Assembly (NCBI RefSeq): GCF_003721245.1
Contig: NZ_RIZG01000001.1
Location: 372,001 to 436,000, forward strand
Direction: 5' to 3'
Length of the DNA: 64,000 nucleotides
Source of the DNA: Marinomonas hwangdonensis
GTDB taxonomy: Bacteria > Pseudomonadota > Gammaproteobacteria > Pseudomonadales > Marinomonadaceae
Within the stretch, counting starts at the first letter, position 1, and each line of letters begins with the position of its first letter. The position numbers were made by a program, and so were the translations under genes. Positions 1 to 64,000 of the stretch are shown here, one piece after another. A model generated the notes under the pieces. It had not been told where the DNA came from, made no database searches, and saw nothing but the letters and a program-made list of their open reading frames with translations.

Positions 1-1020
1 ATCTTTACTTGCCATCATGCTGGTTAGACACTTTAGGTAGTCGTAATAATACTCGACTTTTTCATTCGGGGTGTCTCGGGTTAAACGAATCAAACGAGAG
101 TAACCCTGTTCCGCATTTGGCCAGTCTTTAAGTTTCATACTAATTTGTGCCAGACGCAAAGCCCGTTCAAACGCCCGTGGTGATACTTCCAGTGCCGCTA
201 TCATGGCGTCTTGTGCTGCTTTCTCATTACCAAGGCTCTCGTGGGCGTCGGCTAATTGATCATAAGCCGATAGAAAATAACGGCTTAAACTGATCGTGTG
301 CTCGAATTTTTTCACCGCAGCCGCTACTGTTCCAAGCTTTAACTCACACAAGGCAATACCGTAATGAGCCCAAGCCAGATTCTTATTTTTATGAGTCACC
401 AGCATGTAATGATTTTTTGCGTCTTTATAACGACCACGCTCATACAGTGATTCACCAATGACTTTTAAGCACTGACTGGCGTAATGAGGGGAATGCGCCA
501 TGGTTTCTTTGGCTTGTGCTTCCATCCCATCAAAGTCGGATTTTTTTCGTGCATCATTGATGCCTTTAAAGGCTTTCTTTTGCAGCTTAACCCTTTCCAA
601 ACGACGATAGAAAGCCGTGGGGGGAAAAGGCTTAACCAAATAACTGTCGGGTTGGTACTCTAAGACATTCACCACACTTTCATAGGCGGTGTCCGCAGTG
701 ATCATGATGAAAATGGTGGAGTGGTCTTGGGAGTAGTTTTTACGTGCGGTTTCTAGAATTTGCTGACCATCAATACTGCCCCCCAAATTATAGTCAGATA
801 GAACAATATCATAGGGTCTTTCGAGAATGCGTTTGATGGCGGCTTGGCCAGAAGGTTCCACATCAATATTGGAGTAGCCCAGTGACGTCATCAAGGACTT
901 GAGCATCAGTCGCATTTCGCCAATATCTTCGATGATGAGTACACGTTTTTTTGACACATTCGCAAGGTTCTGTTGCGGTTTATTTGTATCATCAACACCT
1001 AGAGTGATTGCATCTACCAC
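1..1020 (-). CDS. Response regulator with REC and TPR domains (3' end outside window)
   Basis: The frame stays open from a GTG at 1020 to the window edge, giving 340 residues without a stop, so the C-terminus is missing. After a 24-residue leader, a receiver domain starts at KKRVLIIED. The probable phosphoacceptor is Asp76 in VLSDYNLGG, and the conserved Lys is near 130 in YLVKPF. From about residue 165 the protein is helical and TPR-like (for example NLAWAHYGIALCELKLG, then AYDQLADAHESLGNEKAA). There is no DNA-binding or GGDEF domain in the visible part, so output is probably by protein-protein contact. REC-TPR proteins such as Vibrio VieB are known regulators of sensor kinases. The GTG start is chosen because AGGTAG lies 5 bases upstream. 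No partner kinase is adjacent on the visible side. Confidence 0.85.
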   Translation of the reverse strand, partial: MVDAITLGVDDTNKPQQNLANVSKKRVLIIEDIGEMRLMLKSLMTSLGYSNIDVEPSGQAAIKRILERPYDIVLSDYNLGGSIDGQQILETARKNYSQDHSTIFIMITADTAYESVVNVLEYQPDSYLVKPFPPTAFYRRLERVKLQKKAFKGINDARKKSDFDGMEAQAKETMAHSPHYASQCLKVIGESLYERGRYKDAKNHYMLVTHKNKNLAWAHYGIALCELKLGTVAAAVKKFEHTISLSRYFLSAYDQLADAHESLGNEKAAQDAMIAALEVSPRAFERALRLAQISMKLKDWPNAEQGYSRLIRLTRDTPNEKVEYYYDYLKCLTSMMASKD

Positions 1021-1118
1021 GACAACTACCTGATTTTATAGAGTTATACAAAAAATAATGCAATCTTTATATCATGCAAGGAAGTGAAATACTAAAAAAA
1101 ATCACATTTGAAAAATAA

Positions 1119-1147
1119 AAAAGTGACGGTGTTTAGCCGTCACTTTT
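1119..1147 (-). terminator. Rho-independent terminator of the 2OG-Fe dioxygenase gene
   Basis: An 11-bp perfect stem (AAAAGTGACGG / CCGTCACTTTT) with a 7-base loop lies 45 bases past the minus-strand dioxygenase stop. Read on the minus strand, the stem runs into a T-rich tail. Confidence 0.85.
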
Positions 1148-1192
1148 CTGGGTGCCTAAAAAGCAAGAAGCAATGATTTTAGTGTAGGGCAA

Positions 1193-1843
1193 TTAATGCA
1201 CTAAGTTGGCGGTAAGCACAAACACGTCCATATAGCCCTTGTCGCCGTTTGTTGGCTGGATAGGTTGGGCGCTATGGAAAAATTTACGATCATTAAGTAC
1301 GACAAATTCGCCTTTATCAAAGTGGTGGCTGATCAGTGCTGGGCTGTTCTTGTCTAGATGCACATTGATGCTGCCGCCTTCAATATTGTGGCGTTGCATG
1401 ACATAGATTCCAATGCGATCGAATCCGTCTTGATGAACGCCTTCTGGTGCGACTTCAGCACTTTTATGGTCAGCAAAGATACGCAGTTGGTGTACCTCTA
1501 TCGGTGTTCCGTCTGCCACGTTTGCCATGGTTTGAAAGTGCTGAAATAGTTCAACAAAGGCATCATCACGGACAATGCTATCGTCAATTTCTTCGTAGCT
1601 GCGAACAACGTCACCCTGGAAGTGGTTGATGCTTTTGTCCTGCACAAAGGTTTGCATTGGCAAGCGATTCAGCGCCCCTTGTTCAACGGTAAAGCGTGAG
1701 TAACGACGCAGACGAAACTCGCCATCAGCATAGGGATTAGGCGGCAAATGGTCAAAGGAAGGGGCAAGATGATTAACGCTTTCGGCCGTCAGTTGACCCA
1801 GTTCAAGGTAGAAAGATGTGTTTTGAGACTTTTCGGAAATCAT
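1193..1843 (-). CDS. 2OG-Fe(II) dioxygenase family protein (PF10014-like)
   Basis: A protein of 216 residues resembling the small 2-oxoglutarate/Fe(II) dioxygenase family that includes the Bacillus free-isoleucine hydroxylase. The putative iron ligands are the HQD pair in APEGVHQDGFDR and a distal His in RKFFHSAQPI; between them lies the jelly-roll stretch IGIYVMQRHNIEGGSINVHL. The substrate cannot be read from sequence; members hydroxylate free amino acids, so an amino-acid substrate is an inference. An upstream in-frame ATG at 1864 has no ribosome site, whereas the ATG at 1843 follows AGAGGA by 7 bases and is preferred. The gene is monocistronic, with its own terminator at 1119-1147, and is divergent from the chemoreceptor at 2221. 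Confidence 0.8.
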   Translation of the reverse strand: MISEKSQNTSFYLELGQLTAESVNHLAPSFDHLPPNPYADGEFRLRRYSRFTVEQGALNRLPMQTFVQDKSINHFQGDVVRSYEEIDDSIVRDDAFVELFQHFQTMANVADGTPIEVHQLRIFADHKSAEVAPEGVHQDGFDRIGIYVMQRHNIEGGSINVHLDKNSPALISHHFDKGEFVVLNDRKFFHSAQPIQPTNGDKGYMDVFVLTANLVH

Positions 1844-2220
1844 GATGTTGTCCTCTTTTGACATCGGCAGATTGTGCGCGACGAATTGTATTATTGTTGT
1901 AGCGCTTCATGGGCGCCTTCTTCTAGTGTAGTAGGAATGAAAGAGAAAAACTTTGCTTTTTATGTCCTTTGTAAGGGTATTTAGAGATAAGTAATTCACT
2001 TTATATTAATTTTATGGATAGATTATTTAAGCTATTGAAATGTGAATTACGCATGGCCAAAAATATAAGGTCAAAAGCGGCATCAAGTGTTTAAAAAGGC
2101 GGCCGATCAATCCATTAAGTCATGAGCTACAACTTTAGTCTTATATAAAGGGTTTTATATTGTTTTTTTACAGTCATCACTAAACACTAGAAAATTAAAA
2201 ACGGGTAGATAGGAAAAACG
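1844..2220. other. Divergent intergenic region
   Basis: This 377-base stretch separates the minus-strand dioxygenase from the plus-strand chemoreceptor. It is AT-rich in its middle part and holds a sigma-28-like promoter at 2083-2109. I see no small gene or RNA structure in the rest. Confidence 0.6.
2083..2109 (+). promoter_or_regulatory. Candidate sigma-28 (FliA) promoter of the chemoreceptor
   Basis: TCAA at 2083-2086 and GCCGATCA at 2102-2109 are separated by exactly 15 bases. The flagellar/chemotaxis sigma-28 consensus is TAAA-N15-GCCGATAA, so 3 of 4 and 7 of 8 positions match. The site lies 111 bases before the start codon of the chemoreceptor at 2221, the type of gene this sigma factor usually serves. 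Confidence 0.55.
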
Positions 2221-3807
2221 ATGGTGTACTTTCAGTTAAGCGGTGTGTTGAGTCTGTTTGCGCTTTTGGTGTTTGGTGCTTCACAGGGCGCAATCACCTT
2301 ACCTTATGCTGGTATTGGCATTGCCTTAAGTTTACTGATAGGGGGCGCGGTTCTGTACCGCCACAAAAACGAACACCAGGCTCATAATGGGTCTATATCG
2401 TCTGATGCGAATGCGTCCATTGTCGATAGCAAGGTGAGCATGTCTGATGTCAGTAAAACCGTGACCAAGGCGACGTCTAAAATGGCCATTGGCGCAGCCG
2501 AAGTATCTTACTTTGTGGATACGCTGAGTAAAGATATTCATCACACCCGGGATGACAGTGAGCAAATCACCCAAGCCGTCGAGTCGCTATCGCAAACAGG
2601 CTTAACCCTATCCAATAATTTGGGGCAGCTTGCAAGTACAATGAGCGACACCGCTCAGTCGAGCCGCACCGCACAAACGGCCTTGTCACAAAGTGCTGAG
2701 CAAATTAACGAATTAACGCAAAAGGTTCATACGGCGAGTGAGCAGTTGGCTTTATTAACCAAGAGTGCCGATGATATTGACAGTATAACGGCCGTGATCA
2801 AAGGGGTGTCTGAACAGACGAATTTACTAGCCTTAAATGCGGCAATAGAAGCCGCGCGCGCCGGTGAGCAAGGGCGAGGTTTTGCGGTGGTGGCTGATGA
2901 AGTACGAGCATTAGCGGGCAAAAGCGCGGACGCGTCGGCACAGATCTCCAGCTTGTTAACTGATGTGCGTAGAAACAGTGAGTTAACCAACCGTGAAATG
3001 GTTTCCTTAAAATCCTTAACAGACGCTTTATCTGACACGCTTCTTGGTGAAGCACAGCGTTTTATTGCATTAACGCAGGAAGTCCAAAATGCCTCAGTTG
3101 TGTTGTCAGATGTTGAGCGTGCAGGGGAGGAGTTGGGTGCGACCAGCACTCAGATCAATGGCTCTATCTCTCGCATCCGTCATTCATTACAAGACATTTC
3201 TACGCGCAGCGATCACCTTTCAAAACAGTCAGCCACATTGAGTAATGGGGCTGAAGTGGTTTTTAGAGAGCTGGCTAAACTGGATCAAACGTTGTTTTTC
3301 TCTGAATTGCTTGGTGTATGTAAGGCGTCAGCCCAATCCATTGGACAAATATTGGAAGAGGCCATTGCCAAGGGCGAGTTAACCCAGCAGGCGGTATTTT
3401 CAACAGACTATCAGCCAATAAAGGGGACTCGTCCCGAAAAATTCAGCACCCCTTACGATGCTTTTACAGATAGGATGTTTCCATCGATTCAAGAGGCGAT
3501 TTTAGACAATTATAAAGACGTCATGTTCGCCGGTGCGGTCGATGTGAATGGGTATTTTCCAACGCATAACAAAAAATTCAGTCAGCCATTAACTGGCGAC
3601 TATGAAAAAGATTTGTTGAGCAATCGAACAAAACGCATTTTTAACGATGCCACTGGACGTCGATGCGGTGCGCACACAGACTCGTTTTTGTTGCAAACCT
3701 ATAAACGTGATACGGGAGAAATCCTGCATGATCTTTCGGTGCCTATTTTTGTTAATGGCAAGCACTGGGGCGGGTTTAGAATGGGCTTCCAGTCGCCTCA
3801 TCAGTAA
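2221..3807 (+). CDS. Methyl-accepting chemotaxis protein with C-terminal sensor domain
   Basis: A 528-residue chemoreceptor of unusual layout. Two short hydrophobic segments lie at residues 3-24 and 25-45 with almost no periplasmic loop, and no HAMP domain is visible. The signalling domain occupies roughly residues 70-350, with the hairpin tip [19 protein letters not shown]. After it, residues 355-528 form a cytoplasmic ligand-binding-like domain with the motifs [31 protein letters not shown] and [11 protein letters not shown]. This GY-PTHN domain recurs at the C-terminus of marine gammaproteobacterial receptors. The input is therefore probably intracellular (redox, metabolite or cofactor), which is an inference. 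The ribosome site AGGAAAA precedes the ATG. The sigma-28-like promoter at 2083-2109 supports a chemotaxis role. Confidence 0.92.
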
Positions 3808-3913
3808 TGAGCTTAGGGTGGCTTAGACTTAGTCCACTGCGTGATATTTCCTTAATCAATGGGGGAAGAATAAGGTAAAGTGGTGGAACTAATCCATTCT
3901 ACTAGGTTTGCCC

Positions 3914-5719
3914 ATGAAACAGTCATCGACACCAACGGATACACCAGCGAGTGGTGGCAATAGTCTCAACATACTGATTCCATATTTACGCCCTTATCGT
4001 CGTCAAATGGTTCTGGCGTTACTGGCTTTAGTGATTACCGCTGCCACCATGCTGAGTTTAGGTAAAGGGGTGCAGTTATTGATTGATGACGGGCTTGCTT
4101 CTGGATCTGAAACAGCATTGACCTATGCTTTGATGGTGTTTTTAGGCTTGGTGTTGTTGCTGGGTGTGGGCAGCTTTTGTCGCTTTTATTTGGTGTCGTG
4201 GATTGGTGAGAGAGTCGTCGCCGACCTTAGGCAGGCGGTGTTTGCTCATTTGTTAAGCCTTTCTCCCTCTTTTTTTGAAGACAACTCTCCCAGTGAAATT
4301 CAATCCCGTATTACCGCAGACACAACGCTTTTGCAAAGCGTGATAGGGTCTTCTTTGTCTATCGCCTTACGCAACAGTTTGATGTTGTTTGGCGGGGTTC
4401 TATTTTTGCTGATAATGCACTTTAAGCTTACCCTCATTTTATTGGCCTGTGTGCCTTTTGTGATTGTCCCTGTGTTGTTCTTTGGTCGACGAGTAAGGCG
4501 CTTGTCCCGTGATAGCCAAGACGAAGTCGCCAACGTAGGGCGATACTTGTCACAAGCGCTGCGACACATCAAGGTAGTACAAGCCTTCAGCCATGAGCAA
4601 CACGATATACAACGTTTTTCTGACACGGTAGAGCGTGCCTTTGATGTCAGCGTGAAGCGTATTCAGCAACGTTCTTGGTTGACTTTGATGGTGATTTTGC
4701 TGTCTATGAGCGGAATAGGCGTCATGTTGTGGTTTGGCGGAAAAGACGTTATTTCCGGTGCCATCAGTGCTGGTGATCTGGCCAGTTTTTTATTTTATTC
4801 TGTGATTGTGGCAGGGTCGTTAGCGGCGATCTCTGAAGTCATGGGGGAACTGCAAAGAGCGGCTGGGGCCGCTGAGCGTATCATGGAATTACTGAGCGCG
4901 CGCAGTGCCGTGGTGAATGGCTCGTTGCCTTTTTCGTTAAAAAATATACAAGCGATTCCTCAAGGTGACGCTCTCATTCAATTTGACCATGTCGAGTTCC
5001 GATACCCCACTCGTCCCGATTACGCGGCGTTAAAAAATCTGACTTTTTCGATTAAACAAGGTGAGATGGTAGCACTGGTTGGGCCATCTGGAGCCGGAAA
5101 ATCGACCTTGTTTGAGCTATTGCTGCGGTTCTATGATCCACAACAAGGGCAGATTACTCTAGCGGGTACCCATATTCGAGAATCCTCTTTAACCGATTTG
5201 CGGTCGTGCTTTGCTTTGGTACCGCAAGAAACCGTGCTGTTTGATCAAACCGTCTATGACAACTTAGGGTATGCCAATCGTCTTGCGCCTCATCATGTCG
5301 TACAGCAGGCGGCAGAACAGGCCAATGCCCATGCCTTCATTACTGAGTTAGATCAGGGTTATGAAACACGGTTAGGAGAAGACGGTGTGCGCTTGTCAGG
5401 GGGACAGAGACAGCGTATTGCCATTGCCCGCGCGATATTAAAAAATGCCCCCATCTTACTGTTAGACGAAGCCACCAGTGCGTTAGATGCCCAGAGTGAG
5501 AGCAAGGTGCAAACCGCACTGGAGCCATTGATGAAGGGCAAAACCACCTTGGTTATTGCCCATCGTCTAGCGACTGTGTTGAACGCAGACCGCATCATTG
5601 TGATGGATCAAGGGGAGATTATTGCTCAAGGCACTCATAACGAGTTACTAGTCAGTTGTACCTTGTATAAGCGGTTAGCGGATTTGCAGTTCCGTTATCA
5701 GGAAACCGTCACGTCTTAG
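3914..5719 (+). CDS. ABC exporter, fused permease and ATPase (ABCB/MsbA-like)
   Basis: A half-transporter of 601 residues: six predicted membrane helices (about residues 30-310), then a nucleotide-binding domain. The ATPase carries Walker A GPSGAGKST, the Q-loop region ALVPQETVLFDQ, signature LSGGQRQRIAIARA, Walker B ILLLDEATSALD and switch His in VIAHRL, so it should be catalytically active as a homodimer. The family exports lipids, peptides or drugs; the substrate is not evident. The reading frame opens at a TTG (3908), but the ATG at 3914 lies 7 bases after AGG and is preferred. The gene is convergent with glgX, and the two stop codons overlap between 5716 and 5719. Confidence 0.93.
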   Translation: MKQSSTPTDTPASGGNSLNILIPYLRPYRRQMVLALLALVITAATMLSLGKGVQLLIDDGLASGSETALTYALMVFLGLVLLLGVGSFCRFYLVSWIGERVVADLRQAVFAHLLSLSPSFFEDNSPSEIQSRITADTTLLQSVIGSSLSIALRNSLMLFGGVLFLLIMHFKLTLILLACVPFVIVPVLFFGRRVRRLSRDSQDEVANVGRYLSQALRHIKVVQAFSHEQHDIQRFSDTVERAFDVSVKRIQQRSWLTLMVILLSMSGIGVMLWFGGKDVISGAISAGDLASFLFYSVIVAGSLAAISEVMGELQRAAGAAERIMELLSARSAVVNGSLPFSLKNIQAIPQGDALIQFDHVEFRYPTRPDYAALKNLTFSIKQGEMVALVGPSGAGKSTLFELLLRFYDPQQGQITLAGTHIRESSLTDLRSCFALVPQETVLFDQTVYDNLGYANRLAPHHVVQQAAEQANAHAFITELDQGYETRLGEDGVRLSGGQRQRIAIARAILKNAPILLLDEATSALDAQSESKVQTALEPLMKGKTTLVIAHRLATVLNADRIIVMDQGEIIAQGTHNELLVSCTLYKRLADLQFRYQETVTS

Positions 5720-7758
5720 TATTTGCCTACAAAGACCCCTCGGTACGCGCACTCTAATGCTTTACCGGCTAGGCTCATGCCTGGTGTCTGGTAAAGCGTT
5801 TCTAGCGGATGACCTTTCGTAGGCAAGGGGACGGTTATCGCTTTGTCAGCGCGATAAAAGACGATCCAAATGTGGCTGGATAGGTCTGCAGTGGTAAGCA
5901 CTAGGCTGAGATAATGTCGTTCGCTTTGTGTCCAATCCGCTTCTGTCATGGGCAAGTTTTGCTCATTGAGCCACTGAATATGGTCAAGATGCGTATGACG
6001 ATACAAGGCGTCGTCTTCTAAATGTATTTCAGCCAATATGGGGTAGGTTTTGCGCAGCGCCAATAATGTCGATATGGTGCTTTGTAGCGATTCTCTCGCA
6101 TGACGCTCTGCAGAACTGAGGTGCTGCCATTGTTGCCAAGTGATCTCGTTGTCCTGGCAATAGGCGTTGTTATTGCCGTGTTGTGTGTGAGATAACTCGT
6201 CGCCGCCCAAAATGTGAGGCGTTCCCTGACTCAACAGCAAGGTTGCCATAAAACACAATTGTTGGTTTAGGCGTCTGGCTTGAATATTTTGATCATCGGT
6301 GTCGCCTTCGACGCCAAAGTTCTGGCTGATATTATCGCCATGGCCGTCACGATTATTTTCCATGTTGGCCAGATTATGGCGCTGGTGGTAAGACACCAAG
6401 TCTCTTAGGGTGTAGCCGTCATGGTAGGTAATGTAATTGACGGATGTAAGGGCACTACGGTGGCCTTTATGAAAATAATCACGGGACCCCATCAGTCGGG
6501 TAGCAAACGCCGCTACCAGATCGTTATCGCCGCGCCAAAAACGTCGCATAGTGTCGCGGTATTGGTCATTGCATTCTAAAAAGCCATTCGGGAATTGTCC
6601 AACTTGGTAGCCGTTGGGACCTATGTCCCAAGGTTCCATAACAAGGCAGGTTTGGCTTAAAACGGGGTCTTGAAGGATAGCTTGCAATAAGGGGGCATTA
6701 GGGCTGAAGTCATGATCAGTTCGGCCTAGGTCAACGCCAAGATCAAAACGGAAACCGTCTACGCCCATGACCTCAACCCAATAGCGCATACTGTCACAAA
6801 TTAAGCGAATACTGGCCCAATGATAGGTGTCGAGGCAGTTTCCACAGCCAGTATAATTCAAATATTGACCATCTTGGTGGCGATAGTAGCGAGCATTGTC
6901 TAGGCCACGAAAGCACACACTGGATTGATTTATTTCACTTTCGGCGGTGTGGTTATAGACCACATCTAAGATGACTTCGAAGCCCGCTGTTTTGAGGCCA
7001 TCTACCATGTGTTGGAATTCAGTGATAGCATCGAGTTTGGCATAAGACGGTTCTGGCGCAAAAAAGCTGACAGGGTTATAGCCCCAGTAATTTGTCAAAG
7101 ACAGGGATTGCAGATGCCGTTCAGTCATAAAGCTAAAACAAGGCATGAGCTGAATGGTGGTAATATTCAGACTTTGCAAATGTTGAATGCCTGCTTCTGA
7201 AATGACCCCTAAATAAGTGCCTTTTAGGTCATCATCAATCGGCAGGTTTTGACTAAAGCCTTTAACATGCAACTCATAAATCGCTCGGCTGGCAGGCTCA
7301 ACCTTGACTCTCGCTGGGCGTGTTAAATCACTTTTCACCGTTCGCACGACCGACTTGGGCACGCAATAAGCCGAATCCACTGAGTGCAACTGACCTTCTT
7401 TCGTCATCGCTGCTTGATCTTGATGCCAAGATATTTTGTCACTCAGTAGTTTAGCGTAAGGGTCGATCAGTAATTTATGCTCATTAAACATCTGTTGTTG
7501 CGCTGGATTGAATTCTCCTTTTGCACGCAAGCCATAGTGTTGGCCTTCGGTTAATCCCAGCACTTCCATGTACCAAACACCTTGACGCTTATTAAGAAAA
7601 GGCAAGGATTCGCGCTCTGTGCCGTCTTGGTCAAAAAGGCACAAATACAACTGATGAGCCTCTTCAGCGACCACAGAAAAATTAACGCCATGATCTGTGA
7701 CGGTGGCACCAAGAGGAAAAGGTGTGCCATTAGAAAGGTGATGTGTTGCTGAGCTCAT
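5716..7758 (-). CDS. glgX: Glycogen debranching protein GlgX (GH13)
   Basis: A 680-residue isoamylase-type enzyme that hydrolyses alpha-1,6 branches of glycogen limit dextrins. An N-terminal CBM48-like domain (LGATVTDHGVNFSVVAEEA) is followed by the GH13 barrel. The catalytic triad is visible: nucleophile Asp339 in GFRFDLGVDLG, acid/base Glu375 in LVMEPWDIG, and Asp447 in TYHDGYTLRD. The GGDELSHTQHGNNNAYCQDN stretch is characteristic of GlgX. Length fits the family. It is the last gene of the operon, starting 39 bases after glgB, with GAGG 5 bases before the ATG. Its stop overlaps that of the convergent ABC exporter, so no terminator fits between the two genes. Confidence 0.95.
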   Translation of the reverse strand: MSSATHHLSNGTPFPLGATVTDHGVNFSVVAEEAHQLYLCLFDQDGTERESLPFLNKRQGVWYMEVLGLTEGQHYGLRAKGEFNPAQQQMFNEHKLLIDPYAKLLSDKISWHQDQAAMTKEGQLHSVDSAYCVPKSVVRTVKSDLTRPARVKVEPASRAIYELHVKGFSQNLPIDDDLKGTYLGVISEAGIQHLQSLNITTIQLMPCFSFMTERHLQSLSLTNYWGYNPVSFFAPEPSYAKLDAITEFQHMVDGLKTAGFEVILDVVYNHTAESEINQSSVCFRGLDNARYYRHQDGQYLNYTGCGNCLDTYHWASIRLICDSMRYWVEVMGVDGFRFDLGVDLGRTDHDFSPNAPLLQAILQDPVLSQTCLVMEPWDIGPNGYQVGQFPNGFLECNDQYRDTMRRFWRGDNDLVAAFATRLMGSRDYFHKGHRSALTSVNYITYHDGYTLRDLVSYHQRHNLANMENNRDGHGDNISQNFGVEGDTDDQNIQARRLNQQLCFMATLLLSQGTPHILGGDELSHTQHGNNNAYCQDNEITWQQWQHLSSAERHARESLQSTISTLLALRKTYPILAEIHLEDDALYRHTHLDHIQWLNEQNLPMTEADWTQSERHYLSLVLTTADLSSHIWIVFYRADKAITVPLPTKGHPLETLYQTPGMSLAGKALECAYRGVFVGKY

Positions 7759-7797
7759 TGATGCCTCTTGGTGTGGTGGTTAACATATTGTGTGTTT

Positions 7798-9999
7798 TTA
7801 GTTTATGGGTGTCGCAGACCAGATCAGAAGCATACCCGCCAAAGGAGGGATTTCCAGCTCGATGCTCTGTTCACGTCCATGGCTAACAACGGCTTGAGTC
7901 TTGTACGCTTGTGTTTTGACATAACCACTGCCAGTGTACTTCGTCTCATCCGTGTCTAAAATGATTTTGTAGTAGCCTGCTTTAGGTACACCAATTCGAT
8001 AACGTCCATGGGGTGTAGGGGTAAAGTTAACCACAGCGATACTGTGCGCGTCGCTGTTTTTTGCTTTACGAGCGAAGGCCAAAATACTGTTTGCACTGTC
8101 ATCGTAACTGATCCATTCAAAGCCAAGATGAGAGTGATCAAAATGCAAGCTGCTTTCTTCTTGGTAAAGATGGTTCAGATCTTTCGATAAAAGGTGTTGC
8201 GCTTTGTGAAAGTCTGTTTCAAGCAGGTGCCAGTCTAAAGAGCGCTCGTGGCTCCACTCTTGTCCTTGAGCAAATTCATTGCCCATAAAGTTGAGCTTTT
8301 TGCCCGGATGAAAATACATATAAGCCGAGAAAGCGCGTAAATTAGCGAATTTTTGCCACGAGTCTCCCGGCATCTTGGTGATCATAGAGCCTTTGCCATG
8401 CACCACTTCGTCATGGGAAATAGGCAGAACAAACTGCTCATCAAACGCGTAGACCATGCTGAAGCTCAGATCACCTTGATGATGCTGTCGGTAAATGGGG
8501 TCTTTTTTGATATAAGCGAGGGAGTCATTCATCCATCCCATGTTCCACTTAAAACCAAAGCCCAATCCATTCATATAAGTGGGTTTAGACACACCTGGGA
8601 AGGCGGTAGATTCCTCTGCGACAGTGAAGCAGCGCGGATGATTCAAGTATACGGTTTCGTTTAGACGGCGAAGAAAATCAATGGCTTCGTAGTTATGATT
8701 TCCGCCATCTTTATTGGGGATCCATTCACCGTCTTCGCGGGAATAATCTAAGTACAGCATGGAGGCCACCGCATCGACACGCAGGCCGTCGATATGGAAC
8801 TCTTCTAGCCAGTAAACGGCATTACTAATGAGATAATTTACGACATGATCTTTACCAAAATCGTAAATGATGGAATTCCATTCAGGGTGCCAGCCTTTTT
8901 TAGGGTCTGGGTATTCGTATTGCTTTGAGCCATCAAAATTGGCTAAGCCATGGCTGTCGGCAGGGAAATGTGCGGGTACCCAATCCATGATCACACCAAT
9001 ATTGGCTTGGTGCAGGGCATCGACTAAGGCTTTAAAGTCTTCTGGTGAGCCAAAGCGAGAGGTGACAGCGTACAAGCCAACGGGCTGGTAGCCCCAAGAG
9101 CCATCAAAAGGGTATTCCGTAATAGGCAAGAGTTCCACATGGGTGTAGCCCATTTCCACCACATAAGGCACTAACTGGTCTTTTATTTCCGTGTAGGTGA
9201 GGGGCTGGTTGTCGTCTTTTCTTCGCCATGAGCCTAAATGCAATTCATAAATGCTCATGGGTTTTTCATAAATGTCTTCTACGGGGCGTGTGACCCAAGC
9301 GTCATCTTGCCATTGGTGCTTGTTCTCGAAACAAGTGACACTGGCAAAAGAAGGATACTGCTCAATGCGCTGCGCATAAGGGTCGCTGCGGTGAGGCAGT
9401 ATTTCGCCAGCATGAGAGCGAATTTCAAACTTATAACGAGCACCATGCATGACATTAGGAATGAACAAACGCCAGATACCATCGCCGTTACTGGACATGG
9501 GGTGGACTCGTCCATCCCAGGCATTAAAGTCACCGACGACAGCAACAGAGCGTGCTGCAGGCGCATAAACAGCAAACCGAGTGCCTGTTACTGTGACCGA
9601 TTTACTTAGTTGAACATGGGTTTGAATAGCGCCCTGACTTTTGTATAAGCTGGCTTGGTGATGTTCTGGATCTGTAAAAGTGGCCTCAGGGAATTGGTAA
9701 GGATCCACAATGATATACTGGCTATTGTCCTTGTAAGTGATGTCAAGACGATAGTGAAAACGTGAGTGTTCTTTTGGCCACTCAGCATAAAACAAGCCTG
9801 GGTGCTGAGTGGGTTTCATCGTTGACAAGAGCGTATCTGAATCCATGGCGAGGACCCGAATAGACAAGGCTTCCGGCTGCCAAACAGTTAAAGAAAGGCC
9901 TTTTTTCGCCGGCCCTTGTTGCAAACCTAAACAGCCAAAGGGATCGGCGCAGCGTGTTGTCAGTATATCGTTGATGAGGTCGTTTTTTATTATATCCAT
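7798..9999 (-). CDS. glgB: 1,4-alpha-glucan branching enzyme GlgB
   Basis: A 733-residue GH13 branching enzyme that makes alpha-1,6 links in glycogen. It has the long two-module N-terminus of the E. coli type (an N1 domain starting with DPFGCLGLQ, then the CBM48 with VAVVGDFNAWDGRVHPM). Catalytic residues are Asp409 in GLRVDAVASM, Glu462 in TVAEESTAF and the Asp of LPISHDEVVHGKGS, at positions close to those of the E. coli enzyme. FMGNEFAQGQEWSHERSLDW is the usual C-terminal barrel motif. GGAGAAG precedes the ATG. The gene lies 38 bases after the GH15-like gene and 39 before glgX, on the same strand. Confidence 0.96.
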   Translation of the reverse strand: MDIIKNDLINDILTTRCADPFGCLGLQQGPAKKGLSLTVWQPEALSIRVLAMDSDTLLSTMKPTQHPGLFYAEWPKEHSRFHYRLDITYKDNSQYIIVDPYQFPEATFTDPEHHQASLYKSQGAIQTHVQLSKSVTVTGTRFAVYAPAARSVAVVGDFNAWDGRVHPMSSNGDGIWRLFIPNVMHGARYKFEIRSHAGEILPHRSDPYAQRIEQYPSFASVTCFENKHQWQDDAWVTRPVEDIYEKPMSIYELHLGSWRRKDDNQPLTYTEIKDQLVPYVVEMGYTHVELLPITEYPFDGSWGYQPVGLYAVTSRFGSPEDFKALVDALHQANIGVIMDWVPAHFPADSHGLANFDGSKQYEYPDPKKGWHPEWNSIIYDFGKDHVVNYLISNAVYWLEEFHIDGLRVDAVASMLYLDYSREDGEWIPNKDGGNHNYEAIDFLRRLNETVYLNHPRCFTVAEESTAFPGVSKPTYMNGLGFGFKWNMGWMNDSLAYIKKDPIYRQHHQGDLSFSMVYAFDEQFVLPISHDEVVHGKGSMITKMPGDSWQKFANLRAFSAYMYFHPGKKLNFMGNEFAQGQEWSHERSLDWHLLETDFHKAQHLLSKDLNHLYQEESSLHFDHSHLGFEWISYDDSANSILAFARKAKNSDAHSIAVVNFTPTPHGRYRIGVPKAGYYKIILDTDETKYTGSGYVKTQAYKTQAVVSHGREQSIELEIPPLAGMLLIWSATPIN

Positions 10000-10037
10000 T
10001 CACTTCTCCAGCAAGAGTGAGAGTGTTAACTCAATGA

Positions 10038-13000
10038 TTATTGGTGCTGTTGATCGTGAAGCTTACTCACAACACGACGCAAATAATGATTCACTTTATT
10101 GGGTGTGATTTGAGCAAACTCGTCCAATGCCGCTTCAGCTAAGCTTTCTGTGATCTGTTCAGCTTGTTGCTGATTCGCGTGGTCAAGGGCCGCTAGTGAA
10201 ACCAATACCGGCAAGTTGATATCGCGTTCAAAGTGGCTCTGTTTGTCTTGTTGACAAAATTGAATAAAAGCATACAAACCTTCAAATATAAGGCTTTTAT
10301 ACCAGCTAGGGTGAATGTCTGACGTCAAGGTTTCAATTAAGACGGCAAACGTATCTTCACCCGGTGTCATTGAGCTGAGCGCGCGTTTACAATCTAAGAT
10401 CGTATTACTCTGTGGATCACCAAAGACAATGGTATTCACATGGCTTAGGCTTCCCCAAAGTTGCAATAGCATAGATTCAGGCAGTTTAGTGATCATACCC
10501 TGCTCAGAGCGCCAATCAAACCAGTCAACGTCTTTCATCTTACTTTGTGCGTCACTGCTGTTGTGGTAACGCATGGTATTGGTCACGTGAGCAAATTCAT
10601 CGTGTTTCTGTTGCAGTGCTTGCGTTAGCGCCTCATAAAGCTGGCTTGGAGATAGCTGAGCCAAGGTGTCGTAAACGGATTCTTCTTCCTCAGGATCAAA
10701 TTGACGGGCACACAATACGGCAAGATTATGAATCCGAATCGTCCTGATGCCAGAAAAGAATTCAGGATTAACCTTAATGAGCGTCCCTGCAATAGCGATT
10801 AACTCATGACTTATCACAAGACTTGTGGGTGAAGATGACACGCTTTTGAGGTGTTCCAAAATAGCATCTTGGTGCAGTGGCGTACTGATATCCACCTCTG
10901 TCTCTGGATTTTCCCCTATGACTAATAGGCGCTGACGTACGGTAATGTCGGCAATGTAAGTCGCCAAGTCAGTAGACGGCGTTAACAACAAAGAATACAG
11001 CTGTCTTGCACTGCTCCAGTCTTCTAATAACAAAGCTTGATAATAGACACTGCCTAATACTTTAAAGGCGGTTTCAGCGGGTTCCGAATCAGGCATGATT
11101 TCCATCAAGGCACGACGATCTCCCAATGCCATCAAGCAATCAACGGCGTCGCCGAGAGACGGCGTCTGATTTAGCATGTCTAAAAGGCTAGCTGTGTCCG
11201 ACAAGGCAATTTCTGATGAATCGTGTGTACTCGCTTTATCAGACAATGGCCAGAACAGGTCATGAACGGGCAGTTTAATGCCCAGTGAACGATGGCCTAA
11301 TGCACTGATTTTGATGTCGCGTCGATTACCAGATTTAAAGGCATTCTTTGCGGATTGCGGGATAACCCTAAAGTTTTTATGCTCACGCTGCTGTAAGGAG
11401 CGAATAAATTGAAACAGCTCATCGCACCCTTTCATTTCACTGATGGCTTCATCAATGAGAATGGTAAAGACGGCATTGGCTTGGTAATACCAATGTTCAG
11501 CAAGGGTTTTTAGTTCATTGCGAATGTGTGCTTGAAAAAGCGTTGGATCAATTTTGCGATAATCTTTGTTTTCATTCTGGATCCATGACAAACATAAGTA
11601 ACTGTCGTCATTGATGCTGAACGCTTGTGACGTCGCTAAGCTATTAAGCGCACGATCAGGACGCCCTGATAATCCTAGCGCCTCAGATACGCCTAAATAG
11701 CGGTAGGTTTCCACTAGCTGATCCGCGCTGATGGCTTTTAGGGGTTTAATGTCTTCAAGGGTTTGACATAAACAGCCGGCATCCAACAGTTTTTGTTTGA
11801 CCTTATCATTTTGTGCCAAGATCACCATAGAGGTGGTGACCTTGTTGGGTCTATGCTGAATGCGATGCAAGCCGAGGGGGTCAAGGTCATCGGTTTTAAT
11901 CAACTCTTCGTCTAGCATTTTGCCAACTAGGTACAAACTTTGTGCCCACACTAAAGGTAGGTTCTCGTTGGGAAGACGTTTTTGTGATCCAGGGTTTTCT
12001 TTTTCCGCCAAGATATTTTCTTGAGGAACATAGTAGAGCTCAGGTAAAAGCATGTGCCCGTCTTTCTCGACCATTAAAGACTCTAACTTATGACGGTAAA
12101 AGTTGGCACTTTCCCAGTCACGGGCAAATAAACGGTCGATATAGAGATAGGTAAAAAATAGCGGCCACTCTGACTCTATGTGTTCAAAATTGATCAGTTC
12201 ATCGTGTTCATAGTAAATGCGGCTAGGATCTTCTAATTCTGATTGATGACCATCTAATAGAAAACGCTTGCAGCCATACTCGCCACCTAATTTACTGATG
12301 ATTTCTTCACGAGTGCGTTGTGTAAGTTGCTCATCGTTCACCGCAAAGGCAGGGAAACCGATAATGCTGAGAATCGCACTGTCGACTTCTTTTGAACGGG
12401 ATTCTTTTGGCAGCAATGATTGCAGTACAGAGCCAGCTCGGGCAACCGCATCGGCAAAAGAATGCACCACAGCCCATTCTGGGCCATCGTCACCAAACAA
12501 ATTCAATCCATCCATGGCTTCCATGGCGGCTTTTGCCATGCCCACAGAACTGGCGTTTATTTCTGCTTTACCGTTATTGACCTTGTTACCACGCTCCCAA
12601 ATACCGTAATCCGGGGTGCGATAAGTACGAGACACATAGTAGATAAGGTTTTGGATGAAATTAAATTCATCGCGAGAAAAAATGACTTTACTACCGGCTT
12701 TGGTCATTTGGGCCATCATGAGCAAGTAAAAGCTGGTGGCATCAATTTGCAAATGTCCCCATGCATCGTCTGCTACCGCTTCTAAACCCGATTTTGTATC
12801 GTACTTGGCATGCAGCGCGTCTTTGGGATCCAAACTGTGCTTAAACGCTTCGACTTTGTGGGATTGACGCATCATGGCAAACAGTAAGCCCCGCATCATT
12901 TTAATACAGGCAAACTCCAGCTCATGGGTGCGTTTGTCAGGATTTGAAGCACGTTTGTAAGCCAAATAAAGCGCCCAAACCGCTTGAATGCTATAAACGT

Positions 13001-13151
13001 TGTCGCGTACCCAAGCATCGGTGTAATTACCGTGATTATTAATGCTTGTGCTGGCTGGGAATAGGCCAGTAACGGGGTGTTGGCGGGACAAAATAACCGC
13101 TTGGATATGCTGATAAAGAGAATCGAGTTTGTCTTGCGTGTCAGACGCCAT
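10038..13151 (-). CDS. GH15 / phosphorylase-kinase-alpha-like protein
   Basis: A very large protein of 1037 residues. Its N-terminal 450 or so residues match the glycoside hydrolase 15 (glucoamylase-like) fold as found in the alpha and beta subunits of animal phosphorylase kinase: GLFPASTSINNHGNYTDAWV, RDNVYSIQAVWAL, DDAWGHLQIDATSFYLLM and TPDYGIWERGNK. The remaining 550 residues have no motif I recognise and look mainly helical. Whether it hydrolyses glucan or acts as a non-catalytic glycogen-binding regulator cannot be decided here. It is the first gene of an operon with glgB and glgX, which ties it to glycogen turnover. AAAGGATC precedes the ATG. No signal peptide, so it is cytoplasmic. 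Confidence 0.85.
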   Translation of the reverse strand: MASDTQDKLDSLYQHIQAVILSRQHPVTGLFPASTSINNHGNYTDAWVRDNVYSIQAVWALYLAYKRASNPDKRTHELEFACIKMMRGLLFAMMRQSHKVEAFKHSLDPKDALHAKYDTKSGLEAVADDAWGHLQIDATSFYLLMMAQMTKAGSKVIFSRDEFNFIQNLIYYVSRTYRTPDYGIWERGNKVNNGKAEINASSVGMAKAAMEAMDGLNLFGDDGPEWAVVHSFADAVARAGSVLQSLLPKESRSKEVDSAILSIIGFPAFAVNDEQLTQRTREEIISKLGGEYGCKRFLLDGHQSELEDPSRIYYEHDELINFEHIESEWPLFFTYLYIDRLFARDWESANFYRHKLESLMVEKDGHMLLPELYYVPQENILAEKENPGSQKRLPNENLPLVWAQSLYLVGKMLDEELIKTDDLDPLGLHRIQHRPNKVTTSMVILAQNDKVKQKLLDAGCLCQTLEDIKPLKAISADQLVETYRYLGVSEALGLSGRPDRALNSLATSQAFSINDDSYLCLSWIQNENKDYRKIDPTLFQAHIRNELKTLAEHWYYQANAVFTILIDEAISEMKGCDELFQFIRSLQQREHKNFRVIPQSAKNAFKSGNRRDIKISALGHRSLGIKLPVHDLFWPLSDKASTHDSSEIALSDTASLLDMLNQTPSLGDAVDCLMALGDRRALMEIMPDSEPAETAFKVLGSVYYQALLLEDWSSARQLYSLLLTPSTDLATYIADITVRQRLLVIGENPETEVDISTPLHQDAILEHLKSVSSSPTSLVISHELIAIAGTLIKVNPEFFSGIRTIRIHNLAVLCARQFDPEEEESVYDTLAQLSPSQLYEALTQALQQKHDEFAHVTNTMRYHNSSDAQSKMKDVDWFDWRSEQGMITKLPESMLLQLWGSLSHVNTIVFGDPQSNTILDCKRALSSMTPGEDTFAVLIETLTSDIHPSWYKSLIFEGLYAFIQFCQQDKQSHFERDINLPVLVSLAALDHANQQQAEQITESLAEAALDEFAQITPNKVNHYLRRVVSKLHDQQHQ

Positions 13152-13421
13152 GGTTGATCCTTTAGAAAACGCAATGAGTTGTAGAGCGGGCTGAACAATA
13201 CGTCAATCTATAAAATGACAGGTATTCGTTCAAATAAAACCACTATACCCAAACATAGAGGGACTCACCAAGAAGTAAAAGAGAGAAAGTTTCTTCTTTT
13301 TAACTTAATTTTCTAAAATCGGTTAATTGCCGCCAATCCTGAGCTTTAAGCGGACGTTAAGAAGGAATAGCAAGTTTGTTAAGTGAATTTTTACGTTTAA
13401 CGTTGCTTAATTTTGCCACGG

Positions 13422-15032
13422 TTACGTGCTGAACTGATGAACCAGCTGGCGCAGTTGGCGAGCACAGGTTTGTAAGTTCTTAACAGAAGTTTCAATGTCA
13501 GTGGAGTTGTGGCTTGTTTTCTCACTGATGTCAGCAATATTTTGTAAGGTGTGATGGACCGTTTTAGAGGAAGTATGCTGGCGTTCAGCGGCCTCACTAA
13601 TATTGCGGTTAAGTTGTGAGATAGACAGGACGCCATTGGCGATTTCAGAAAATGTGACACCCGCTTCATCGGTTTGCTCGGCGCCGACATTGGCGGTATT
13701 TCGAGCGGATTCCATGACATTCACTGTGGTTACTGTTTGTTGTGTTAATTGATCAATCAAGCCGCCAATTTCAGTCGCGGCAAGTTGCGAACGCTTGGCT
13801 AGCTGTCGTACTTCGTCAGCGACTACAGCAAAGCCTCGACCTTGCTCTCCTGCTCTGGCGGCTTCTATCGCCGCATTGAGAGCCAGCAAGTTGGTTTGGT
13901 CTGCGACCTCCGAAATAATGCTTAACCGTGCGTTTATGTGAGTAACGTCTTCTTGTAGGGTTTGAATTTGCTGTGCGGCATCACCCACTTCAAGAGACAA
14001 TTGTTGGATATCTTGATTGGCTTTGTTCATTACACCAAGGCCTTGTTTGGAGTGTTGGCCAAGCTGCTGAGTGGTGGTGTTGGCTTGTTGGGCAATGGCC
14101 AAGGTGTCTTCCACAGAGGCCATAACGCTTTGCATCAGACTTGCCGCTTCGCTGATATTAGACAGTTGTTTAGTCACACCCTTCGAGGTTTGTTTGGTCG
14201 ACTGTGTGGTTTGTTCGACAATACTGTCTAGTGTTTCACTAGAATGAGCCACATTGCGAACAATCGACTGAAAGTCATTCATCATGCTGTTAAAGGCTTG
14301 CGCCATGGCGCCCATTTCATCTTTTCCTTTAAAATCAACACGTTGAGTCAAATTGCCAGAGTGTTGAACGGATGTCATTGTGGTACACAGTGCGGTGACT
14401 CGATGCGTCACAAGATGAATAATATATAAGGCCGTTCCACCCACAACGAGCGTTAAAATGCACACGAGTATGGCGTAATCTATCAATGCAGTAAGGAAAA
14501 ATTGAATCACTTCGTCCATCGACGCGGTCGCCACCAGGGTGAGGTTCCAAGGTGAAAAGGTGGTAGCACTGGCTATCATGCTGTGCTCCGAACCGTCTTT
14601 GTCGAGGTAGTTAAAGTCTAACCTATGATGGTTTTTTGTCGTCTCGGCTATTGAACGTAAGGCTGATGATAGGGCGCTTGGGATATTTTGGTTTGGGTAA
14701 TGGGCCGGTGCATTTAATAATGTGAGTGGCTTTTGACTGATCACCCAAATACTTTGTTGATCACCGTATTTGAAGTCTGCCAATAAGGACAGTGCCTCTT
14801 GTTTAGCTTGCTCTTGGGTCAGCCCCCCCGACGTCTGCTTTTTATAAGCGGTATTAAGGACAGAGGTGGCGATGTCTAAAATGTCATGAGTTCGATCTTT
14901 TCTGGCTTCTACATGGCTGTTGAATAAAGACGTCAATGACAGAAGAATCAGTGCCGTTGTGCCCATGGACATTAAGCCAATAATTGCCCACAGCTTGTAA
15001 CGAACTTTTATATCATTTATGCGATCCAGCAT
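13422..15032 (-). CDS. Methyl-accepting chemotaxis protein with single Cache domain
   Basis: A chemoreceptor of 536 residues. TM1 lies at about 13-33 ([20 protein letters not shown]). A periplasmic sCache_2-type domain follows (about 35-185), including [20 protein letters not shown] and [19 protein letters not shown]2 is at about 190-212, then HAMP and the signalling domain with [19 protein letters not shown]. sCache_2 domains usually bind small carboxylates or similar ligands; the ligand here is not known. The C-terminus ends in [10 protein letters not shown] with no CheR-tethering pentapeptide. Its gene lies upstream of the glycogen operon on the same strand, but the 270-base gap argues for separate transcription. 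No sigma-28 match was found in the 229 bases upstream. Confidence 0.93.
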
Positions 15033-15261
15033 CTCGCCTCCGTCAGCTTGAAAGTGTGTTGTCAGCGTTAAACAAAAACCAAGAAAAATCTACCCGGCGC
15101 TAAGAAGGATTTAGAGTAAAGGCTTTTTTACATCTTGCCTAGCACGAAGCCGTGCGTTAGGTCATTATAATGGTCGATATTGGTGATTACGGCAATTAAG
15201 AGATCGCCTAAACCAAAAAATAGGGTTTTAAAAAACGTACTGGCAAAATGAAGAGGGTGAT

Positions 15262-15699
15262 TTGTTAAGCTATTTTATGGTTTTTTCGGTGGCTTTTTTG
15301 TCTGCCACCATTTTGCCTTTAGGATCAGAGGGTGTCTTGCTTTACTACGCAAACAACACCACCTTGTCTGTCTTTCTGTTATGGCTTTTCGCCAGTGTTG
15401 GCAATACGTTGGGTGGATTGACTAACTGGTTTCTAGGAATATATTTGGTCAGGTTTGAAGACAGAAAATGGTTTCCGATTAAGCCCAAATCGAGACAAAA
15501 AGCGGAGCGCTTTTTTAATCGTTACGGCGTCTGGAGCTTGCTGTTTACCTGGTTACCTGTGGTAGGAGATGGGATTGCCTTAGTGGCTGGCGTGTTACGA
15601 ACCCCACTTTGGTATTTTTTACCGTTAGTTTTTATTGGTAAAGCCGCTCGATATGCCTTAATTTTATGGGGACTTCACCAAGTAATGGCGTTCATGTGA
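15262..15699 (+). CDS. YqaA-like small membrane protein (VTT/DedA family)
   Basis: A 145-residue integral membrane protein of the YqaA branch of the SNARE-associated/DedA family. Four to five hydrophobic helices are visible. The family signatures are the N-terminal FLSATILPLGSEGVLLYYA, the glycine-rich NTLGGLTNWFLG, and the basic segment KPKSRQKAERFFNRYG followed by WLPVVGDGIALVAGVLR. DedA proteins are linked to membrane homeostasis and proton-dependent lipid-carrier recycling; the function of the short YqaA type is not established. The start is a TTG 4 bases after AGAGGG; an ATG five codons downstream is the alternative. The next gene, a lipoprotein, starts 64 bases later. Confidence 0.85.
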   Translation: MLSYFMVFSVAFLSATILPLGSEGVLLYYANNTTLSVFLLWLFASVGNTLGGLTNWFLGIYLVRFEDRKWFPIKPKSRQKAERFFNRYGVWSLLFTWLPVVGDGIALVAGVLRTPLWYFLPLVFIGKAARYALILWGLHQVMAFM

Positions 15700-15763
15700 A
15701 AAATGAAAAAGCGAACACACAGATTATTGAATAGATAAATTGATAATGAACAGGGAGACAGTA

Positions 15764-16495
15764 ATGAAGAAAATGTCAAAGACACTGCTGGTCATCATGA
15801 TGGGGGCGTCGTTAGGAGCCTGTTCATCTATGGATGGCAAAAACACCTTTATGACCTACGCTGACTTACAAGACTTGGTGCAGGCACATGAAAGTCAATG
15901 GCAAGCCGTACAGCCGAAATTAGACAGGTTGGATGAACTGGAAGCGCAAGTGGCCGCATTGACTCAAGGAGAGAGCGTGTCGTCGACAAGCGAAGTGCCG
16001 GATAATGACAATGGGGACGGTGTATTTAACAGTGACAGCGTCGCCGCGATTAACGTCGCGCCTGCTGTGATGTCGTCTTCAAATAGTCAGATGGTTGAAT
16101 CCAATGTAATGTCTGAAGGAAATCTGACATCTGAAGAGAAGTTGGTATCGGAAGAAAATGTTGTCATGAACAGAGCTGCTCCTCCAGTTGTCAGTGCTCC
16201 GCTTGCGACTACGGCGCCAGCAAGCGTGCAACCATCGCGATTTGGCGTGCAGTTGGCGGCTTACGGGATTCGTGAAGAAGCTCTGCGTGGCTGGCGAGTG
16301 TTGCGTGACGCCCATCCTGATGCCTTTGTTGGGTTAGAGCCATTGCTGAATGAAAAAGAAGTGAATGGGCGCAGTATGTATCAGTTAAAAGTCGGCCCGT
16401 TTTTGAATAGAACATTCAGTGCGGATTTTTGTAACATGCTCAAGGGGAAAGGACAGGATTGCTTGCTAACCCAATATAATGGGCAAGCCCTGTAA
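15764..16495 (+). CDS. SPOR-domain lipoprotein
   Basis: A predicted outer-membrane or periplasmic lipoprotein of 243 residues. The signal sequence MKKMSKTLLVIMMGASLGAC ends in a lipobox, LGAC, with Cys20 as the lipidated residue. A short coiled-coil-like stretch follows (about 40-65), then a low-complexity Ser/Val/Glu/Asn-rich linker (about 68-155). The C-terminal SPOR fold (about 160-235) contains RFGVQLAAYGIREEALRGWR and YQLKVGPFLNR. SPOR domains bind denuded peptidoglycan glycans, often at the division septum. The frame opens at a TTG (15740), but AGGGAG six bases before the ATG at 15764 and the start of the signal peptide fix the real start. Confidence 0.88.
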   Translation: MKKMSKTLLVIMMGASLGACSSMDGKNTFMTYADLQDLVQAHESQWQAVQPKLDRLDELEAQVAALTQGESVSSTSEVPDNDNGDGVFNSDSVAAINVAPAVMSSSNSQMVESNVMSEGNLTSEEKLVSEENVVMNRAAPPVVSAPLATTAPASVQPSRFGVQLAAYGIREEALRGWRVLRDAHPDAFVGLEPLLNEKEVNGRSMYQLKVGPFLNRTFSADFCNMLKGKGQDCLLTQYNGQAL

Positions 16496-16553
16496 GTCAT
16501 TTTAAGAAAACAAAGCATCCAGTAAAATGACTGCAAACCTATAGAAAGAACCT

Positions 16554-16593
16554 AAAAAAGCACGCTTGGCTAAAACGCAAAGCGTGCTTTTTT
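16554..16593. terminator. Bidirectional terminator between convergent genes
   Basis: A perfect 14-bp stem (AAAAAAGCACGCTT at 16554-16567 pairing with 16580-16593) with a 12-base loop. It is flanked by A and T runs so that it can work for both the SPOR lipoprotein (+) and the YdgA-like gene (-). Confidence 0.9.
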
Positions 16594-16601
16594 ATTGCGT
16601 G

Positions 16602-17954
16602 TTACATCAAAGGGAACACGGTGCCATAAACGTCAACTTGACCGTTTTCCAGTACAGCTTGCGTTTCGGCTTGTCCATCGACAAATCGGATAAAACCCTG
16701 TTGAACGAAAGGTTGAATCATCATGCGTGCCCGCTCTTTTACACGGGGAGCGGACGCGGATACTCCTGTTTGGTTGGCAATAAAACGTTCGACCAGATTG
16801 TTCAGTAAAGCCGCATCAACTTTAATATTGGCTTTAGCAACCGTGTGATAAAGCCAATATTCTGGCGTAAGCAGTGCATTTAACGTAGGGTTTTCCATTC
16901 CAACAATAGCGCTGGTGACACTCGCTGATACTCGACCTTGAGGAAAGGTTGCGCGTATTTCTGTGATGTTGAACTCAGGATTTTCACTTAACAATGTGTC
17001 TATGTTCTCTTGAATGAAAATCAAGAGAGGGTCGTACAAATCATGGTTAAGAGTATTCTGTGCGAGCATATCCTCAGTAAAGGCTTTGTAATCAAGGAAG
17101 AAGCGGTTGCTCAAACGGTTTAGTTCGGTAACGACAGCAAGGTCGGATACGGTTATGTCTTGGTGTGTAACCGCGTCTGCGAAATAACCAATACCAATAT
17201 TGCCCAGCGCCGTCTTTTGATCAAACGCAGTACTCAGCGCGACTTTTAAGCCGGATAACTTGGTACGGTCATTCACTTCCAGTGCATTGAGAGTAAATGT
17301 CATCTCACTGCCATAAAAACCGCCTTGCAGAAGGGTCTCTATTCCTGCGTCTAAGTCGATAGAAACACCAAAATCCTCGGCCTTAATCGTGGTGTATCCA
17401 TTACTTAATTGTGTATCTTCTGCTACCCCTTGATAGCGAATGGTGTCAGAGGTGATTTCTCCTTGACCTGAGTAACCACGAAACGTCAACTCGTTATCAA
17501 GACTGCGCAGTTCTGGAATAACGTCCATCAGCTTAAGGTTGCCAATGGTGTCTCCCATGATAGAAAGCCGGTAAAAGTCCTGTTGTTCGTCCCAACTAAG
17601 TGTGTTGCGTAGCGTTGGCGCAGCCACACTGACTTGCGTGTTAAATAGCCCAAACATGCCTTGATCTGCAAACAGGATTGGCCCAAATTGAGAATCTAAT
17701 TCAAGCTCAAGTTGTAAGGTATCTTCTTGTGTTGGATAACCAAACTGCGCCATGTCTAAGGTTAATAAAAGGGTGTTATTTGAGCCAAACCAGCGTGTTT
17801 GTGTCGCGACAAGCTCGGCAGAGTAACCAGGCGCGTTATTGATATTGGCCACTATGTCTGACAGCGCATCTTGGTGTTGAGGTGCTATGAATTTTGGTGC
17901 CGCTATTAAAGCGGCAACCGGAACAAGAGCAAGGGCAAAGAGTGCTTTTTTCAA
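16602..17954 (-). CDS. YdgA-like (DUF945) exported protein
   Basis: A protein of 450 residues with an N-terminal hydrophobic signal or anchor, MKKALFALALVPVAALIAAP. The rest is a beta-rich domain of the DUF945/YdgA family: ISADLDAG-like repeats such as LGNIGIGYFADAVTHQD, FILDYKA-type stretches, and a conserved C-terminal part with LNNLVERFIANQ and FVQQGFIRFVDGQAETQAVL. The family is found in the periplasm or inner membrane of gammaproteobacteria and its biochemical role is not settled. The start codon is TTG, 7 bases after AAGGA; no ATG is better placed. It converges with the SPOR lipoprotein and shares its terminator. Confidence 0.85.
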   Translation of the reverse strand: MKKALFALALVPVAALIAAPKFIAPQHQDALSDIVANINNAPGYSAELVATQTRWFGSNNTLLLTLDMAQFGYPTQEDTLQLELELDSQFGPILFADQGMFGLFNTQVSVAAPTLRNTLSWDEQQDFYRLSIMGDTIGNLKLMDVIPELRSLDNELTFRGYSGQGEITSDTIRYQGVAEDTQLSNGYTTIKAEDFGVSIDLDAGIETLLQGGFYGSEMTFTLNALEVNDRTKLSGLKVALSTAFDQKTALGNIGIGYFADAVTHQDITVSDLAVVTELNRLSNRFFLDYKAFTEDMLAQNTLNHDLYDPLLIFIQENIDTLLSENPEFNITEIRATFPQGRVSASVTSAIVGMENPTLNALLTPEYWLYHTVAKANIKVDAALLNNLVERFIANQTGVSASAPRVKERARMMIQPFVQQGFIRFVDGQAETQAVLENGQVDVYGTVFPLM

Positions 17955-18007
17955 TGGAAATTCCTTTTCTTTTTGAGTGAATTAAATCGAAATATTGATT
18001 GGTTTGC

Positions 18008-19621
18008 TTAGGCCATATGATGCTTGTTTAAGCTTAACGCCATGGCTTCAGCGATCTTAATGCCATCAATCGCAGCAGACATAATGCCGCCTGCGTAGCC
18101 TGCACCTTCTCCGGCTGGATACAAGCCTTTGGTGTTGATGCTTTCTAGGCTGTCATCATCGCGTTTGATGTTGATGGGGGCTGACGTACGTGTCTCCACA
18201 CCCGTTAATAAAGCGTCATCAAAGGCAAACCCTCTGATTTTCTTGTTAAACGCAGGAATGGCTTCGCGAATCGCCTCGATACAAAAATCGGGCAAGGCAT
18301 CGGCCAAATTCGTCAACTTGATACCCGGTTTAAAAGAAGGCTCTACGGTGCCGAGCTTTTCGGGTGTTTCATTACGCAAAAACGCACCGACCGTTTGCGC
18401 TGGCGCATCGTAGTTACTGCCACCCAACTCGTAGGCAAGACTTTCTAGTTTACGCTGGAATTCAATACCTGCCAGTGGACCGCCAGGGTAATCGGACGGA
18501 TCAATACCTACCACGATGGCGCTGTTGGCATTACGCTCATTACGAGAATACTGGCTCATACCATTGGTCACCACACGGTGTTCTTCCGATGTGGCGGCCA
18601 CCACTGTGCCACCTGGACACATACAGAAGCTGTAAACCGAACGACCATTTTTACAATGGTGAACCAGTTTGTAATCGGCCGCCCCTAAAATTTCGTTGCC
18701 GGCATTTTGGCCAAAGCGCGCTTTGTCGATAGCCGATTGTTCGTGTTCGATACGGAAGCCCACCGAGAAAGGTTTGGCTTCGATATAAACGCCCTTGTTG
18801 AGTAGCATCTCGAAGGTGTCACGCGCACTGTGGCCAATGGCGATAGCAATGTGTTTTGAATAGAGTTTTTCACCGTCAGCCAGTGTCACTCCCGTGATCT
18901 GGCCGTCCTCAATGTGCAGATCGTCAACACGGCAGCTAAAACGAATTTCGCCGCCTAGCTCAATAATTTGCGCGCGCATTTTTTCGACCATGGCAACCAG
19001 TTTAAAGGTACCAATGTGCGGCTTACTAACGTACAAGATTTCGTCTGGTGCGCCTGCTGCAACAAATTCATTCAGCACTTTGCGGCTGTATTGTTTTGGG
19101 TCTTTGACTTGGCTATAAAGCTTACCGTCAGAAAAAGTCCCCGCGCCACCTTCACCAAATTGCACGTTGGATTCTGTGTTGAGGACTTTTTTGCGCCAGA
19201 AACCAAAGGTGTCCTTGGTGCGTTCACGTACTTCTTTACCACGCTCAAGCACGATGGGCTTGTAGCCCATTTGTGCCAATACCAAGGCCGTCAATAAACC
19301 ACAGGGACCAAAGCCAATAATAATAGGGCGTTCAGCCAGGTTAGCAGGTGCCTGCGCCACAGGGTAATAGCCCAAATCAGGAGCGACTTTAACCAGTTGA
19401 TGGTCTGCAAATTGGCTCAGCAACTGCTCGTTACAGGTGGTTTCAACATCCAGGGTATAAATCAACATAATGTTGGTTTTCTGGCGGGCATCATAACCAC
19501 GACGAAATACATTGAATTGCACAAGCTGATCGGCCGAAATGTCAAGCATGGTCAGAATGGCATTTTCGAGTGCATTGGCGTCGTGATCTAAGGGAAGTTG
19601 GATATTGGACAGTCGTATCAT
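18008..19621 (-). CDS. NAD(P)/FAD-dependent oxidoreductase (COG2509 type)
   Basis: A flavoprotein of 537 residues. After an N-terminal domain of about 95 residues comes the dinucleotide-binding motif IIIGFGPCGLLTALVLAQMG, then ERGKEVRERTKDTFGFWRKK. The glycine-rich VQFGEGGAGTFSDGKL and the C-terminal FAD motif GLYPAGEGAGYAGGIMSAA are hallmarks of this uncharacterised dehydrogenase group. Cys residues in YSFCMCPGGTVVAA are also conserved in it. The substrate is unknown. The frame opens at TTG 19630, but ATG 19621 is preferred; no strong ribosome site is visible for either. Convergent or co-directional partners are not evident; the dioxygenase at 19792 is divergent. Confidence 0.9.
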   Translation of the reverse strand: MIRLSNIQLPLDHDANALENAILTMLDISADQLVQFNVFRRGYDARQKTNIMLIYTLDVETTCNEQLLSQFADHQLVKVAPDLGYYPVAQAPANLAERPIIIGFGPCGLLTALVLAQMGYKPIVLERGKEVRERTKDTFGFWRKKVLNTESNVQFGEGGAGTFSDGKLYSQVKDPKQYSRKVLNEFVAAGAPDEILYVSKPHIGTFKLVAMVEKMRAQIIELGGEIRFSCRVDDLHIEDGQITGVTLADGEKLYSKHIAIAIGHSARDTFEMLLNKGVYIEAKPFSVGFRIEHEQSAIDKARFGQNAGNEILGAADYKLVHHCKNGRSVYSFCMCPGGTVVAATSEEHRVVTNGMSQYSRNERNANSAIVVGIDPSDYPGGPLAGIEFQRKLESLAYELGGSNYDAPAQTVGAFLRNETPEKLGTVEPSFKPGIKLTNLADALPDFCIEAIREAIPAFNKKIRGFAFDDALLTGVETRTSAPINIKRDDDSLESINTKGLYPAGEGAGYAGGIMSAAIDGIKIAEAMALSLNKHHMA

Positions 19622-19791
19622 AGGAATCAATAGTTAGAATGCTGGGTCAAGAGTGATTTAGCGAGCATAGTACGATATTTTAGCTGAAAAAGCTGGTAAA
19701 ACTTGTTTTATCGACAGGGCTGATGGTGAATTTTTTTACTGTATCGGCGACTTTTGGTCTTATTCAAATAACGAAGAGAAGGTGGTTCATT

Positions 19792-20607
19792 ATGGTTATT
19801 CACCCCTTGGCTGAAGCGCTTGGCGCTCAAGTGGATGATGTCGATTTATCCAGGCTAACGCCACAAGACGTCGAAGAAATGTATCGAGCATTTTTACAAC
19901 ATAAAGTATTGTTTTTTCGTGATCAGACCTTGTCCCCTGAGCAGCATCTTGCACTGGGTAGGTGTTTTGGTGAGTTAGAGCCAGCGCATCCTTTTTTTCC
20001 TCGTTTAGTTGAAAGCGACCAAGTGGTAGTGATCGAAACTTCTCGAGGTCATCCACCGGGAGAGAGCTTTTGGCATACGGATATGACGTGGCAAGAGATC
20101 CCGCCGAAATGCTCAATTTTACACGCTCAATATGTTCCCGAAAAAGGTGGTGATACGCTGTGGTGTAATATGGCCGCTGTTTTTTCGAGTTTACCGCAAA
20201 GTGATAAAGCAAGACTTCGGACGATGAGTGCGCTGCATGGTTTGCACGCATTTGAGGGAAGTCGATACGATGAACAAGATGATTTCGGTCAAAGCCGAAT
20301 CGCACAAAAATCTCAGGCCTACCCTCCGATTGTTCGTCCTATGGTAACCCGCCATCCAGAAACCGATGAAGAAATCTTGTTTATCAATGAGCAATTTACG
20401 CGTTCCGTGATAGGGGAGTCTGACAAGGAGAGCCGCGCCTTATTGGATCGACTCTTTGCCATTGCTCGACAAGTTCAGTTTCAAGTGCGTTTTCAGTGGC
20501 AAGCCGGCTCGGTTGCCATTTGGGACAACCGAGTGACTCAGCATTTTGCTGTGACGGACTATGCTGATCAGCCTAGAAAACTGCATCGAGTGACGGTTAA
20601 AGGCTAA
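19792..20607 (+). CDS. TauD/TfdA-family 2OG-Fe(II) dioxygenase
   Basis: A protein of 271 residues of the taurine/2,4-D dioxygenase family, which uses 2-oxoglutarate, O2 and Fe(II) to hydroxylate and often cleave sulfonates or ethers. The N-terminus IHPLAEALGAQVDDVDLSRL is typical. Iron ligands are His and Asp in FWHTDMTW and the distal His in DNRVTQHFAV; the 2OG-binding Arg is in RKLHRVTVKG. Without a sulfonate transporter nearby the substrate cannot be assigned. The longest ORF begins at 19723, but AAGGTGG six bases before ATG 19792, and the normal family N-terminus, make 19792 the start. It converges with argC across a 28-base gap. Confidence 0.9.
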   Translation: MVIHPLAEALGAQVDDVDLSRLTPQDVEEMYRAFLQHKVLFFRDQTLSPEQHLALGRCFGELEPAHPFFPRLVESDQVVVIETSRGHPPGESFWHTDMTWQEIPPKCSILHAQYVPEKGGDTLWCNMAAVFSSLPQSDKARLRTMSALHGLHAFEGSRYDEQDDFGQSRIAQKSQAYPPIVRPMVTRHPETDEEILFINEQFTRSVIGESDKESRALLDRLFAIARQVQFQVRFQWQAGSVAIWDNRVTQHFAVTDYADQPRKLHRVTVKG

Positions 20608-20635
20608 TGGGAAAAATCCCAAGCCCACTCATTGA

Positions 20636-21574
20636 CTAGCGAAGATTGACAGCGGTTGCTTCGTCAAACCCTAACATGATATTGAGGTTTTGAACGGCAG
20701 CGCCAGAGGCACCTTTACCAAGGTTGTCCAGTTTGGCAACCAAAACACCGGACTGGTTGTCTGGCGCACTTAATACAGACAGCTCTATTTGGTTAGTGTC
20801 TTCGAGGCCGTGTGGGGTCAAGAAAGGCGCCGCATCATCAACCACGTGATTTACCTCATTCACTGTCACAAAGGCATCATTGGCATACACCTCAGCTAAT
20901 TTAGTCTGTAGTTGTGTCATGGTGACGCCATTTTTTAGTTGAATGGGCAAGAAAGTCAGCATGCCTTGGCGGAAGCTGCCCACGCTGGGCATAAAAATAG
21001 GTGCTTTATCCAACCCAGACCAAGTCTTGATTTCAGGCAAATGCTTATGATTAAAGGTTAAACCATAAGCGCCATACACAGGCGCATTCTCAGTGCCTTC
21101 ATAACGGTCAATCAGGGCGTTACCGCCACCACTGTAACCAGAAACCGCATTAATAGAATAATCACCATCCGCTGGCAACAATCCCGCTTCAATTAGCGGC
21201 TTCAATAACAAGATCGCTCCTGTTGGGTAACAACCTGGGTTAGAAACAAACTGCGCCGCTTTGATTTTGTCGCGTTGTGAGACATCGAGTTCTGGCAAAC
21301 CATACACCCAGCCCTCAGCAACACGGTGTACTGAGCTGGCATCTAAAATACGACAGCCTTCTTCTTTGGCTAAAATGACGCTCTCTATGGCGGCGTCGTC
21401 TGGTAGACAAAGTACGGTGACATCGGCTTCTTTCATCAGTCGACGTTTTTCTTCCATATCGCGTTTTTTGGTTGGATCGATACTGATGATTTCAATGTCA
21501 GGGTGGTTAACCAAACGGTCTTTTACTTGTAAACCTGTGGTGCCGGTTTCGCCATCGATGAATACTTTTTTCAC
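20636..21574 (-). CDS. argC: N-acetyl-gamma-glutamyl-phosphate reductase (type 2 ArgC)
   Basis: A 312-residue ArgC of the shorter 'type 2' group; it reduces N-acetylglutamyl phosphate to the semialdehyde with NADPH in arginine synthesis. The nucleotide-binding start is MKKVFIDGETGTTGLQVKDR, and the catalytic Cys lies in FVSNPGCYPTGAILLL. His in FNHKHLPEI and the C-terminal LGKGASGAAVQNLNIMLGFD are conserved. The start is GTG, eight bases after AAGGA. The gene is alone here, and no other arginine gene lies in the window. A possible ArgR-like inverted repeat lies upstream at 21693-21713. Confidence 0.95.
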   Translation of the reverse strand: MKKVFIDGETGTTGLQVKDRLVNHPDIEIISIDPTKKRDMEEKRRLMKEADVTVLCLPDDAAIESVILAKEEGCRILDASSVHRVAEGWVYGLPELDVSQRDKIKAAQFVSNPGCYPTGAILLLKPLIEAGLLPADGDYSINAVSGYSGGGNALIDRYEGTENAPVYGAYGLTFNHKHLPEIKTWSGLDKAPIFMPSVGSFRQGMLTFLPIQLKNGVTMTQLQTKLAEVYANDAFVTVNEVNHVVDDAAPFLTPHGLEDTNQIELSVLSAPDNQSGVLVAKLDNLGKGASGAAVQNLNIMLGFDEATAVNLR

Positions 21575-21909
21575 AGCGGAGTTCCTTACTGAGTGTCTAA
21601 GATCAAAGCCGAACAGGGCGTCTGGACGGAGTTCCTGTGTTCCAACGGTTTAGCGCAGGGCTTTCGAAAAAATGTGTGTTGGTACGAGTTTACTATTTAT
21701 GAACAATGAATAGAGCAACGATGGGTAAGTGTAATGCATCAGGGTGATACTGAATAGTTGCTAAAGAGGCGATCCAAGATAATTGGCTATTTTTGCGGCA
21801 TTGCTACCCGCGATAAAAAAATAATGCTATAAGAATAGACCTTATTTATTTCTTAATTTGTATATTACTTCTCACTTTACATGGACATAAACGACAAGGC
21901 TAAACGATT
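21575..21909. other. Divergent intergenic region argC / REC-GGDEF-EAL
   Basis: 335 bases carry the promoters of argC (-) and the regulator at 21910 (+). An imperfect inverted repeat at 21693-21713 is noted separately. The part nearest the plus-strand gene is AT-rich. No small gene is supported. Confidence 0.5.
21693..21713. promoter_or_regulatory. Possible ArgR-type operator upstream of argC
   Basis: CTATTTAT and ATGAATAG form an inverted repeat with one mismatch in 8 and a 5-base spacer, 119 bases before the argC start. The half sites resemble the TGAAT/ATTCA-type ARG-box arms of enterobacteria, but the spacing differs from the standard 18-bp box. Confidence 0.25.
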
Positions 21910-23694
21910 ATGAAACAGCCTCCAATGGTACTTATTGTAGACGATGTTCCAGAAAATCTACGGGTACTTAAAGATGTGATAGATGCATTGGATTGCCAAA
22001 TTGCGGTGGCCAACTCGGGTGAGCGTGCTTTGCAGTTGCTTGAAAGGACTCAACCTTGCCTAATTCTATTAGATGTCATGATGGGGGGCATTGATGGGTT
22101 TGAAACTTGCCGTCGTATTCGTTCACAACCTTCGTTTAATGATGTGCCAATTATTTTTATTACCGCGCTAACAGACGATATCAGCCGCGGCTTTGAAGCG
22201 GGCGGTAACGACTACATCAGTAAGCCTTTCCGTATCGAAGAAGTGCGTTCAAGAGTGCAGCACCAGTTAGAAAAGTTTCAGCTTTTGCGCGAGCTAAAAG
22301 CACTGACCCTATCATTGGAAGAGAAAGTGCGTGAACGCACCGCTGACCTGAACTTAGTGAATCGCAACTTACGTAAGGAAGTGCAAGAAAGGCGCTACAT
22401 GCAAGACCGATTGAAATATCTGGCGCAGCATGATTTTGTTACTCAGTTGTATAACCGTGATGCGTTAGACGAACATATTTCTTATATTGTTTCTGATATT
22501 CAATTGAACACCTTGGAGCATGTGCCTTATTTTTTATTAATCGACGTCAACGAGTTTCGTCTGATCAACGACTCTTGTGGCTGTATCGCAGGCGATGAGT
22601 TGTTGCATCAGTTGGCAGCGATCATGAGCCAACTTGCCGACCCCCAAAACGATTTTTGTGCTCGTCTAAATGGAGACAAATTTGCCATTGTGATGAAAAA
22701 AGGGGGGCATCAAGGTGCGGCTTCCTATCTGAGAATGTTTAAACAAGCCTTGGATGACTACGCATTTATATGGAACGAGCGACGCTTTCAGATGAGTGCG
22801 ACCCAGGTGGCCATTCCTTTGGCTCGTGATATGGGTTCGTTTGAACAAGTTGTCATGCTGGCGGATGAGGTGTGCTATCGAGGTAAAAAATCAGGCACCC
22901 ATACTCAAGTAATTAAAGACGCAAAAGATCTAGTCTGCCAAGAATACCGCGGCAACCTCAACTGGGGGCTGCGTATTATGGACGGTCTTGAGAAAAACCT
23001 GTTTGAGGTACACTTTCAGCAGGTATGTTCGTTAACCCATCAGCAACAAAAAAAGAAAATTGAAATTTTGGTGCGTTTAAGGAATGAAGAAACGGGCGAT
23101 CTTATTTACCCAAATGACTTTATTCGTGCCGCTGAACGCTTTGGTATCATTGCTAAAATAGACCGCTGGGTGATTCACAACACCATGAAGCAACTGTCTG
23201 AGCGCCGAGATTTATGGGACTCCATTGATCAGGTAGCATTAAATGTGTCTGCCTTGTCTGTCCGTCAGGACGGTTTTGCCCAGTACATTTTAGAGCAGTT
23301 AGCACACTTTAGTCTGGATGGGCGGAAGTTCTGTTTTGAATTAACAGAGACCGAGGCTTTAAACAACTTTAACGACACTCGTCAGTTCATGGCTTTACTC
23401 CATGAAAAAGGTTGCACCATTGCGCTGGACGATTTCGGTACGGGTTTTTCATCTTATGCCTATTTAACTGATTTGCCGTTTGATTTGATTAAAATCGACG
23501 GCATGTTCATCAAAGATATGCACGTTAACAGTGTGCACCTAGGCATGGTGGATTCCATCGTTAAGCTGGCCAAAATGCTCAATAAACCCGTGGTGGCGGA
23601 GTTTGTTGAAAACCAAAGTATCGTAGAAGAATTAACACGGCTGGGTGTTGAATGGGGGCAAGGGTATTTCTTTCATAAGCCTGAGAAGCTCTAG
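21910..23694 (+). CDS. Response regulator with degenerate GGDEF and EAL domains
   Basis: A 594-residue c-di-GMP regulator. The receiver domain (1-120) has Asp55 in LILLDVMMGG and Lys in YISKPFR. A coiled coil (about 125-165) leads to a GGDEF domain whose signature reads NGDKF near residue 254, so diguanylate cyclase activity is probably lost. The EAL domain has EIL at 385 in place of EAL. It keeps the other expected residues: Asn in ALNVSALS, Glu in FELTETE, Asp-Asp at 507 in LDDFGTGFSS, Lys in LIKIDGMF, Glu in AEFVEN and Gln in QGYFFHKP. Phosphodiesterase activity is therefore plausible. The hybrid kinase gene starts 63 bases downstream and is the likely partner. Confidence 0.92.
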   Translation: MKQPPMVLIVDDVPENLRVLKDVIDALDCQIAVANSGERALQLLERTQPCLILLDVMMGGIDGFETCRRIRSQPSFNDVPIIFITALTDDISRGFEAGGNDYISKPFRIEEVRSRVQHQLEKFQLLRELKALTLSLEEKVRERTADLNLVNRNLRKEVQERRYMQDRLKYLAQHDFVTQLYNRDALDEHISYIVSDIQLNTLEHVPYFLLIDVNEFRLINDSCGCIAGDELLHQLAAIMSQLADPQNDFCARLNGDKFAIVMKKGGHQGAASYLRMFKQALDDYAFIWNERRFQMSATQVAIPLARDMGSFEQVVMLADEVCYRGKKSGTHTQVIKDAKDLVCQEYRGNLNWGLRIMDGLEKNLFEVHFQQVCSLTHQQQKKKIEILVRLRNEETGDLIYPNDFIRAAERFGIIAKIDRWVIHNTMKQLSERRDLWDSIDQVALNVSALSVRQDGFAQYILEQLAHFSLDGRKFCFELTETEALNNFNDTRQFMALLHEKGCTIALDDFGTGFSSYAYLTDLPFDLIKIDGMFIKDMHVNSVHLGMVDSIVKLAKMLNKPVVAEFVENQSIVEELTRLGVEWGQGYFFHKPEKL

Positions 23695-23757
23695 CCTTGA
23701 AGCCCAAGCAACGAAATAGAGCAACAAGCTAACGCCACCGATTAAGGGGTGCGACAC

Positions 23758-26523
23758 ATGGATATCGATTTACCCACTATTCTCCACCTCCTGATAGTGC
23801 TGTTTATATTGACGGCTTTCGTATTAGGCGTGTTTCAGCTTGGTTTTCTTTTTCGTTTCAAACGCTTGCAGCGTCGCTATTCAAGAGCGATTTTGGCAAC
23901 TAACGCCGGCGTGTGGGAGTGGTTTCCCAAAACGGGGCGCTGGTATGCTTCTCCTGAATTTTTTCAGCAATTGGGTTTTAAAGAAGAAAGCACGCCTAAG
24001 AGCCTAGACGATTTGCTGATACTCATATCGACAGAAGATCAGACTAGGTTTAAACAGTGGCAATCAGCGTTGCTTGGCTCTCGCCAAGACACAGCGCCAA
24101 AATCCATTCGATTCACACTCTCTAATACGTCCTTACATACCCAAACCGCTACCTCTCACAAGAACGATCAGGAGGGAGTTACAAATTTAAAACACTACTG
24201 TTTGGAAATGCGTGGCAATGTCGTCCGAAGAGACAGTCGCCAACGGGCACACAGTGTGGCGGGTATTCTGGAAGAAATTAGTCATCTAGTCGCCACAGAA
24301 AGTGCTCTGATTAGTGCGCGTGAAGAAGCGCGACGTCGTGAATTAACGCTCTCTATTTTGCTGGACAATATTCCAGATGTGGTCTGGTCAAAAGATGAAC
24401 AAGGTCGATACCTAGATTGTAATAAAGCGTTTCTGGACTTTAACGGGTTTTCAATTGGTGAAATCACCGGTAAGAACGATCAAGATCTCAATTTAGACGG
24501 TAAAGGGGGGTATTACCAACAACGTGATCAAGAGGCCATGCAAACCGGTTTAACTATTTATGAGCAAAGTTGGGGCCAGCCAAAAAATGGTGGTGAGCCG
24601 CGCTTGTTTGATGTGTGTCGGGTCCCCATCACAGGGGAATCTTCGCATTTTCGTGGCACCTTAGGTGTCGCCCGAGACATCACGGAACGTCATTTGTTGA
24701 TTAATCAGCTCAAATTGTTTAAAAGCTTCGCCGATAACTCTGCACAGGGTTTTGCTATGGCAACATTAGACGGAGAAATTTCGTATTTTAACGAAACCAT
24801 TCGCTCTCTTCTTGGTGTGCCAGAAGAGGCAAACGATGCCTTCTTAGCAGAATTAAACCATCTAGAATTTTATACCGAACCAACCCAGCGTTTTTTACAA
24901 GAAACCGTCATTCCCTATGTAAAGGAAAAGGGTGTGTGGCAAGGGGAGCTAGAAGCGAAGAGTCTTGATGGTCGTGTTTTCCCGACTCATGAAACCTATT
25001 TTTTGCTGCGCGATGAAGAGGGTAAGCCCATTTCATTTGGCGATGTCATGAATGATATATCGGATCAAAAACATGTTTCTATGCAGCTAGAACAAGCGAA
25101 AGAGGCTGCAGAACAGGCGAACCAAGCCAAAAGCCAGTTCTTAGCCAATATGAGCCATGAAATTCGCACGCCCCTGAATGCCATTATTGGTTATGCTCAG
25201 CTGATTGGTGAGGATAACCAGCTAGTAGATGTTTCTCGCACCCGCTTTTTGTCTATTGCCACCGCAGGAGAGCGTTTGTTGGCGCTAATTAATGACATTT
25301 TAGATATTGCTCGGATTGAATCGGGTCGTCTGGTGTTGCACGAACAGAAAATGAACTTGTGCCGAGAAGTGAATCAAATAGGTAGGCTGTTCTTAGGTCA
25401 AGCTCAGTCAAAAGAGCTAGACCTGATGGTCGAATGTGATCTAGATGAAGACTTGCTTGTTTGGATGGATCCAGTCAAATTTCAACAAATACTGACGAAT
25501 TTGTTGGGTAATGCGGTCAAATTTACCATAAAAGGGTATGTGAAGATCGTTGTTCGAATAGAAGCAGAACGTATACAGATTGTTATCGAAGACACAGGGC
25601 CCGGAATAGAAAGTGCTCTAATGGAACACCTTTTTACTCCTTTTGTGCAAGGTAAGGCAGGCGAAGCCTCGGGTGGTACTGGGCTTGGTTTAGCATTGTC
25701 AACGACCTTGGTTAAATTGATGCAGGGAGCTTTGTCGGTAACAAGCAGTGAAGGCGAGGGGACACAGATTACAGTAGATTTACCTTTATCGAGAGTCAAT
25801 CAAAACGACGCTGCTGAGTTTAATGATCAAGAGGCTTTTTTAAATATGCGATTAAATGACCCTATTCGCGTCTTGGTCGCCGAAGATGACGACTGGTCGC
25901 GGGATATCCTGGTCTCTTTATTGGAAAAAGCGGGCTGTCAGATAATTGAAGCACAGGATGGTGAACAAGCCATAAACGCCTTCAGGGCCAACCTGCCTGA
26001 TCTGGTTATGACAGACATAAGGATGCCAAATAAATCTGGCATCGACTTATTACAGGTGATTAAGCAAGAAAACCCAGAGCAGAACATTCCTGTTATTGCC
26101 ATTACTGCGTCTACATTAGTGCATGAACAACAAGAACTATTGGACCAAGGCTTTTGGCAAGTCATTGCTAAGCCGTATCAAATTGAAGCCATTTATAAAG
26201 CCTTGGTGGCGCATCTGGACGTGCATTTTGTTCCGCTGTACGACGCTAAGCTCAATTCAGACGATGAGGGAAAAAGCCTGCTATCGGCCCACGAAGAAGC
26301 GACTGGTCAGCCATCTGCTAGCGCGCTGCGGCCATTAACATCAGCCGATTGGCAGCCATTGCTTGCGGCGGCACAAAGCGGCGACATGCAAACAACGGAA
26401 GACGTGTTTTATTCTTTGCGTGAGGCGTTACCCAAAACTCAAGAGAAAGCTCTGAAATCAGCGATTGATCAGTTTGACTTGGGGTTGGTAGAGACCTTGA
26501 TCGAACAATTCCAAGCCTCATGA
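23758..26523 (+). CDS. PAS-rich hybrid sensor histidine kinase
   Basis: A membrane kinase of 921 residues. One N-terminal helix (about 8-30) is followed by three PAS-type modules: the first with [15 protein letters not shown], the second with [20 protein letters not shown], and the third with [19 protein letters not shown]. The kinase core has His467 in [18 protein letters not shown]-box [10 protein letters not shown], and G-boxes DTGPGIE and [10 protein letters not shown]. The C-terminal receiver has Asp753 in [12 protein letters not shown] and Lys in IAKPYQ. The last 80 or so residues are helical but lack an obvious Hpt His motif. The start is ATG 23758, eight bases after AAGGGG, not the upstream GTG. 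It sits just after the REC-GGDEF-EAL gene, suggesting a phosphorelay to it. Confidence 0.93.
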
Positions 26524-26778
26524 TAGCCAGCGTTTAATGCCAGAGAGACATCATGGGTTTTGCTCACGCTTGCCTGAGGCATTTGGTTTGACAGGGATAT
26601 TGGCAATGGATAAGGTCGCGCAAGACAAATTTGATGAGGGGATTTTAGATATTGTGGACACAAACCAACTTACATATTGACCGATGTCTTTACCCAAACT
26701 ATTGCCCAGTATTGGGCGTCCAATTTTTTATTGAACTCTTTTGTGATACTTTTTAAACCCCTTTTTAGAGACGTCTTT

Positions 26779-28113
26779 ATGACCCCTTCTGTCGTTCATT
26801 GTCCCTCGCTTTTTTTGACGGCGCCTGCGTCGAATCAAGGGAAAACTACTATTACTGCTGCCTTGGCGCGTTATTTTACTAATCAGGGCAAAGTGGTCCG
26901 TGTTTTTAAAACGGGCCCAGATTATCTTGACCCACAGATTTTAGCACAGGCGTCTAAGCAACCTGTTGAACAGCTTGATATCTGGATGGCAGGGGAAGCC
27001 TACTGCCAAGACAAACTGTACCAAGCAGCCCAGGTTGCAGATTTGATCTTGGTAGAAGGCGCTATGGGCATGTTTGATGGTGAACCCTCCAGTGCTGATC
27101 TTGCTGCACGCTTTGGTATTCCCATGGCGATTGTTCTGGACGTTAAAGGCATGGCACAAACCGCTGCGGCCGTTGCGATGGGGTTAGCCAATTTTCGTGA
27201 TGATGTGCAAGTAGCTGGCTTGATTGCTAATCATTGTGGCAGCGAACGTCATGCAGAATTGATTCGCGAAGCGCTTCCTACAAACTTGCCTTTGCTTGCC
27301 ACCCTAAAGCGCGATGAAGAGATTACTTTGCCAGAACGCCACTTGGGTTTGGTGCAAGCAGATGAAGTGAAAGACGAATTAGAAATTCGCTTTGAAGCTG
27401 CGGTTGAATGGTTAAAAGAAACGCAAGATACAGGTTTGTTAAGCTTGCCGAATGCTGTGCCTTTTTACCCTGTCAATCAAGTAGGCGCTAAACAAACTAT
27501 TGAGCAACACTTGCTAGGCAAAACCATCGCGGTGGCGAAAGACGCGGCCTTCAGTTTTATCTATGATGCTAACCTGATGGCGCTGAAAAGTTTAGGCGCA
27601 GAACTGGTGTTTTTCTCGCCCTTGCATGATCAAGCTTTGCCTAAGGCCGATGCCCTTTGGTTACCTGGCGGCTATCCTGAATTACACACTAAAGCTTTGT
27701 CTGAAAACACCGCCATGCGTCAAGCCATTCAAGATTTTTATCAGGCAGGCAAGGGCATCTTGGCAGAATGTGGGGGCATGCTTTATAGCTTAGAGACGCT
27801 CACAGATTTAGAGGAAAACGAATACCCTATGTTGGGGATTTTAGCAGGGCAAGGCGCTATGCGAGGTGAACGTGGTTGTCAAGGTATGCAAACGGCCGTG
27901 ACGCCGCAAGGAGACATTCGCGGACACGCTCACCACAGATCTCGCAGCGCCAACACGCCTGAACCTGTCGGTTATGGTCGTCGTCAGCGACATCCTGCAC
28001 CGGGTGAAGCGATTTATCAGCAGAAAGGCTTAACCGCCAGTTACTTGCATTTATTTTTCCAGTCCAACCTCGATGCCACTGCTAAGCTCTTTTTAGTGAA
28101 TCCGCAGGACTAG
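26779..28113 (+). CDS. cobB: Cobyrinic acid a,c-diamide synthase (CobB/CbiA)
   Basis: A 444-residue glutamine-dependent amidotransferase that amidates the a and c side chains of (hydrogeno)cobyrinic acid in cobalamin synthesis. The N-terminal dethiobiotin-synthetase-like ATPase has FLTAPASNQGKTTI and FKTGPDYLDPQI. The C-terminal class I glutaminase has WLPGGYPELH and the nucleophile Cys331 in AECGGMLYSLE. The tail has the family end RGHAHHRS and SYLHLFFQSN. The open frame begins at TTG 26677 but its first 34 residues are not family-like, and ATG 26779 matches the expected N-terminus. No other cob gene or clear cobalamin riboswitch is in the window, so it is an orphan here. Confidence 0.9.
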   Translation: MTPSVVHCPSLFLTAPASNQGKTTITAALARYFTNQGKVVRVFKTGPDYLDPQILAQASKQPVEQLDIWMAGEAYCQDKLYQAAQVADLILVEGAMGMFDGEPSSADLAARFGIPMAIVLDVKGMAQTAAAVAMGLANFRDDVQVAGLIANHCGSERHAELIREALPTNLPLLATLKRDEEITLPERHLGLVQADEVKDELEIRFEAAVEWLKETQDTGLLSLPNAVPFYPVNQVGAKQTIEQHLLGKTIAVAKDAAFSFIYDANLMALKSLGAELVFFSPLHDQALPKADALWLPGGYPELHTKALSENTAMRQAIQDFYQAGKGILAECGGMLYSLETLTDLEENEYPMLGILAGQGAMRGERGCQGMQTAVTPQGDIRGHAHHRSRSANTPEPVGYGRRQRHPAPGEAIYQQKGLTASYLHLFFQSNLDATAKLFLVNPQD

Positions 28114-28224
28114 CGAGTTATGTGGCCAGAAATTGCAGAATCCACGTTTGGGAAAAGTTAGAGATATCAAAGACCAAGGTTTTTGAACTCTGCCTTTACT
28201 GGGTTCTGACTACCGATTGATTGC

Positions 28225-29379
28225 CTAATGACTATTAAAAGCAACAAAACAGCCGCGTCCTTGTTCTTTTGCTTGGTATAAACATTTATCCGCATCGTGA
28301 AAAAGTTGGTCTAAATGCGTTACTTTTGCATGAGCGACAACGCCAGCACTTAGGCTAACTCTGTAATTGTCTTGAGCTCCGTCAATGGGGGTGGCCGCCA
28401 AATGTTGTGAAATACAGCGATACAGTTCTGCGGCTTGTTCGACATTGGTACTAGGGCATAGAATGGCAAACTCTTCTCCACCAATACGGGCACAGATGAA
28501 ATGCTCACTGGCACACGATCGGATAGCATCTGCGATGACGATAAGTGCATTGTCACCAACTTGGTGACCACACTGATCGTTGAGTTGTTTAAATAAATCT
28601 GCATCCAGAGCAATAATACTTATAGGCGATGACTCATCCGATTTAGCGTGAGCGATAAGGGATTGAGCGGCCTTGGTGAAACCTCGTCGATTATAAAGGT
28701 TTGTATGAAAATCATGCATGGCGAGATAGTCTTTTTCCTTTACTAAATTCGTGGTGATTAATAAGAAAAGAAAAATGCCATTCGCTAAAATAAGACTGGG
28801 GAGTACGAAAAGTAATATAAATGGATTGCCGGCTTCTACGTGCTCAACAAAACTCATTTCTTCGCTTAAACCAATATTCAACAGTCTTAATAAGATTAAT
28901 GCGCCTAATAATCCAAAAACGGCCGCTATTAAACACTTTATAACATAATTATCCGGCGTGCTTTTGATGAGCTTAAACGCAGTAAAAAGATAAATGAATC
29001 CGATAAATACGCCAGTCACTACCGCTCGGTGAAAAAAATTATTATCAGAAATAACAAGGTATTGTATGGGGAACATGAGGCTCAGTAATAACAACCAAAT
29101 TTTAATACTGGTCCGTGTCTTGATTAACTGTAAGGTCCCATGAGCCACACAGACAACGGAGGCTGCAATGGCAAAATTACCAGCAAGTCTTAACAGATCA
29201 TTTACGACAAAAATGCGTAGGAGAATCAAAGCGATGCCAAGAGCCGTTAGACCGAAGCCAATGGCTAATAACAGGGCGGGTTGTATTCTGCGATCTTGAT
29301 ACCACAAAATAGCAAATCCAGTTGCGACAACGCAGTACATCCAGACAGTCATAAAGAGCAATGTTGGTACTAGTTCCAT
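28225..29379 (-). CDS. Membrane-bound diguanylate cyclase
   Basis: A 384-residue GGDEF protein. The first 215 or so residues form about seven hydrophobic helices (for example TVWMYCVVATGFAILWY and AAVFGLLGALILLRLL), with no recognised extracytoplasmic ligand domain. The C-terminal GGDEF domain has FHTNLYNRRGF, DADLFKQLNDQCGHQVGD and an intact GGEEF signature in RIGGEEFAILCP, so it should make c-di-GMP. No RxxD inhibitory site is obvious before the signature. The ORF opens at TTG 29409; ATG 29379 follows GGAG by 10 bases and is preferred. It is a single gene between cobB and the ectoine operon. Confidence 0.9.
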   Translation of the reverse strand: MELVPTLLFMTVWMYCVVATGFAILWYQDRRIQPALLLAIGFGLTALGIALILLRIFVVNDLLRLAGNFAIAASVVCVAHGTLQLIKTRTSIKIWLLLLSLMFPIQYLVISDNNFFHRAVVTGVFIGFIYLFTAFKLIKSTPDNYVIKCLIAAVFGLLGALILLRLLNIGLSEEMSFVEHVEAGNPFILLFVLPSLILANGIFLFLLITTNLVKEKDYLAMHDFHTNLYNRRGFTKAAQSLIAHAKSDESSPISIIALDADLFKQLNDQCGHQVGDNALIVIADAIRSCASEHFICARIGGEEFAILCPSTNVEQAAELYRCISQHLAATPIDGAQDNYRVSLSAGVVAHAKVTHLDQLFHDADKCLYQAKEQGRGCFVAFNSH

Positions 29380-29532
29380 TATCAGGAATCTCCAATAAAT
29401 CTTAGCCAAGATTAGCAGACTTTATGCCATCATAATAATGTTTTGCGAGTTTGCCTGAAATCATCATGCCTGGAGATTCGATTGGTAAAAATGCTCACCT
29501 ATCGTGTACTGGGGGGGGCAAAATAGGAAAGA

Positions 29533-29563
29533 AAATAGCCCCATGTGAGATGGGGCTATTTTG
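29533..29563. terminator. Strong terminator at the end of the ectoine operon
   Basis: A perfect 13-bp stem (AAAATAGCCCCAT / ATGGGGCTATTTT) with a 5-base loop, 24 bases past the doeC stop. Read on the minus strand it ends in a T-rich tail; the reverse orientation also has a short T run. Confidence 0.9.
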
Positions 29564-29586
29564 GTATGATCGAAAAGCGTGAGTGC

Positions 29587-30948
29587 TTAAGCAATCCAAA
29601 TCTGTTGCACGTTGACAAACTCCCGTATGCCTTGCGGGCCAAGTTCACGACCATAGCCAGATTTACCAATCCCGCCCGATGGCAATCTAGGGTCGCTTTT
29701 TACGATGCCATTGACGGCAATTTGTCCTGATTCCAGTGTTTTAATCGCTCGATCTATGGTCGCTTGATTACTGGTCCAAATGCTAGCGCCTAAGCCATAC
29801 TCCGTGTCGTTTGCCAGTTCCAGCGCTTGATCAATCGTCTCAATCGGCGTCACGCTGAGCACTGGCCCAAAGGTCTCCTCTTCAAACACCGTCATGCCGG
29901 GTTTGACGTCGACTAATAACGTTGGTGGATAAAAGAATCCCGAACGAGATGGCAAATCGCCTCCGGTTAAACAGCGCGCACCGGCGTCGATGCTTTGCGA
30001 TACTTGGCGATGCAGCTGATCACGCAAATCTTCTCTCGCCAATGGACCTAGATTGTTATTTTCGTCTCTTGGGTCACCGCATTTAAGTTTGCTAAAACGT
30101 TGTCGAAGCGCTTCACACACCTCGTTGTAAATGGATTTTTCAACAAACAAACGCTTCACAGCGATACAGGATTGCCCCGCGTTAATCATCCTCGACAAGG
30201 TAATAATGTCGAGGGCTTTTTCCAGATCCGCATCGGCCATTAATATACAAGGATCGGAACCGCCAAGTTCTAATACGGCGGGCTTTAATCCCGCTGCGGC
30301 TTGCGAGGCAATAAATTGTCCCGCTTTGCTAGAACCCGTAAACGACACGGCTTTCACTTTCGGGTGATCGATCATTTTACTGGCTACCGAGTTAGGTACT
30401 GCCAGATTGGCGACTGCGTTTTCAGGTACGCCAGCTTGATATAAACATTCGACCAATTTGTTTGCTGTGGCTGGCACATTCGGGTCGGCTTTTAATACAC
30501 AAGTATTGCCAGCCATTAAGGCTGGAGCCAGAAAGCGCAATGCCAACCAAACCGGTGCGTTCCAAGGCAAGATGCCCAGAACCGTGCCGAGAGGCGGGTA
30601 TTGCACATAACTGTGGCTCGCGTCGGATTCCAGCGATTCGGACGCTAGAAAATCGGCACCGTGTTCGGCATAGTAGTCAGCACACCAGGCGCTTTTCTCC
30701 ACTTCGGCAAGGCCTTCCTTTATTGGTTTGCCCATTTCTAACGCCATTAAATTGGCCAGTTCGTTTTGGTTGTCCCGTAACGAAGCCGCTACGGCTTTTA
30801 ACACAGCCGTTCGCTTAGCAAAGCTTTTGGCTTTCCATTCCGTGAAGCCATTCGCCACTTTATCGATGATGGCGTGTGCCTGTTCTAAGCTTAATGACGG
30901 GCTCGGTGGTAGGGCTTGGCCTGTGGTTGGATTGATGGTTTCTAACAT
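29587..30948 (-). CDS. doeC: Aldehyde dehydrogenase of ectoine catabolism (DoeC-like)
   Basis: A 453-residue NAD(P)-dependent aldehyde dehydrogenase with the catalytic Cys261 in NAGQSCIAVKR, the Glu-containing AVLELGGSDP and the C-terminal EEETFGPVLSV. By sequence alone it looks like a succinate-semialdehyde dehydrogenase. Its position as last gene of the ectoine operon points to DoeC, which oxidises aspartate semialdehyde to aspartate after transamination of diaminobutyrate. ATG 30948 is chosen over GTG 30954 because GAGG precedes it by 5 bases. The gap to doeA is 12 bases, so the two are cotranscribed. The strong hairpin at 29533-29563 ends the operon. Confidence 0.88.
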   Translation of the reverse strand: MLETINPTTGQALPPSPSLSLEQAHAIIDKVANGFTEWKAKSFAKRTAVLKAVAASLRDNQNELANLMALEMGKPIKEGLAEVEKSAWCADYYAEHGADFLASESLESDASHSYVQYPPLGTVLGILPWNAPVWLALRFLAPALMAGNTCVLKADPNVPATANKLVECLYQAGVPENAVANLAVPNSVASKMIDHPKVKAVSFTGSSKAGQFIASQAAAGLKPAVLELGGSDPCILMADADLEKALDIITLSRMINAGQSCIAVKRLFVEKSIYNEVCEALRQRFSKLKCGDPRDENNNLGPLAREDLRDQLHRQVSQSIDAGARCLTGGDLPSRSGFFYPPTLLVDVKPGMTVFEEETFGPVLSVTPIETIDQALELANDTEYGLGASIWTSNQATIDRAIKTLESGQIAVNGIVKSDPRLPSGGIGKSGYGRELGPQGIREFVNVQQIWIA

Positions 30949-30960
30949 AATCACCTCGTA

Positions 30961-32241
30961 TCAACTGGCTGCTTTTTCGGCTTGCTTGGCATGTGATTTG
31001 GCTTTTTTACTCTCTTCTTGTGCTGGCGGTGTATTGGACAGATCAATAGCGAGTTTTGTTGTTTCTTGTCCAGTGCTTAGGGCTTTAACGGTGAAATCTC
31101 GATCTAAGTTAAAGAAAGAACGACAACCGTCTTCGGTGATTTCAATGGTGTCTGAAATTCCGCAGGTTTTATTGCCTTCAATCCCCCACATCCATGGAAT
31201 CATATGAAAAGTCATGCCAGGTTTTAGCACCGCAGAATTACCTTGTTTCAAGCTGATGATATAGCCTTCATCCCAGCTGGGTGGGAAGGCGATGCCAATG
31301 GAGTAACCGGATCGCGTGATTAAACTCGCACCCACTTGGTTGTCCATAATGATATTGCGCACCATGTTGTCTACGTCCGACACCGTCATACCTGGCTGCA
31401 CCACACGATGAATTTCATTGAGCGCGCGTTTCATGACTTCTTGCGACTGATACATGGCATCGGATAGTTCACCAAGAATCACAGTGCGCATCATGGCGGT
31501 GTGGTAACGACGATAACAACCGCCCACCTCTAAAAAGACGTGCTCATTGGGTTGTACAGCTCTGCCTTCAAAAGTGGCATGACCAATCATGGTTCTTGGT
31601 CCAGAAGTGACGTACGGCATAACGGCGGGCGTTTCACCGCCAGCACGGAACATGGCGGCCGCGATTTCAGCGCCTATTTCATTTTCGGTAACACCGGGAC
31701 GACAAATTTCAATGCCCGCTTTCATGCCTGCTTCGGTTGCCAACGCGGCGCGACGCATAATGGCGATTTCTTCTTGCGATTTGCAGATTCGGCCTTCTTC
31801 CACAATGCCGAAGCAATCCATGAGTTTGGCGTTCTTTAAAGTGGTATGAATGCAATCCTGCTGGTATGCAGGGAAAAAGTAACTGTTGCGTTCATAACCA
31901 ATGCGTTTGTCGGCCAAACCAAATTCGCGTAGGGCGTCCACCAACATTTGAATGGCATCCCCCGTATCTGGGTAAGGACGCGTTAATTCGACCCAAGTAC
32001 GAGCAAAAATATTTGATTCTTCCAAGACCCGAGTGATCATGAAGGGCTCTTTTTCGAGTGGAATGACCAGCGCCTGAAAAAAGGAATAGCCTGTGGTTTG
32101 ATAGTCGGTTAAATAGGTAATATTTTCCGGATCGGTGACCACGACGGCATCCAAACGGCGCTCGGCAATGCGAGCGCGCAGTTCACCCAAGCGGCGCTGA
32201 TATTCTGCAAAAGTAAAGGTCATGTCATCGCGTTCAATCAT
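30961..32241 (-). CDS. doeA: Ectoine hydrolase DoeA (M24 family)
   Basis: A protein of 426 residues of the M24 (creatinase/Xaa-Pro peptidase) fold. The N-terminal creatinase-like domain contains RRLGELRARIAERRLDAVVV, and the pita-bread domain contains TSGPRTMIGHATFEG, NEHVFLEVGGCYRRYHTAMM and PGMTFHMIPWMWG. DoeA/EutD opens the ectoine ring to N-acetyl-diaminobutyrate, and this operon context supports that over a peptidase. The ATG overlaps the doeD stop by four bases, showing translational coupling. The last 25 residues are Lys/Ala/Ser-rich (EESKKAKSHAKQAEKAAS), unusual for the fold and probably a disordered tail. Confidence 0.88.
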   Translation of the reverse strand: MIERDDMTFTFAEYQRRLGELRARIAERRLDAVVVTDPENITYLTDYQTTGYSFFQALVIPLEKEPFMITRVLEESNIFARTWVELTRPYPDTGDAIQMLVDALREFGLADKRIGYERNSYFFPAYQQDCIHTTLKNAKLMDCFGIVEEGRICKSQEEIAIMRRAALATEAGMKAGIEICRPGVTENEIGAEIAAAMFRAGGETPAVMPYVTSGPRTMIGHATFEGRAVQPNEHVFLEVGGCYRRYHTAMMRTVILGELSDAMYQSQEVMKRALNEIHRVVQPGMTVSDVDNMVRNIIMDNQVGASLITRSGYSIGIAFPPSWDEGYIISLKQGNSAVLKPGMTFHMIPWMWGIEGNKTCGISDTIEITEDGCRSFFNLDRDFTVKALSTGQETTKLAIDLSNTPPAQEESKKAKSHAKQAEKAAS

Positions 32242-33497
32242 GCGGCTTCCTCCATTACAAAACGTACGGCGTCTTTCAAAATATCCAACCCTTCCGCGAG
32301 ATCCGCTTCAGGGATGGTTAATGGTGGAATAATCTTCAATACCCGGCCGCCACTACCGCAAGCGCCAAGCATCAAGCCTTTATGGAAACAGCGTTGTACG
32401 ACTTTCGCCGCCATGTCACCGCTCCCCATGTCTAAACCAAGGATCAGACCTTTGCCGCGCAGTTCTTTCGCACTGTTTTCGCTAACCAGTGGCTCTAATG
32501 CATCGCGTACTGTTTTGACTTTTTCCATGACTTCGTTCATTAGCTTGTTATCGTCAAAGTAGCTCAATGCAACTTCACCCGCTACAAAGGACAAGTTTTG
32601 CCCGCGGAAGGTGCCAGTGTGTTCGCCAGGCGACCAATGTTTATCCAAATCAGGGTGAACTAAGTTCATTGCCATTGGGGTACCTGCGCCGCCAATACCC
32701 TTGGCCAAGGTAATGATGTCTGGTTTGATACCCATGTCATCAAAACTGAAATAAGAACCAGTGCGGCCGCAGCCCACTTGAATGTCATCGACGATTAGTA
32801 CAGAACCAAACTCTTTGGCGAGTTTTTCTAGTTTCTGCATCCATGCTTTGCTGGCGACGTTGACACCACCTTCTGCTTGAATAGTTTCTACCATGAAAGC
32901 CGCTGGTGGCTTGATACCACTGGATGGGTCACGGTACTGATTACCTAAGGCATCTAACGCTGCGAGAGCGGCTTCATGATCGTGCTCTTGGTCAAACAAC
33001 TCATGGCTGACATGCAATAAAGGCACGCCAGAGGCTTGACGGAAATACTCGTTGGCCGTTGCGGCTAATGCGCCCAATGTCATGCCATGAAAACCTTGAC
33101 TAAAGGCGACAATGTTATGGCGTCCCGTGGCATTTCGAGCCAGTTTCATGGCGGCTTCGACCGCGTTGGTGCCGGTTGGCCCCATAAACTGCATACGATG
33201 GGGCATGTTTCTGGGTGCTAAAATCACATCGGTAAATTTCTGCATAAACTGCGCTTTCGCTTGCGTTTGCATATCTAAGCTGTGTAATACGCCGTCTTTT
33301 TGCAAATAATCGATCATGGCTGCTTTCATGTGCGGGTTGTTATGCCCGAAATTAAGCACCCCCGCACCCGCGAAGAAATCAATGTATTCCTTACCGTTTT
33401 CGTCAACTTGACGGGCGTTTTTTGCCGTAACAAAAACCGTTGGGTACGTGCGAGCGTAAGCTCGAATATTGGATTCTCGTTGTTCGAAAATAGTCAT
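32238..33497 (-). CDS. doeD: Diaminobutyrate-2-oxoglutarate aminotransferase (DoeD)
   Basis: A 419-residue class III PLP aminotransferase close to EctB. The EctB/DoeD-like N-terminus (RESNIRAYARTYPTVF, DFFAGAGVLNFGHNNPHM), GPTGTNAVEAAMKLAR, the cofactor-binding DDIQVGCGRTG and the Schiff-base Lys in TLAKGIGGAGTPMA are visible. EctB makes diaminobutyrate during ectoine synthesis, while DoeD removes its amino group during breakdown. The lack of ectA/ectC nearby and the four-base overlap with doeA favour DoeD. It follows doeB2 after 54 bases. Confidence 0.88.
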   Translation of the reverse strand: MTIFEQRESNIRAYARTYPTVFVTAKNARQVDENGKEYIDFFAGAGVLNFGHNNPHMKAAMIDYLQKDGVLHSLDMQTQAKAQFMQKFTDVILAPRNMPHRMQFMGPTGTNAVEAAMKLARNATGRHNIVAFSQGFHGMTLGALAATANEYFRQASGVPLLHVSHELFDQEHDHEAALAALDALGNQYRDPSSGIKPPAAFMVETIQAEGGVNVASKAWMQKLEKLAKEFGSVLIVDDIQVGCGRTGSYFSFDDMGIKPDIITLAKGIGGAGTPMAMNLVHPDLDKHWSPGEHTGTFRGQNLSFVAGEVALSYFDDNKLMNEVMEKVKTVRDALEPLVSENSAKELRGKGLILGLDMGSGDMAAKVVQRCFHKGLMLGACGSGGRVLKIIPPLTIPEADLAEGLDILKDAVRFVMEEAA

Positions 33498-33551
33498 AAC
33501 GTCTCCTAAAAAGGTCTTGTATCTATGACCTTTGGTTCGGTTTTTTGGGTT

Positions 33552-34739
33552 TTATTGCTTGGGTATTGAGTGTTTTGGTAGCGATTGATCAGTAAGGCCG
33601 GCAAGTTGGCAGAACCAACGGCAGACATCGGCAATCAATCGATCATTGAAATCGTAATGTGGACTGTGACAAGCCACACTGTGCGCATCGCCATCATTGC
33701 TGCCAATTAAGGCAAAGGCACCCGGAACGGCTTGTAGGTAATAGCTAAAATCTTCTGATGCCATGATTGGCAGAGCTTGCCCATGATGTAGTGCGGGTTC
33801 GCCGTACAACGACAGCCACTCTTTTCGAGCTCGGATGGCTTGTTCTTTATGATTGATAGTCGCCTGATAACGCATGTCATGTTCAATCGTACATTTCACA
33901 CCATAGGCGGCCGCGGTATAGGTGGCCACCTCGGAAATGTGTTGGTTGAGCTGTTGACGGGTATCCTCGTCAGGAACACGAATACTACCGCTTAACGTCG
34001 CCGTTTCTGGAATCACCGTTGGCGCAGTGCCGCCGTGTATTTGCGTGACACTGACCACGGCGGTGGCTTGTGGGGCAAGACGACGGCTGACGACTTGTTG
34101 TAAGGCTACATTGACCGCGCTGGCGGCCAGAATGGGATCGGCACACAGTTCTGGTTGGCTAGCGTGACCACCACGACCTTTGAATATCATATTGAAGGTG
34201 CCATTACCGCACATGACAATGTCGTCAGGACACGCCATGGTGCCATAAGGCAGGGCAGGCCAGTTGTGCCAGCCATAAATTGCGCCGACGTTCTCTAATG
34301 CGCCGTCTTTGATCATTTCGCGAGCACCGTGCAAGCCTTCTTCGGCTGGCTGAAAAATCAGCACAACCGGTTGGGGGAGTTCTGTTTCAAAGTGTTTTAA
34401 CCAACGTGCTGTTGCTAGCAAGGTGGCGGTGTGTCCATCGTGACCACAAGCGTGCATGCAGCCTTGATTGACGGATTGCCATGCTTTTCCAGTCTGCTCC
34501 TCAATGGGTAATGCATCCATATCGCCGCGCAAAGCAATCGCTGCGCCTTGAGCGTCTTTGTTGAGCCAAGCAATGGTGCCGGTGTCGGCGCAAGCGTGCC
34601 ATGGGATATCTAATGCATCAAGCTGACGGCGTACTAAGGATGCCGTATTTTTTTCCTGCCAACCGAGCTCAGGATGAGCGTGCAACTGCTTGCGCAGTTT
34701 TTCAGCGAAGAGAATGTTTTCTTGCCATAAATTCTGCAT
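33552..34739 (-). CDS. doeB2: M20 amidohydrolase, likely N-acetyl-diaminobutyrate deacetylase (DoeB2)
   Basis: A 395-residue zinc amidohydrolase of the M20 hippuricase/N-acyl-amino-acid type. Metal-site motifs are ALRGDMDALPIEEQTG, CMHACGHDGHTATLLATA, QPAEEGLHGAREM and the distal His in the CHSPHYDFND tail. In many marine bacteria an M20 enzyme of this kind (DoeB2) sits in the ectoine-degradation operon, where the AstE-like DoeB deacetylase would otherwise act on N-acetyl-diaminobutyrate. Its place as first gene of this operon supports that role; by homology alone it could be any N-acyl hydrolase. The classical DoeB, a transporter and a regulator (DoeX or EnuR type) are not next to it. Confidence 0.8.
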   Translation of the reverse strand: MQNLWQENILFAEKLRKQLHAHPELGWQEKNTASLVRRQLDALDIPWHACADTGTIAWLNKDAQGAAIALRGDMDALPIEEQTGKAWQSVNQGCMHACGHDGHTATLLATARWLKHFETELPQPVVLIFQPAEEGLHGAREMIKDGALENVGAIYGWHNWPALPYGTMACPDDIVMCGNGTFNMIFKGRGGHASQPELCADPILAASAVNVALQQVVSRRLAPQATAVVSVTQIHGGTAPTVIPETATLSGSIRVPDEDTRQQLNQHISEVATYTAAAYGVKCTIEHDMRYQATINHKEQAIRARKEWLSLYGEPALHHGQALPIMASEDFSYYLQAVPGAFALIGSNDGDAHSVACHSPHYDFNDRLIADVCRWFCQLAGLTDQSLPKHSIPKQ

Positions 34740-35268
34740 AACGCCTCCCTGAAAAAAGATTACATACGTAGCGAAATTTGAAAAGCTTCATACAGTAGTA
34801 ATTAAATAATGGTTAGGTTGCAAGTGTGAAAAATAATAATAAGGTCAATAAAATGTAGAAATGAAAATAAAATAAAAGAAAAGACACCAAAAAAAACGCT
34901 CAAAACAAACACATAGAAAAATATGTAAAAAATGAAAATATTTTTAAAAAATATTTTCGATAAATAATAAAAGGCTCTTTTATCTGCTCTAAAAATGCGC
35001 GTCAACGCCCGAAAAATAGGCGTTTAGCCGTCAAATTAATCTTTTTAAAGACATGTTAGGTCTAATGATTTGTTATGTAAGTAAAGTAGGCGTATTAATT
35101 TATAGGTCTAAATAGTGCTTAATAAAGCAAGCGTTAAAAAAGTCTTTTAAGAATTATTAGGTTAAATAGGGAGTGGGATGTTATTTATGACAATAAAGGT
35201 GTCATTGTATTTTGGGAGAGACCGTTAAGGTTCTTTCATAATTATATGGGTTTTTCATAATAGAATTG
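34740..35268. other. AT-rich leader region of the ectoine operon
   Basis: 529 bases between doeB2 (-) and the 3' end of the MFS gene (-). The section 34800-34980 is strikingly AT-rich with A-runs on the plus strand. A perfect 12-bp palindrome at 34934-34958 is listed separately. An ORF of 67 codons on the minus strand (34802-35005) is so rich in Phe and Ile that it looks like an AT artefact. The promoter of the operon is expected here. Confidence 0.5.
34934..34958. promoter_or_regulatory. Perfect palindrome upstream of doeB2
   Basis: GAAAATATTTTT and AAAAATATTTTC form perfect 12-bp arms around a single central A. It lies 195 bases before the doeB2 start, in the only promoter-bearing gap of the ectoine operon, and could be an operator. 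In such AT-rich DNA chance is possible, and the run of A and T lowers its information content. Confidence 0.35.
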
Positions 35269-36513
35269 TTATTTGGTATGAATATGAGAAACCACTGTGT
35301 TGTTTTGATACCTGATCTGTAAATACAAGAGCGCACCTGATAGCGCGCCTGCACAGGCTAACCCAAGCCAAAGCCAGTTATGATTTACTTCAGTAGATGA
35401 CAGTAACCAGCCGCTGCTAATATTGCCAATAAAGGCATAGAGCCCCCCAATACAGGAATACAAACCATAGTGACTGCCTAACTCTTTTGGAGAGCAAAAT
35501 TTAGGCACATAAGCGCCCAATAGCGGGAACACCAGCATGGAGCCGATACTAAAAAAGAGGGCACACATGACAAAAGGCAAGGCAGGTAACCATGGCACAC
35601 TGAAAATGAGCCAAAGATAGCCTGACCCCATTATCGTCATGCCTAATCCCATTCCTCGAGCGGTTCCTAAATGGGATTCTACAAAGCGGCTGACCGGCAT
35701 TTGCATTAATACCCCCATAATTGACGACGTGGCAAATACCCAGGTGATGATACTGACATCCTGTGTCACCACACGAATCTCATGGGGGATGGCAATGTAG
35801 AGCTGATGAAATAATAACTGATACATTGATCCGCATAATACGAACTGCATGAAAGCTTTGTGGGTTAGCATGCCTCCCCACTGCTGCCAAAATGCTTGGT
35901 TAGGTCTTTTTGAGCGTTCTTTTTGAGAGGCAAGTTCCGGCAGAAAGCGCCATTGAATCAGCAGCAATAAGGTAAATAGCCCAGCGGACATCAAACCCAC
36001 TAACGCAAAGTCAATATACAGTAGAGACAAACCCAATAGCGGCCCTAATAACATCCCCGCTTCCGATGTTAGGTTTTGCAGTGCGAAGACCTTGTCTCGG
36101 GCTTTTTGTTCGGGGTATTCCGAGGCCAGATAGGCTTGGCTGCTAGGGGTGAAAAGAGCACCAGCAAATCCCGAAAAAAACGCTCCTAGGAGTAACACAG
36201 GGATACTTTGACCGACACCCAATAAAGCAAAACCAATAATCCGAACGGCACAGCCGAGAAGAATTAAGCGTTTATAGCCTAGTCGGTCGCCAAGGGTGCC
36301 GCCCACTAAAAACAGCCCCTGCTGGCTTAATACTCTCAGCCCAATAATCACGCCAACATACCAACCACTGATGCCGACATTATGCTCTAGATGGTCGGCC
36401 AGATAAGGTAGCAGCATGTAAAAGCCGAGATTAAAGGTAAAGCCATTAATGACCAATACTTGACCTGCAGGAGAGAGCAGGCGCCAATCTCTTGAAAAGT
36501 GTCTTAAAGGCAT
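35269..36513 (-). CDS. MFS transporter in iron-chelate operon
   Basis: A 414-residue major facilitator with about 12 predicted helices, somewhat like MdtH/YajR-type drug or siderophore exporters. Motif A after helix 2 reads GGTLGDRLGYKRL, and FSGFAGALFTPSSQAYLASE matches the motif C region. Its start overlaps the end of the ABC ATPase gene by 10 bases, so it belongs to the same transcript. An MFS protein in such an operon may export a siderophore or carry chelate breakdown products, which is an inference. No terminator was recognised downstream. Confidence 0.85.
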   Translation of the reverse strand: MPLRHFSRDWRLLSPAGQVLVINGFTFNLGFYMLLPYLADHLEHNVGISGWYVGVIIGLRVLSQQGLFLVGGTLGDRLGYKRLILLGCAVRIIGFALLGVGQSIPVLLLGAFFSGFAGALFTPSSQAYLASEYPEQKARDKVFALQNLTSEAGMLLGPLLGLSLLYIDFALVGLMSAGLFTLLLLIQWRFLPELASQKERSKRPNQAFWQQWGGMLTHKAFMQFVLCGSMYQLLFHQLYIAIPHEIRVVTQDVSIITWVFATSSIMGVLMQMPVSRFVESHLGTARGMGLGMTIMGSGYLWLIFSVPWLPALPFVMCALFFSIGSMLVFPLLGAYVPKFCSPKELGSHYGLYSCIGGLYAFIGNISSGWLLSSTEVNHNWLWLGLACAGALSGALLYLQIRYQNNTVVSHIHTK

Positions 36514-37352
36514 ACGGTACGTTTAGGTTGTAAGTGTTGTGGCTGTAAGATGAGCTTCTGTGGTGTGAAACCAGGTCGAATGGTTCGAATAAAGGGAATG
36601 CCATAACTGTCTTTGGTGACTTCGGCATTGACATCATAAACCTCTTTCACCAAAGCAGGCGTTAGGATATCGCTTGGATGGCCACTGGCTACCACATGAC
36701 CATTTTTCAACACTAATAAGTTGTCGGCGTATTGGGCGGCTAGGTTAAGGTCATGGAGCACCATTAATGTGACCCAGCCCTGTTGTTTGGTTTGTGTGTC
36801 CAAATGGTCCAATAAGACATGCTGAAAATGCAGGTCTAGTGCACTGACAGGCTCATCCAACATCAATATTTTAGGGTTTCTCATTAAGGCTTGAGCGAAC
36901 AAAATCATCTGGCATTGTCCGCCACTCAGTTTATTTACTGGGCGGTTAGCAAGGTGTAATAAGCCAATTTTTTCTAGCGCTGTTAAGGCCTGTTTTATAA
37001 GCGAATCGTCCAGTCGTAACCCCAACGAATCTAATTGCCCTAATAGGACGACTTCAAGCGCACTGAGCTCTATATCAAGCCGAATGTCTTGCGGCATGTA
37101 ACCAAACTGCTCACGCCAGCGCGAGATTTGTTTACGCTTGATTAGATTGTGGTTGTTATTTAATGGGTCGAGAAAAGATATCTCGCCAGAGATCGGTTGT
37201 ATATCACCAAATAGAGTTTTTAATAAGGTGCTCTTACCTGTGCCGTTGGGCCCAATAATAACGTGCACTTTTCCAGGGTCGAGTGAAAAAGACATGTCTT
37301 TAGCAAGAGTTAGAGTATCTAACGTCACATTGAGCTTGTTGACTTTAAGCAT
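36504..37352 (-). CDS. FecE-type ABC transporter ATPase (iron-chelate uptake)
   Basis: A 282-residue ATPase with Walker A IIGPNGTGKSTLL, Q-loop YMPQDIRLDIELSALEVVLLG, signature LSGGQCQMILFAQALM and Walker B ILMLDEPVSALDLH. The length and the SALEVVLLG segment are typical of iron-siderophore, haem or cobalamin importers. It begins 3 bases after the permease stop and overlaps the MFS gene, so the three form one operon. The C-terminal 30 residues (FIRTIRPGFTPQKL) match FecE-like ends. Confidence 0.92.
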   Translation of the reverse strand: MLKVNKLNVTLDTLTLAKDMSFSLDPGKVHVIIGPNGTGKSTLLKTLFGDIQPISGEISFLDPLNNNHNLIKRKQISRWREQFGYMPQDIRLDIELSALEVVLLGQLDSLGLRLDDSLIKQALTALEKIGLLHLANRPVNKLSGGQCQMILFAQALMRNPKILMLDEPVSALDLHFQHVLLDHLDTQTKQQGWVTLMVLHDLNLAAQYADNLLVLKNGHVVASGHPSDILTPALVKEVYDVNAEVTKDSYGIPFIRTIRPGFTPQKLILQPQHLQPKRTVCL

Positions 37353-37355
37353 GAG

Positions 37356-38408
37356 TTAGCGCCTCTTTCCTAGAATCAGCCAAAAGAAGAAAGGCACACC
37401 TATAATTGCGGTGACAATACCGATAGGGAATAGCGCGCCAGGGACGATGATTTTTGACAAAACAGAGGCGCTAGATAAAAGAAAAGCACCAATTAAAAAC
37501 GACAAGGGTAAGAAAAAACGCTGATCTTCACCCACTAACATCTTGGCAATATTAGGAGCGACAATACCGATAAAGCCAATGATACCGACAAAGCTGGTTA
37601 CCGTAGCGGTCATTAAAGCAACAATGAAAAGGGTTTTTAGGCGCAACCGGCTCACGTTTACTCCTAAACTCTTGGCTCTTTCTTCTCCTAATCGCAACGC
37701 GGTCAATTTCCAAGCATCACGAATCAAGAAAAACATACAGACAGAAGTGATGCCGGCAATAATTGATAAGTTTGACCAAGATGCTTTGGATAAGCTGCCA
37801 AACAACCAGAATAAAATCTGCTGGCTTAATTCCGGAGAAGAAACAAACTGTACTAATGATAATAATGACTGGAATAGGAACAGTAAGGCGATCCCCGCAA
37901 GAATCAGCTGGCCTGAGCTGATGTGCCTCATGGTGGCTAACGCAAACAAAAAGGCAGCCGCCAGCATACAGCAGACAAAAGCACCTAAAGGAACCGCCAC
38001 ATTTGCATTCAGTCCCAATGAGCCAAAATAGAGAGTAAGTGCCGCGCCAAATCCTGCCGCCGCCGCCATGCCAAGCGTATACGGACTGGCCATAGGGTTG
38101 TTTAATAGAGTTTGCATCTCAGCACCGCCAACCCCCAGAACGCCACCGACAATGACTGCCATGATGGCAATGGGCAAACGCAGACTGGAGACAATGACTT
38201 TGGTTGTAGGATCTACTTCTACTGAGAAGCCAATTAAGTGCAGTAAAGCGTTGGCAACCTCTTTGACGTTGAGTAAAGAGGGCCCCGTAGCGATGTCCAA
38301 AACAAAAGAAGTGATTAACACAATAAGTAGAATGCCAATAACAGACCAGCGACGCTTTTCACTGCGTCGCTGATTTGAAATAGCATCAGAGAGTAGATCT
38401 GATTGCAT
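37356..38408 (-). CDS. FecCD-family iron-chelate ABC permease
   Basis: A permease of 350 residues with about ten hydrophobic segments. Family hallmarks are RLPIAIMAVIVGGVLGVGGA, NNPMASPYTLGMAAAAGFGA, RLGEERAKSLGVNVSRLRL and FIGFIGIVAPNIAKMLVGED, with the C-terminal LFPIGIVTAIIGVPFFFWLI. One permease gene is present, so it would work as a homodimer. It is the first gene of the operon. No substrate-binding protein or TonB receptor lies in the window, and these must be elsewhere. Two Fur-like sites occur in the leader region. Confidence 0.92.
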   Translation of the reverse strand: MQSDLLSDAISNQRRSEKRRWSVIGILLIVLITSFVLDIATGPSLLNVKEVANALLHLIGFSVEVDPTTKVIVSSLRLPIAIMAVIVGGVLGVGGAEMQTLLNNPMASPYTLGMAAAAGFGAALTLYFGSLGLNANVAVPLGAFVCCMLAAAFLFALATMRHISSGQLILAGIALLFLFQSLLSLVQFVSSPELSQQILFWLFGSLSKASWSNLSIIAGITSVCMFFLIRDAWKLTALRLGEERAKSLGVNVSRLRLKTLFIVALMTATVTSFVGIIGFIGIVAPNIAKMLVGEDQRFFLPLSFLIGAFLLSSASVLSKIIVPGALFPIGIVTAIIGVPFFFWLILGKRR

Positions 38409-38562
38409 AAATTATTTATCTGTTGGAACGCATCCTAACAGACGTTACTCCGAAATGTTGACGGCGAAAGTACCCATTTAGGTGACTGGAAAGTGATGTT
38501 TGCCTTTTTAACAAATACCAAAAAGCGACTATTTTTTTAAACCTTCAACAGAAGGTTTTATT

Positions 38563-38581
38563 GAGAATGATTTTGTTTTGC
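38563..38581. promoter_or_regulatory. Candidate Fur box
   Basis: GAGAATGATTTTGTTTTGC matches the 19-bp Fur consensus GATAATGATAATCATTATC at 12 positions, mainly in the left half. It lies 155 bases before the iron-chelate permease start. Confidence 0.4.
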
Positions 38582-38631
38582 ATCTTACAGATAGGTCAGA
38601 AATTATCAAGTACTTTATTAGGAATCAAGAT

Positions 38632-38650
38632 AGATTTAATAATCATTATT
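38632..38650. promoter_or_regulatory. Candidate Fur box (right-half match)
   Basis: The right part, ATAATCATTATT, matches the Fur consensus nearly perfectly (11 of 12), but the left 7 bases match poorly. It lies 224 bases before the permease start. Adjacent ATTATAAA extends the AT-rich tract. Confidence 0.4.
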
Positions 38651-38997
38651 ATAAATGTTAGGTTAAATACGCATCATGAATCCGTCCTTTCTTGATTTTG
38701 GACGTTAGTCTGCCAATAGCATCGATGGTTGGTTTACAGTGAGTTTGGAATCGGCTGGAGAGCAATGGATATGCGTGATAGTGAACTTGATTATTGCTAG
38801 ACCTTGTGCTTTCTTTAAACCATCTGTTCTTAATTGCCCTGTCGCTTTAATAACTTCTTGTTTTAATGGCTTATTGCTCTGACAGTCTGCTGCATTAATG
38901 TCTTACTTTTGTAAGAACGCTTTGCGATTTTCGATGTCAAAAAATAATAACAACACGAGCCCTTTGCAAATTAGGGCTTAGAAAAGAGAGAGCTTGC

Positions 38998-40755
38998 ATG
39001 TCGAATGACCATTTATATGATAGCGCGCCTTGGACACCGTTTTATGGTGTTGCAAAAAACGCTGTAACCTCCGCCGACAGTGTAGAGGAAACACATTTTT
39101 TTAGTATTCCCGCGATGATAGTGGCGGCTTCAGAAAAGTACAAAACCCAAACTGCATTCACAACCTGCATGCCCAACGGCATGAATGGTCATTTGACTTA
39201 CGCCCAAGTCGACGAAATGTCAGATGCTTTTGCGGTCTATTTGCGGGAATCCTTGGGGTTAAACGCGGGTGATCGTGTCGCGGTGCAAATGCCGAATTGC
39301 TTAGCGTTACCCGTCGCGGCTTTTGGAATTCTCAAGGCGGGTTGTGTTTTGGTGAATGTTAATCCTTTATACACACGTCGAGAAATGGCGCACCAGTTTA
39401 ACGATTCTGGTGCGACAGCCTTGGTTATAGTCGATATGTTTGCAGATAAACTGGAAGATATTTTAGCCAATACTTCAGTGAAACATGTGGTTTTGACTTC
39501 TATCTCGCAATGGTTTTCGCCGCTTATTCGTGGTGTTTTAAACTTGGTTCTCAAGTATTGGAATAAGGCAATTCCTAAGCACAATCTTAATGCTCAAAAG
39601 CTGGATGCGGCGATTGAGATAGGACGAAAACGCAAGGCTGAAAAGCGTCTTGACGTGGCAGCCTATTGGCAAGACATTCAACGAGAAGACACGGCCTTGC
39701 TGCAATATACGGGCGGAACCACAGGGGTTAGCAAGGGCGCTGAGCTAACCCATGGTAATTTGCTGAGTAACCTTGAGCAGGTAAATTCAGTGGCTGGTGG
39801 CCATATAGAAGCAGGTACAGAGTGCATTTTGACCGCTTTGCCAATCTATCATATTTTTGCTTTTACGGTGAATTTGCTGGCTTTTTATCACAAAGGCGCC
39901 CACAACGTCTTGGTGCCCAGCCCACGTCCTATCCAAAACTGCCAGCGCGCTTTTGATAATTACCCCATTACCTGGATTTCGGGTGTAAATACGCTGTTTA
40001 ACGCCTTGTTAAACGAAGAATGGTTCACGGTTTACCCTCCTAAAACGATGAAGGTCGCGTTAGCGGGAGGGACGGCGCTGCATAAGTCAGTCGCAGAACG
40101 TTGGCGCACAGTGGTGGGAACCCCTATTGCTGAGGGTTACGGTTTAACGGAGAGTTCCCCTGTCATCTGTTTTAACCCAATCGGTCATGAGCGGGCAGAC
40201 AGTATCGGTATTCCTGCTCCCTCTACAGAAGTGCGCCTTGTGGATGACAACGGGGTGACAGTAGGGCTAGGCGAGCCTGGTGAGATTATTGCTCGAGGCC
40301 CTCAGATAATGAAGGGGTATTGGAATAGGCCAGAAGAGACTGCGCAAACTCTGAAAGACGGTTGGTTATACACGGGTGATATTGGCACCATGTCTGAAGA
40401 TGGTCATTTTCATATAGTAGATCGTAAAAAAGACATGATTTTGGTCAGTGGTTTTAATGTCTATCCCAATGAAGTGGAAGATGCCATTGCAAGGTTAACT
40501 CAAGTACAAGAATCCGCCGTGATCGGTGTACCGGATGACCAAACGGGGGAAGCGGTTCATGCCTATGTGGTGTTAAGGGAATCTGGTTTGAGCGCACAGG
40601 ATATTATTAAGCACTGTAAAACAGAATTAGCGGCTTACAAGGTGCCTAAAAAAGTAGTGTTTAGAGAAGACTTACCCAAAACGCCAGTCGGCAAAGTGTT
40701 GCGTAAAGACGTTCGTGCCTCAGTTGTCAAAAGTGAAACGACAGCTCAACAATAA
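38998..40755 (+). CDS. fadD: Long-chain-fatty-acid-CoA ligase FadD
   Basis: A 585-residue acyl-adenylate-forming enzyme that activates fatty acids to CoA thioesters for beta-oxidation. The ATP/AMP motif is LLQYTGGTTGVSKGAELTH. Next come AEGYGLTESSPVICFNP, the fatty-acyl signature region GDIGTMSEDGHFHIVDRKKD and the catalytic Lys motif LPKTPVGKVLRKDVR. Length is slightly above E. coli FadD. AGAGAG five bases before the ATG fixes the start. A transporter gene follows after 33 bases and is probably cotranscribed. Confidence 0.93.
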   Translation: MSNDHLYDSAPWTPFYGVAKNAVTSADSVEETHFFSIPAMIVAASEKYKTQTAFTTCMPNGMNGHLTYAQVDEMSDAFAVYLRESLGLNAGDRVAVQMPNCLALPVAAFGILKAGCVLVNVNPLYTRREMAHQFNDSGATALVIVDMFADKLEDILANTSVKHVVLTSISQWFSPLIRGVLNLVLKYWNKAIPKHNLNAQKLDAAIEIGRKRKAEKRLDVAAYWQDIQREDTALLQYTGGTTGVSKGAELTHGNLLSNLEQVNSVAGGHIEAGTECILTALPIYHIFAFTVNLLAFYHKGAHNVLVPSPRPIQNCQRAFDNYPITWISGVNTLFNALLNEEWFTVYPPKTMKVALAGGTALHKSVAERWRTVVGTPIAEGYGLTESSPVICFNPIGHERADSIGIPAPSTEVRLVDDNGVTVGLGEPGEIIARGPQIMKGYWNRPEETAQTLKDGWLYTGDIGTMSEDGHFHIVDRKKDMILVSGFNVYPNEVEDAIARLTQVQESAVIGVPDDQTGEAVHAYVVLRESGLSAQDIIKHCKTELAAYKVPKKVVFREDLPKTPVGKVLRKDVRASVVKSETTAQQ

Positions 40756-40788
40756 TGAGAAAAAATTTGGTATCGGAGATAGGGCGTT

Positions 40789-41685
40789 ATGCTAAGTCCA
40801 TTTGAAGAAAGTTTGTTATCTATTATGATGGTGATCATCATGTTCGGCATGGGTGCATCATTGACTTTTAAAGATTTCAAGTTATCCATGCGTCACCCAC
40901 AAGCCATTGGAGTCGGTTTTTTATCTCAGTATTTACTGATGCCTTTTATTGCTTTTGCCCTTGCGCGCCTGCTTGATTTGACGATTGAACAAACGGTAGG
41001 CCTCGTGCTGATGGGGTGTATGCCGGGCGGTACCACATCGAATATATTCGCCTATTTTTCCAAAAGCTTGCTCAGTTTGAGCATTATGATGACCATTTGT
41101 TCGACGTTGGCAGGGTTTATTCTTGTGCCAATGTGGATGGCGTTTTATACGCAAGGTATTGATGATGCGTTTCGTATACCTCCTGATCAGATTGCTCGTT
41201 TGCTATTTTTACTGCTTATTCCAACATTAATTGGCATGTGGTTGAGGCGCAAAAATGCCAATATTGGAGCCATCATTGAACTCATGGGCGGCTTGTTAGG
41301 AGCGGTGGTTATTGTCTTTATCGTTGTCACTTGGGTACCACGTAACTGGCGTTTATTGGCGGAGACAAGTTGGCAAGTTTATGCGGCGGTTATTTTACTT
41401 GGTTTATTCGGTTTCTTGTTTGGTTATATTTTCTCTAGACTACTGAGGCTAAACCCGCAAAAAGCTAGGACGGTTTCTATGGAAACAGGCATTCAGAACG
41501 GACCATTGGCTGCACTCATCGTCATTATGACTTTTACAGGCGAAACACAACAACTTATTTTATTGATACCTGTTATGTATTCGCTTTTTATTGTTTTGAA
41601 TTCCGCTTGGGTGACGGTTATCTACCGCAAAATTACAAACAGAGAGGAGTCCGCGAGAGATCAAGCCAAAGTAGAACCCTCTTAG
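40789..41685 (+). CDS. Bile acid:sodium symporter (BASS) family transporter
   Basis: A 298-residue membrane protein with nine to ten helices. The family signatures are MGASLTFKDFKLSMRHPQAI near the N-terminus, LMGCMPGGTTSNIFAYFSKS in the first crossover region and METGIQNGPLAALIVIMTFTG in the second. These two crossover motifs form the sodium and substrate sites in ASBT homologues. BASS members carry organic anions such as bile acids, sulfated steroids, pantoate or 2-keto acids. Coupling to fadD suggests a carboxylate that is then activated to a CoA ester, which is an inference. GGAG lies upstream of the ATG. Confidence 0.9.
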   Translation: MLSPFEESLLSIMMVIIMFGMGASLTFKDFKLSMRHPQAIGVGFLSQYLLMPFIAFALARLLDLTIEQTVGLVLMGCMPGGTTSNIFAYFSKSLLSLSIMMTICSTLAGFILVPMWMAFYTQGIDDAFRIPPDQIARLLFLLLIPTLIGMWLRRKNANIGAIIELMGGLLGAVVIVFIVVTWVPRNWRLLAETSWQVYAAVILLGLFGFLFGYIFSRLLRLNPQKARTVSMETGIQNGPLAALIVIMTFTGETQQLILLIPVMYSLFIVLNSAWVTVIYRKITNREESARDQAKVEPS

Positions 41686-41961
41686 TAGGTTAAATGGGCC
41701 GCAGGCATCCCGAGAAGACACCCTGATTAAGTCAGTTTGCTAAGGTGGAATTGGTGGTTTTCCATCTCTTTTTTGAGTGGTTTTGATCATAAATGGGGGG
41801 ATGTTGACCCAACTAACGCAGTGGATAATGGAATTAAGCGGTATGTTTACCTAAGCGCGTTGTGTTGTAAGCTTTATTGGTTGTTGGCGCTATTATTGCT
41901 TCGAATAATGGGCGATCCGTCATGATATTGAGTGGCTATACATTACATAAGGTAAGCTCTA

Positions 41962-43947
41962 ATGAATAATAATAACGTTAAAAAAACTTCTTTTGGTCTC
42001 TTACTAAAGTCGCTTGTGGCGCCTGCTTTTTTATTGTTTTTTATGATAATGGTAGGGGGCTTTGCGGTTCAAAATTTGACCAGCGTCGGTCAAACTACAC
42101 GCGTTATCACTGACAATATGGTGCCTAATACGGGGCGCGCAACGGAGATAATGCGCTCAATTTTTAATGAACGTTTGGCCCTATTTAATTTTAGGGCGAG
42201 TGGCGCTCTGGAAGATGCTCAAATCTTTAATACCGAACAGACCGAGACGCAACGTCTACTACAAGAAGCCAGTACCTACTTTAATGACCCACAACGCCAA
42301 GACCTATTACAAACCTTATCCGAGCAGCATGGTGTGTTTGGTCAGCATTTTTCTGAAGAGCTGGTTCCCGTTCATACTGAAATGATGGCTTTACGTGCTC
42401 ATCTTTTGAATGAGCTTGCCCCAACGGCACGTCGTGAAATAGAGCGTTTGGTAGAGACAGCATTAGTGAGTGGTCGTTTGACTGAAGTTCGCATGGCCGT
42501 TTCGGCCCAAGGCATTGTTTTAAACGCCAGTACGCAAGTGGGTTTATTTTCTACTACCATGGATACCGCTTTTCAACGAGAAGCAACGTTATTGATTGAA
42601 GATGCCCGTTACACGATTGAAGATTACACCGAAATCGCGGGCTTAGACACACGCACCTTGTTGGCGGATTTAGCGAATACCTGGTCAGAATACGAAGCGG
42701 CTTTTGCTCAGATGGGGCAATTGGCTGAGCGTTATCAAGCCATACTGAATGATTCTATTCTGCCTCAGGGAGTTGAACTAACAGATGCCGCTTACGGTTT
42801 GCAGTTGGATATCTTTAGCGATCTGGAGTTAGAAGGGGCGCAAACTCAAGATAAGATTCAATCAAGCAGCCTGATTATGATGTTGTTAGTGGTTATTGCT
42901 GCGGTTGTTGGCTCTGCCATGGCTTACCTAATTACGCGTAGCGTGGTGAAGCCGATTCTTGCGGCAAGCCGTGTACTTGCAGATCTGGTGAAAGATCTGC
43001 GAGCAAAAAATTGCGATTTAAATCAACGCTTACCGGTTACTACCCGAGATGAAGTCGGTGTGCTGTCGCAGAATATTAATGAATTTTTGGCAACATTGCA
43101 GCCGGTTGTGAATCAATTTAGAGACAGTTCAAACACCCTTAGGTCGGCGTCTGATAAGTTGACTAAAGTTGCCGCCAAAACCCAAAAAGGGACGCAACAA
43201 CAAAAGACCGAGACAGCCGACGTTGTCACTGCCATGATGCAGATGGAAACCACAGTGACGGATATTGCAAAAAGTGCTGCCGAAGCGCAGGGATTATCAG
43301 AGCAAGCGGATAAAGACGCCAATGACGGTAAGCAAGTGATTGATCAAATGGTTTCTAGCAGCCACGATTTGGCAGATCAGCTGAAAGAGATGGCCGATGG
43401 GATTGAGTCATTAGGAGAGCATACTGCTTCGATAGGACAGGTCTTAGAAGTCATTAAAAGTATTTCTGATCAAACCAACTTGTTGGCGCTCAATGCTGCG
43501 ATTGAAGCCGCTAGGGCGGGAGAAAGTGGGCGTGGCTTTGCGGTTGTCGCTGACGAAGTCAGAACGCTTGCGAAGCGAACATTAGACTCCACCGTTGAAG
43601 TGCAATCTTTTGTTGATAATGTGCAAAAGGGTACCGCCTTGGTTGTACAGAAAATGCATACCTGTCAGTCTTCCAGTGAATCATCGGCAGATAATGTTGC
43701 CGCAGCCCATCAGGTGTTAAATATGATTACAACACGTGTGCAGATGATCAAAGACATGACCACACAAATCGCCAGTGCTGCTGAAGAACAAAGTTTAGTC
43801 TCCCATGAAATTAGGCAAAGTGTGGACCTTATTCGAGGCATCGCTGTAGAGTCTGCTTTGTCTGCTGAAAGCTCGTCACAGTCGGCGCAGGAAATGGAAG
43901 TGTTGGGAAAAGAGCTAAATCAGCTAGTTAGTCAGTTCAAATCCTAA
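41962..43947 (+). CDS. Methyl-accepting chemotaxis protein, large helical periplasmic domain
   Basis: A 661-residue receptor. TM1 is at about 14-34 and TM2 at about 302-324, so the periplasmic part has some 265 residues, mostly helical (HBM type by length and heptad-like pattern; for example [20 protein letters not shown]). HAMP follows ([20 protein letters not shown]), then the signalling domain with [22 protein letters not shown] receptors such as Pseudomonas McpS bind organic acids; the ligand here is unknown. It has no CheR-binding pentapeptide. The next gene, an NMT1-GGDEF-EAL sensor, starts 86 bases later in the same direction. Confidence 0.92.
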
Positions 43948-44033
43948 TACTTTTACCTAGAAGTGGATAAGAAGATAGACTAAGCTATATTTTTGATGTG
44001 GAGCGCAAGGCTGCGATCTTTGGAGGTAGTTTG

Positions 44034-46415
44034 TTGCGAAGTATCTTAGCTTTCTTACTTTTTGTTCCCTTTTTTGTTGGTCAAGTATACGCCAATGAAT
44101 CTATTCGTTTACAGCTGAAATGGCAGCATGCGTTCCAGTTTGCTGGCTATTATGCCGCTAAAGAGTTGGGTTACTACGATGAAGCGGGTCTGAATGTTGA
44201 GATTGTTCCTGCGAATACCCAAACCGATGTGTACGATGAGGTAGCATCGGGACGGGCTCAATATGGAGTGGGTAACAGCGGCATTCTGATTCGACGCGAC
44301 CAAGGCCTCCCACTAGTTGTACTTAATGTGGTGTTTCAGCATTCTCCGGCTGTGTTTATTGCGAAGAATAATATTATTACCCTGCATGACTGGCATACTA
44401 AAAACATCATGCTCGAAAAATCATCGGACGAGCTTCTTTTGTATCTTGAACGCAGTAGTCTGTCGACGGCTGATATGACCTTTATTCCACATTCTTTTGA
44501 ACCCACTGATATTCTCAGTGAGAACGTGGATATTATGAGCGCTTATGTAACGAATGAGCCTTTTTTCTTAGCACAACAAAACATTCCTTTTAAAATTTTT
44601 TCTCCTCGTTCGATGGGGATCGATTTTTTTGGTGATAACCTATTCACTTCAGAAGCGGAGATCAAAAATCACCCAGAGCGGGTGGCAGCCTTTCAAGACG
44701 CCAGTATGCGAGGTTGGCAGTACGCTTTAGATAATCAAGAAACCGTTATTTCTTGGATTTTATCTCGCTACAAAAATACCTATTCAAGAGATTTTTTGCT
44801 TTACGAGGCGAGTGAAACATACAATCTGGTTGAGCCTAAGCTGGTTGAGCTTGGTTATATAAATGAATCTCGCTGGTATGGTATCGCGAAGTCTTATCAA
44901 GCACTTGGCAAATTAAGTGCAGAATTTTCGATAAAAAATGCCCTGTACACACCGACTGCTCCGCAAGATTGGCGCAAGGTAATCTTAGTGGTCGGTATCA
45001 GTTCTTCTATTATTTTGGCGTTAGGTGTGTTGGTCGTATTTGTGGTACGAACCAATAATAAGCTTGATCATGCCTTAAAAGACAGTCAAAAAGCTCGAAC
45101 AGAAGCCCATAAACAAGCCAATTTGGACCCCTTAACAGAATTACCTAATCGACGTTTTTTCCAATCGAGACTGCAGGAATTATGTCGCTTTGCTAGTCAA
45201 GAGGGTTCCTGTTTTGCTTTGTTTTATCTCGATCTTGACCATTTTAAAGAGATCAATGATATACATGGTCATCAAGAAGGAGACAGAGTATTAAAAGAGG
45301 TGTCGGGTAGGTTGTTGCGCATTTTGCCGCTTGAATGTGAGTTAGCGCGCATTGGCGGAGATGAGTTTACTATTTTGTTGCCTAACTCCCCCACCGTTCC
45401 GAATTTGGAAAAGATTGCCGAAAAGATTCTAGCGTCTTTGCATGCGCCATTTAAAGTGGGCGCTGGCATGGACCTAGCCTATTTGTCAGCGAGCATTGGC
45501 ATTACGTTAGGCTCCCGTGATGCAACGGATCCGTCTAGTTTATTGCAGTTTGCAGACGAAGCTATGTACAGCGCAAAAAAGCAAGGTCGCAGTCGTTGGT
45601 GCTTGTTTTCAAAATCACTGCACCAGGAAATGTTGGATCGCCAAAAATTACTAAAGGATTTGAGACTGGCAGTCAAAAATCAGGAATTATTTGTTGTGTA
45701 CCAGCCTATTTTAGACTTACAAACTCAAACCGTTTGTAAGTTTGAAGCTTTAGTGCGGTGGCAGCATAAAGAGCGTGGGCTGATCGCTCCAGACACTTTT
45801 ATTCCCTTGGCGGAAGAGTCAGGATTAATTATTCAAATCGGTGACTTTGTTTTTAAAGAGTCAATAAAACAGTTATCTGTTTGGCGAGAAACACGGCACC
45901 CTGATTTGATTATGAGCATTAACACGTCTCCTTTTCAATACGATGAAGCGGGTAAACATCTCAATCATTGGTACAGCTATCTGGAAGAAATGCAGGTGCC
46001 TGGTCAGGCGGTATTACTAGAAATCACAGAAAACATGCTAATACGAAACACGCAAAATGTCAGTCGGCAGTTGCTGTCGTTCCGTGATCACGGTATCAAC
46101 GTGGCGCTTGATGATTTCGGAACGGGGTATTCTTCTCTTGCGTATTTAAACGAGCTAGACATTGATATCATTAAAATTGATAAAAGCTTTATTCGTGATT
46201 TAGACAAGGGGGCGGCTTCTCAAGCTTTATGTGAAGCCATCATTAGCATGGCGCACAAGCTGAATCTCAAAGTGGTTGCCGAAGGCATTGAAACACAAGA
46301 GCAAGCCTCTGTGTTGTCAGCTTATCGCTGTGATTTTGGGCAGGGTTATTTATTTGCTAAACCTTTATCGGCGTACGATGCGACGTTGTTCTTGCGTAAC
46401 TCATTTCCTCAGTGA
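44034..46415 (+). CDS. Periplasmic-binding-domain (NMT1) GGDEF-EAL protein
   Basis: A 793-residue c-di-GMP enzyme with a periplasmic substrate-binding domain of the NMT1/THI5 type: IRLQLKWQHAFQFAGYYAAK, NTQTDVYDEVASGRAQYGVG. A signal sequence ending FFVGQVYA precedes it, and one TM helix (near residues 315-340) follows. The GGDEF domain is intact (IGGDEF at 441), as is the EAL domain (FEALVRW at 571; LDDFGTGYSSLAY; VVAEGIE; GQGYLFAKP), so both synthesis and breakdown are possible. The longest ORF starts at GTG 43998, but GGAGG seven bases before TTG 44034 and the signal peptide favour the latter; TTG 44031 is also possible. The binding domain suggests a thiamine-precursor-like or sulfonate-like ligand. 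Confidence 0.9.
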   Translation: MRSILAFLLFVPFFVGQVYANESIRLQLKWQHAFQFAGYYAAKELGYYDEAGLNVEIVPANTQTDVYDEVASGRAQYGVGNSGILIRRDQGLPLVVLNVVFQHSPAVFIAKNNIITLHDWHTKNIMLEKSSDELLLYLERSSLSTADMTFIPHSFEPTDILSENVDIMSAYVTNEPFFLAQQNIPFKIFSPRSMGIDFFGDNLFTSEAEIKNHPERVAAFQDASMRGWQYALDNQETVISWILSRYKNTYSRDFLLYEASETYNLVEPKLVELGYINESRWYGIAKSYQALGKLSAEFSIKNALYTPTAPQDWRKVILVVGISSSIILALGVLVVFVVRTNNKLDHALKDSQKARTEAHKQANLDPLTELPNRRFFQSRLQELCRFASQEGSCFALFYLDLDHFKEINDIHGHQEGDRVLKEVSGRLLRILPLECELARIGGDEFTILLPNSPTVPNLEKIAEKILASLHAPFKVGAGMDLAYLSASIGITLGSRDATDPSSLLQFADEAMYSAKKQGRSRWCLFSKSLHQEMLDRQKLLKDLRLAVKNQELFVVYQPILDLQTQTVCKFEALVRWQHKERGLIAPDTFIPLAEESGLIIQIGDFVFKESIKQLSVWRETRHPDLIMSINTSPFQYDEAGKHLNHWYSYLEEMQVPGQAVLLEITENMLIRNTQNVSRQLLSFRDHGINVALDDFGTGYSSLAYLNELDIDIIKIDKSFIRDLDKGAASQALCEAIISMAHKLNLKVVAEGIETQEQASVLSAYRCDFGQGYLFAKPLSAYDATLFLRNSFPQ

Positions 46416-46541
46416 CCCGTCTAATAGACCGACCATAAAGGTGAAAGACATTGGCTTAGTATGGCTGGTGGGTAATACATTGATTACTTCTTAAATTTCT
46501 TTAGAATCGGCACATTATTTTTAAGACAGTAAGGATGATAT

Positions 46542-47456
46542 ATGACTTCGCTCACAATTCTTGATGGCGGCATGGGCCGTGAACTTGAGCGCTTAGGAGC
46601 CCCTTTTAAGCAGCCTGAATGGTCGGCTCTTGCTATGATAGAGGCGCCAGAAACGGTTAAGCAAGTGCATAAATCTTATATCCTTAGCGGTTCTCAAGTG
46701 ATAACCACCAATAGCTATGCTCTAGTGCCTTTTCATATTGGTGAAGAAACGTTCGCACAAGACGGTCGTCGTTTGGCTGAACTGTCTGGTCAGGTAGCGC
46801 GTCAAGCGGCTGATGAAAGTGGCTTTACGGTTCAGGTCGCGGGTTCTTTAGCGCCTTTGTTTGGTTCTTATCGAGCGGATCTGTACAGAGCGGAACGAGT
46901 AGAGTCGTTAGCGGTTCCCTTGATTGAATCACTTCAACCTTATGTGGATGTTTGGTTGTCTGAGACGCAAAGTTTGATTGATGAAGTCATACGAGTAAAA
47001 GCTTTAGTGGATCACATAGATCAAGATAAAAAGCCATTTTGGGTGTCCTTTACCTTGGAGGATTCTGAGCCGACGTCGACGCCTTTATTGCGCTCGGGTG
47101 AAACGGTTGAGGAAGCGGTAAAAGCCATGCACGCCATTGGCGTAAGCGCTATCTTATTTAACTGCAGCCAGCCGGAAATCATTGGTGAGGCGGTGCAACT
47201 CACGAAAGCCACACTTCATACATTAAATGCGGATCACATTCAAATAGGTGCTTACGCTAATGCCTTTCCACCACAACCTAAAAATGCCACAGCAAATGAA
47301 GGTTTGGACGAATTAAGAAAAGATTTAACGCCTAAAGATTATCTAGCATGGATAAAGCAATGGCACCAAGACGGTGACACATTAATCGGAGGTTGTTGCG
47401 GCATTGGGCCCGAGCATATCAAAGCGACCGCTGAGTACAAAGAGGGAAAAAGCTAA
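46542..47456 (+). CDS. Homocysteine S-methyltransferase family protein (MmuM-like)
   Basis: A 304-residue zinc-dependent methyltransferase fold. The N-terminal LDGGMGRELERLGAPFKQPE, the LSETQSLIDEV stretch, the zinc Cys in FNCSQPE and the Cys-Cys pair in IGGCCGIGPEHIK near the C-terminus are all present. Such enzymes move a methyl group from S-methylmethionine or a betaine donor to homocysteine to make methionine. The donor cannot be told from the sequence; in a bacterium that lives with osmolytes, a betaine or DMSP-derived donor is worth considering. AAGGATGATAT precedes the ATG. A terminator follows at 47485. Confidence 0.9.
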   Translation: MTSLTILDGGMGRELERLGAPFKQPEWSALAMIEAPETVKQVHKSYILSGSQVITTNSYALVPFHIGEETFAQDGRRLAELSGQVARQAADESGFTVQVAGSLAPLFGSYRADLYRAERVESLAVPLIESLQPYVDVWLSETQSLIDEVIRVKALVDHIDQDKKPFWVSFTLEDSEPTSTPLLRSGETVEEAVKAMHAIGVSAILFNCSQPEIIGEAVQLTKATLHTLNADHIQIGAYANAFPPQPKNATANEGLDELRKDLTPKDYLAWIKQWHQDGDTLIGGCCGIGPEHIKATAEYKEGKS

Positions 47457-47484
47457 AATAACGGTCAGTGACGCGCCAAAAGTA

Positions 47485-47529
47485 GCACAGGTTAAGAGCA
47501 TTAAAAACGCTATCAGCCTGTGCTTTTTT
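47485..47529 (+). terminator. Terminator after the methyltransferase gene
   Basis: GCACAGG (47485-47491) pairs with CCTGTGC (47517-47523), followed directly by six T residues. The 25-base loop is long but contains a possible small inner stem. It begins 28 bases after the stop codon. Confidence 0.75.
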
Positions 47530-47581
47530 GTGGATGCTGATTCAATCTATTCTAGAGGACACTTTTCAACTAAAGCCAAAA

Positions 47582-47779
47582 TTAATACGTATCGTTTTCC
47601 GAACGCACCTGAACTAAGGTAGACCCGTCAAATGCCACATCGATATTGAATACAATCGGCCGACAACAAACTTGACAGTCTTCTATGTATTCCTGACTTT
47701 CATCGAGTACTTCAACGACCACATCTATAACCTCCCCACAATAAGGGCATGAAATGTCTTGCTCTAAAAGCTCACTCAT
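47582..47779 (-). CDS. CPXCG-motif cysteine-rich small protein
   Basis: A small protein of 65 residues with two cysteine pairs: CPYCGE near residue 11 and CQVCCRP near residue 35. This zinc-ribbon-like pattern defines the CPXCG family of gammaproteobacteria, which has no known function. The middle is acidic (ESQEYIEDC). The longest ORF starts at 47824, but GAGG upstream of ATG 47779 and the family length set the start. It lies downstream of, and in the same orientation as, the OsmC-YcaO gene, but its own ribosome site suggests independent expression. Confidence 0.85.
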   Translation of the reverse strand: MSELLEQDISCPYCGEVIDVVVEVLDESQEYIEDCQVCCRPIVFNIDVAFDGSTLVQVRSENDTY

Positions 47780-47908
47780 AAAAACCTCTTTTAATAAGTA
47801 ATGTCTAAAAAAATAGACAAACATGACAGGTGTATGGCCCGAATAACCGTTGGTTAACAGGTTAAATCTAGTGCATTCAGGCCAATACCACAGGAATTTT
47901 TTACAGTA

Positions 47909-50095
47909 TTACTTTATAAAATTTGCTTTTCTGGCTTGATGCAGTTTTTTATAGCTTTCGATAAGACGTAAATGCGGTTCAATGCCTTCGAGTTGCATGC
48001 TGGTTTTGCTCAAACCGTAAAAACGTACCTCGCCGGTGACGGAACCCACGACGTTTTCAATAACGTCTTTGCCAAACATACGGCTGAAGTTATGGATAAA
48101 ATCGTCCAGTTCTAGGTCTTCATCTAGGGTGACTTCCAATACGCAATTCATCGCTTGATAGAAGAGACCGCGTTTTGCTGTGTTGTCGTTAAACTGCAGA
48201 AATTCACCCACCAGTTCGAGCGCTTCTTCGTGTTCACCAAGAGCTAAATAGATGAGGATTTTCAGCTCCATGATAGTCAGCTGGCCCCAGACGGTATTGT
48301 CATCGAAGACGATGCCAATCAAGGTGGCAATGTCTGTGTAGTTGTCCAGTTGGCTTTCTTCAAGACGATTCACCAATTTAGCCAGCTGTTTATCACTGAG
48401 TATATGCAGGTTTAAAATGTCTTCGCGATAATCCAGTGCTTTGTTGGTGTTGTCCCACACTAGGTCTTCTACTGGGTAGACTTCGGAATAATCGGGAACC
48501 AGAATCCGACACGCCGAGGCGCCTAAGTCACTAAGTTCGGCAACATACACTTCTTTGCCTAGGTCTTCTAAGATGCCAAATAGGGCGTCAGCCTCTTCTT
48601 GGCTGGTGCCAGAAAAGTCCCATTCACAGAAGTCGTAGTCGTGTTTGCTGCTAAAGAAGCGCCAAGAAATGACGCCTGTTGAGTCAATAAAATGCTCGAC
48701 AAAGTTTTCTGGCTCGGTCACGGCCATGCTGTTAAATGTCGGCTTGGGTATGTCGTTTAAGCCTTCAAAGCTGCGTCCTTGTAATAATTCCGTGAGGCTG
48801 CGTTCTAAGGCCACTTCCAAGCTTGGATGGGCGCCAAATGAGGCAAACACGCCGCCTGTTTTTGGGTTCATTAGGGTGACATTCATCACAGGGAATTGGC
48901 CACCAAGCGAGGCGTCTTTTACCACAATGGGAAAGCCTTGTTCTTCCAATTCTTTGATGCCCGCAAGGATGCTTGGGTATTTTTCCAATACTGCCATTGG
49001 CACATCAGGACAGACAATTTCGTCTTCAATGATTTGGCGTTTAACGGCGCGTTCTAAAATTTCTGACAAACATTGCACTTGCGCTTCTTGCTGATTATTT
49101 CCCGCGCTCATGCCGTTACTTAGAAACAGGTTTTCGATAAGATTCGACGGGAAGTACACCGTTTCGCCATCGGATTGACGTGTATAAGGAATGGTACAAA
49201 TGCCGCGTTTTTTATTGCCAGAATTGGTATCGATCAAGTGCGAGCCGCGAAGCTCGTCGTCTGGGTTATAAATAGCCAAACAGTAGTCGTCTAAGATACC
49301 TTCTGGTAAGGAATCGTCTTTGGTGAGGGCAAACCATTTTTCATTCGGGTAGTGGACAAATTCGCTGTTGGCGATGTCGGTACCAAAGAATTGATCATTG
49401 TAGAAAAAGTTGTTGTTCAAACGCTCAATAAACTCACCCAGAGCGGAACACAGGGCACTTTCTTTGGAGGCGCCTTTGCCATTGGTAAAGCACATAGGCG
49501 ATGCGGCGTCACGAATATGCAGTGACCAAACGTTTGGTACTATATTGCGCCATGAAGAGATTTCAATCTTCATGCCGAGGTCGGCGAGCATGGCGGTCAT
49601 ATTGGCAATGGTTTGCTCTAGTGGTAAGTCTTTACCAAGAATCACTGTACTCGTCGAGCCATCAGGCTGTCCCATCAACATGGCGTTAGCGTCTGCGTCT
49701 AGGTTGTCAACGGTTTCAATTTTAAACTGTGGCCCAGTCTGCACCACTTTTTTTACGGTACAACGATCAATAGAGCGCAAAATGCCTTCACGGTCTTTGT
49801 CAGAAATGTCGTCTGGTAATTCGACTTGAATTTGGAAGATTTGGTTGTAGCGATCTTCTGGATCGACAATGTTGTTTTGTGACAAGCGGATGTTGTCGGT
49901 TGAGATATCACGAGCTTTGCAGTAGACCTTGACAAAATACGCCGCACACAAAGCAGAAGACGCTAAAAAATAATCAAATGGACTGGGCGCAGAGCCATCG
50001 CCTTTGTAACGGATCGGCTGATCGGTAATAACGGTAAAATCGTCAAACTTGGCTTCAAGTCGCAGATTGTCGAGAAAATTAACTTTGATTTCCAT
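47909..50095 (-). CDS. OsmC-YcaO fusion protein
   Basis: A 728-residue fusion. Residues 1-135 form an OsmC-like domain: YKGDGSAPSPFDYFLASSAL, with the family Cys in SALCAAYFVKVYC and SIDRCTVKK. Residues 160-600 form a YcaO domain: GKGASKESALCSALGEFIER, TRQSDGETVYFPSNLIENL, QCLSEILERAVKRQIIEDE and ALERSLTELLQGRSF. The last 130 residues resemble the TPR-like C-terminus of E. coli YcaO. YcaO proteins use ATP to activate amide backbones; E. coli YcaO is linked to beta-methylthiolation of ribosomal protein S12. OsmC domains reduce organic peroxides with paired Cys. The fusion may couple sulfur or redox chemistry to YcaO, which is an inference. Confidence 0.9.
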   Translation of the reverse strand: MEIKVNFLDNLRLEAKFDDFTVITDQPIRYKGDGSAPSPFDYFLASSALCAAYFVKVYCKARDISTDNIRLSQNNIVDPEDRYNQIFQIQVELPDDISDKDREGILRSIDRCTVKKVVQTGPQFKIETVDNLDADANAMLMGQPDGSTSTVILGKDLPLEQTIANMTAMLADLGMKIEISSWRNIVPNVWSLHIRDAASPMCFTNGKGASKESALCSALGEFIERLNNNFFYNDQFFGTDIANSEFVHYPNEKWFALTKDDSLPEGILDDYCLAIYNPDDELRGSHLIDTNSGNKKRGICTIPYTRQSDGETVYFPSNLIENLFLSNGMSAGNNQQEAQVQCLSEILERAVKRQIIEDEIVCPDVPMAVLEKYPSILAGIKELEEQGFPIVVKDASLGGQFPVMNVTLMNPKTGGVFASFGAHPSLEVALERSLTELLQGRSFEGLNDIPKPTFNSMAVTEPENFVEHFIDSTGVISWRFFSSKHDYDFCEWDFSGTSQEEADALFGILEDLGKEVYVAELSDLGASACRILVPDYSEVYPVEDLVWDNTNKALDYREDILNLHILSDKQLAKLVNRLEESQLDNYTDIATLIGIVFDDNTVWGQLTIMELKILIYLALGEHEEALELVGEFLQFNDNTAKRGLFYQAMNCVLEVTLDEDLELDDFIHNFSRMFGKDVIENVVGSVTGEVRFYGLSKTSMQLEGIEPHLRLIESYKKLHQARKANFIK

Positions 50096-50402
50096 TGAAT
50101 AGGTCCACTTTAGATGCGAGGTGCTCCCTCCAAACCTTTGATTGTCTGGGGTGAGCCAATAATGAGGATTATCAAGGATAGAGAGGGCAGAGTAAAATTA
50201 AATCGTTTATCTAACAAACTTAGAGCTGCTTTAGAGTATCTATAACACATAGCTATATCCTCAAGAGGCACATAGTTTATTGGTACAGCAATAGTAGTTT
50301 GCTACTTCGTGTTTTTTAAATTTTAAGTATTAAGTGCCTAACTCGGCTTTTATTATGATAAATTAATAATTTAAACATCAGATTGAGCAGGTTAAGTAGA
50401 TT
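50096..50402. other. Divergent intergenic region OsmC-YcaO / diguanylate cyclase
   Basis: 307 bases with promoters for both flanking genes. The right half is AT-rich, with TATGATAAATTAATAATTTA near 50355-50375. No small gene, RNA structure or clear operator was recognised. Confidence 0.4.
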
Positions 50403-52076
50403 ATGCTGCGAGGCTTCGACACATTTCGAAAGCGCATTACTTTATTATCTGGAGGCTTGTTACTTTCTCTAAGTTTTGTGCTGGTCACCTCTTTCTATCA
50501 ACTGACTTCTACACGTCTTTCGAATGCCAGCGGTGAATCTTTGGTGAGCCTCAGTCAATCGATTTCCAATATGTTGTCGGCCAATTTACTGGAGCGTGAG
50601 CGTGAGATCCGTTTACTCAGCAGGCGGACTTCTCTGTATGAAAATCAAGACTTAAGTGCGTTGCAAGATGCTATTGATGAGATAAGAAACTCTTATAAAG
50701 ATTATGCTTGGATTGGTTTTGCTAATGCAAGTGGCACAGTTATAGCTTCAGGGAACGGTATATTGAAAGGCGTAGATGTCAGTCAGCGGCCTTGGTTTAT
50801 CCATGGACGCTCAGGTCCTTTTGTAGGTAACGTTCACGAGGCATTATTGCTTGAAAACCTAATGCCTAAGCCTAAAGACGGTTCACCAATTCGATTTGTT
50901 GATTTTGCGGCTCCTGTGATGGGAGAAAACGGCGACTTCAAAGGCGTGGTTGCTACCCATGCAGATTGGTCTTGGGTTAGAGAGGTTTTGTTATCGTCTT
51001 TGACTGAAGCTTCGAAAAGAAAAGGTATCGATATTTTTATTATCGATAATGATAAAAAAATATTATATCCAGACAGTAATTTATTCAGCAATATCGAAGT
51101 GCCAAAACCTTTACCTAAAGATGGTCAATTTAAATCTCTTATTTGGCAAGATGAAAGTGAATATCTGACAAGTTTGGTATCATTAAATTCTTCAGAATCG
51201 TCGAATCTTGGTTGGCAAATTGTCTTACGTCAACCGCTTTCTAGTGCTATGTCAGCGGTGAAAGAAGTTCATACGCTTTTACTCTTTTTAGGTGTGTTTG
51301 CAACTTTACTTTGTATGCTACTAGCCTATCAGTTTGCTAGTACATTAAGTCGCCCGCTAGAGCGTTTGGCTCAGACTGCGAAAAGCATTCAACAAGGCAA
51401 TCGTAAGGAGACTTTTCAAGATGGTAGCCAGCTGACTGAAATTGCTAGCCTAAGTCGTTCTTTAGAGGAAATGATGTCTTCTTTGTTGGTTAGAGAGCAG
51501 TCTTTAATGCAGATGAACCTCACGTTAGAAACAAAAGTGCAACACCGAACAGCTGAATTGGAGGCTAGCAATCGGTCCTTAAAAGAAGCAGTGCGACTAG
51601 ACCCGCTAACACATAGCTATAATCGCTTAGCTTTAGACGAAGCTTTGCTTGATGAATATCGATTAGCGAAAGAGTTGAAGCGTCCGTTTGCCGTTATTAT
51701 GGTTGATGCGGATCACTTTAAAAAAGTGAACGATACTTATGGTCACACCATCGGAGATATCGTTCTTCAAAAAATAGCTAAGTTGTTTGCTGGAGTGGTT
51801 GGGATAAAAGGAATGGTCGCTCGATTTGGTGGTGAGGAGTTTACTGTGTTATTGCCAGATACTGGTGGCCCAGAAGCTAAAGATATGGCTGAAATGTTGC
51901 GCGAAGCGATTGAAAAAGAGGAAATGACTGAAGGTCTATACATTACTGCGAGTTTTGGCGTCGCTCTTTATGAGATAGATGACAATCACTATGAGCAAGT
52001 GCTCAATCGCGCTGATTCTGCACTTTATAAAGCGAAAGAAACAGGCAGAAATCAAGTGGTTATGAGTAATAAATAG
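50403..52076 (+). CDS. Cache-HAMP diguanylate cyclase
   Basis: A 557-residue membrane diguanylate cyclase. TM1 lies at about 15-35. A double-Cache-like periplasmic domain follows (about 40-280), with DYAWIGFANASGTVIASGNG, DVSQRPWFIHGR and GENGDFKGVVATH typical of dCache_1. TM2 is at about 285-308. HAMP comes next (LERLAQTAKSIQQGN), then a coiled coil and GGDEF with DADHFKKVNDTYGHTIGD and intact FGGEEFTVLLPD. No RxxD inhibitory site is evident. dCache domains commonly bind amino acids or other small molecules. It is a single gene with a divergent neighbour. Confidence 0.92.
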   Translation: MLRGFDTFRKRITLLSGGLLLSLSFVLVTSFYQLTSTRLSNASGESLVSLSQSISNMLSANLLEREREIRLLSRRTSLYENQDLSALQDAIDEIRNSYKDYAWIGFANASGTVIASGNGILKGVDVSQRPWFIHGRSGPFVGNVHEALLLENLMPKPKDGSPIRFVDFAAPVMGENGDFKGVVATHADWSWVREVLLSSLTEASKRKGIDIFIIDNDKKILYPDSNLFSNIEVPKPLPKDGQFKSLIWQDESEYLTSLVSLNSSESSNLGWQIVLRQPLSSAMSAVKEVHTLLLFLGVFATLLCMLLAYQFASTLSRPLERLAQTAKSIQQGNRKETFQDGSQLTEIASLSRSLEEMMSSLLVREQSLMQMNLTLETKVQHRTAELEASNRSLKEAVRLDPLTHSYNRLALDEALLDEYRLAKELKRPFAVIMVDADHFKKVNDTYGHTIGDIVLQKIAKLFAGVVGIKGMVARFGGEEFTVLLPDTGGPEAKDMAEMLREAIEKEEMTEGLYITASFGVALYEIDDNHYEQVLNRADSALYKAKETGRNQVVMSNK

Positions 52077-52196
52077 AGATCTTAAGATTAGTGTTTAAGG
52101 CTTTATCTTGATATTAACTTACTTGCTCTAAGAAAACCGGATAGTTACTTTTAATATTCAATAGAAATTACGTTTCACAAAATAGGGTGAACTGCG

Positions 52197-53519
52197 CTAC
52201 CTTTTTTCGGCTTCGGCTTCGGCTTCGGCTTCGGCTTCGGCTTCGGCTTCGGCTTCGGCTTCGGCTTCGGCTTCGCGTTCTGCTTCTGCGTGTTCTGCTG
52301 CCCAAACTCCAGCGGCTTCAACGGCAACAGGAGACGATGTGGGCGTGACACCAAGGTAGCTTTCAGTTTCTTCCAGAGGAATACTGGCCCGTTGAGTCAT
52401 TCGATATAGGGCATAAATTGCAATCACACCAAAGGTAATGCCAATAACAGGCCAGAAGGCAAAAGGCCCCGCCGTTTGCATGGCCCAGCCTGTCACAAGA
52501 GGCCCACTGATTGCTCCTAAGCCAAAAGTGAAAACCAGTCCGCCAGACGCTGCTGGCATATCTTCGGCGGATAAGGCGTCATTGGTATAAGCCAGAAATA
52601 GTGCATAAAGTGGCGTGGTAACCCCGCCCGCCAAAAAAGCCGCCAGCATGAGTGCATTGATATTGCCTTCTGAAAGCCACCCTATACTGCACGAAGCAGC
52701 GCCCAATACTGATGCCAATAAAATGAGTTTACGTCTATCCATACGGTCAGACAGCCAGCCAATAGGGTATTGCAGCACCAAGGCACCAGCAAACAGCATA
52801 GCCACAAATAAGGCTATCTGCGCTGTGGTTAAACCGATTTGTGCGCCAAACACCGCCCCCATACCCGACTGCGTGGCATAAACACTGCCGAGTAAAAAGA
52901 TACCGACGGTTCCCAGTGGCGAGGCAGAAAAAAGATTGCGAAGATTCATTGGCCGTGCGACTTCAACACTCGGGGCTGGGGTGACAGACAAAAGAATGGG
53001 GGCAAAGGAGACAGACACTAAAATCGAAGCGCCGATAAATAAAGCAGATGTGGCGGCATCCCCTAAGGTTAGCAAGCCCTGAGCCCCAATGATGCCTACT
53101 GTCTGAGCTATCATGTAAGCCGATAAAATCTTGCCACGATTCTCGTTAGTGGCGGCGTAATTTAACCAGCTTTCTGCGGTCACATAGATGCCAGACATGC
53201 AGAAGCCAATTAAAATGCGGAGCAGCGTCCATGCCCAAGGCTCGCTGATCAAAGGGAAAGCGATCAAACCTGCCGACATAAAACTGCCCAATGCCGCAAA
53301 AACTCGAACATGGCCGACGCGTTTTATTAACACTGGTGAAAAGCGCGCACCAGATAAGAAGCCGACAAAATACCCAGAGGTAATGATGGCTAACTCGGTG
53401 GCGCTGAAGCCCTCTATGCCACCGCGAACACCAATCAAAGTAAAATGCATGCCATTACCCAGCATGATAAGCACAATGCCTAATAATAAAGGCCAGACAC
53501 CAGACAACATTTTGACCAT
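52197..53519 (-). CDS. MFS transporter with Ala-Glu repeat tail (YcaD-like)
   Basis: A protein of 440 residues with about 12 hydrophobic helices, resembling the YcaD-type MFS group. Motif A-like SPVLIKRVGHVRVFAALGS and the second GWLSDRMDRRKLILLASV are visible, as is FCMSGIYVTAESWLNYAATN, a stretch typical of that group. The C-terminal 34 or so residues are a charged tail dominated by Ala-Glu pairs, encoded by a hexanucleotide tandem repeat. The frame opens at GTG 53531; ATG 53519 is preferred but neither has a strong ribosome site. Substrate is not known. Confidence 0.88.
   Translation of the reverse strand: MVKMLSGVWPLLLGIVLIMLGNGMHFTLIGVRGGIEGFSATELAIITSGYFVGFLSGARFSPVLIKRVGHVRVFAALGSFMSAGLIAFPLISEPWAWTLLRILIGFCMSGIYVTAESWLNYAATNENRGKILSAYMIAQTVGIIGAQGLLTLGDAATSALFIGASILVSVSFAPILLSVTPAPSVEVARPMNLRNLFSASPLGTVGIFLLGSVYATQSGMGAVFGAQIGLTTAQIALFVAMLFAGALVLQYPIGWLSDRMDRRKLILLASVLGAASCSIGWLSEGNINALMLAAFLAGGVTTPLYALFLAYTNDALSAEDMPAASGGLVFTFGLGAISGPLVTGWAMQTAGPFAFWPVIGITFGVIAIYALYRMTQRASIPLEETESYLGVTPTSSPVAVEAAGVWAAEHAEAEREAEAEAEAEAEAEAEAEAEAEAEKR
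52206..52271. repeat. Hexanucleotide tandem repeat (TTCGGC)11
   Basis: Eleven perfect copies of TTCGGC on the plus strand, followed by one imperfect copy (TTCGCG). On the coding strand each unit is GCC GAA, giving Ala-Glu. The array ends only a few bases from the stop codon of the MFS gene. Loss or gain of units by slippage keeps the frame, so it would change tail length and not switch the gene off. Confidence 0.95.
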
Positions 53520-53684
53520 TTTTCGGCTCACTCGAAAAAAAAGAGGTTAGGAGCGTGTCGTGTCGTTTTAAAAAACGTAAGAATCACGATTCACAATAAG
53601 TGGAAGTGTGTCATGGCCCCAAATCAGAATAAGAGATAAAAGCGTCACCAACGGGGCGTTTAACGACAGCGTTAAGGGAACGCC

Positions 53685-54356
53685 TTAACCTTTTATGTAG
53701 TAGCCCATGCCACGCTTGGTTTTAATTAATGGTGTACAGAAAGGGTCATCAATTTTTTTGCGCAGCCTGCGCATATACACATCCACAATATTGGTTAAAG
53801 GGTCTTGGTGTACTCCCCAAACATTCGCCAGAATACGCTCACGACTGAAAATTCGTTTTGGTGTGTTCATCAGCAATTCTAAAATACTCAGCTCTTTGGC
53901 GGTCAATTCAATCGTCTGATCGGCTCTTGTTACCTGCATAGTATCCAAACACAGTGATAAATCTCCCACTTGAAGAGCCCGGTGGCTACTTTCTACATGG
54001 TCGCGGCGATATAAAGCGTCTAAACGAGCTAGCAATTCATCAAAATGAAAGGGTTTACCAAGGTAATCGTCGGCGCCTGTTTGTAGGCCCTTAATGCGTT
54101 CGTCCACATCACTCAATGCGGACAACATTAAAATACGCACCTTAATGCCAGCCGAGCGGATTTCTTTACACAGGGTTAAACCGTCGATATTGGGCAACAT
54201 GCGATCTAAGATAATCACATCCAGCTCACAGCTTTTTATGGTGTTAAGTGCGTATTGACCATCATTTAAAACGTGAATTTGATGACCTTCTGCGGTTAAT
54301 CCTCGTTCGATAAAACTGGCTACTCGGACATCGTCTTCAATTAATAAAATTCTCAT
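53685..54356 (-). CDS. OmpR-family response regulator
   Basis: A 223-residue transcription regulator. The receiver has the acidic pair in LLIEDDVRV, Asp51 in VIILDRMLPNIDG and Lys in YLGKPFHFDELLARLDAL. The winged-helix DNA-binding domain has ELTAKELSILELLMNTPKRI and the recognition-helix part TNIVDVYMRRLRKKI. The ATG overlaps the stop of the kinase gene upstream (ATGA at 54353-54356). Targets are not known; the nearest divergent gene at 56110 is the obvious candidate. Confidence 0.94.
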   Translation of the reverse strand: MRILLIEDDVRVASFIERGLTAEGHQIHVLNDGQYALNTIKSCELDVIILDRMLPNIDGLTLCKEIRSAGIKVRILMLSALSDVDERIKGLQTGADDYLGKPFHFDELLARLDALYRRDHVESSHRALQVGDLSLCLDTMQVTRADQTIELTAKELSILELLMNTPKRIFSRERILANVWGVHQDPLTNIVDVYMRRLRKKIDDPFCTPLIKTKRGMGYYIKG

Positions 54357-55951
54357 ATATCACCGTCCTCCTCTAAGGGAAAGGTTAGGTATGCCGTGGT
54401 GCCGATTTGAGTTTGGCTCGTTAACACAATACAGCCGCCTAGTTGTTGGCAGATGCTATGGGCGAGAGTCAGTCCTATGCCTAAACCATCAGGTCGCGCA
54501 CGTTTACCGTTTTCGGCGCGAAAATAACGCTGAAAAATATGCGGTAAATCGTCTGCTTGTATGCCAATACCCTGATCGTATAACTGAATCTGCCACTGTG
54601 ACTCTAAAATAGTCAGAGTCAGGCTAAGAGGGTGTTTTTGGGGATCGTAGCGCAGTGCATTATCGACGATAATTCTAATTACCATCAGTAACTTGTCTAG
54701 GTCCATATAAGCGTTAAGGTGTTCCCAATGGGAATGGTTTGGTGCTTCTATGCGTAATTCAACCTGCTGTGGTTTGACTAACAGCTGGGCTTGCCGAACC
54801 ACAGCGTGCCATAGGGCTTGTAATGACATAGCCACACGTGTTGGTTGGAACAGTTTCTCGTCATGACGAACCAGCATAAGTAAATCTTCTATTCGATACG
54901 CTAAATACCCTGCGGACTCGTTGATGCGCTGCAATGCTTGTTGGTATTCCATTGGGCTGTTGTTGGGGTTGCGCAAAGTTACTTGCGCTTCACCTAGAAT
55001 AGCCGTGGCTGGCGTGCGCAGTTCATGACTCACATTGGCAAAAAACTCTTTTTGCTGGTGTTTGGCCTTTTCTAAGCTTTCTAAGGCTTGCGCTAGAGCT
55101 TCGGTACGCGCCTCGACTTCGGTTTCGATTAACTGGCGTGAGCTTAGCTCTTGCTTTTGTGCTTGCTCTAGACTCACTGCCATGTGGTTGAAATGTTTCG
55201 CAAGGATTTTTAACTCAGTTGGGCCGCTTTCTTCAATGCGATGGCTCAAGTTGCCTTGCTCAATGGCCGTGGTACTTTGCACTAAGGCGGCTAAGGGCTT
55301 GGACAAGGTACGCAACAACCAAACTCCCAACATGGCCCCTAAAAGTACCCCGATAGACGCCAAGCTCAGCACCACGATTTTTAGCATAGAGAGGGCATCA
55401 ACCGCAGTTTGCTCATAGCGTTCGGTGCGTTCTTTTTGCAGCGTAATGGCTTGATCAATCAGTTGTCGAAGATCGGTATCTTCAACACGATCAAAGGTTT
55501 GGCTTATTAGGGTCCAGCCATCATCATCGGAATGTATTTTGGCGATATCCCAAGAGCGTAAGGCATTTTTTAAGCGTTCTAAGTTTGTTTCAAATAAGTA
55601 GATCACCTTTATTTGTTGCGTTATCTCAGCAAAATCTTGTGTTGTTAGGCTGTGTTGCTGGGCTTGTGCGGTAAGTTGGTTTAACTGGCTGAGCAGATTG
55701 TCTAAGGTTTGAAAGCGGACATCACGCTTTAAGGTGCTACCATCTTTCAGTAACAAATATTCCGCTAGCCAGATTTTTAATTGTTGCTTTTCCGTACCCA
55801 GTTGCATCAGGTGCTGAAGAATTTGATTGGATGTTTGGCCACGTTGAATGTGATCGGTTGCTACTTTATTTGACCAATAGGCCGCACCAGCTTGAGCCAG
55901 GATAAATGATAATAACAGGGCCAGTACCAACGACAGTTTGTAGCGAAACAC
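54353..55951 (-). CDS. Sensor histidine kinase with HAMP domain
   Basis: A 532-residue membrane kinase. TM1 is at about 6-26, followed by a helical periplasmic part (about 27-190) with no named domain, then TM2 (about 192-214) and HAMP (LSKPLAALVQSTTAIEQGNL, IEESGPTELKILAKHFNHM). A coiled coil leads to the HisKA motif with His309 in FFANVSHELRTPATAILGE. The ATPase domain has N-box IRIIVDNALRYD, G1 YDQGIGIQADD and G2 PDGLGIGLTLAH. The response regulator overlaps its stop. It starts 158 bases from the divergent secreted-protein gene at 56110. Confidence 0.92.
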   Translation of the reverse strand: MFRYKLSLVLALLLSFILAQAGAAYWSNKVATDHIQRGQTSNQILQHLMQLGTEKQQLKIWLAEYLLLKDGSTLKRDVRFQTLDNLLSQLNQLTAQAQQHSLTTQDFAEITQQIKVIYLFETNLERLKNALRSWDIAKIHSDDDGWTLISQTFDRVEDTDLRQLIDQAITLQKERTERYEQTAVDALSMLKIVVLSLASIGVLLGAMLGVWLLRTLSKPLAALVQSTTAIEQGNLSHRIEESGPTELKILAKHFNHMAVSLEQAQKQELSSRQLIETEVEARTEALAQALESLEKAKHQQKEFFANVSHELRTPATAILGEAQVTLRNPNNSPMEYQQALQRINESAGYLAYRIEDLLMLVRHDEKLFQPTRVAMSLQALWHAVVRQAQLLVKPQQVELRIEAPNHSHWEHLNAYMDLDKLLMVIRIIVDNALRYDPQKHPLSLTLTILESQWQIQLYDQGIGIQADDLPHIFQRYFRAENGKRARPDGLGIGLTLAHSICQQLGGCIVLTSQTQIGTTAYLTFPLEEDGDI

Positions 55952-56109
55952 ATTTATCTCCAGCCAACCAAGTTTGAATATTCAGCAGAGTAAACGATTC
56001 CGCTATCAGCGGTAAACACTGTTCATCTGAGGTTAATCTTAGGCGCCTATTGAAATTCAGAATGTACGGGTAGATTAAAGACTCATCCATCCAAACATAG
56101 GGTCTTATT

Positions 56110-56679
56110 ATGAAACACGTTAAAAATGCATTGGCCATTTCAGCATTGCTTGGCGCTACTTTTTTTTCATTCAATGCGATTGCCGCGGATACGGTAGTCA
56201 ATAACTCTATTAGCCATCAAGACGTATTAAAGGCGCAGCAGGCGTGGGTAGATGCTCTAATCAAAATCAGTCAGACCTATGAAAAGCAAGGTCATGCCGC
56301 GGCCAAAACCCTGGCCCAGCAAGTATTGGATCAAGCTTATGGCTACAAACAAGGCGCGGTATTATTTAAGCCAACGTTAGCCAGTGGCGAAAAGACCTTC
56401 CGTACTGATTCCGCCGGCGCACTGTCTTATTTTGTTGGAAAAAACTCCGATTACCCACTGGATACGGGCTTTGCTTTAAAAGACTGGCAGCAGTTTAGCT
56501 TTAATAACGCGGCGGTTTACTTGAACGGCGATATCGCCTTGACCATGGGGCATGTAAAGGTCACGAACAGCAAAGGACAAGAAACCCTTGTTGATAAGAG
56601 TTGGGCGTTTAAAAAAGACGAGCAGGGGAATCTTCGTATTGTACTGCACCATTCCTCTTTGCCATATCAGGCAAACTAA
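56110..56679 (+). CDS. Small secreted protein, SnoaL-like fold
   Basis: A 189-residue exported protein. The signal peptide MKHVKNALAISALLGATF is followed by cleavage near FNAIAA-DTV. The mature part has a helical start (HQDVLKAQQAWVDALIKISQ) and a beta-rich end (NAAVYLNGDIALTMGHVKV, KSWAFKKDEQGNLRIVLHHS) of the SnoaL/NTF2-like cone type. Family members in databases often carry the name 'phosphoribosyl-AMP cyclohydrolase', but no HisI metal motif is present and that name should not be trusted. It is divergent from the two-component system, which may control it. A strong bidirectional terminator follows. Confidence 0.75.
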   Translation: MKHVKNALAISALLGATFFSFNAIAADTVVNNSISHQDVLKAQQAWVDALIKISQTYEKQGHAAAKTLAQQVLDQAYGYKQGAVLFKPTLASGEKTFRTDSAGALSYFVGKNSDYPLDTGFALKDWQQFSFNNAAVYLNGDIALTMGHVKVTNSKGQETLVDKSWAFKKDEQGNLRIVLHHSSLPYQAN

Positions 56680-56708
56680 TTTCAATAGGACGCTATCTTT
56701 CTAGATAA

Positions 56709-56745
56709 AAAAGCCTTGCTGACCATAGTGGTCAATAAGGCTTTT
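56709..56745. terminator. Bidirectional terminator between convergent genes
   Basis: A 9-bp outer stem (AAAAGCCTT / AAGGCTTTT) encloses a second perfect inner stem (GACCA-TAG-TGGTC). It lies between the secreted-protein gene (+) and the alcohol dehydrogenase gene (-) and can serve both. Confidence 0.9.
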
Positions 56746-56791
56746 CGTGTTGTCGATATGGCCAAATATTTGGCCACTCTTAGGTAGCGCG

Positions 56792-57940
56792 TTACATAGC
56801 GGCTTTAAAAATAGCCATCACATCATCATGGCTTGGTTGGATTGGGTTAGTAAATCCACAAGCGTCTTTCATGGCGTTGCGGGCTAAGGTAGCGAAGTCT
56901 GCTTCTTTTGCTCCCAGTTCTTGTAAGCCAGACGGGATATTGACGCTTTGAGACAATTTAACGATGGCGGCAATGGCTGCATCAGCACCTTCTTTATCGC
57001 TTAAGCCTTGGGCATCGACGCCCAGCGCTATGCCGACATTTTTAAGAAGCGGCGCGGCTACTTGGCTGTTGTAGCGTTGTACATGGGGCAATAACACCGC
57101 ATTACAAACACCATGGGGGAGATCGTAGAAGCCACCCAATTGGTGAGCCATAGCGTGAACATAACCCAAAGACGCGTTGTTAAATGCCATGCCAGCTAAA
57201 AATTGAGCATAGGCCATTTGTTCTCGAGCTTTCATGTTGCTGCCGTTGTGAACCGCTTCGTGTAAGTTGTCACGGATCAGTTCAATCGCCTTGATCGCAC
57301 AAGCGTCGGTGATTGGGTCGGCGGCGGTTGATACATAAGCTTCCACCGCGTGTGTGAGTGCGTCCATGCCTGTTGCAGCGGTGAGTGCCGCTGGCATACC
57401 AGCCATTAATCTTGGATCGTTTACCGATAAAATAGGCGTCACGTTACGGTCAACAATGGCCATTTTGATATGACGTTCCTGATCGGTAATAATACAGAAA
57501 CGCGTCATTTCAGACGCTGTGCCTGCAGTGGTATTAATACTGATCAGGGGCAGTTGTGGTTTTTTAGAAACATCGACCCCTTCATAGTCACTGATATGGC
57601 CGCCGTTGGTGGCAACCAAGGCAATGCCCTTGGCACAGTCGTGGGCTGAGCCACCCCCTAAAGAAACCACGCAATCACACTCGTGAGTACGAAGTACTTC
57701 TAATCCTGCATTGACGTTTTCTACCGTTGGGTTGGCTTGCACACCATCGTACACCAAACTTTCCACACCATGCTCTTGCAGCAAGGCTTTGACTTCTGCG
57801 GTCACGCCAAGCTTGGTCATACCAGGATCTGTCACGATCAGTGCCTGTTTAAATCCTAAGCTTTCGATTTGTTGAATCGCATCGTTCAGAGCGTTTTCGC
57901 CCATGATGTTGACAGCTGGAATATAGAATGTGCTACTCAT
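56792..57940 (-). CDS. Iron-containing alcohol dehydrogenase (group III)
   Basis: A 382-residue dehydrogenase close to YiaY/EutG and Zymomonas AdhB. The NAD-binding [20 protein letters not shown], the [19 protein letters not shown] stretch, and the metal ligands in [15 protein letters not shown] and [20 protein letters not shown] (one Asp, three His) are all present. It would interconvert a primary alcohol and aldehyde with NAD(H). Substrate is not fixed by sequence; ethanol, butanol or 1,2-propanediol-type alcohols are usual. It is monocistronic, with a strong terminator downstream. Confidence 0.93.
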
Positions 57941-58232
57941 TGTGTCTCTCCTTGAGATAGTCGAACGGTAAAAATCTATTGGTCATATCGAGGTTATTGT
58001 GGACTTGAGTAGTCTAAAAAGATTTGATTTAAGACAAGAGAAGCGCTCATCGTAATGTGAGATAAATGCTTCTGTTTGCCTGTGGCATAAGTGAATTATC
58101 GTAAGCTGATAATGGGCCAGCTTTATCAATTATCCAGTTAAAGGCGAAAGCACTCTGTAATGAGAAATTGACCTTTTCTTTACTTCCTATAAGGGGTCGT
58201 GCAAAGTGCTGAATAAGTCGAATGGGAGAATA

Positions 58233-59330
58233 ATGAATATGGGTCGTGGTGTTTCTTTTGCTATGGTGGCGTCTTTGTTACTGGTGGGATGTGCGTCAGA
58301 TGCGGCGCCAGAGGGTCGCTCACTTGACTCTTTTAGAGGTCCTTCTGCGTGCTATGATCGTGCTTCAGAACCTTACACGCCGGTGGTGGACACGCATTTA
58401 CATTATCGACCTTTTGATGGCCGAGCCATTCCCTTTAATGAAGTCAATGACTACTTGTCTCGCACCAGTGTGCGTTTTGCCAACGTCTATGGCATAGGGC
58501 AAATGTTACCCGCTAATTCATCCTGTTCAAATTACTTAACATGCCCCGGTACACCGGTCTCGCCGACTATCCGCAATGACTTTGTTAATGCAGCTAATAT
58601 GCTGGAATACAAGCCCGATAATCTGCACCTCACCTTATCTATGACCTTTACGGATTTATCTGATCCTGAGCCGACGGTCGCTTTGATGACGCTTTATGAG
58701 AAAGAATACCCTGGCATGTTTCATTGGATGGGCGAGGTGAATCTGGTCAAGCAAGCGCAATTTAATAATCGTCATGCGCCTGCGACGCCGAAAGACATTA
58801 CCTTGTGGTCGGGGTTTATGGCGGAGCTCAGATCCCGCAATACGCCCATCACCATACATTCTGATATCGGCAATGATCAAACATCAACCTTGTACTTGCC
58901 TTTAATGGAGCAGGCACTGACGCTTTATCCTGACAATAAGATTGTTTGGGCACACATGGGTTTGTCTTACGAACAAAAAAACCTGCCAGCGTCTGAACAT
59001 ATCGCCATTTTATCTCGCCTGCTAGACCAGCACCCGAATCTGATAATAGACATTTCATGGCGCGTGTTAGAAGACCATTATTTTAGTAAATGGGGAAATC
59101 GAGAGTTGTATGTCGACTTTTTGAACCAGTATGCGGATCGTATTTTGCCTGGTTCGGATTTTGTGGCCTTTCGGGGCAATAATTTTAGCGTGTATCAGCA
59201 AGAGCTCGAAGTCACTAGTCGTATTTTCCAACATCTGGATAATAATGCGTTTCGTCGTATTGCCTTAGGAGAAAATTATTTCCAGTTACTGAATCTGGAT
59301 TATCAGGCCCCTATGGTGTGTCAGCGATAA
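58233..59330 (+). CDS. Amidohydrolase-2 family lipoprotein
   Basis: A 365-residue metal-dependent hydrolase of the amidohydrolase_2 (PF04909) type. The lipoprotein signal ends in LLLVGC, so the mature enzyme is probably anchored by lipid outside the cytoplasm, unlike most of its family. The metal-site motif is VVDTHLHYRPFDG; His residues follow in ITIHSDIGND and WAHMGLS, and the late Asp is in LPGSDFVAF. GGGAGA lies upstream of ATG 58233 and ATG 58239, either of which may be the start; the longer GTG-started frame (58206) is less likely. Substrate unknown. Confidence 0.82.
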   Translation: MNMGRGVSFAMVASLLLVGCASDAAPEGRSLDSFRGPSACYDRASEPYTPVVDTHLHYRPFDGRAIPFNEVNDYLSRTSVRFANVYGIGQMLPANSSCSNYLTCPGTPVSPTIRNDFVNAANMLEYKPDNLHLTLSMTFTDLSDPEPTVALMTLYEKEYPGMFHWMGEVNLVKQAQFNNRHAPATPKDITLWSGFMAELRSRNTPITIHSDIGNDQTSTLYLPLMEQALTLYPDNKIVWAHMGLSYEQKNLPASEHIAILSRLLDQHPNLIIDISWRVLEDHYFSKWGNRELYVDFLNQYADRILPGSDFVAFRGNNFSVYQQELEVTSRIFQHLDNNAFRRIALGENYFQLLNLDYQAPMVCQR

Positions 59331-59442
59331 TTCTTTATTTTAAAAAAAATAGCCAGAAGCAAAAATATTATCGAGATTTAAGGCTTTTTGTATTTTGGTT
59401 CTACTATGATTAGACAGATAAAAACCAAGAAGGGGAAAAGGG

Positions 59443-61062
59443 ATGCTAAGGAATATAAGTATTAAATCACGGCTGCTAATGGCCTTTGCGACGATGATTT
59501 TTCTGTTGTTCAGTTTGGGGGCGGTTGCAATATCATCGATGAAGAACATTCGAGCAGACGCGGAAATCATAGAAATGGATGTGTTGCCATCTATCGAAAG
59601 TTTAGGTGACATGAATAGCAATTTAATGCGCGTCAGGATATACACGTTAAGGTTATTGAATGATTCTACAGAAGACGCTCGAAAGGAAACGTTAACAGAT
59701 CTTGAGCGTATTAAGAAAAATGTTGAACAGTCGCATGCTCAATATGAAGCCGCTATTAATTCAGACAATGAAAAGAGTCTGTTTGCAGAGTTTACCAAAC
59801 GACAAGAGCATTATTACGAACTACAAAATCAAATTACTGCATTAGCGGTAAAGGGAGATAAGTCTGCCATTGATGCACTGGTGCCTGAAATGAATACGGC
59901 AGCAGACGATATGGTGCGGATGCTGCGACAATTAGTTACGTTAAATCGAGAAGACGCTGAGCAAGCGAGCAAAAATTCGGTAAACGATTATGATAAAAGC
60001 TTTAGTTTGATTGTCGTAATCATTGCGTTATCTGCCGCGCTGGCGACTGTTGTTGCAATGATGTTATCAAGAAGCATTAATAAACCACTTCAGAATGCGG
60101 TTGACTCGGCTGAAATAATTGCTAAGGGGGATTTGACACAAGCGATTACTCCTGAAGGCAACGATGAGATAACGCGTTTAACAGCCGCCTTACAAACAAT
60201 GCAAAACAATCTGCGCAAAACCATTACCCATATTGGCGATTCGTCAGGTCAGTTAGCATCAGCAGCAGAAGAGCTCAGTTCTGTAACAGAAAGTTCGTCG
60301 AATAGTTTGATGCTGCAAAATAACGAGATTCAATCCGCTGCGTCAGCCATTGCAGAGATGAGTTCTGCTGTCGATGAAGTGGCTCGTACGGCGCAGCAAA
60401 CATCAGAAGCTTCTTCAGACTCAGCTAAGTTAGCCTCAGAGGGCAAAGCTCGAGTGAGTGAGACGACGGCGGTTATTCTTGAAATGAACAATGAAATGGC
60501 AACGAGTACTCGAGTCATTAATCAATTAGCCGATCAGGTGGCGTCAATCAGTCAGATTTTAGATGTGATTAGGGCGGTGGCAGAGCAGACTAATTTATTA
60601 GCGTTAAATGCTGCTATTGAAGCGGCTCGTGCGGGAGAAACTGGTCGAGGTTTCGCTGTTGTTGCCGATGAGGTCAGAAACCTTGCCCATCGTACTCAAG
60701 AATCCACGGGGGAAATTGAAACCATGGTTCGACAAGTTCAGCTGTCTGCCAATGAAGCGGTTGCTTCTATGGAGAGCACCAGTCAGAAAACGCATCAAGC
60801 ACAAACTGTTGCCGCTGAAGCCTCTAAGGCCCTAGAGCAAATTACTACGCGCATCATCGCCATTAGTGACAGTAATCATGTTATTGCCAGCGCAGCAGAA
60901 GAGCAATCTAACGTGGCGAAAGAGATTGATGGCAATATCACCACTATCAGTGATCTCGCCACTCAAACGGTTGTAGGTGCGAATCAAACTAGCGCCAGTA
61001 CCGCAGAGCTGACACGCCTAGCTATAGAGTTGAACGAGTTGGTGGCAAAATTTAAAGTGTGA
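59443..61062 (+). CDS. Methyl-accepting chemotaxis protein (four-helix-bundle type)
   Basis: A 539-residue receptor with TM1 at about 10-32, a periplasmic 4HB_MCP-like helical domain (about 33-190; [20 protein letters not shown]), and TM2 at about 192-212. HAMP follows ([20 protein letters not shown]), then the signalling domain with [19 protein letters not shown]. The C-terminus lacks the CheR pentapeptide. A good ribosome site (AAGGGGAAAAGGG) precedes the ATG. The following receptor gene starts 157 bases later on the same strand. Confidence 0.94.
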
Positions 61063-61219
61063 GACTAACAGTTAAAACACTCTGATTAATGTGTAAGGGA
61101 TTTTAAAAGCGAGTGTAATTTAAGCTGCTATTAAGGCGTTTAAAAAAACCAATATATTGTGTTTTTTTATGCTTAAGATTACTCTCGCTTTAATTTTATC
61201 AATTAAACAGAGAGCTGTT

Positions 61220-62833
61220 ATGCGTATAAGATCTATTCGCGTTAAAACGACTATTCCTATGGCGTTAATGGTCGTTGTGTTCATGGTTTGTTTAGTATTG
61301 TTTTCTGACCTTTTTAAGAAAAGCAATGATGCTCTTAATCAGCAAGCGGATCGCTATTTAAAAGCCGTCGCTTTAGTGATCAATGCAGACCGAGATTTGT
61401 ATCAAGCTAAAGTGGCTGAATTGAATCTTTTAAATGCAGAAGGAGATCTCAGTAGTCAGAAAGCCGATCACGATGAGAATATCCAGCAAGTTAAGGATAG
61501 GTTTGCGCGTTATGAGCAGCTCATGTCTGTACATCCACAATTACTTTCTACGTTTTCAGGTTTTAATTCGGCACTGTCTCAGTGGCAGAAAAGTTCAAAT
61601 GCGTTAATTGCGAGCGGTACACAAGCTTCAAACTACGAACAGCAAAAATCGGCTGCTGATAAGCAATTTGATGCTGTGCGCTCTATGCTTGATCAAGCCG
61701 GTGAAGGTGCAGAAAAAGCATCCCAAGCGACAGCGAACCTGATGCGAGCGACCTCATCCAGTCAGCAATCCTTTATTTACAGTGTTTTGGTCATTGCTCT
61801 ATTGATAGCAGGTTTTTTCAGTTACCTGATACCAAAGCAACTGACACAGCAAATTTTATCTTTGCGCCAGCGTATCCAAGAAATAGCGGCAGGAAATGGC
61901 GATCTTAGATTACGTATCAAAGTGACTAAAGATGATGAATTCGGTGACCTTTCACATGATTTTAATGCCTTTTTAGAAAAGCTGAGGCAATTAATTTTCA
62001 CGATAAAGCAGCAGTCTGTGTCTTTGGGGGAAGTGACGGGGCATTTAAATCAAAGCTCAACAAAGACAGAGCAAATTACCTTAGACTTGGGTGTCGCCGC
62101 GGATTCGATCGTCAATTCGGGTTATGAAATGAGCGCGGCAAACCAACAAATGGCAAATAATGCCAGTGAGACCTCGAATGAGGCAAGATTAGCTGATGGC
62201 TTTGTGCTTCAAGGTGAGGCAGCTGTGAGCAAATCCCATCAAGCTATTAGCCGCCTAGTTGAGGGAATAGACATAGCGTTAGGGCAATCTTCATTATTAG
62301 AGCAAAGCTCGGCGAGTATCGCTTCTGTATTAGAGGTTATTCGCAATATTGCTGAGCAAACCAATTTACTGGCGTTAAATGCGGCGATAGAGGCTGCTCG
62401 TGCGGGAGAGCAAGGTCGAGGCTTTGCTGTCGTTGCCGATGAGGTTCGTACTCTCGCGACAAGAACTCAAGACAGTACAAACGATATTCAGAAAATGATT
62501 GAGCAGTTAAAAAATAACGTTGTGGAGTCTTCCAGCGCGATTGCAGACAGCAAATCACGCGCAGATCAAACGGTAGGTTACTTTGACGAGGTTGATCGTA
62601 TTTTTGCTGGTTTACGCAGTTCATTTGCAAAAGTTCAAGCAATGGCGGCACAAACCGCCCAAGCAACGGAAGCACAGTCTGGAGTAGCGACAGCAATTAA
62701 CCGCAACCTAGATAAATTAAATGAGCAAACCAGCTCAGCTAAGTTGATTGCTGAGACGTGCAAACGTCAATCTGATCAGGTAAATCAGCTTTATCTTGAG
62801 TTAGATAACTTGGTTGGACGTTTTAAAGTATAG
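61220..62833 (+). CDS. Methyl-accepting chemotaxis protein
   Basis: A 537-residue receptor. TM1 is at about 10-32 ([19 protein letters not shown]), the periplasmic helical domain at about 35-190 ([20 protein letters not shown]), and TM2 at about 193-213. HAMP has [20 protein letters not shown], and the signalling domain has [19 protein letters not shown]. The longest ORF begins at 61157, but AGAGAG five bases before ATG 61220 and the receptor-like N-terminus fix the start. It follows another receptor gene and may be a diverged partner. Confidence 0.93.
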
Positions 62834-62849
62834 ATTGCTCTGAGTATTT

Positions 62850-62923
62850 GGCTTTTCTTAGAAGGTATGTATCCAGCAAGCCTATCTGAGAAAAGCCTAT
62901 GCCTCTTTTCCTTCTTAGGAAAA
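62850..62923 (+). terminator. Hairpin pair, possible terminator after the receptor gene
   Basis: GGCTTTTCTTAGA (62850-62862) pairs with TCTGAGAAAAGCC (62885-62897) with one wobble pair, and a second hairpin TTTTCC/GGAAAA lies at 62906-62923. A T-rich stretch follows about 10 bases later. The loop of the first stem is long, so the call is moderate. Confidence 0.4.
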
Positions 62924-62955
62924 TGGTCCGATTTCTTTTTTAAAGCCAGATACTT

Positions 62956-63252
62956 ATGATGATCCCTGTTAAAAATATCACGACGTCGAATATTGAATGT
63001 TCTCACTGTCAGGCGTGCTGTTGTCGAATGGACGTGATGATTATCAGTGATACGGGAGTGCCAGATAAACACATTGCTGTCGATGAGTGGGGATCAGAAA
63101 CCATGCTGAAACTGGATGATGGTTGGTGTTCAGCTGTCGATCGAAACACCTACTTATGTACTATTTATGAGAATCGTCCTTGGATTTGTCGTGAGTTTGA
63201 AATGGGCTCTGATGAGTGTAAAGAAGAGTTCAATGTGGTGAAATGGGTATAA
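62956..63252 (+). CDS. YkgJ-family cysteine cluster protein
   Basis: A 98-residue protein with the clustered cysteines of the YkgJ (UPF0153, PF03692) family: ECSHCQACCCRM near residue 14, then CSAVDRNTYLCTIYENRP and WICREFEMGSDEC. The family is thought to bind a metal, zinc or iron-sulfur, and its function is unknown. It is short but complete, ending in VVKWV. A thioredoxin-like gene starts 25 bases downstream, so the two are probably cotranscribed. Confidence 0.88.
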   Translation: MMIPVKNITTSNIECSHCQACCCRMDVMIISDTGVPDKHIAVDEWGSETMLKLDDGWCSAVDRNTYLCTIYENRPWICREFEMGSDECKEEFNVVKWV

Positions 63253-63277
63253 ATAAACGCACAGTTCAGGTGTCAGT

Positions 63278-63610
63278 ATGCAGGCTATGACCATAGGTTT
63301 TAATTCAGAATACAGTCAGGATGCTCCCAGTTTCGAAGACATCAGTCAGTCATCGGGTCGAGCGTTGCTAGAGTTTGGCGCCCCCTGGTGTGGGCATTGC
63401 CAGGCTTCGCAGTCGGCGGTGGAAGAGGTTATCAGGACGTTTCCTGAGATGGCGCATATCAAGGTGTTTGATGGTAAAGGCAAGCGGCTTGGTCGGCAAT
63501 TTGGCGTTAAACTTTGGCCTACTTTGATCTTGTTAGAAAATGGTCAAGAAATAAAGCGTATTGTGCGTTTTACCTCGGCTGATGAGGTACGGGAATTAAT
63601 GGCCATTTAA
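63278..63610 (+). CDS. Thioredoxin-like protein
   Basis: A 110-residue single-domain thioredoxin fold with active site WCGHC in FGAPWCGHCQASQS and the cis-proline loop GVKLWPTLILLENGQ. No signal peptide is present, so it is cytoplasmic. WCGHC, in place of WCGPC, is more usual in PDI-like and some specialised thioredoxins and tends to be more oxidising. It follows the YkgJ gene, and reduction of that protein's cysteines is possible but unproven. Confidence 0.9.
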   Translation: MQAMTIGFNSEYSQDAPSFEDISQSSGRALLEFGAPWCGHCQASQSAVEEVIRTFPEMAHIKVFDGKGKRLGRQFGVKLWPTLILLENGQEIKRIVRFTSADEVRELMAI

Positions 63611-63643
63611 GCAGCGTTTCATACCATGTTTTAAATCATGTTG

Positions 63644-63925
63644 TTACGCCATGATATCGATCAGTCGACCTATGGTTTGGTTGGATGTATCAATAACCTT
63701 AGCGTTGGCTTTTGCTTCTAGTTCACTGCTCTTTGCTTCAATTAATCCGTCCTGAATATCTGAACCGTAACGTGCATTACTGGCTGTGGCATCAGTGGTG
63801 GGCGCTGTTTGATTCAGTGTTTGTGTGGACGCGCTGGCGACTTTTTGACTGGCCTGGTCGAGCTTGTCTTGACTACGTTGCAAGCCCTGTTGACCATAGA
63901 GAAATGACGAGCTGTTAATTTGCAT
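63644..63925 (-). CDS. Small flagellar-rod-like protein
   Basis: A 93-residue protein, mostly Ser/Thr/Ala/Gln with heptad-like spacing. It begins MQINSSSFLYGQQGLQRSQD and ends ANAKVIDTSNQTIGRLIDIMA; the ends resemble the terminal helices of flagellar rod and hook proteins (FlgC/FlgE type), which pair into a coiled coil. It lacks the globular part of those proteins. AAGG seven bases before the ATG supports the start. It converges with the thioredoxin gene. A role in flagella is an inference. Confidence 0.7.
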   Translation of the reverse strand: MQINSSSFLYGQQGLQRSQDKLDQASQKVASASTQTLNQTAPTTDATASNARYGSDIQDGLIEAKSSELEAKANAKVIDTSNQTIGRLIDIMA

Positions 63926-64000
63926 AAAATAGCCTTCTACTAACCGAAGTCCAATACTATCATATTGAGTGTTGGATTTTTAACCAATCAAGGTGTTTAT

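Follow-up and report, generated by a model that had tools for sequence, protein, structure and literature searches.

What does a protein with the architecture of the animal phosphorylase kinase (PhK) regulatory subunits do in a bacterial glycogen operon? The question is raised by a gene of Marinomonas hwangdonensis located in a 64,000-nt stretch of DNA (assembly GCF_003721245.1, contig NZ_RIZG01000001.1, positions 372,001 to 436,000 of the forward strand), which was analysed as a whole and is called the window here. The gene is an intact open reading frame at 10038-13151 on the minus strand; its ATG start is preceded by an AAAGGA motif, and it codes for 1037 residues. Gaps of 38 nt between this gene and glgB and of 39 nt between glgB and glgX bear out an earlier, sequence-only reading of this DNA, which had placed the gene at the head of a glgB-glgX operon (Table 1). 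A consensus scan revealed no convincing promoter or terminator for the operon, the counts being not above those obtained with shuffled sequences. The order PhK-like gene-glgB-glgX is kept in the Marinomonas loci wherever the contig covers the locus. In loci L005 (glgB, glgX) and L021 (PhK-like gene, glgB, glgX), the reading frames are broken up, which looks like the outcome of assembly or sequencing errors. Upstream of the operon, a chemoreceptor gene (sCache_2, HAMP and MCPsignal domains; 13422-15032 on the minus strand of the window) is found in nearly all Marinomonas loci.

Table 1. Features of the PhK-like gene, its product and its operon in the window; roles of residues are predicted from alignments.
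Feature	Position	Strand	Basis or remark
PhK alpha/beta-like GH15 gene	10038..13151	-	1037 aa, operon gene 1; ORF, Pfam and PDB matches
glgB, 1,4-alpha-glucan branching enzyme	7798..9999	-	Operon gene 2; NF003811, 934.7 bits, cut-off 741
glgX, glycogen debranching enzyme	5716..7758	-	Operon gene 3; TIGR02100, 758 bits, cut-off 641
Likely ribosome-binding site AAAGGA	13158..13163	-	Read from the sequence
D1 glucoamylase-like domain, about residues 8-430	11862..13130	-	PF00723; alignment to human alpha D1
KPBB_C, phosphorylase b kinase C-terminal domain, residues 824-1035	10047..10682	-	PF19292
H40-G41-N42-Y43 active-site loop	13023..13034	-	Missing from human PhK alpha; alignments
E186, predicted general acid	12594..12596	-	Equivalent to human alpha E185; invariant in 24 homologues; PMC10978961
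E371, predicted general base	12039..12041	-	Equivalent to human alpha E371; Lys in human beta
R175, Y177, R178, equivalents of human beta R211, Y213, R214	12618..12629	-	Alignment; PMC10978961
R238, equivalent of human beta R274	12438..12440	-	Alignment

The GH15 fold and the resemblance to PhK alpha and beta that had been proposed for this protein are both confirmed, and the resemblance is stronger than claimed since it covers the C-terminal half as well. The protein matches the Pfam GH15 family (PF00723) with an E-value of 1.3e-70 and 238.9 bits, against a cut-off of 22. In the PDB, its sole strong matches are human PhK alpha (E 2.5e-160) and beta (E 1.7e-141), with which it is collinear over the full length. 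The description of 550 residues with no recognised domain has to be abandoned, because residues 824-1035 correspond to KPBB_C (PF19292, E 3.3e-26, 92.4 bits against a cut-off of 27) and the middle of the protein aligns with the human subunits. Thus, in profile searches the C-terminal half matches the C-terminal family of PhK instead of a carbohydrate-binding family. With a GH15-like D1 domain followed by KPBB_C, collinear with the human subunits, the protein belongs to the PhK alpha/beta (KPBB) family. Both Pfam domains are present in 24/24 bacterial homologues, and human alpha scores 1046 bits against the profile of these homologues, in a match that extends into the C-terminal domains. When D1-D2 is compared with human alpha, 43% of the residues are identical in the window protein, and other homologues from bacteria share up to 52%.

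Relatives detected in one scan of the collection lie on 20 contigs of Marinomonas or Marinomonas-like bacteria, at 76-87% identity, except for one Sulfuricurvum sequence at 40%. Among the genomes sampled, KPBB_C was detected in 14 of the 369 from the class, in 7 of the 399 from the phylum and in 2 of the 200 from the phylum to which the Sulfuricurvum MAG belongs; Synechococcus elongatus, which served as a control genome, also carries it. The viral contigs and plasmids searched contained no relatives. The tree, which includes two eukaryotic rows only, splits all bacterial sequences from the human alpha/beta pair with a support of 96/98. A recent transfer from animals was considered, and that tree, with its two eukaryotic rows, shows no sign of it. 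We found no earlier description of these bacterial PhK-like proteins in the literature searched.

Is the GH15 site of the protein preserved? An AlphaFold2 model built from a 13-row alignment had a mean pLDDT of 47 and was discarded; because this predicted structure is too poor, the roles given to active-site residues are based on sequence alignments with families whose structures have been solved. A PDB profile search with a wide bacterial alignment matched none of the solved GH15 enzymes and found only PhK, and the residues were therefore mapped through ordinary GH15 proteins. Seven of these, used as yardsticks, have in common an invariant YxxxWxRD motif, a Q-x-D, a W-E and the base Glu, and these invariants have counterparts that are themselves invariant in all 24 bacterial homologues. 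In a profile-profile comparison, hhalign joins the bacterial PhK-like family to the ordinary GH15 family with a probability of 96.9. The site of the window protein thus has a complete set of residues, comprising Y43, W47, R49, D50, Q135, D137, W185, E186 and E371. The first eight are invariant among the bacterial PhK-like proteins, and the two catalytic acids, E186 and E371, are intact here and invariant in 24/24 diverse homologues. Y43 sits at W-4, with the same spacing as Tyr48 of Aspergillus awamori glucoamylase, a residue located at the catalytic site. A profile score above the cut-off, the acid and base Glu residues and the YxxxWxRD subsite motif all place the protein in GH15. It shares the catalytic-site motifs and the acid-base pair with GH15 glucoamylases and glucodextranases of known structure (1lf6, 1ug9, 1gai). 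However, ordinary GH15 enzymes are devoid of the D2-D5/KPBB_C part, and the solved ones have diverged too far to be matched directly by profile.

The presence of both acids is not in itself proof of catalysis, as human alpha also retains its Glu pair but is inactive (PMC10978961). The GH15 domains of both human subunits are reported to be inactive, and no activity of alpha was seen on maltose, isomaltose or glycogen despite its catalytic pair, E185 and E371 (PMC10978961), which aligns with E186 and E371 of the window protein. Human PHKA1 (PDB 8jfk chain M) is collinear with the bacterial protein over its full length and has both catalytic Glu at equivalent positions, but it lacks the HGxY loop that the bacterial protein possesses. 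Human alpha is six residues shorter in the Tyr-loop region (PASYDQKDAWVRD against PASTSINNHGNYTDAWVRD) and has a Gln at the position of Y43. The loss of this Tyr fits the reported inactivity of human alpha, which we propose as a hypothesis because a Tyr two residues further upstream might replace it spatially. PHKA1 also binds the gamma kinase, ends in a farnesylated CaaX motif and contains a long insertion ahead of D5, sequence features that are absent from the bacterial protein. The C-terminus of the latter (...RRVVSKLHDQQHQ) has no CaaX farnesylation motif. K588 and Y593, through which alpha contacts gamma, are replaced by S585 and E590 in the window protein, with no conservation in the 24 homologues, and no gamma-like kinase gene was found next to the PhK-like gene. 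As for human PHKB (PDB 8jfk chain B), its architecture is the same but the base E371 is replaced by Lys, and W47, R49 and D137, which the bacterial protein keeps, are lost. Overall, D1 residues invariant in bacteria are altered at 15 of 118 positions in human alpha and at 35 in human beta, including W47, R49, D137 and E371.

Outside Marinomonas, a glucokinase gene adjoins the PhK-like gene in 9 of 20 loci, and these nine represent seven families and two phyla. It is on the same strand in L022, L065, L066, L071, L072, L073, L075 and L076 and divergent in L078, and the two genes overlap by 4 nt in L065 and L066. The identity of the glucokinase was established by NCBIfam for L065, L066, L072, L073, L075 and L078; the L022 neighbour was confirmed as a glucokinase, and those of L076 and of L071, which is truncated at the end of its contig, were assigned by BLAST to the L022 protein. 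The glucokinase-linked loci are spread over several branches of the tree, with L073, L075 and L076 belonging to one genus. Links to glycogen genes are also found, with the order glgB-glgX-malQ-PhK-like gene in L034 and a glgX gene about 1.5 kb from the PhK-like gene in L077. Of note, L032 (4341-4757) and L033 (4799-5143) have in common a small open reading frame upstream of the PhK-like gene, which contains MSEKTTRNRRIRKKLYLDEFAI....

As the sequence-only reading had pointed out, glgP, glgA and glgC are not beside the operon; all three are present elsewhere in the genome. The single glgP gene is on contig C19 (L031, G000:C19, 7461-9941), alone between unrelated genes. The glgA gene is on contig C24, with a divergent glgC gene identified by eye from the sequence, and a glucokinase gene is on C1. 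Three other Marinomonas genomes (G154, G400 and G401) yielded no phosphorylase, a distribution that looks like patchy gain or loss. Furthermore, the window genome and three other Marinomonas lack malQ. It is present in 5 of the 9 genomes tested, these five being non-Marinomonas genomes with the PhK-like gene, and the idea that this gene always compensates for a missing malQ was rejected as a general rule on that count. The phosphorylase family PF00343, which the same search detects in 12 of 14 control genomes, has no match at all in 6 of the 24 genomes with the PhK-like gene. These six are G154, a Marinomonas genome in one contig with 100% completeness, M. polaris, M. sargassi, G182, G285 and G888; since some of the assemblies are fragmented, it is G154 and G182 that carry the argument for the absence of phosphorylase. 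In six more genomes (G749, G753, G856, G946, G399 and G592), the PF00343 matches are only weak and partial, and they probably correspond to alpha-glucan phosphorylases of the divergent kind or to glycosyltransferases of other sorts.

The sequence-only reading had left the choice between a glycogen-bound regulator or scaffold and an unusual glucoamylase. We favour the latter because the GH15 site is complete, glucokinase is a frequent neighbour and some carrier genomes are without phosphorylase. The window protein is probably a cytosolic glucoamylase-type enzyme of family GH15 that serves in glycogen breakdown and has the architecture of PhK alpha and beta. Using E186 as the acid and E371 as the base, it would cleave single glucose units off the outer chains of glycogen by an inverting exo-mechanism, and the maltodextrins freed by GlgX would be a further substrate. 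The released glucose would then enter glycolysis via glucokinase. Several genomes carrying the gene lack GlgP and MalQ, and such an enzyme could take their place. This replacement would not be universal, as the window genome has glgP and five non-Marinomonas genomes have malQ. We infer this activity and this substrate from comparisons of genes and proteins, as we do the ADP control and the direction of evolution discussed below.

Alternatively, the protein might be catalytically active as a GH15 enzyme but act on a different substrate, for instance isomaltooligosaccharides, trehalose or a glucosylated metabolite. GH15 enzymes of solved structure include glucodextranase besides glucoamylase, the best NCBIfam match of the window protein is an archaeal trehalase, although far below its cut-off, and a link with glucokinase would suit any enzyme that releases glucose. 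However, glycogen is indicated by the operons in which the gene accompanies glgB, glgX and malQ, and we regard a different substrate as rather unlikely. Another proposal is that of a silent, glycogen-binding regulator or scaffold that would control GlgB and GlgX in the same manner as the animal subunits alpha and beta act on the kinase subunit. It would agree with the shared operon and with the architecture shared with human alpha and beta, for which inactive GH15 domains have been reported, in alpha even with both catalytic Glu kept (PMC10978961). Yet the entire GH15 site is invariant in the 24 homologues, including the loop lost in human alpha, and many bacteria pair the gene with glucokinase and not with glgB/glgX, a pairing that would be accounted for by a hydrolase but not by a scaffold; a silent role for the protein is quite improbable in our opinion. 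Regulation of glycogen phosphorylase, as in animals, is suggested by the homology to PhK alpha and beta and by the presence of glgP in the window genome, but we consider it extremely unlikely: the 6 of 24 carrier genomes without a PF00343 match contradict it as a general function, the window-genome glgP is far off and its N-terminus lacks the animal phosphorylation motif, the only two protein-kinase matches of that genome are weak, partial and not near the PhK-like operon, and a phosphorylase substrate was not found together with a dedicated kinase in one genome. The better of the two kinase matches (PF00069, E 2e-13) is in a 415-aa protein with a leucine-rich-repeat-like N-terminus (L041, 6595-7842).

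The glucoamylase-type enzyme that we favour may have a second site. In human beta, the diphosphate of ADP is held by R211, Y213, R214 and R274 (PMC10978961). The window protein has identical residues at all four positions (R175, Y177, R178 and R238), and they are kept in 21, 23, 16 and 21 of the 24 bacterial homologues, respectively; human alpha has A, Y, K and H. Random draws of three Arg and one Tyr of beta gave equal bacterial conservation in 1.75% of cases (resampling P 0.018). This conservation is suggestive of a nucleotide site, but the residues could be kept for structure, and control of the bacterial protein by ADP is possible. We infer that animal alpha and beta descend from an enzyme of this kind, alpha having lost the Tyr loop and beta the base. 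More tentatively, and with some doubt, one may imagine an ADP-activated glucoamylase that senses the energy charge, combining a working GH15 site and a PhK-beta-type nucleotide site in one polypeptide. Animal alpha and beta would be diverged copies of it, the first with its acids kept and the second with its ADP site kept, and the pair would then have been recruited to hold the kinase.

The role of the glucoamylase-like domains of PhK, and the inactivity of alpha in spite of its two acids, are left open by the authors of the 2024 cryo-EM study (PMC10978961). As a homologue with the same architecture and an intact site, encoded in glucokinase or glgB-glgX operons, the bacterial protein offers a simple system in which to address the function of the ancestral domain. 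The contribution of the HGxY loop could be tested in it, as could the idea that the ADP site predates the kinase complex. For the bacteria themselves, the PhK-like enzyme suggests a route of glycogen breakdown that would require neither phosphorylase nor MalQ.

Follow-up and report, generated by a model that had tools for sequence, protein, structure and literature searches.

A two-component system and a conserved direct-repeat site accompany a predicted periplasmic iota-carbonic anhydrase gene in Marinomonas hwangdonensis

Which gene is controlled by the two-component system encoded in a 64,000-nucleotide stretch of the Marinomonas hwangdonensis genome (contig NZ_RIZG01000001.1, positions 372,001 to 436,000; hereafter the window), through which site, and in answer to which signal? 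The locus comprises an OmpR/PhoB-type response regulator of 223 aa (53685..54356, minus strand), a sensor histidine kinase of 532 aa (54353..55951, minus strand) whose GTG start agrees with its Vibrio orthologues in alignment, and a divergent gene for a 189-aa protein (56110..56679, plus strand) with a signal-peptide-like start as judged by eye. The first-pass annotation had described the 4-base overlap of the kinase and regulator ORFs, the 158-base intergenic gap (55952-56109) and the divergent ORF, and all are present. It had also put the secreted gene under the regulator's control, by way of an OmpR-type site in the gap; comparative evidence strongly supports this control, but at a different site. 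The gene identities, the conserved gene association and the conserved site were established by computation, and the three genes very probably form a module in which the regulator would bind an array of TTCAT half-sites and control the divergent gene for a putative periplasmic carbonic anhydrase.

The sole strong family for the 189-aa protein was the NCBIfam metal-independent carbonic anhydrase NF047901 (E = 6.8e-66); its 221.6 bits lie under the curated cut-off of 350, a score reached in no genome of two surveys (0/369 and 0/398), and we classed the protein only as a COG4337-type homologue, not under this equivalog model. Two solved members were matched by phmmer over the full domain (7c5v, E = 1.2e-55; 7c5x, E = 3.4e-74), and 85 of 161 residues (53%) are identical to 7c5v; we relied on this identity and set aside an AlphaFold model of the protein, whose pLDDT was 61. 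7c5v is Anabaena all2909, a crystallised metal-free COG4337 iota-carbonic anhydrase in which mutants showed the catalytic residues T106, Y124, H197, and S199 to be essential (PMC8132391); T89, Y107, H180, and S182 of the window protein equal these residues (4/4) in an ungapped alignment where a single offset fits all four. The protein, like all2909, also has a single domain and a signal-peptide-like start, and looks like a periplasmic COG4337-type iota-carbonic anhydrase homologue of the metal-free type that would hydrate CO2 in the periplasm; unlike all2909, it falls under the NF047901 cut-off, and a two-component system adjoins its gene. The earlier label “SnoaL-like” had to be dropped, SnoaL membership being ruled out by the absence of any Pfam SnoaL match at E 0.1. 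SnoaL_2 and SnoaL_3 were matched above cut-off by two COG4875-type relatives scanned. The COG4875 (SgcJ/EcaC-like) iota-carbonic anhydrases share an HHSS-type C-terminal motif with the window type, but belong to a different domain family.

Iota-carbonic anhydrases are a recent discovery, and little has been settled about what they do in bacteria or how they are regulated. The divergent order of the window recurs in Vibrio anguillarum, V. injensis, and V. metschnikovii (V. ordalii, whose sequence begins inside the enzyme gene, was left out of the counts), and a tail-to-tail order was found in Aliidiomarina, three Agrobacterium species, Peteryoungia, and Paracoccus aestuarii, as well as in Rhizobium etli 8C-3, where only the regulator was seen. 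A search by the sensor profile alone returned at least 19 kinases in 150 genomes, match counts being lower bounds since profile searches scored the best 7 or best 20 candidates per genome. Fifteen of these 19 lie within ~2 kb of an iota-carbonic anhydrase gene (11 COG4337, 4 COG4875), the sensor-linked orders being divergent, kinase-regulator-enzyme, enzyme-kinase-regulator, and tail-to-tail; for four of the 19 no such gene was found in the fetched stretch. One further genome has a COG4337 gene 7-9 kb from the sensor kinase, and one sensor match was weak (G930, E = 3.9e-7). In Cupriavidus and Variovorax, the kinases that a kinase search brought up have COG4875-type genes after them, ending HHHSSAMPE; COG4875 enzymes partner the same kinase subfamily in these two and in four further genomes. 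Kinases of a second type (Agarilytica, G080, G402) served as outgroups, as did those of Rhizobium leguminosarum and Phyllobacterium, with no iota-carbonic anhydrase annotated in the fetched stretches of these last two. Most iota-carbonic anhydrase genes examined stand without an adjacent two-component system, and the enzyme therefore does not need one (plasmid records: 27 with a COG4337 match, 16 examined; entry L120 had no real match). Among the open-access papers searched, no title or abstract opening described an iota-carbonic anhydrase or periplasmic carbonic anhydrase with such a control system. The recurrence of the sensor-regulator pair beside these enzymes in many bacteria, usually with a similar site ahead of the enzyme gene, points to a dedicated, so far undescribed one.

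Within the gap, attention had been drawn to two copies of TAAAC (55991 and 56013) flanking the palindrome CCGCT-ATC-AGCGG (56000-56012), all present in 55990..56017 (plus strand). Against 1000 versions of the gap produced by dinucleotide shuffling they were close to chance: in 11% some 5-mer recurred at a distance of exactly 22 bases, and 51% contained an inverted repeat of 5 bp around a loop of 3-8 bases. As an operator the palindrome was rejected, being not conserved in the three Vibrio loci and matched by a similar one in half of the shuffles. The 22-base spacing is kept in these Vibrio loci because GTAARCGAT and GGTAAA are conserved between them and the window, but the first TAAAC there is TAAGC; the pair may represent weak extra half-sites.

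The strongest conserved element in the gap, passed over by the first-pass annotation, is TTCATCTGAGGTTAAT (56022..56037, plus strand), an 11-bp direct repeat in which the half-sites TTCAT and TTAAT flank CTGAGG, approximately midway between the start codons of the kinase and enzyme genes; the chance of such a box in a 158-base gap is 0.7%. The proposed regulator site is thus spaced by one helical turn (TTCAT-N6-TTAAT), not by the two turns of the TAAAC pair. A possible further half-site, TTCA (56056..56059, plus strand), lies 34 bases past the box start, and all three Vibrio have TTCAT there; a third half-site of the array could not be recognised in the window. OmpR-family operators such as the pho and tor boxes are tandem direct repeats of about one helical turn, and the tor box CTGTTCATAT resembles CTGTTCAT; unlike pho and tor boxes, the window-type array keeps an 11-bp phase and often has four half-sites.

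We compared 30 linked upstream regions, in which an OmpR-type system adjoins the iota-carbonic anhydrase gene, with 59 unlinked entries (52 distinct upstream regions). The linked set includes two loci next to kinases of the second type (L062, L130), one showing only part of a regulator and a fragmented enzyme match (L103), and one with the enzyme ~2 kb away (L152); among the unlinked entries are six of COG4875 type, of which two read a COG4337 place a second time, and three that adjoin a signalling row of a different kind (L122, L131, L133). The strict box, TT[AC]AT-N6-TT[AC]AT, was found upstream of the enzyme gene in 22/30 linked loci (shuffle mean 0.09) and in 5/59 unlinked entries (four distinct), and with one mismatch allowed in 29/30 (shuffle mean 1.4) vs. 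10/59. The five loci in which the box first came to light (the window, the three Vibrio, and Aliidiomarina) are not an independent test; of the 25 other linked loci, 17 carry the strict box. Among spacers tested in linked regions, the 6-base gap alone was enriched, and outside the enzyme upstream regions the same loci hold 8 boxes in 368 kb. Half-sites at ~+22 and ~+33 were conserved without being selected for in a profile of 20 sequences, which left out 10 of the 30 linked regions: near-copies (L006, L004, L098, L100, L103), one region with two mismatches (L144), two with the exact box on the other strand (L145, L154), and two where the site was not clearly intergenic or the enzyme was far (L146, L152).

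Shared ancestry accounts for part of the association: on the carbonic anhydrase tree the linked/unlinked label needs only 7 changes, against a shuffled mean of 19.7. This result, together with the five unlinked entries that hold the box, would suit a neighbourhood that is inherited baggage with a box belonging to another regulator. We regard that as very improbable, however, since the gene order shifts repeatedly and yet both the association and the site are kept, in different enzyme types and in loci ranging from AT-rich to 70% GC.

A longer box pattern had three matches in the window's genome (one at the enzyme gene, one within a 766-aa ORF, one upstream of a 241-aa ORF), which does not suggest a large regulon. 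The reversed-pattern control had 0 matches there but matched twice in V. anguillarum and once in V. injensis, and none of three long-pattern matches in Aliidiomarina lies at the enzyme gene, whose box is without CT; the longer pattern is weakly specific genome-wide. Upstream of the kinase the exact box was found in 10/36 regions. Seven of the 10 point away from the kinase and are the enzyme-side box, and three (L145, L153, L154) face the kinase 53-62 bases ahead of it; the kinase gene may or may not be autoregulated. Sigma-70 and terminator scans of the gap returned no site, and activation of the enzyme gene rather than repression is a guess because no promoter was recognised at the box.

The regulator has both a receiver domain and an OmpR/PhoB-type output domain (Pfam Response_reg and Trans_reg_C), and its DNA-binding stretch DPLTNIVDVYMRRLR is nearly invariant across the linked systems compared. 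After phosphorylation by the kinase it would bind the half-site array in 11-bp phase, at 56022-56037 and probably at weaker flanking copies, and would switch the divergent enzyme gene, most likely on. Its top NCBIfam model is cztR_silR_copR (TIGR01387; 208.9 bits, under the cut-off of 279.2), which makes the heavy-metal regulators CopR/CzcR/SilR its best-scoring family, although it differs from them in that score and in having no metal resistance genes identified adjoining it. This nearest model favours a rival reading, that the system answers a shortage of zinc or another metal and that the metal-free enzyme substitutes for zinc carbonic anhydrases. A gene for a beta-carbonic anhydrase, which is a zinc enzyme, is present elsewhere in the window's genome, and five plasmids carry other COG4337 genes in a zinc-starvation setting, together with at least one of the following: probable COG0523 GTP-binding proteins, thrS, DUF1826, zinc ABC transporter genes, and a transcriptional repressor, a cluster type described in PMC2770081. 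These five loci, however, have no two-component system of the window kind beside the enzyme, Pfam and NCBIfam identified no metal-transport gene among the seven window proteins scanned, and the positions conserved across the sensors hold no typical metal ligands. The partners of the Cupriavidus and Variovorax kinases, moreover, are of the COG4875 type, whose members are reported or suggested to bind metal (PMC8132391). We therefore hold a response to metal shortage to be rather doubtful.

The kinase combines a periplasmic sensor part (about residues 28-187, borders inferred; 55391..55870, minus strand) with two membrane spans, judged by eye on the sequence and the helices of the model, and with HAMP, HisKA, and HATPase_c domains (Pfam). 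AlphaFold2 predicts a four-helix bundle for the sensor part (pLDDT 78, pTM 0.61), through which the kinase would sense a periplasmic condition. L58 and W61 are invariant and K55 nearly so in 12 aligned sensors, a set biased to COG4337-linked loci (10/12), and the sensor profile made from them shares this bias. Foldseek and VIA matched the model to NarQ, Tsr, Tar, and QseE; NarQ was top in Foldseek, and VIA-align ranked designed helical bundles ahead of it. The nitrate sensors NarQ/NarX have a nitrate-binding P-box arginine and a NarL-type partner. NarQ/NarX, Tsr, and Tar resemble the sensor in its predicted fold only; identity is ~15%, and the window kinase is of HisKA type with an OmpR-type partner. 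Such matches are generic for helical bundles, and the predicted fold does not indicate the ligand.

That generality also bears on the suggestion, made in the first-pass annotation, that the secreted protein doubles as an accessory protein binding the sensor and tuning its signal. Enzyme and sensor would both be periplasmic, and QseE, among the structural matches, works with a partner lipoprotein, QseG; however, one sensor subfamily pairs with two iota-carbonic anhydrase types of very different sequence, so that shared chemistry is likelier than shared protein contact, and we consider such a role improbable. The swap between two dissimilar enzymes is as predicted for a sensor of substrate or product. 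A more speculative reading is that the pair is a CO2/bicarbonate-sensing system of Proteobacteria, its kinase binding bicarbonate or reading CO2-linked acidity in the periplasm and setting, through the TTCAT array, the level of the iota-carbonic anhydrase present in each genome, COG4337 or COG4875; as signals we would place CO2, bicarbonate, or acidity first and metal shortage second. The system may reveal how bacteria perceive CO2 or bicarbonate beyond the cytoplasm, and a sensor-regulator pair with a predictable operator offers a direct route to the condition under which a periplasmic metal-free carbonic anhydrase is used.

Horizontal acquisition of the module is probable: its genes cluster with those of Vibrio, and of 34 other congeners searched just one carries any COG4337 gene, which belongs to another clade. 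A phage collection gave a single weak partial match to the kinase. The sensor profile and the TTCAT array may serve as a marker for naming hypothetical genes of both enzyme subtypes; several iota-carbonic anhydrase genes in the plasmid records seen are labelled phosphoribosyl-AMP cyclohydrolase.

The three-gene layout described in the first-pass annotation was borne out in coordinates and strands. An OmpR-type response regulator gene (53685-54356, minus strand; Pfam Response_reg and Trans_reg_C) and a histidine kinase gene (54353-55951, minus strand; Pfam HAMP, HisKA, and HATPase_c) are divergent from a 189-codon gene (56110-56679, plus strand). The product of the latter reached the threshold of no Pfam family, and NCBIfam relates it to metal-independent carbonic anhydrase (E = 6.8e-66; 221.6 bits, below the 350-bit naming cut-off). 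It also matched two solved iota-carbonic anhydrases, 7c5v (E = 1.2e-55; gap-free alignment, 85 of 161 residues identical) and 7c5x (E = 3.4e-74). T106, Y124, H197, and S199 are reported to be required for all2909 activity (PMC8132391), and their counterparts in our alignment are T89, Y107, H180, and S182; the same paper reports a signal peptide in most bacterial COG4337 proteins, and metal-free CO2 hydration without obvious dehydration activity in two assayed members. We infer catalysis by the Marinomonas enzyme. One beta-class carbonic anhydrase gene is present elsewhere in the genome.

Close relatives of the enzyme were encoded at five loci in a search of genome contigs. The same divergent trio is found in Vibrio anguillarum, V. 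injensis, and V. metschnikovii (identity 74-79% for the regulator and 65-70% for the kinase), the trio is tail-to-tail in Aliidiomarina iranensis (54% and 29%), and the contig of the fifth, V. ordalii, starts within the enzyme gene. Plasmid searches returned 27 records by enzyme and 12 by kinase (at 1e-45), with both matches coinciding in place in seven Agrobacterium records. This regulator lies no more than 75 bases from the enzyme gene in six of the 16 enzyme-matching records fetched (out of 27), from three Agrobacterium species, Peteryoungia, Paracoccus aestuarii, and Rhizobium etli 8C-3, the last with a partial regulator match and no kinase detected. Agarilytica has an enzyme-kinase-regulator row with a kinase of a second type, treated as outgroup. 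The majority of enzyme genes examined have no adjacent system. Surveys for COG4337 genes gave 13 positive genomes among 369 of the class, 15 among 398 of the phylum, 13 among 296 of the V. injensis family, 14 among 197 of the Aliidiomarina order, and 3 among 56 relatives (own genome counted); among the survey loci examined besides the window, the three Vibrio species, and Aliidiomarina, an OmpR-type pair lay within 1.8 kb only in genome G080.

COG4337 genes on plasmids of Paracoccus seriniphilus, Phaeobacter, Sagittula, Thioclava, and Sphingomonas (L124-L128) neighbor one or more of GTP-binding proteins (probably COG0523), thrS, DUF1826, zinc ABC transporter genes, and a transcriptional repressor. 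These loci look like zinc-starvation clusters that include a metal-free carbonic anhydrase; for such clusters, PMC2770081 lists a gamma-class carbonic anhydrase and other paralogues, and the string COG4337 is absent from its main text. A different three-gene signaling row (histidine kinase, response regulator, and a second ATP-binding or PAS protein) is divergent from the COG4337 gene in Asticcacaulis (L122) and from COG4875-type genes in Agrobacterium tumefaciens LN-1 (L131) and Phyllobacterium zundukense (L133), possibly a second two-component link to both types of iota-carbonic anhydrase. Homologues in plasmid records L098, L101, L123-L127, and L130 are annotated as "hypothetical protein" or "phosphoribosyl-AMP cyclohydrolase"; the second label looks like a naming error.

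From the kinase side, five of the 12 plasmid records lack a COG4337 match. Two of these, from Rhizobium leguminosarum and Phyllobacterium, have a sensor of another kind and no iota-carbonic anhydrase annotated near the kinase. The remaining three come from Cupriavidus sp. EM10 and Variovorax (two records), in all of which a COG4875-type gene follows. For Cupriavidus and one examined Variovorax record, the gene after the kinase-regulator pair encodes a 165-aa secreted protein ending in HHHSSAMPE, which scores above cut-off as SgcJ/EcaC (TIGR02246) and which we assign, by its HHSS motif and the description in PMC8132391, to the COG4875 type of iota-carbonic anhydrase; the second Variovorax record encodes a 98.8% identical protein ~800 bases from the kinase. 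The regulator gene beside the Cupriavidus system (L105, 5795-6297) is split over two frames, a frameshift or sequencing error.

A sensor profile (A2) of 12 sensor regions, ten from COG4337-linked and two from COG4875-linked loci, was searched alone. It gave at least four matches in the 398 phylum genomes at 1e-6 (the window, G1268, G1086, and one weak match) and, among 150 genomes from the same family as G1268, at least 19 at 1e-20, with G1268 and G1086 again included; the counts are lower bounds, since neither search scored all of its candidates. A COG4875 gene lies downstream of the regulator in G1268, and no iota-carbonic anhydrase gene lies nearby in G1086. The fetched stretch held such a gene for 15 of the 19 matches (11 COG4337 and 4 COG4875), in divergent, kinase-regulator-enzyme, enzyme-kinase-regulator, and tail-to-tail orders, always close except in L152 (~2 kb from the regulator). 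One of the remaining four has a COG4337 gene 7-9 kb away, and a COG4337 search found none genome-wide in the other three. On the kinase tree, COG4875 partnership has to change at three points, and well-supported branches leave no alternative for two of them; exchange or loss of partners therefore happened more than once.

As a candidate site in the gap (55952-56109), the first-pass annotation had singled out two TAAAC copies (55991 and 56013) around a CCGCT-ATC-AGCGG palindrome (56000-56012). Both are present, but when the 158-base gap was shuffled, 11% of cases had a 5-mer repeated at that spacing and 51% had an inverted repeat of comparable kind. Alignment with the gaps of the three Vibrio species shows no conservation of the palindrome; GTAARC and GTAAA are kept at the 22-base spacing, and the longest conserved block is TTCATCTkARGTTAATCTwmG, with the box TTCAT-N6-TTAAT at 56022-56037.

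The strict box, TT[AC]AT-N6-TT[AC]AT, is present in the 300 bases preceding the enzyme gene at 22 of the 30 loci with an adjacent OmpR-type system (24 COG4337 and 6 COG4875; this kinase type or its regulator in 28 and the second type in 2), against a shuffle mean of 0.09 (never more than 1 over 300 rounds). With a gap of 2-5 or 7-12 instead, 0 or 1 box was obtained, so only the 11-bp phase is special. With the five loci of first sighting removed, 17 of 25 retained it; 8 further boxes lie elsewhere in the same loci (368 kb). Seven of the eight misses carry a one-mismatch box (shuffles of these eight: mean 0.38, maximum 3). Among unlinked enzyme genes, the strict box was found in 5 of 59 entries, four of them distinct (shuffle mean 0.80); with one mismatch permitted, the counts were 29 of 30 linked vs. 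10 of 59 unlinked (shuffle mean 1.4). L071, L086, L070, and L104 have a TTCAT-like box upstream of an enzyme gene without an adjacent system of this kind, and the genome of L071 (G402) encodes a second-type kinase elsewhere.

Profiling 20 of these 30 loci revealed two further half-sites, at about +22 and +33, that played no part in the selection (T at +34 in 20 of 20); the full operator thus looks like up to four half-sites, and the window shows the first, the second, and, at 56056, a shifted fourth (TTCA). The longer pattern TTMATCTNNNGTTMAT had three matches in the window's genome (reversed control 0), one in V. anguillarum, at the enzyme gene (reversed control 2), and three in Aliidiomarina, none at the enzyme gene. 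These counts and controls suggest, short of proof, a small regulon. The stretch DPLTN(V/I)VDVY in the DNA-binding domain is near-invariant among the regulators, consistent with one common target sequence.

Because the association is kept despite changes of gene order and exchange of enzyme type, and given the site, we consider it highly probable, taking the explanation as a whole, that the kinase-regulator pair exerts control over the enzyme gene by way of the TTCAT array; we infer regulator binding to the array, the sign of control, and the signal. The kinase N-terminus is predicted to be a four-helix bundle (pLDDT 78, pTM 0.61, five sequences), with NarQ as top Foldseek match (E = 2.1e-4). 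In VIA-align, NarQ 5iji reached Z = 13.1 (214 aligned, rmsd 2.9) and the best designed bundle Z = 15.1; as designed bundles are level with or above NarQ, the comparison names the fold and not the ligand. Bicarbonate, like nitrate a flat trigonal anion, is on that account an appealing guess for the ligand, though only a guess. No description of such a sensor-regulator-enzyme system was found in the open-access literature searched, and "two-component" and "operon" are absent from the covered part of an iota-carbonic anhydrase review (PMC8425729).

Trees place the enzyme and kinase within or beside Vibrio with strong support; the nearest is V. anguillarum for the enzyme vs. V. injensis and V. metschnikovii for the kinase. 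Among the 34 congeners searched, a single one carries a COG4337 gene; this gene is 44% identical, belongs to another clade, and is not accompanied by this system. The module is probably of horizontal origin.

Elsewhere in the window, a TTCGGC array (13.5 copies, 52206-52286) in the 3′ end of an MFS transporter gene (52197-53531) encodes an Ala-Glu repeat tail, which copy-number change would lengthen or shorten in frame. Judged by eye, a 728-aa protein (47909-50095) looks like a fusion in which an OsmC-like N-terminus is joined to a YcaO-like domain.
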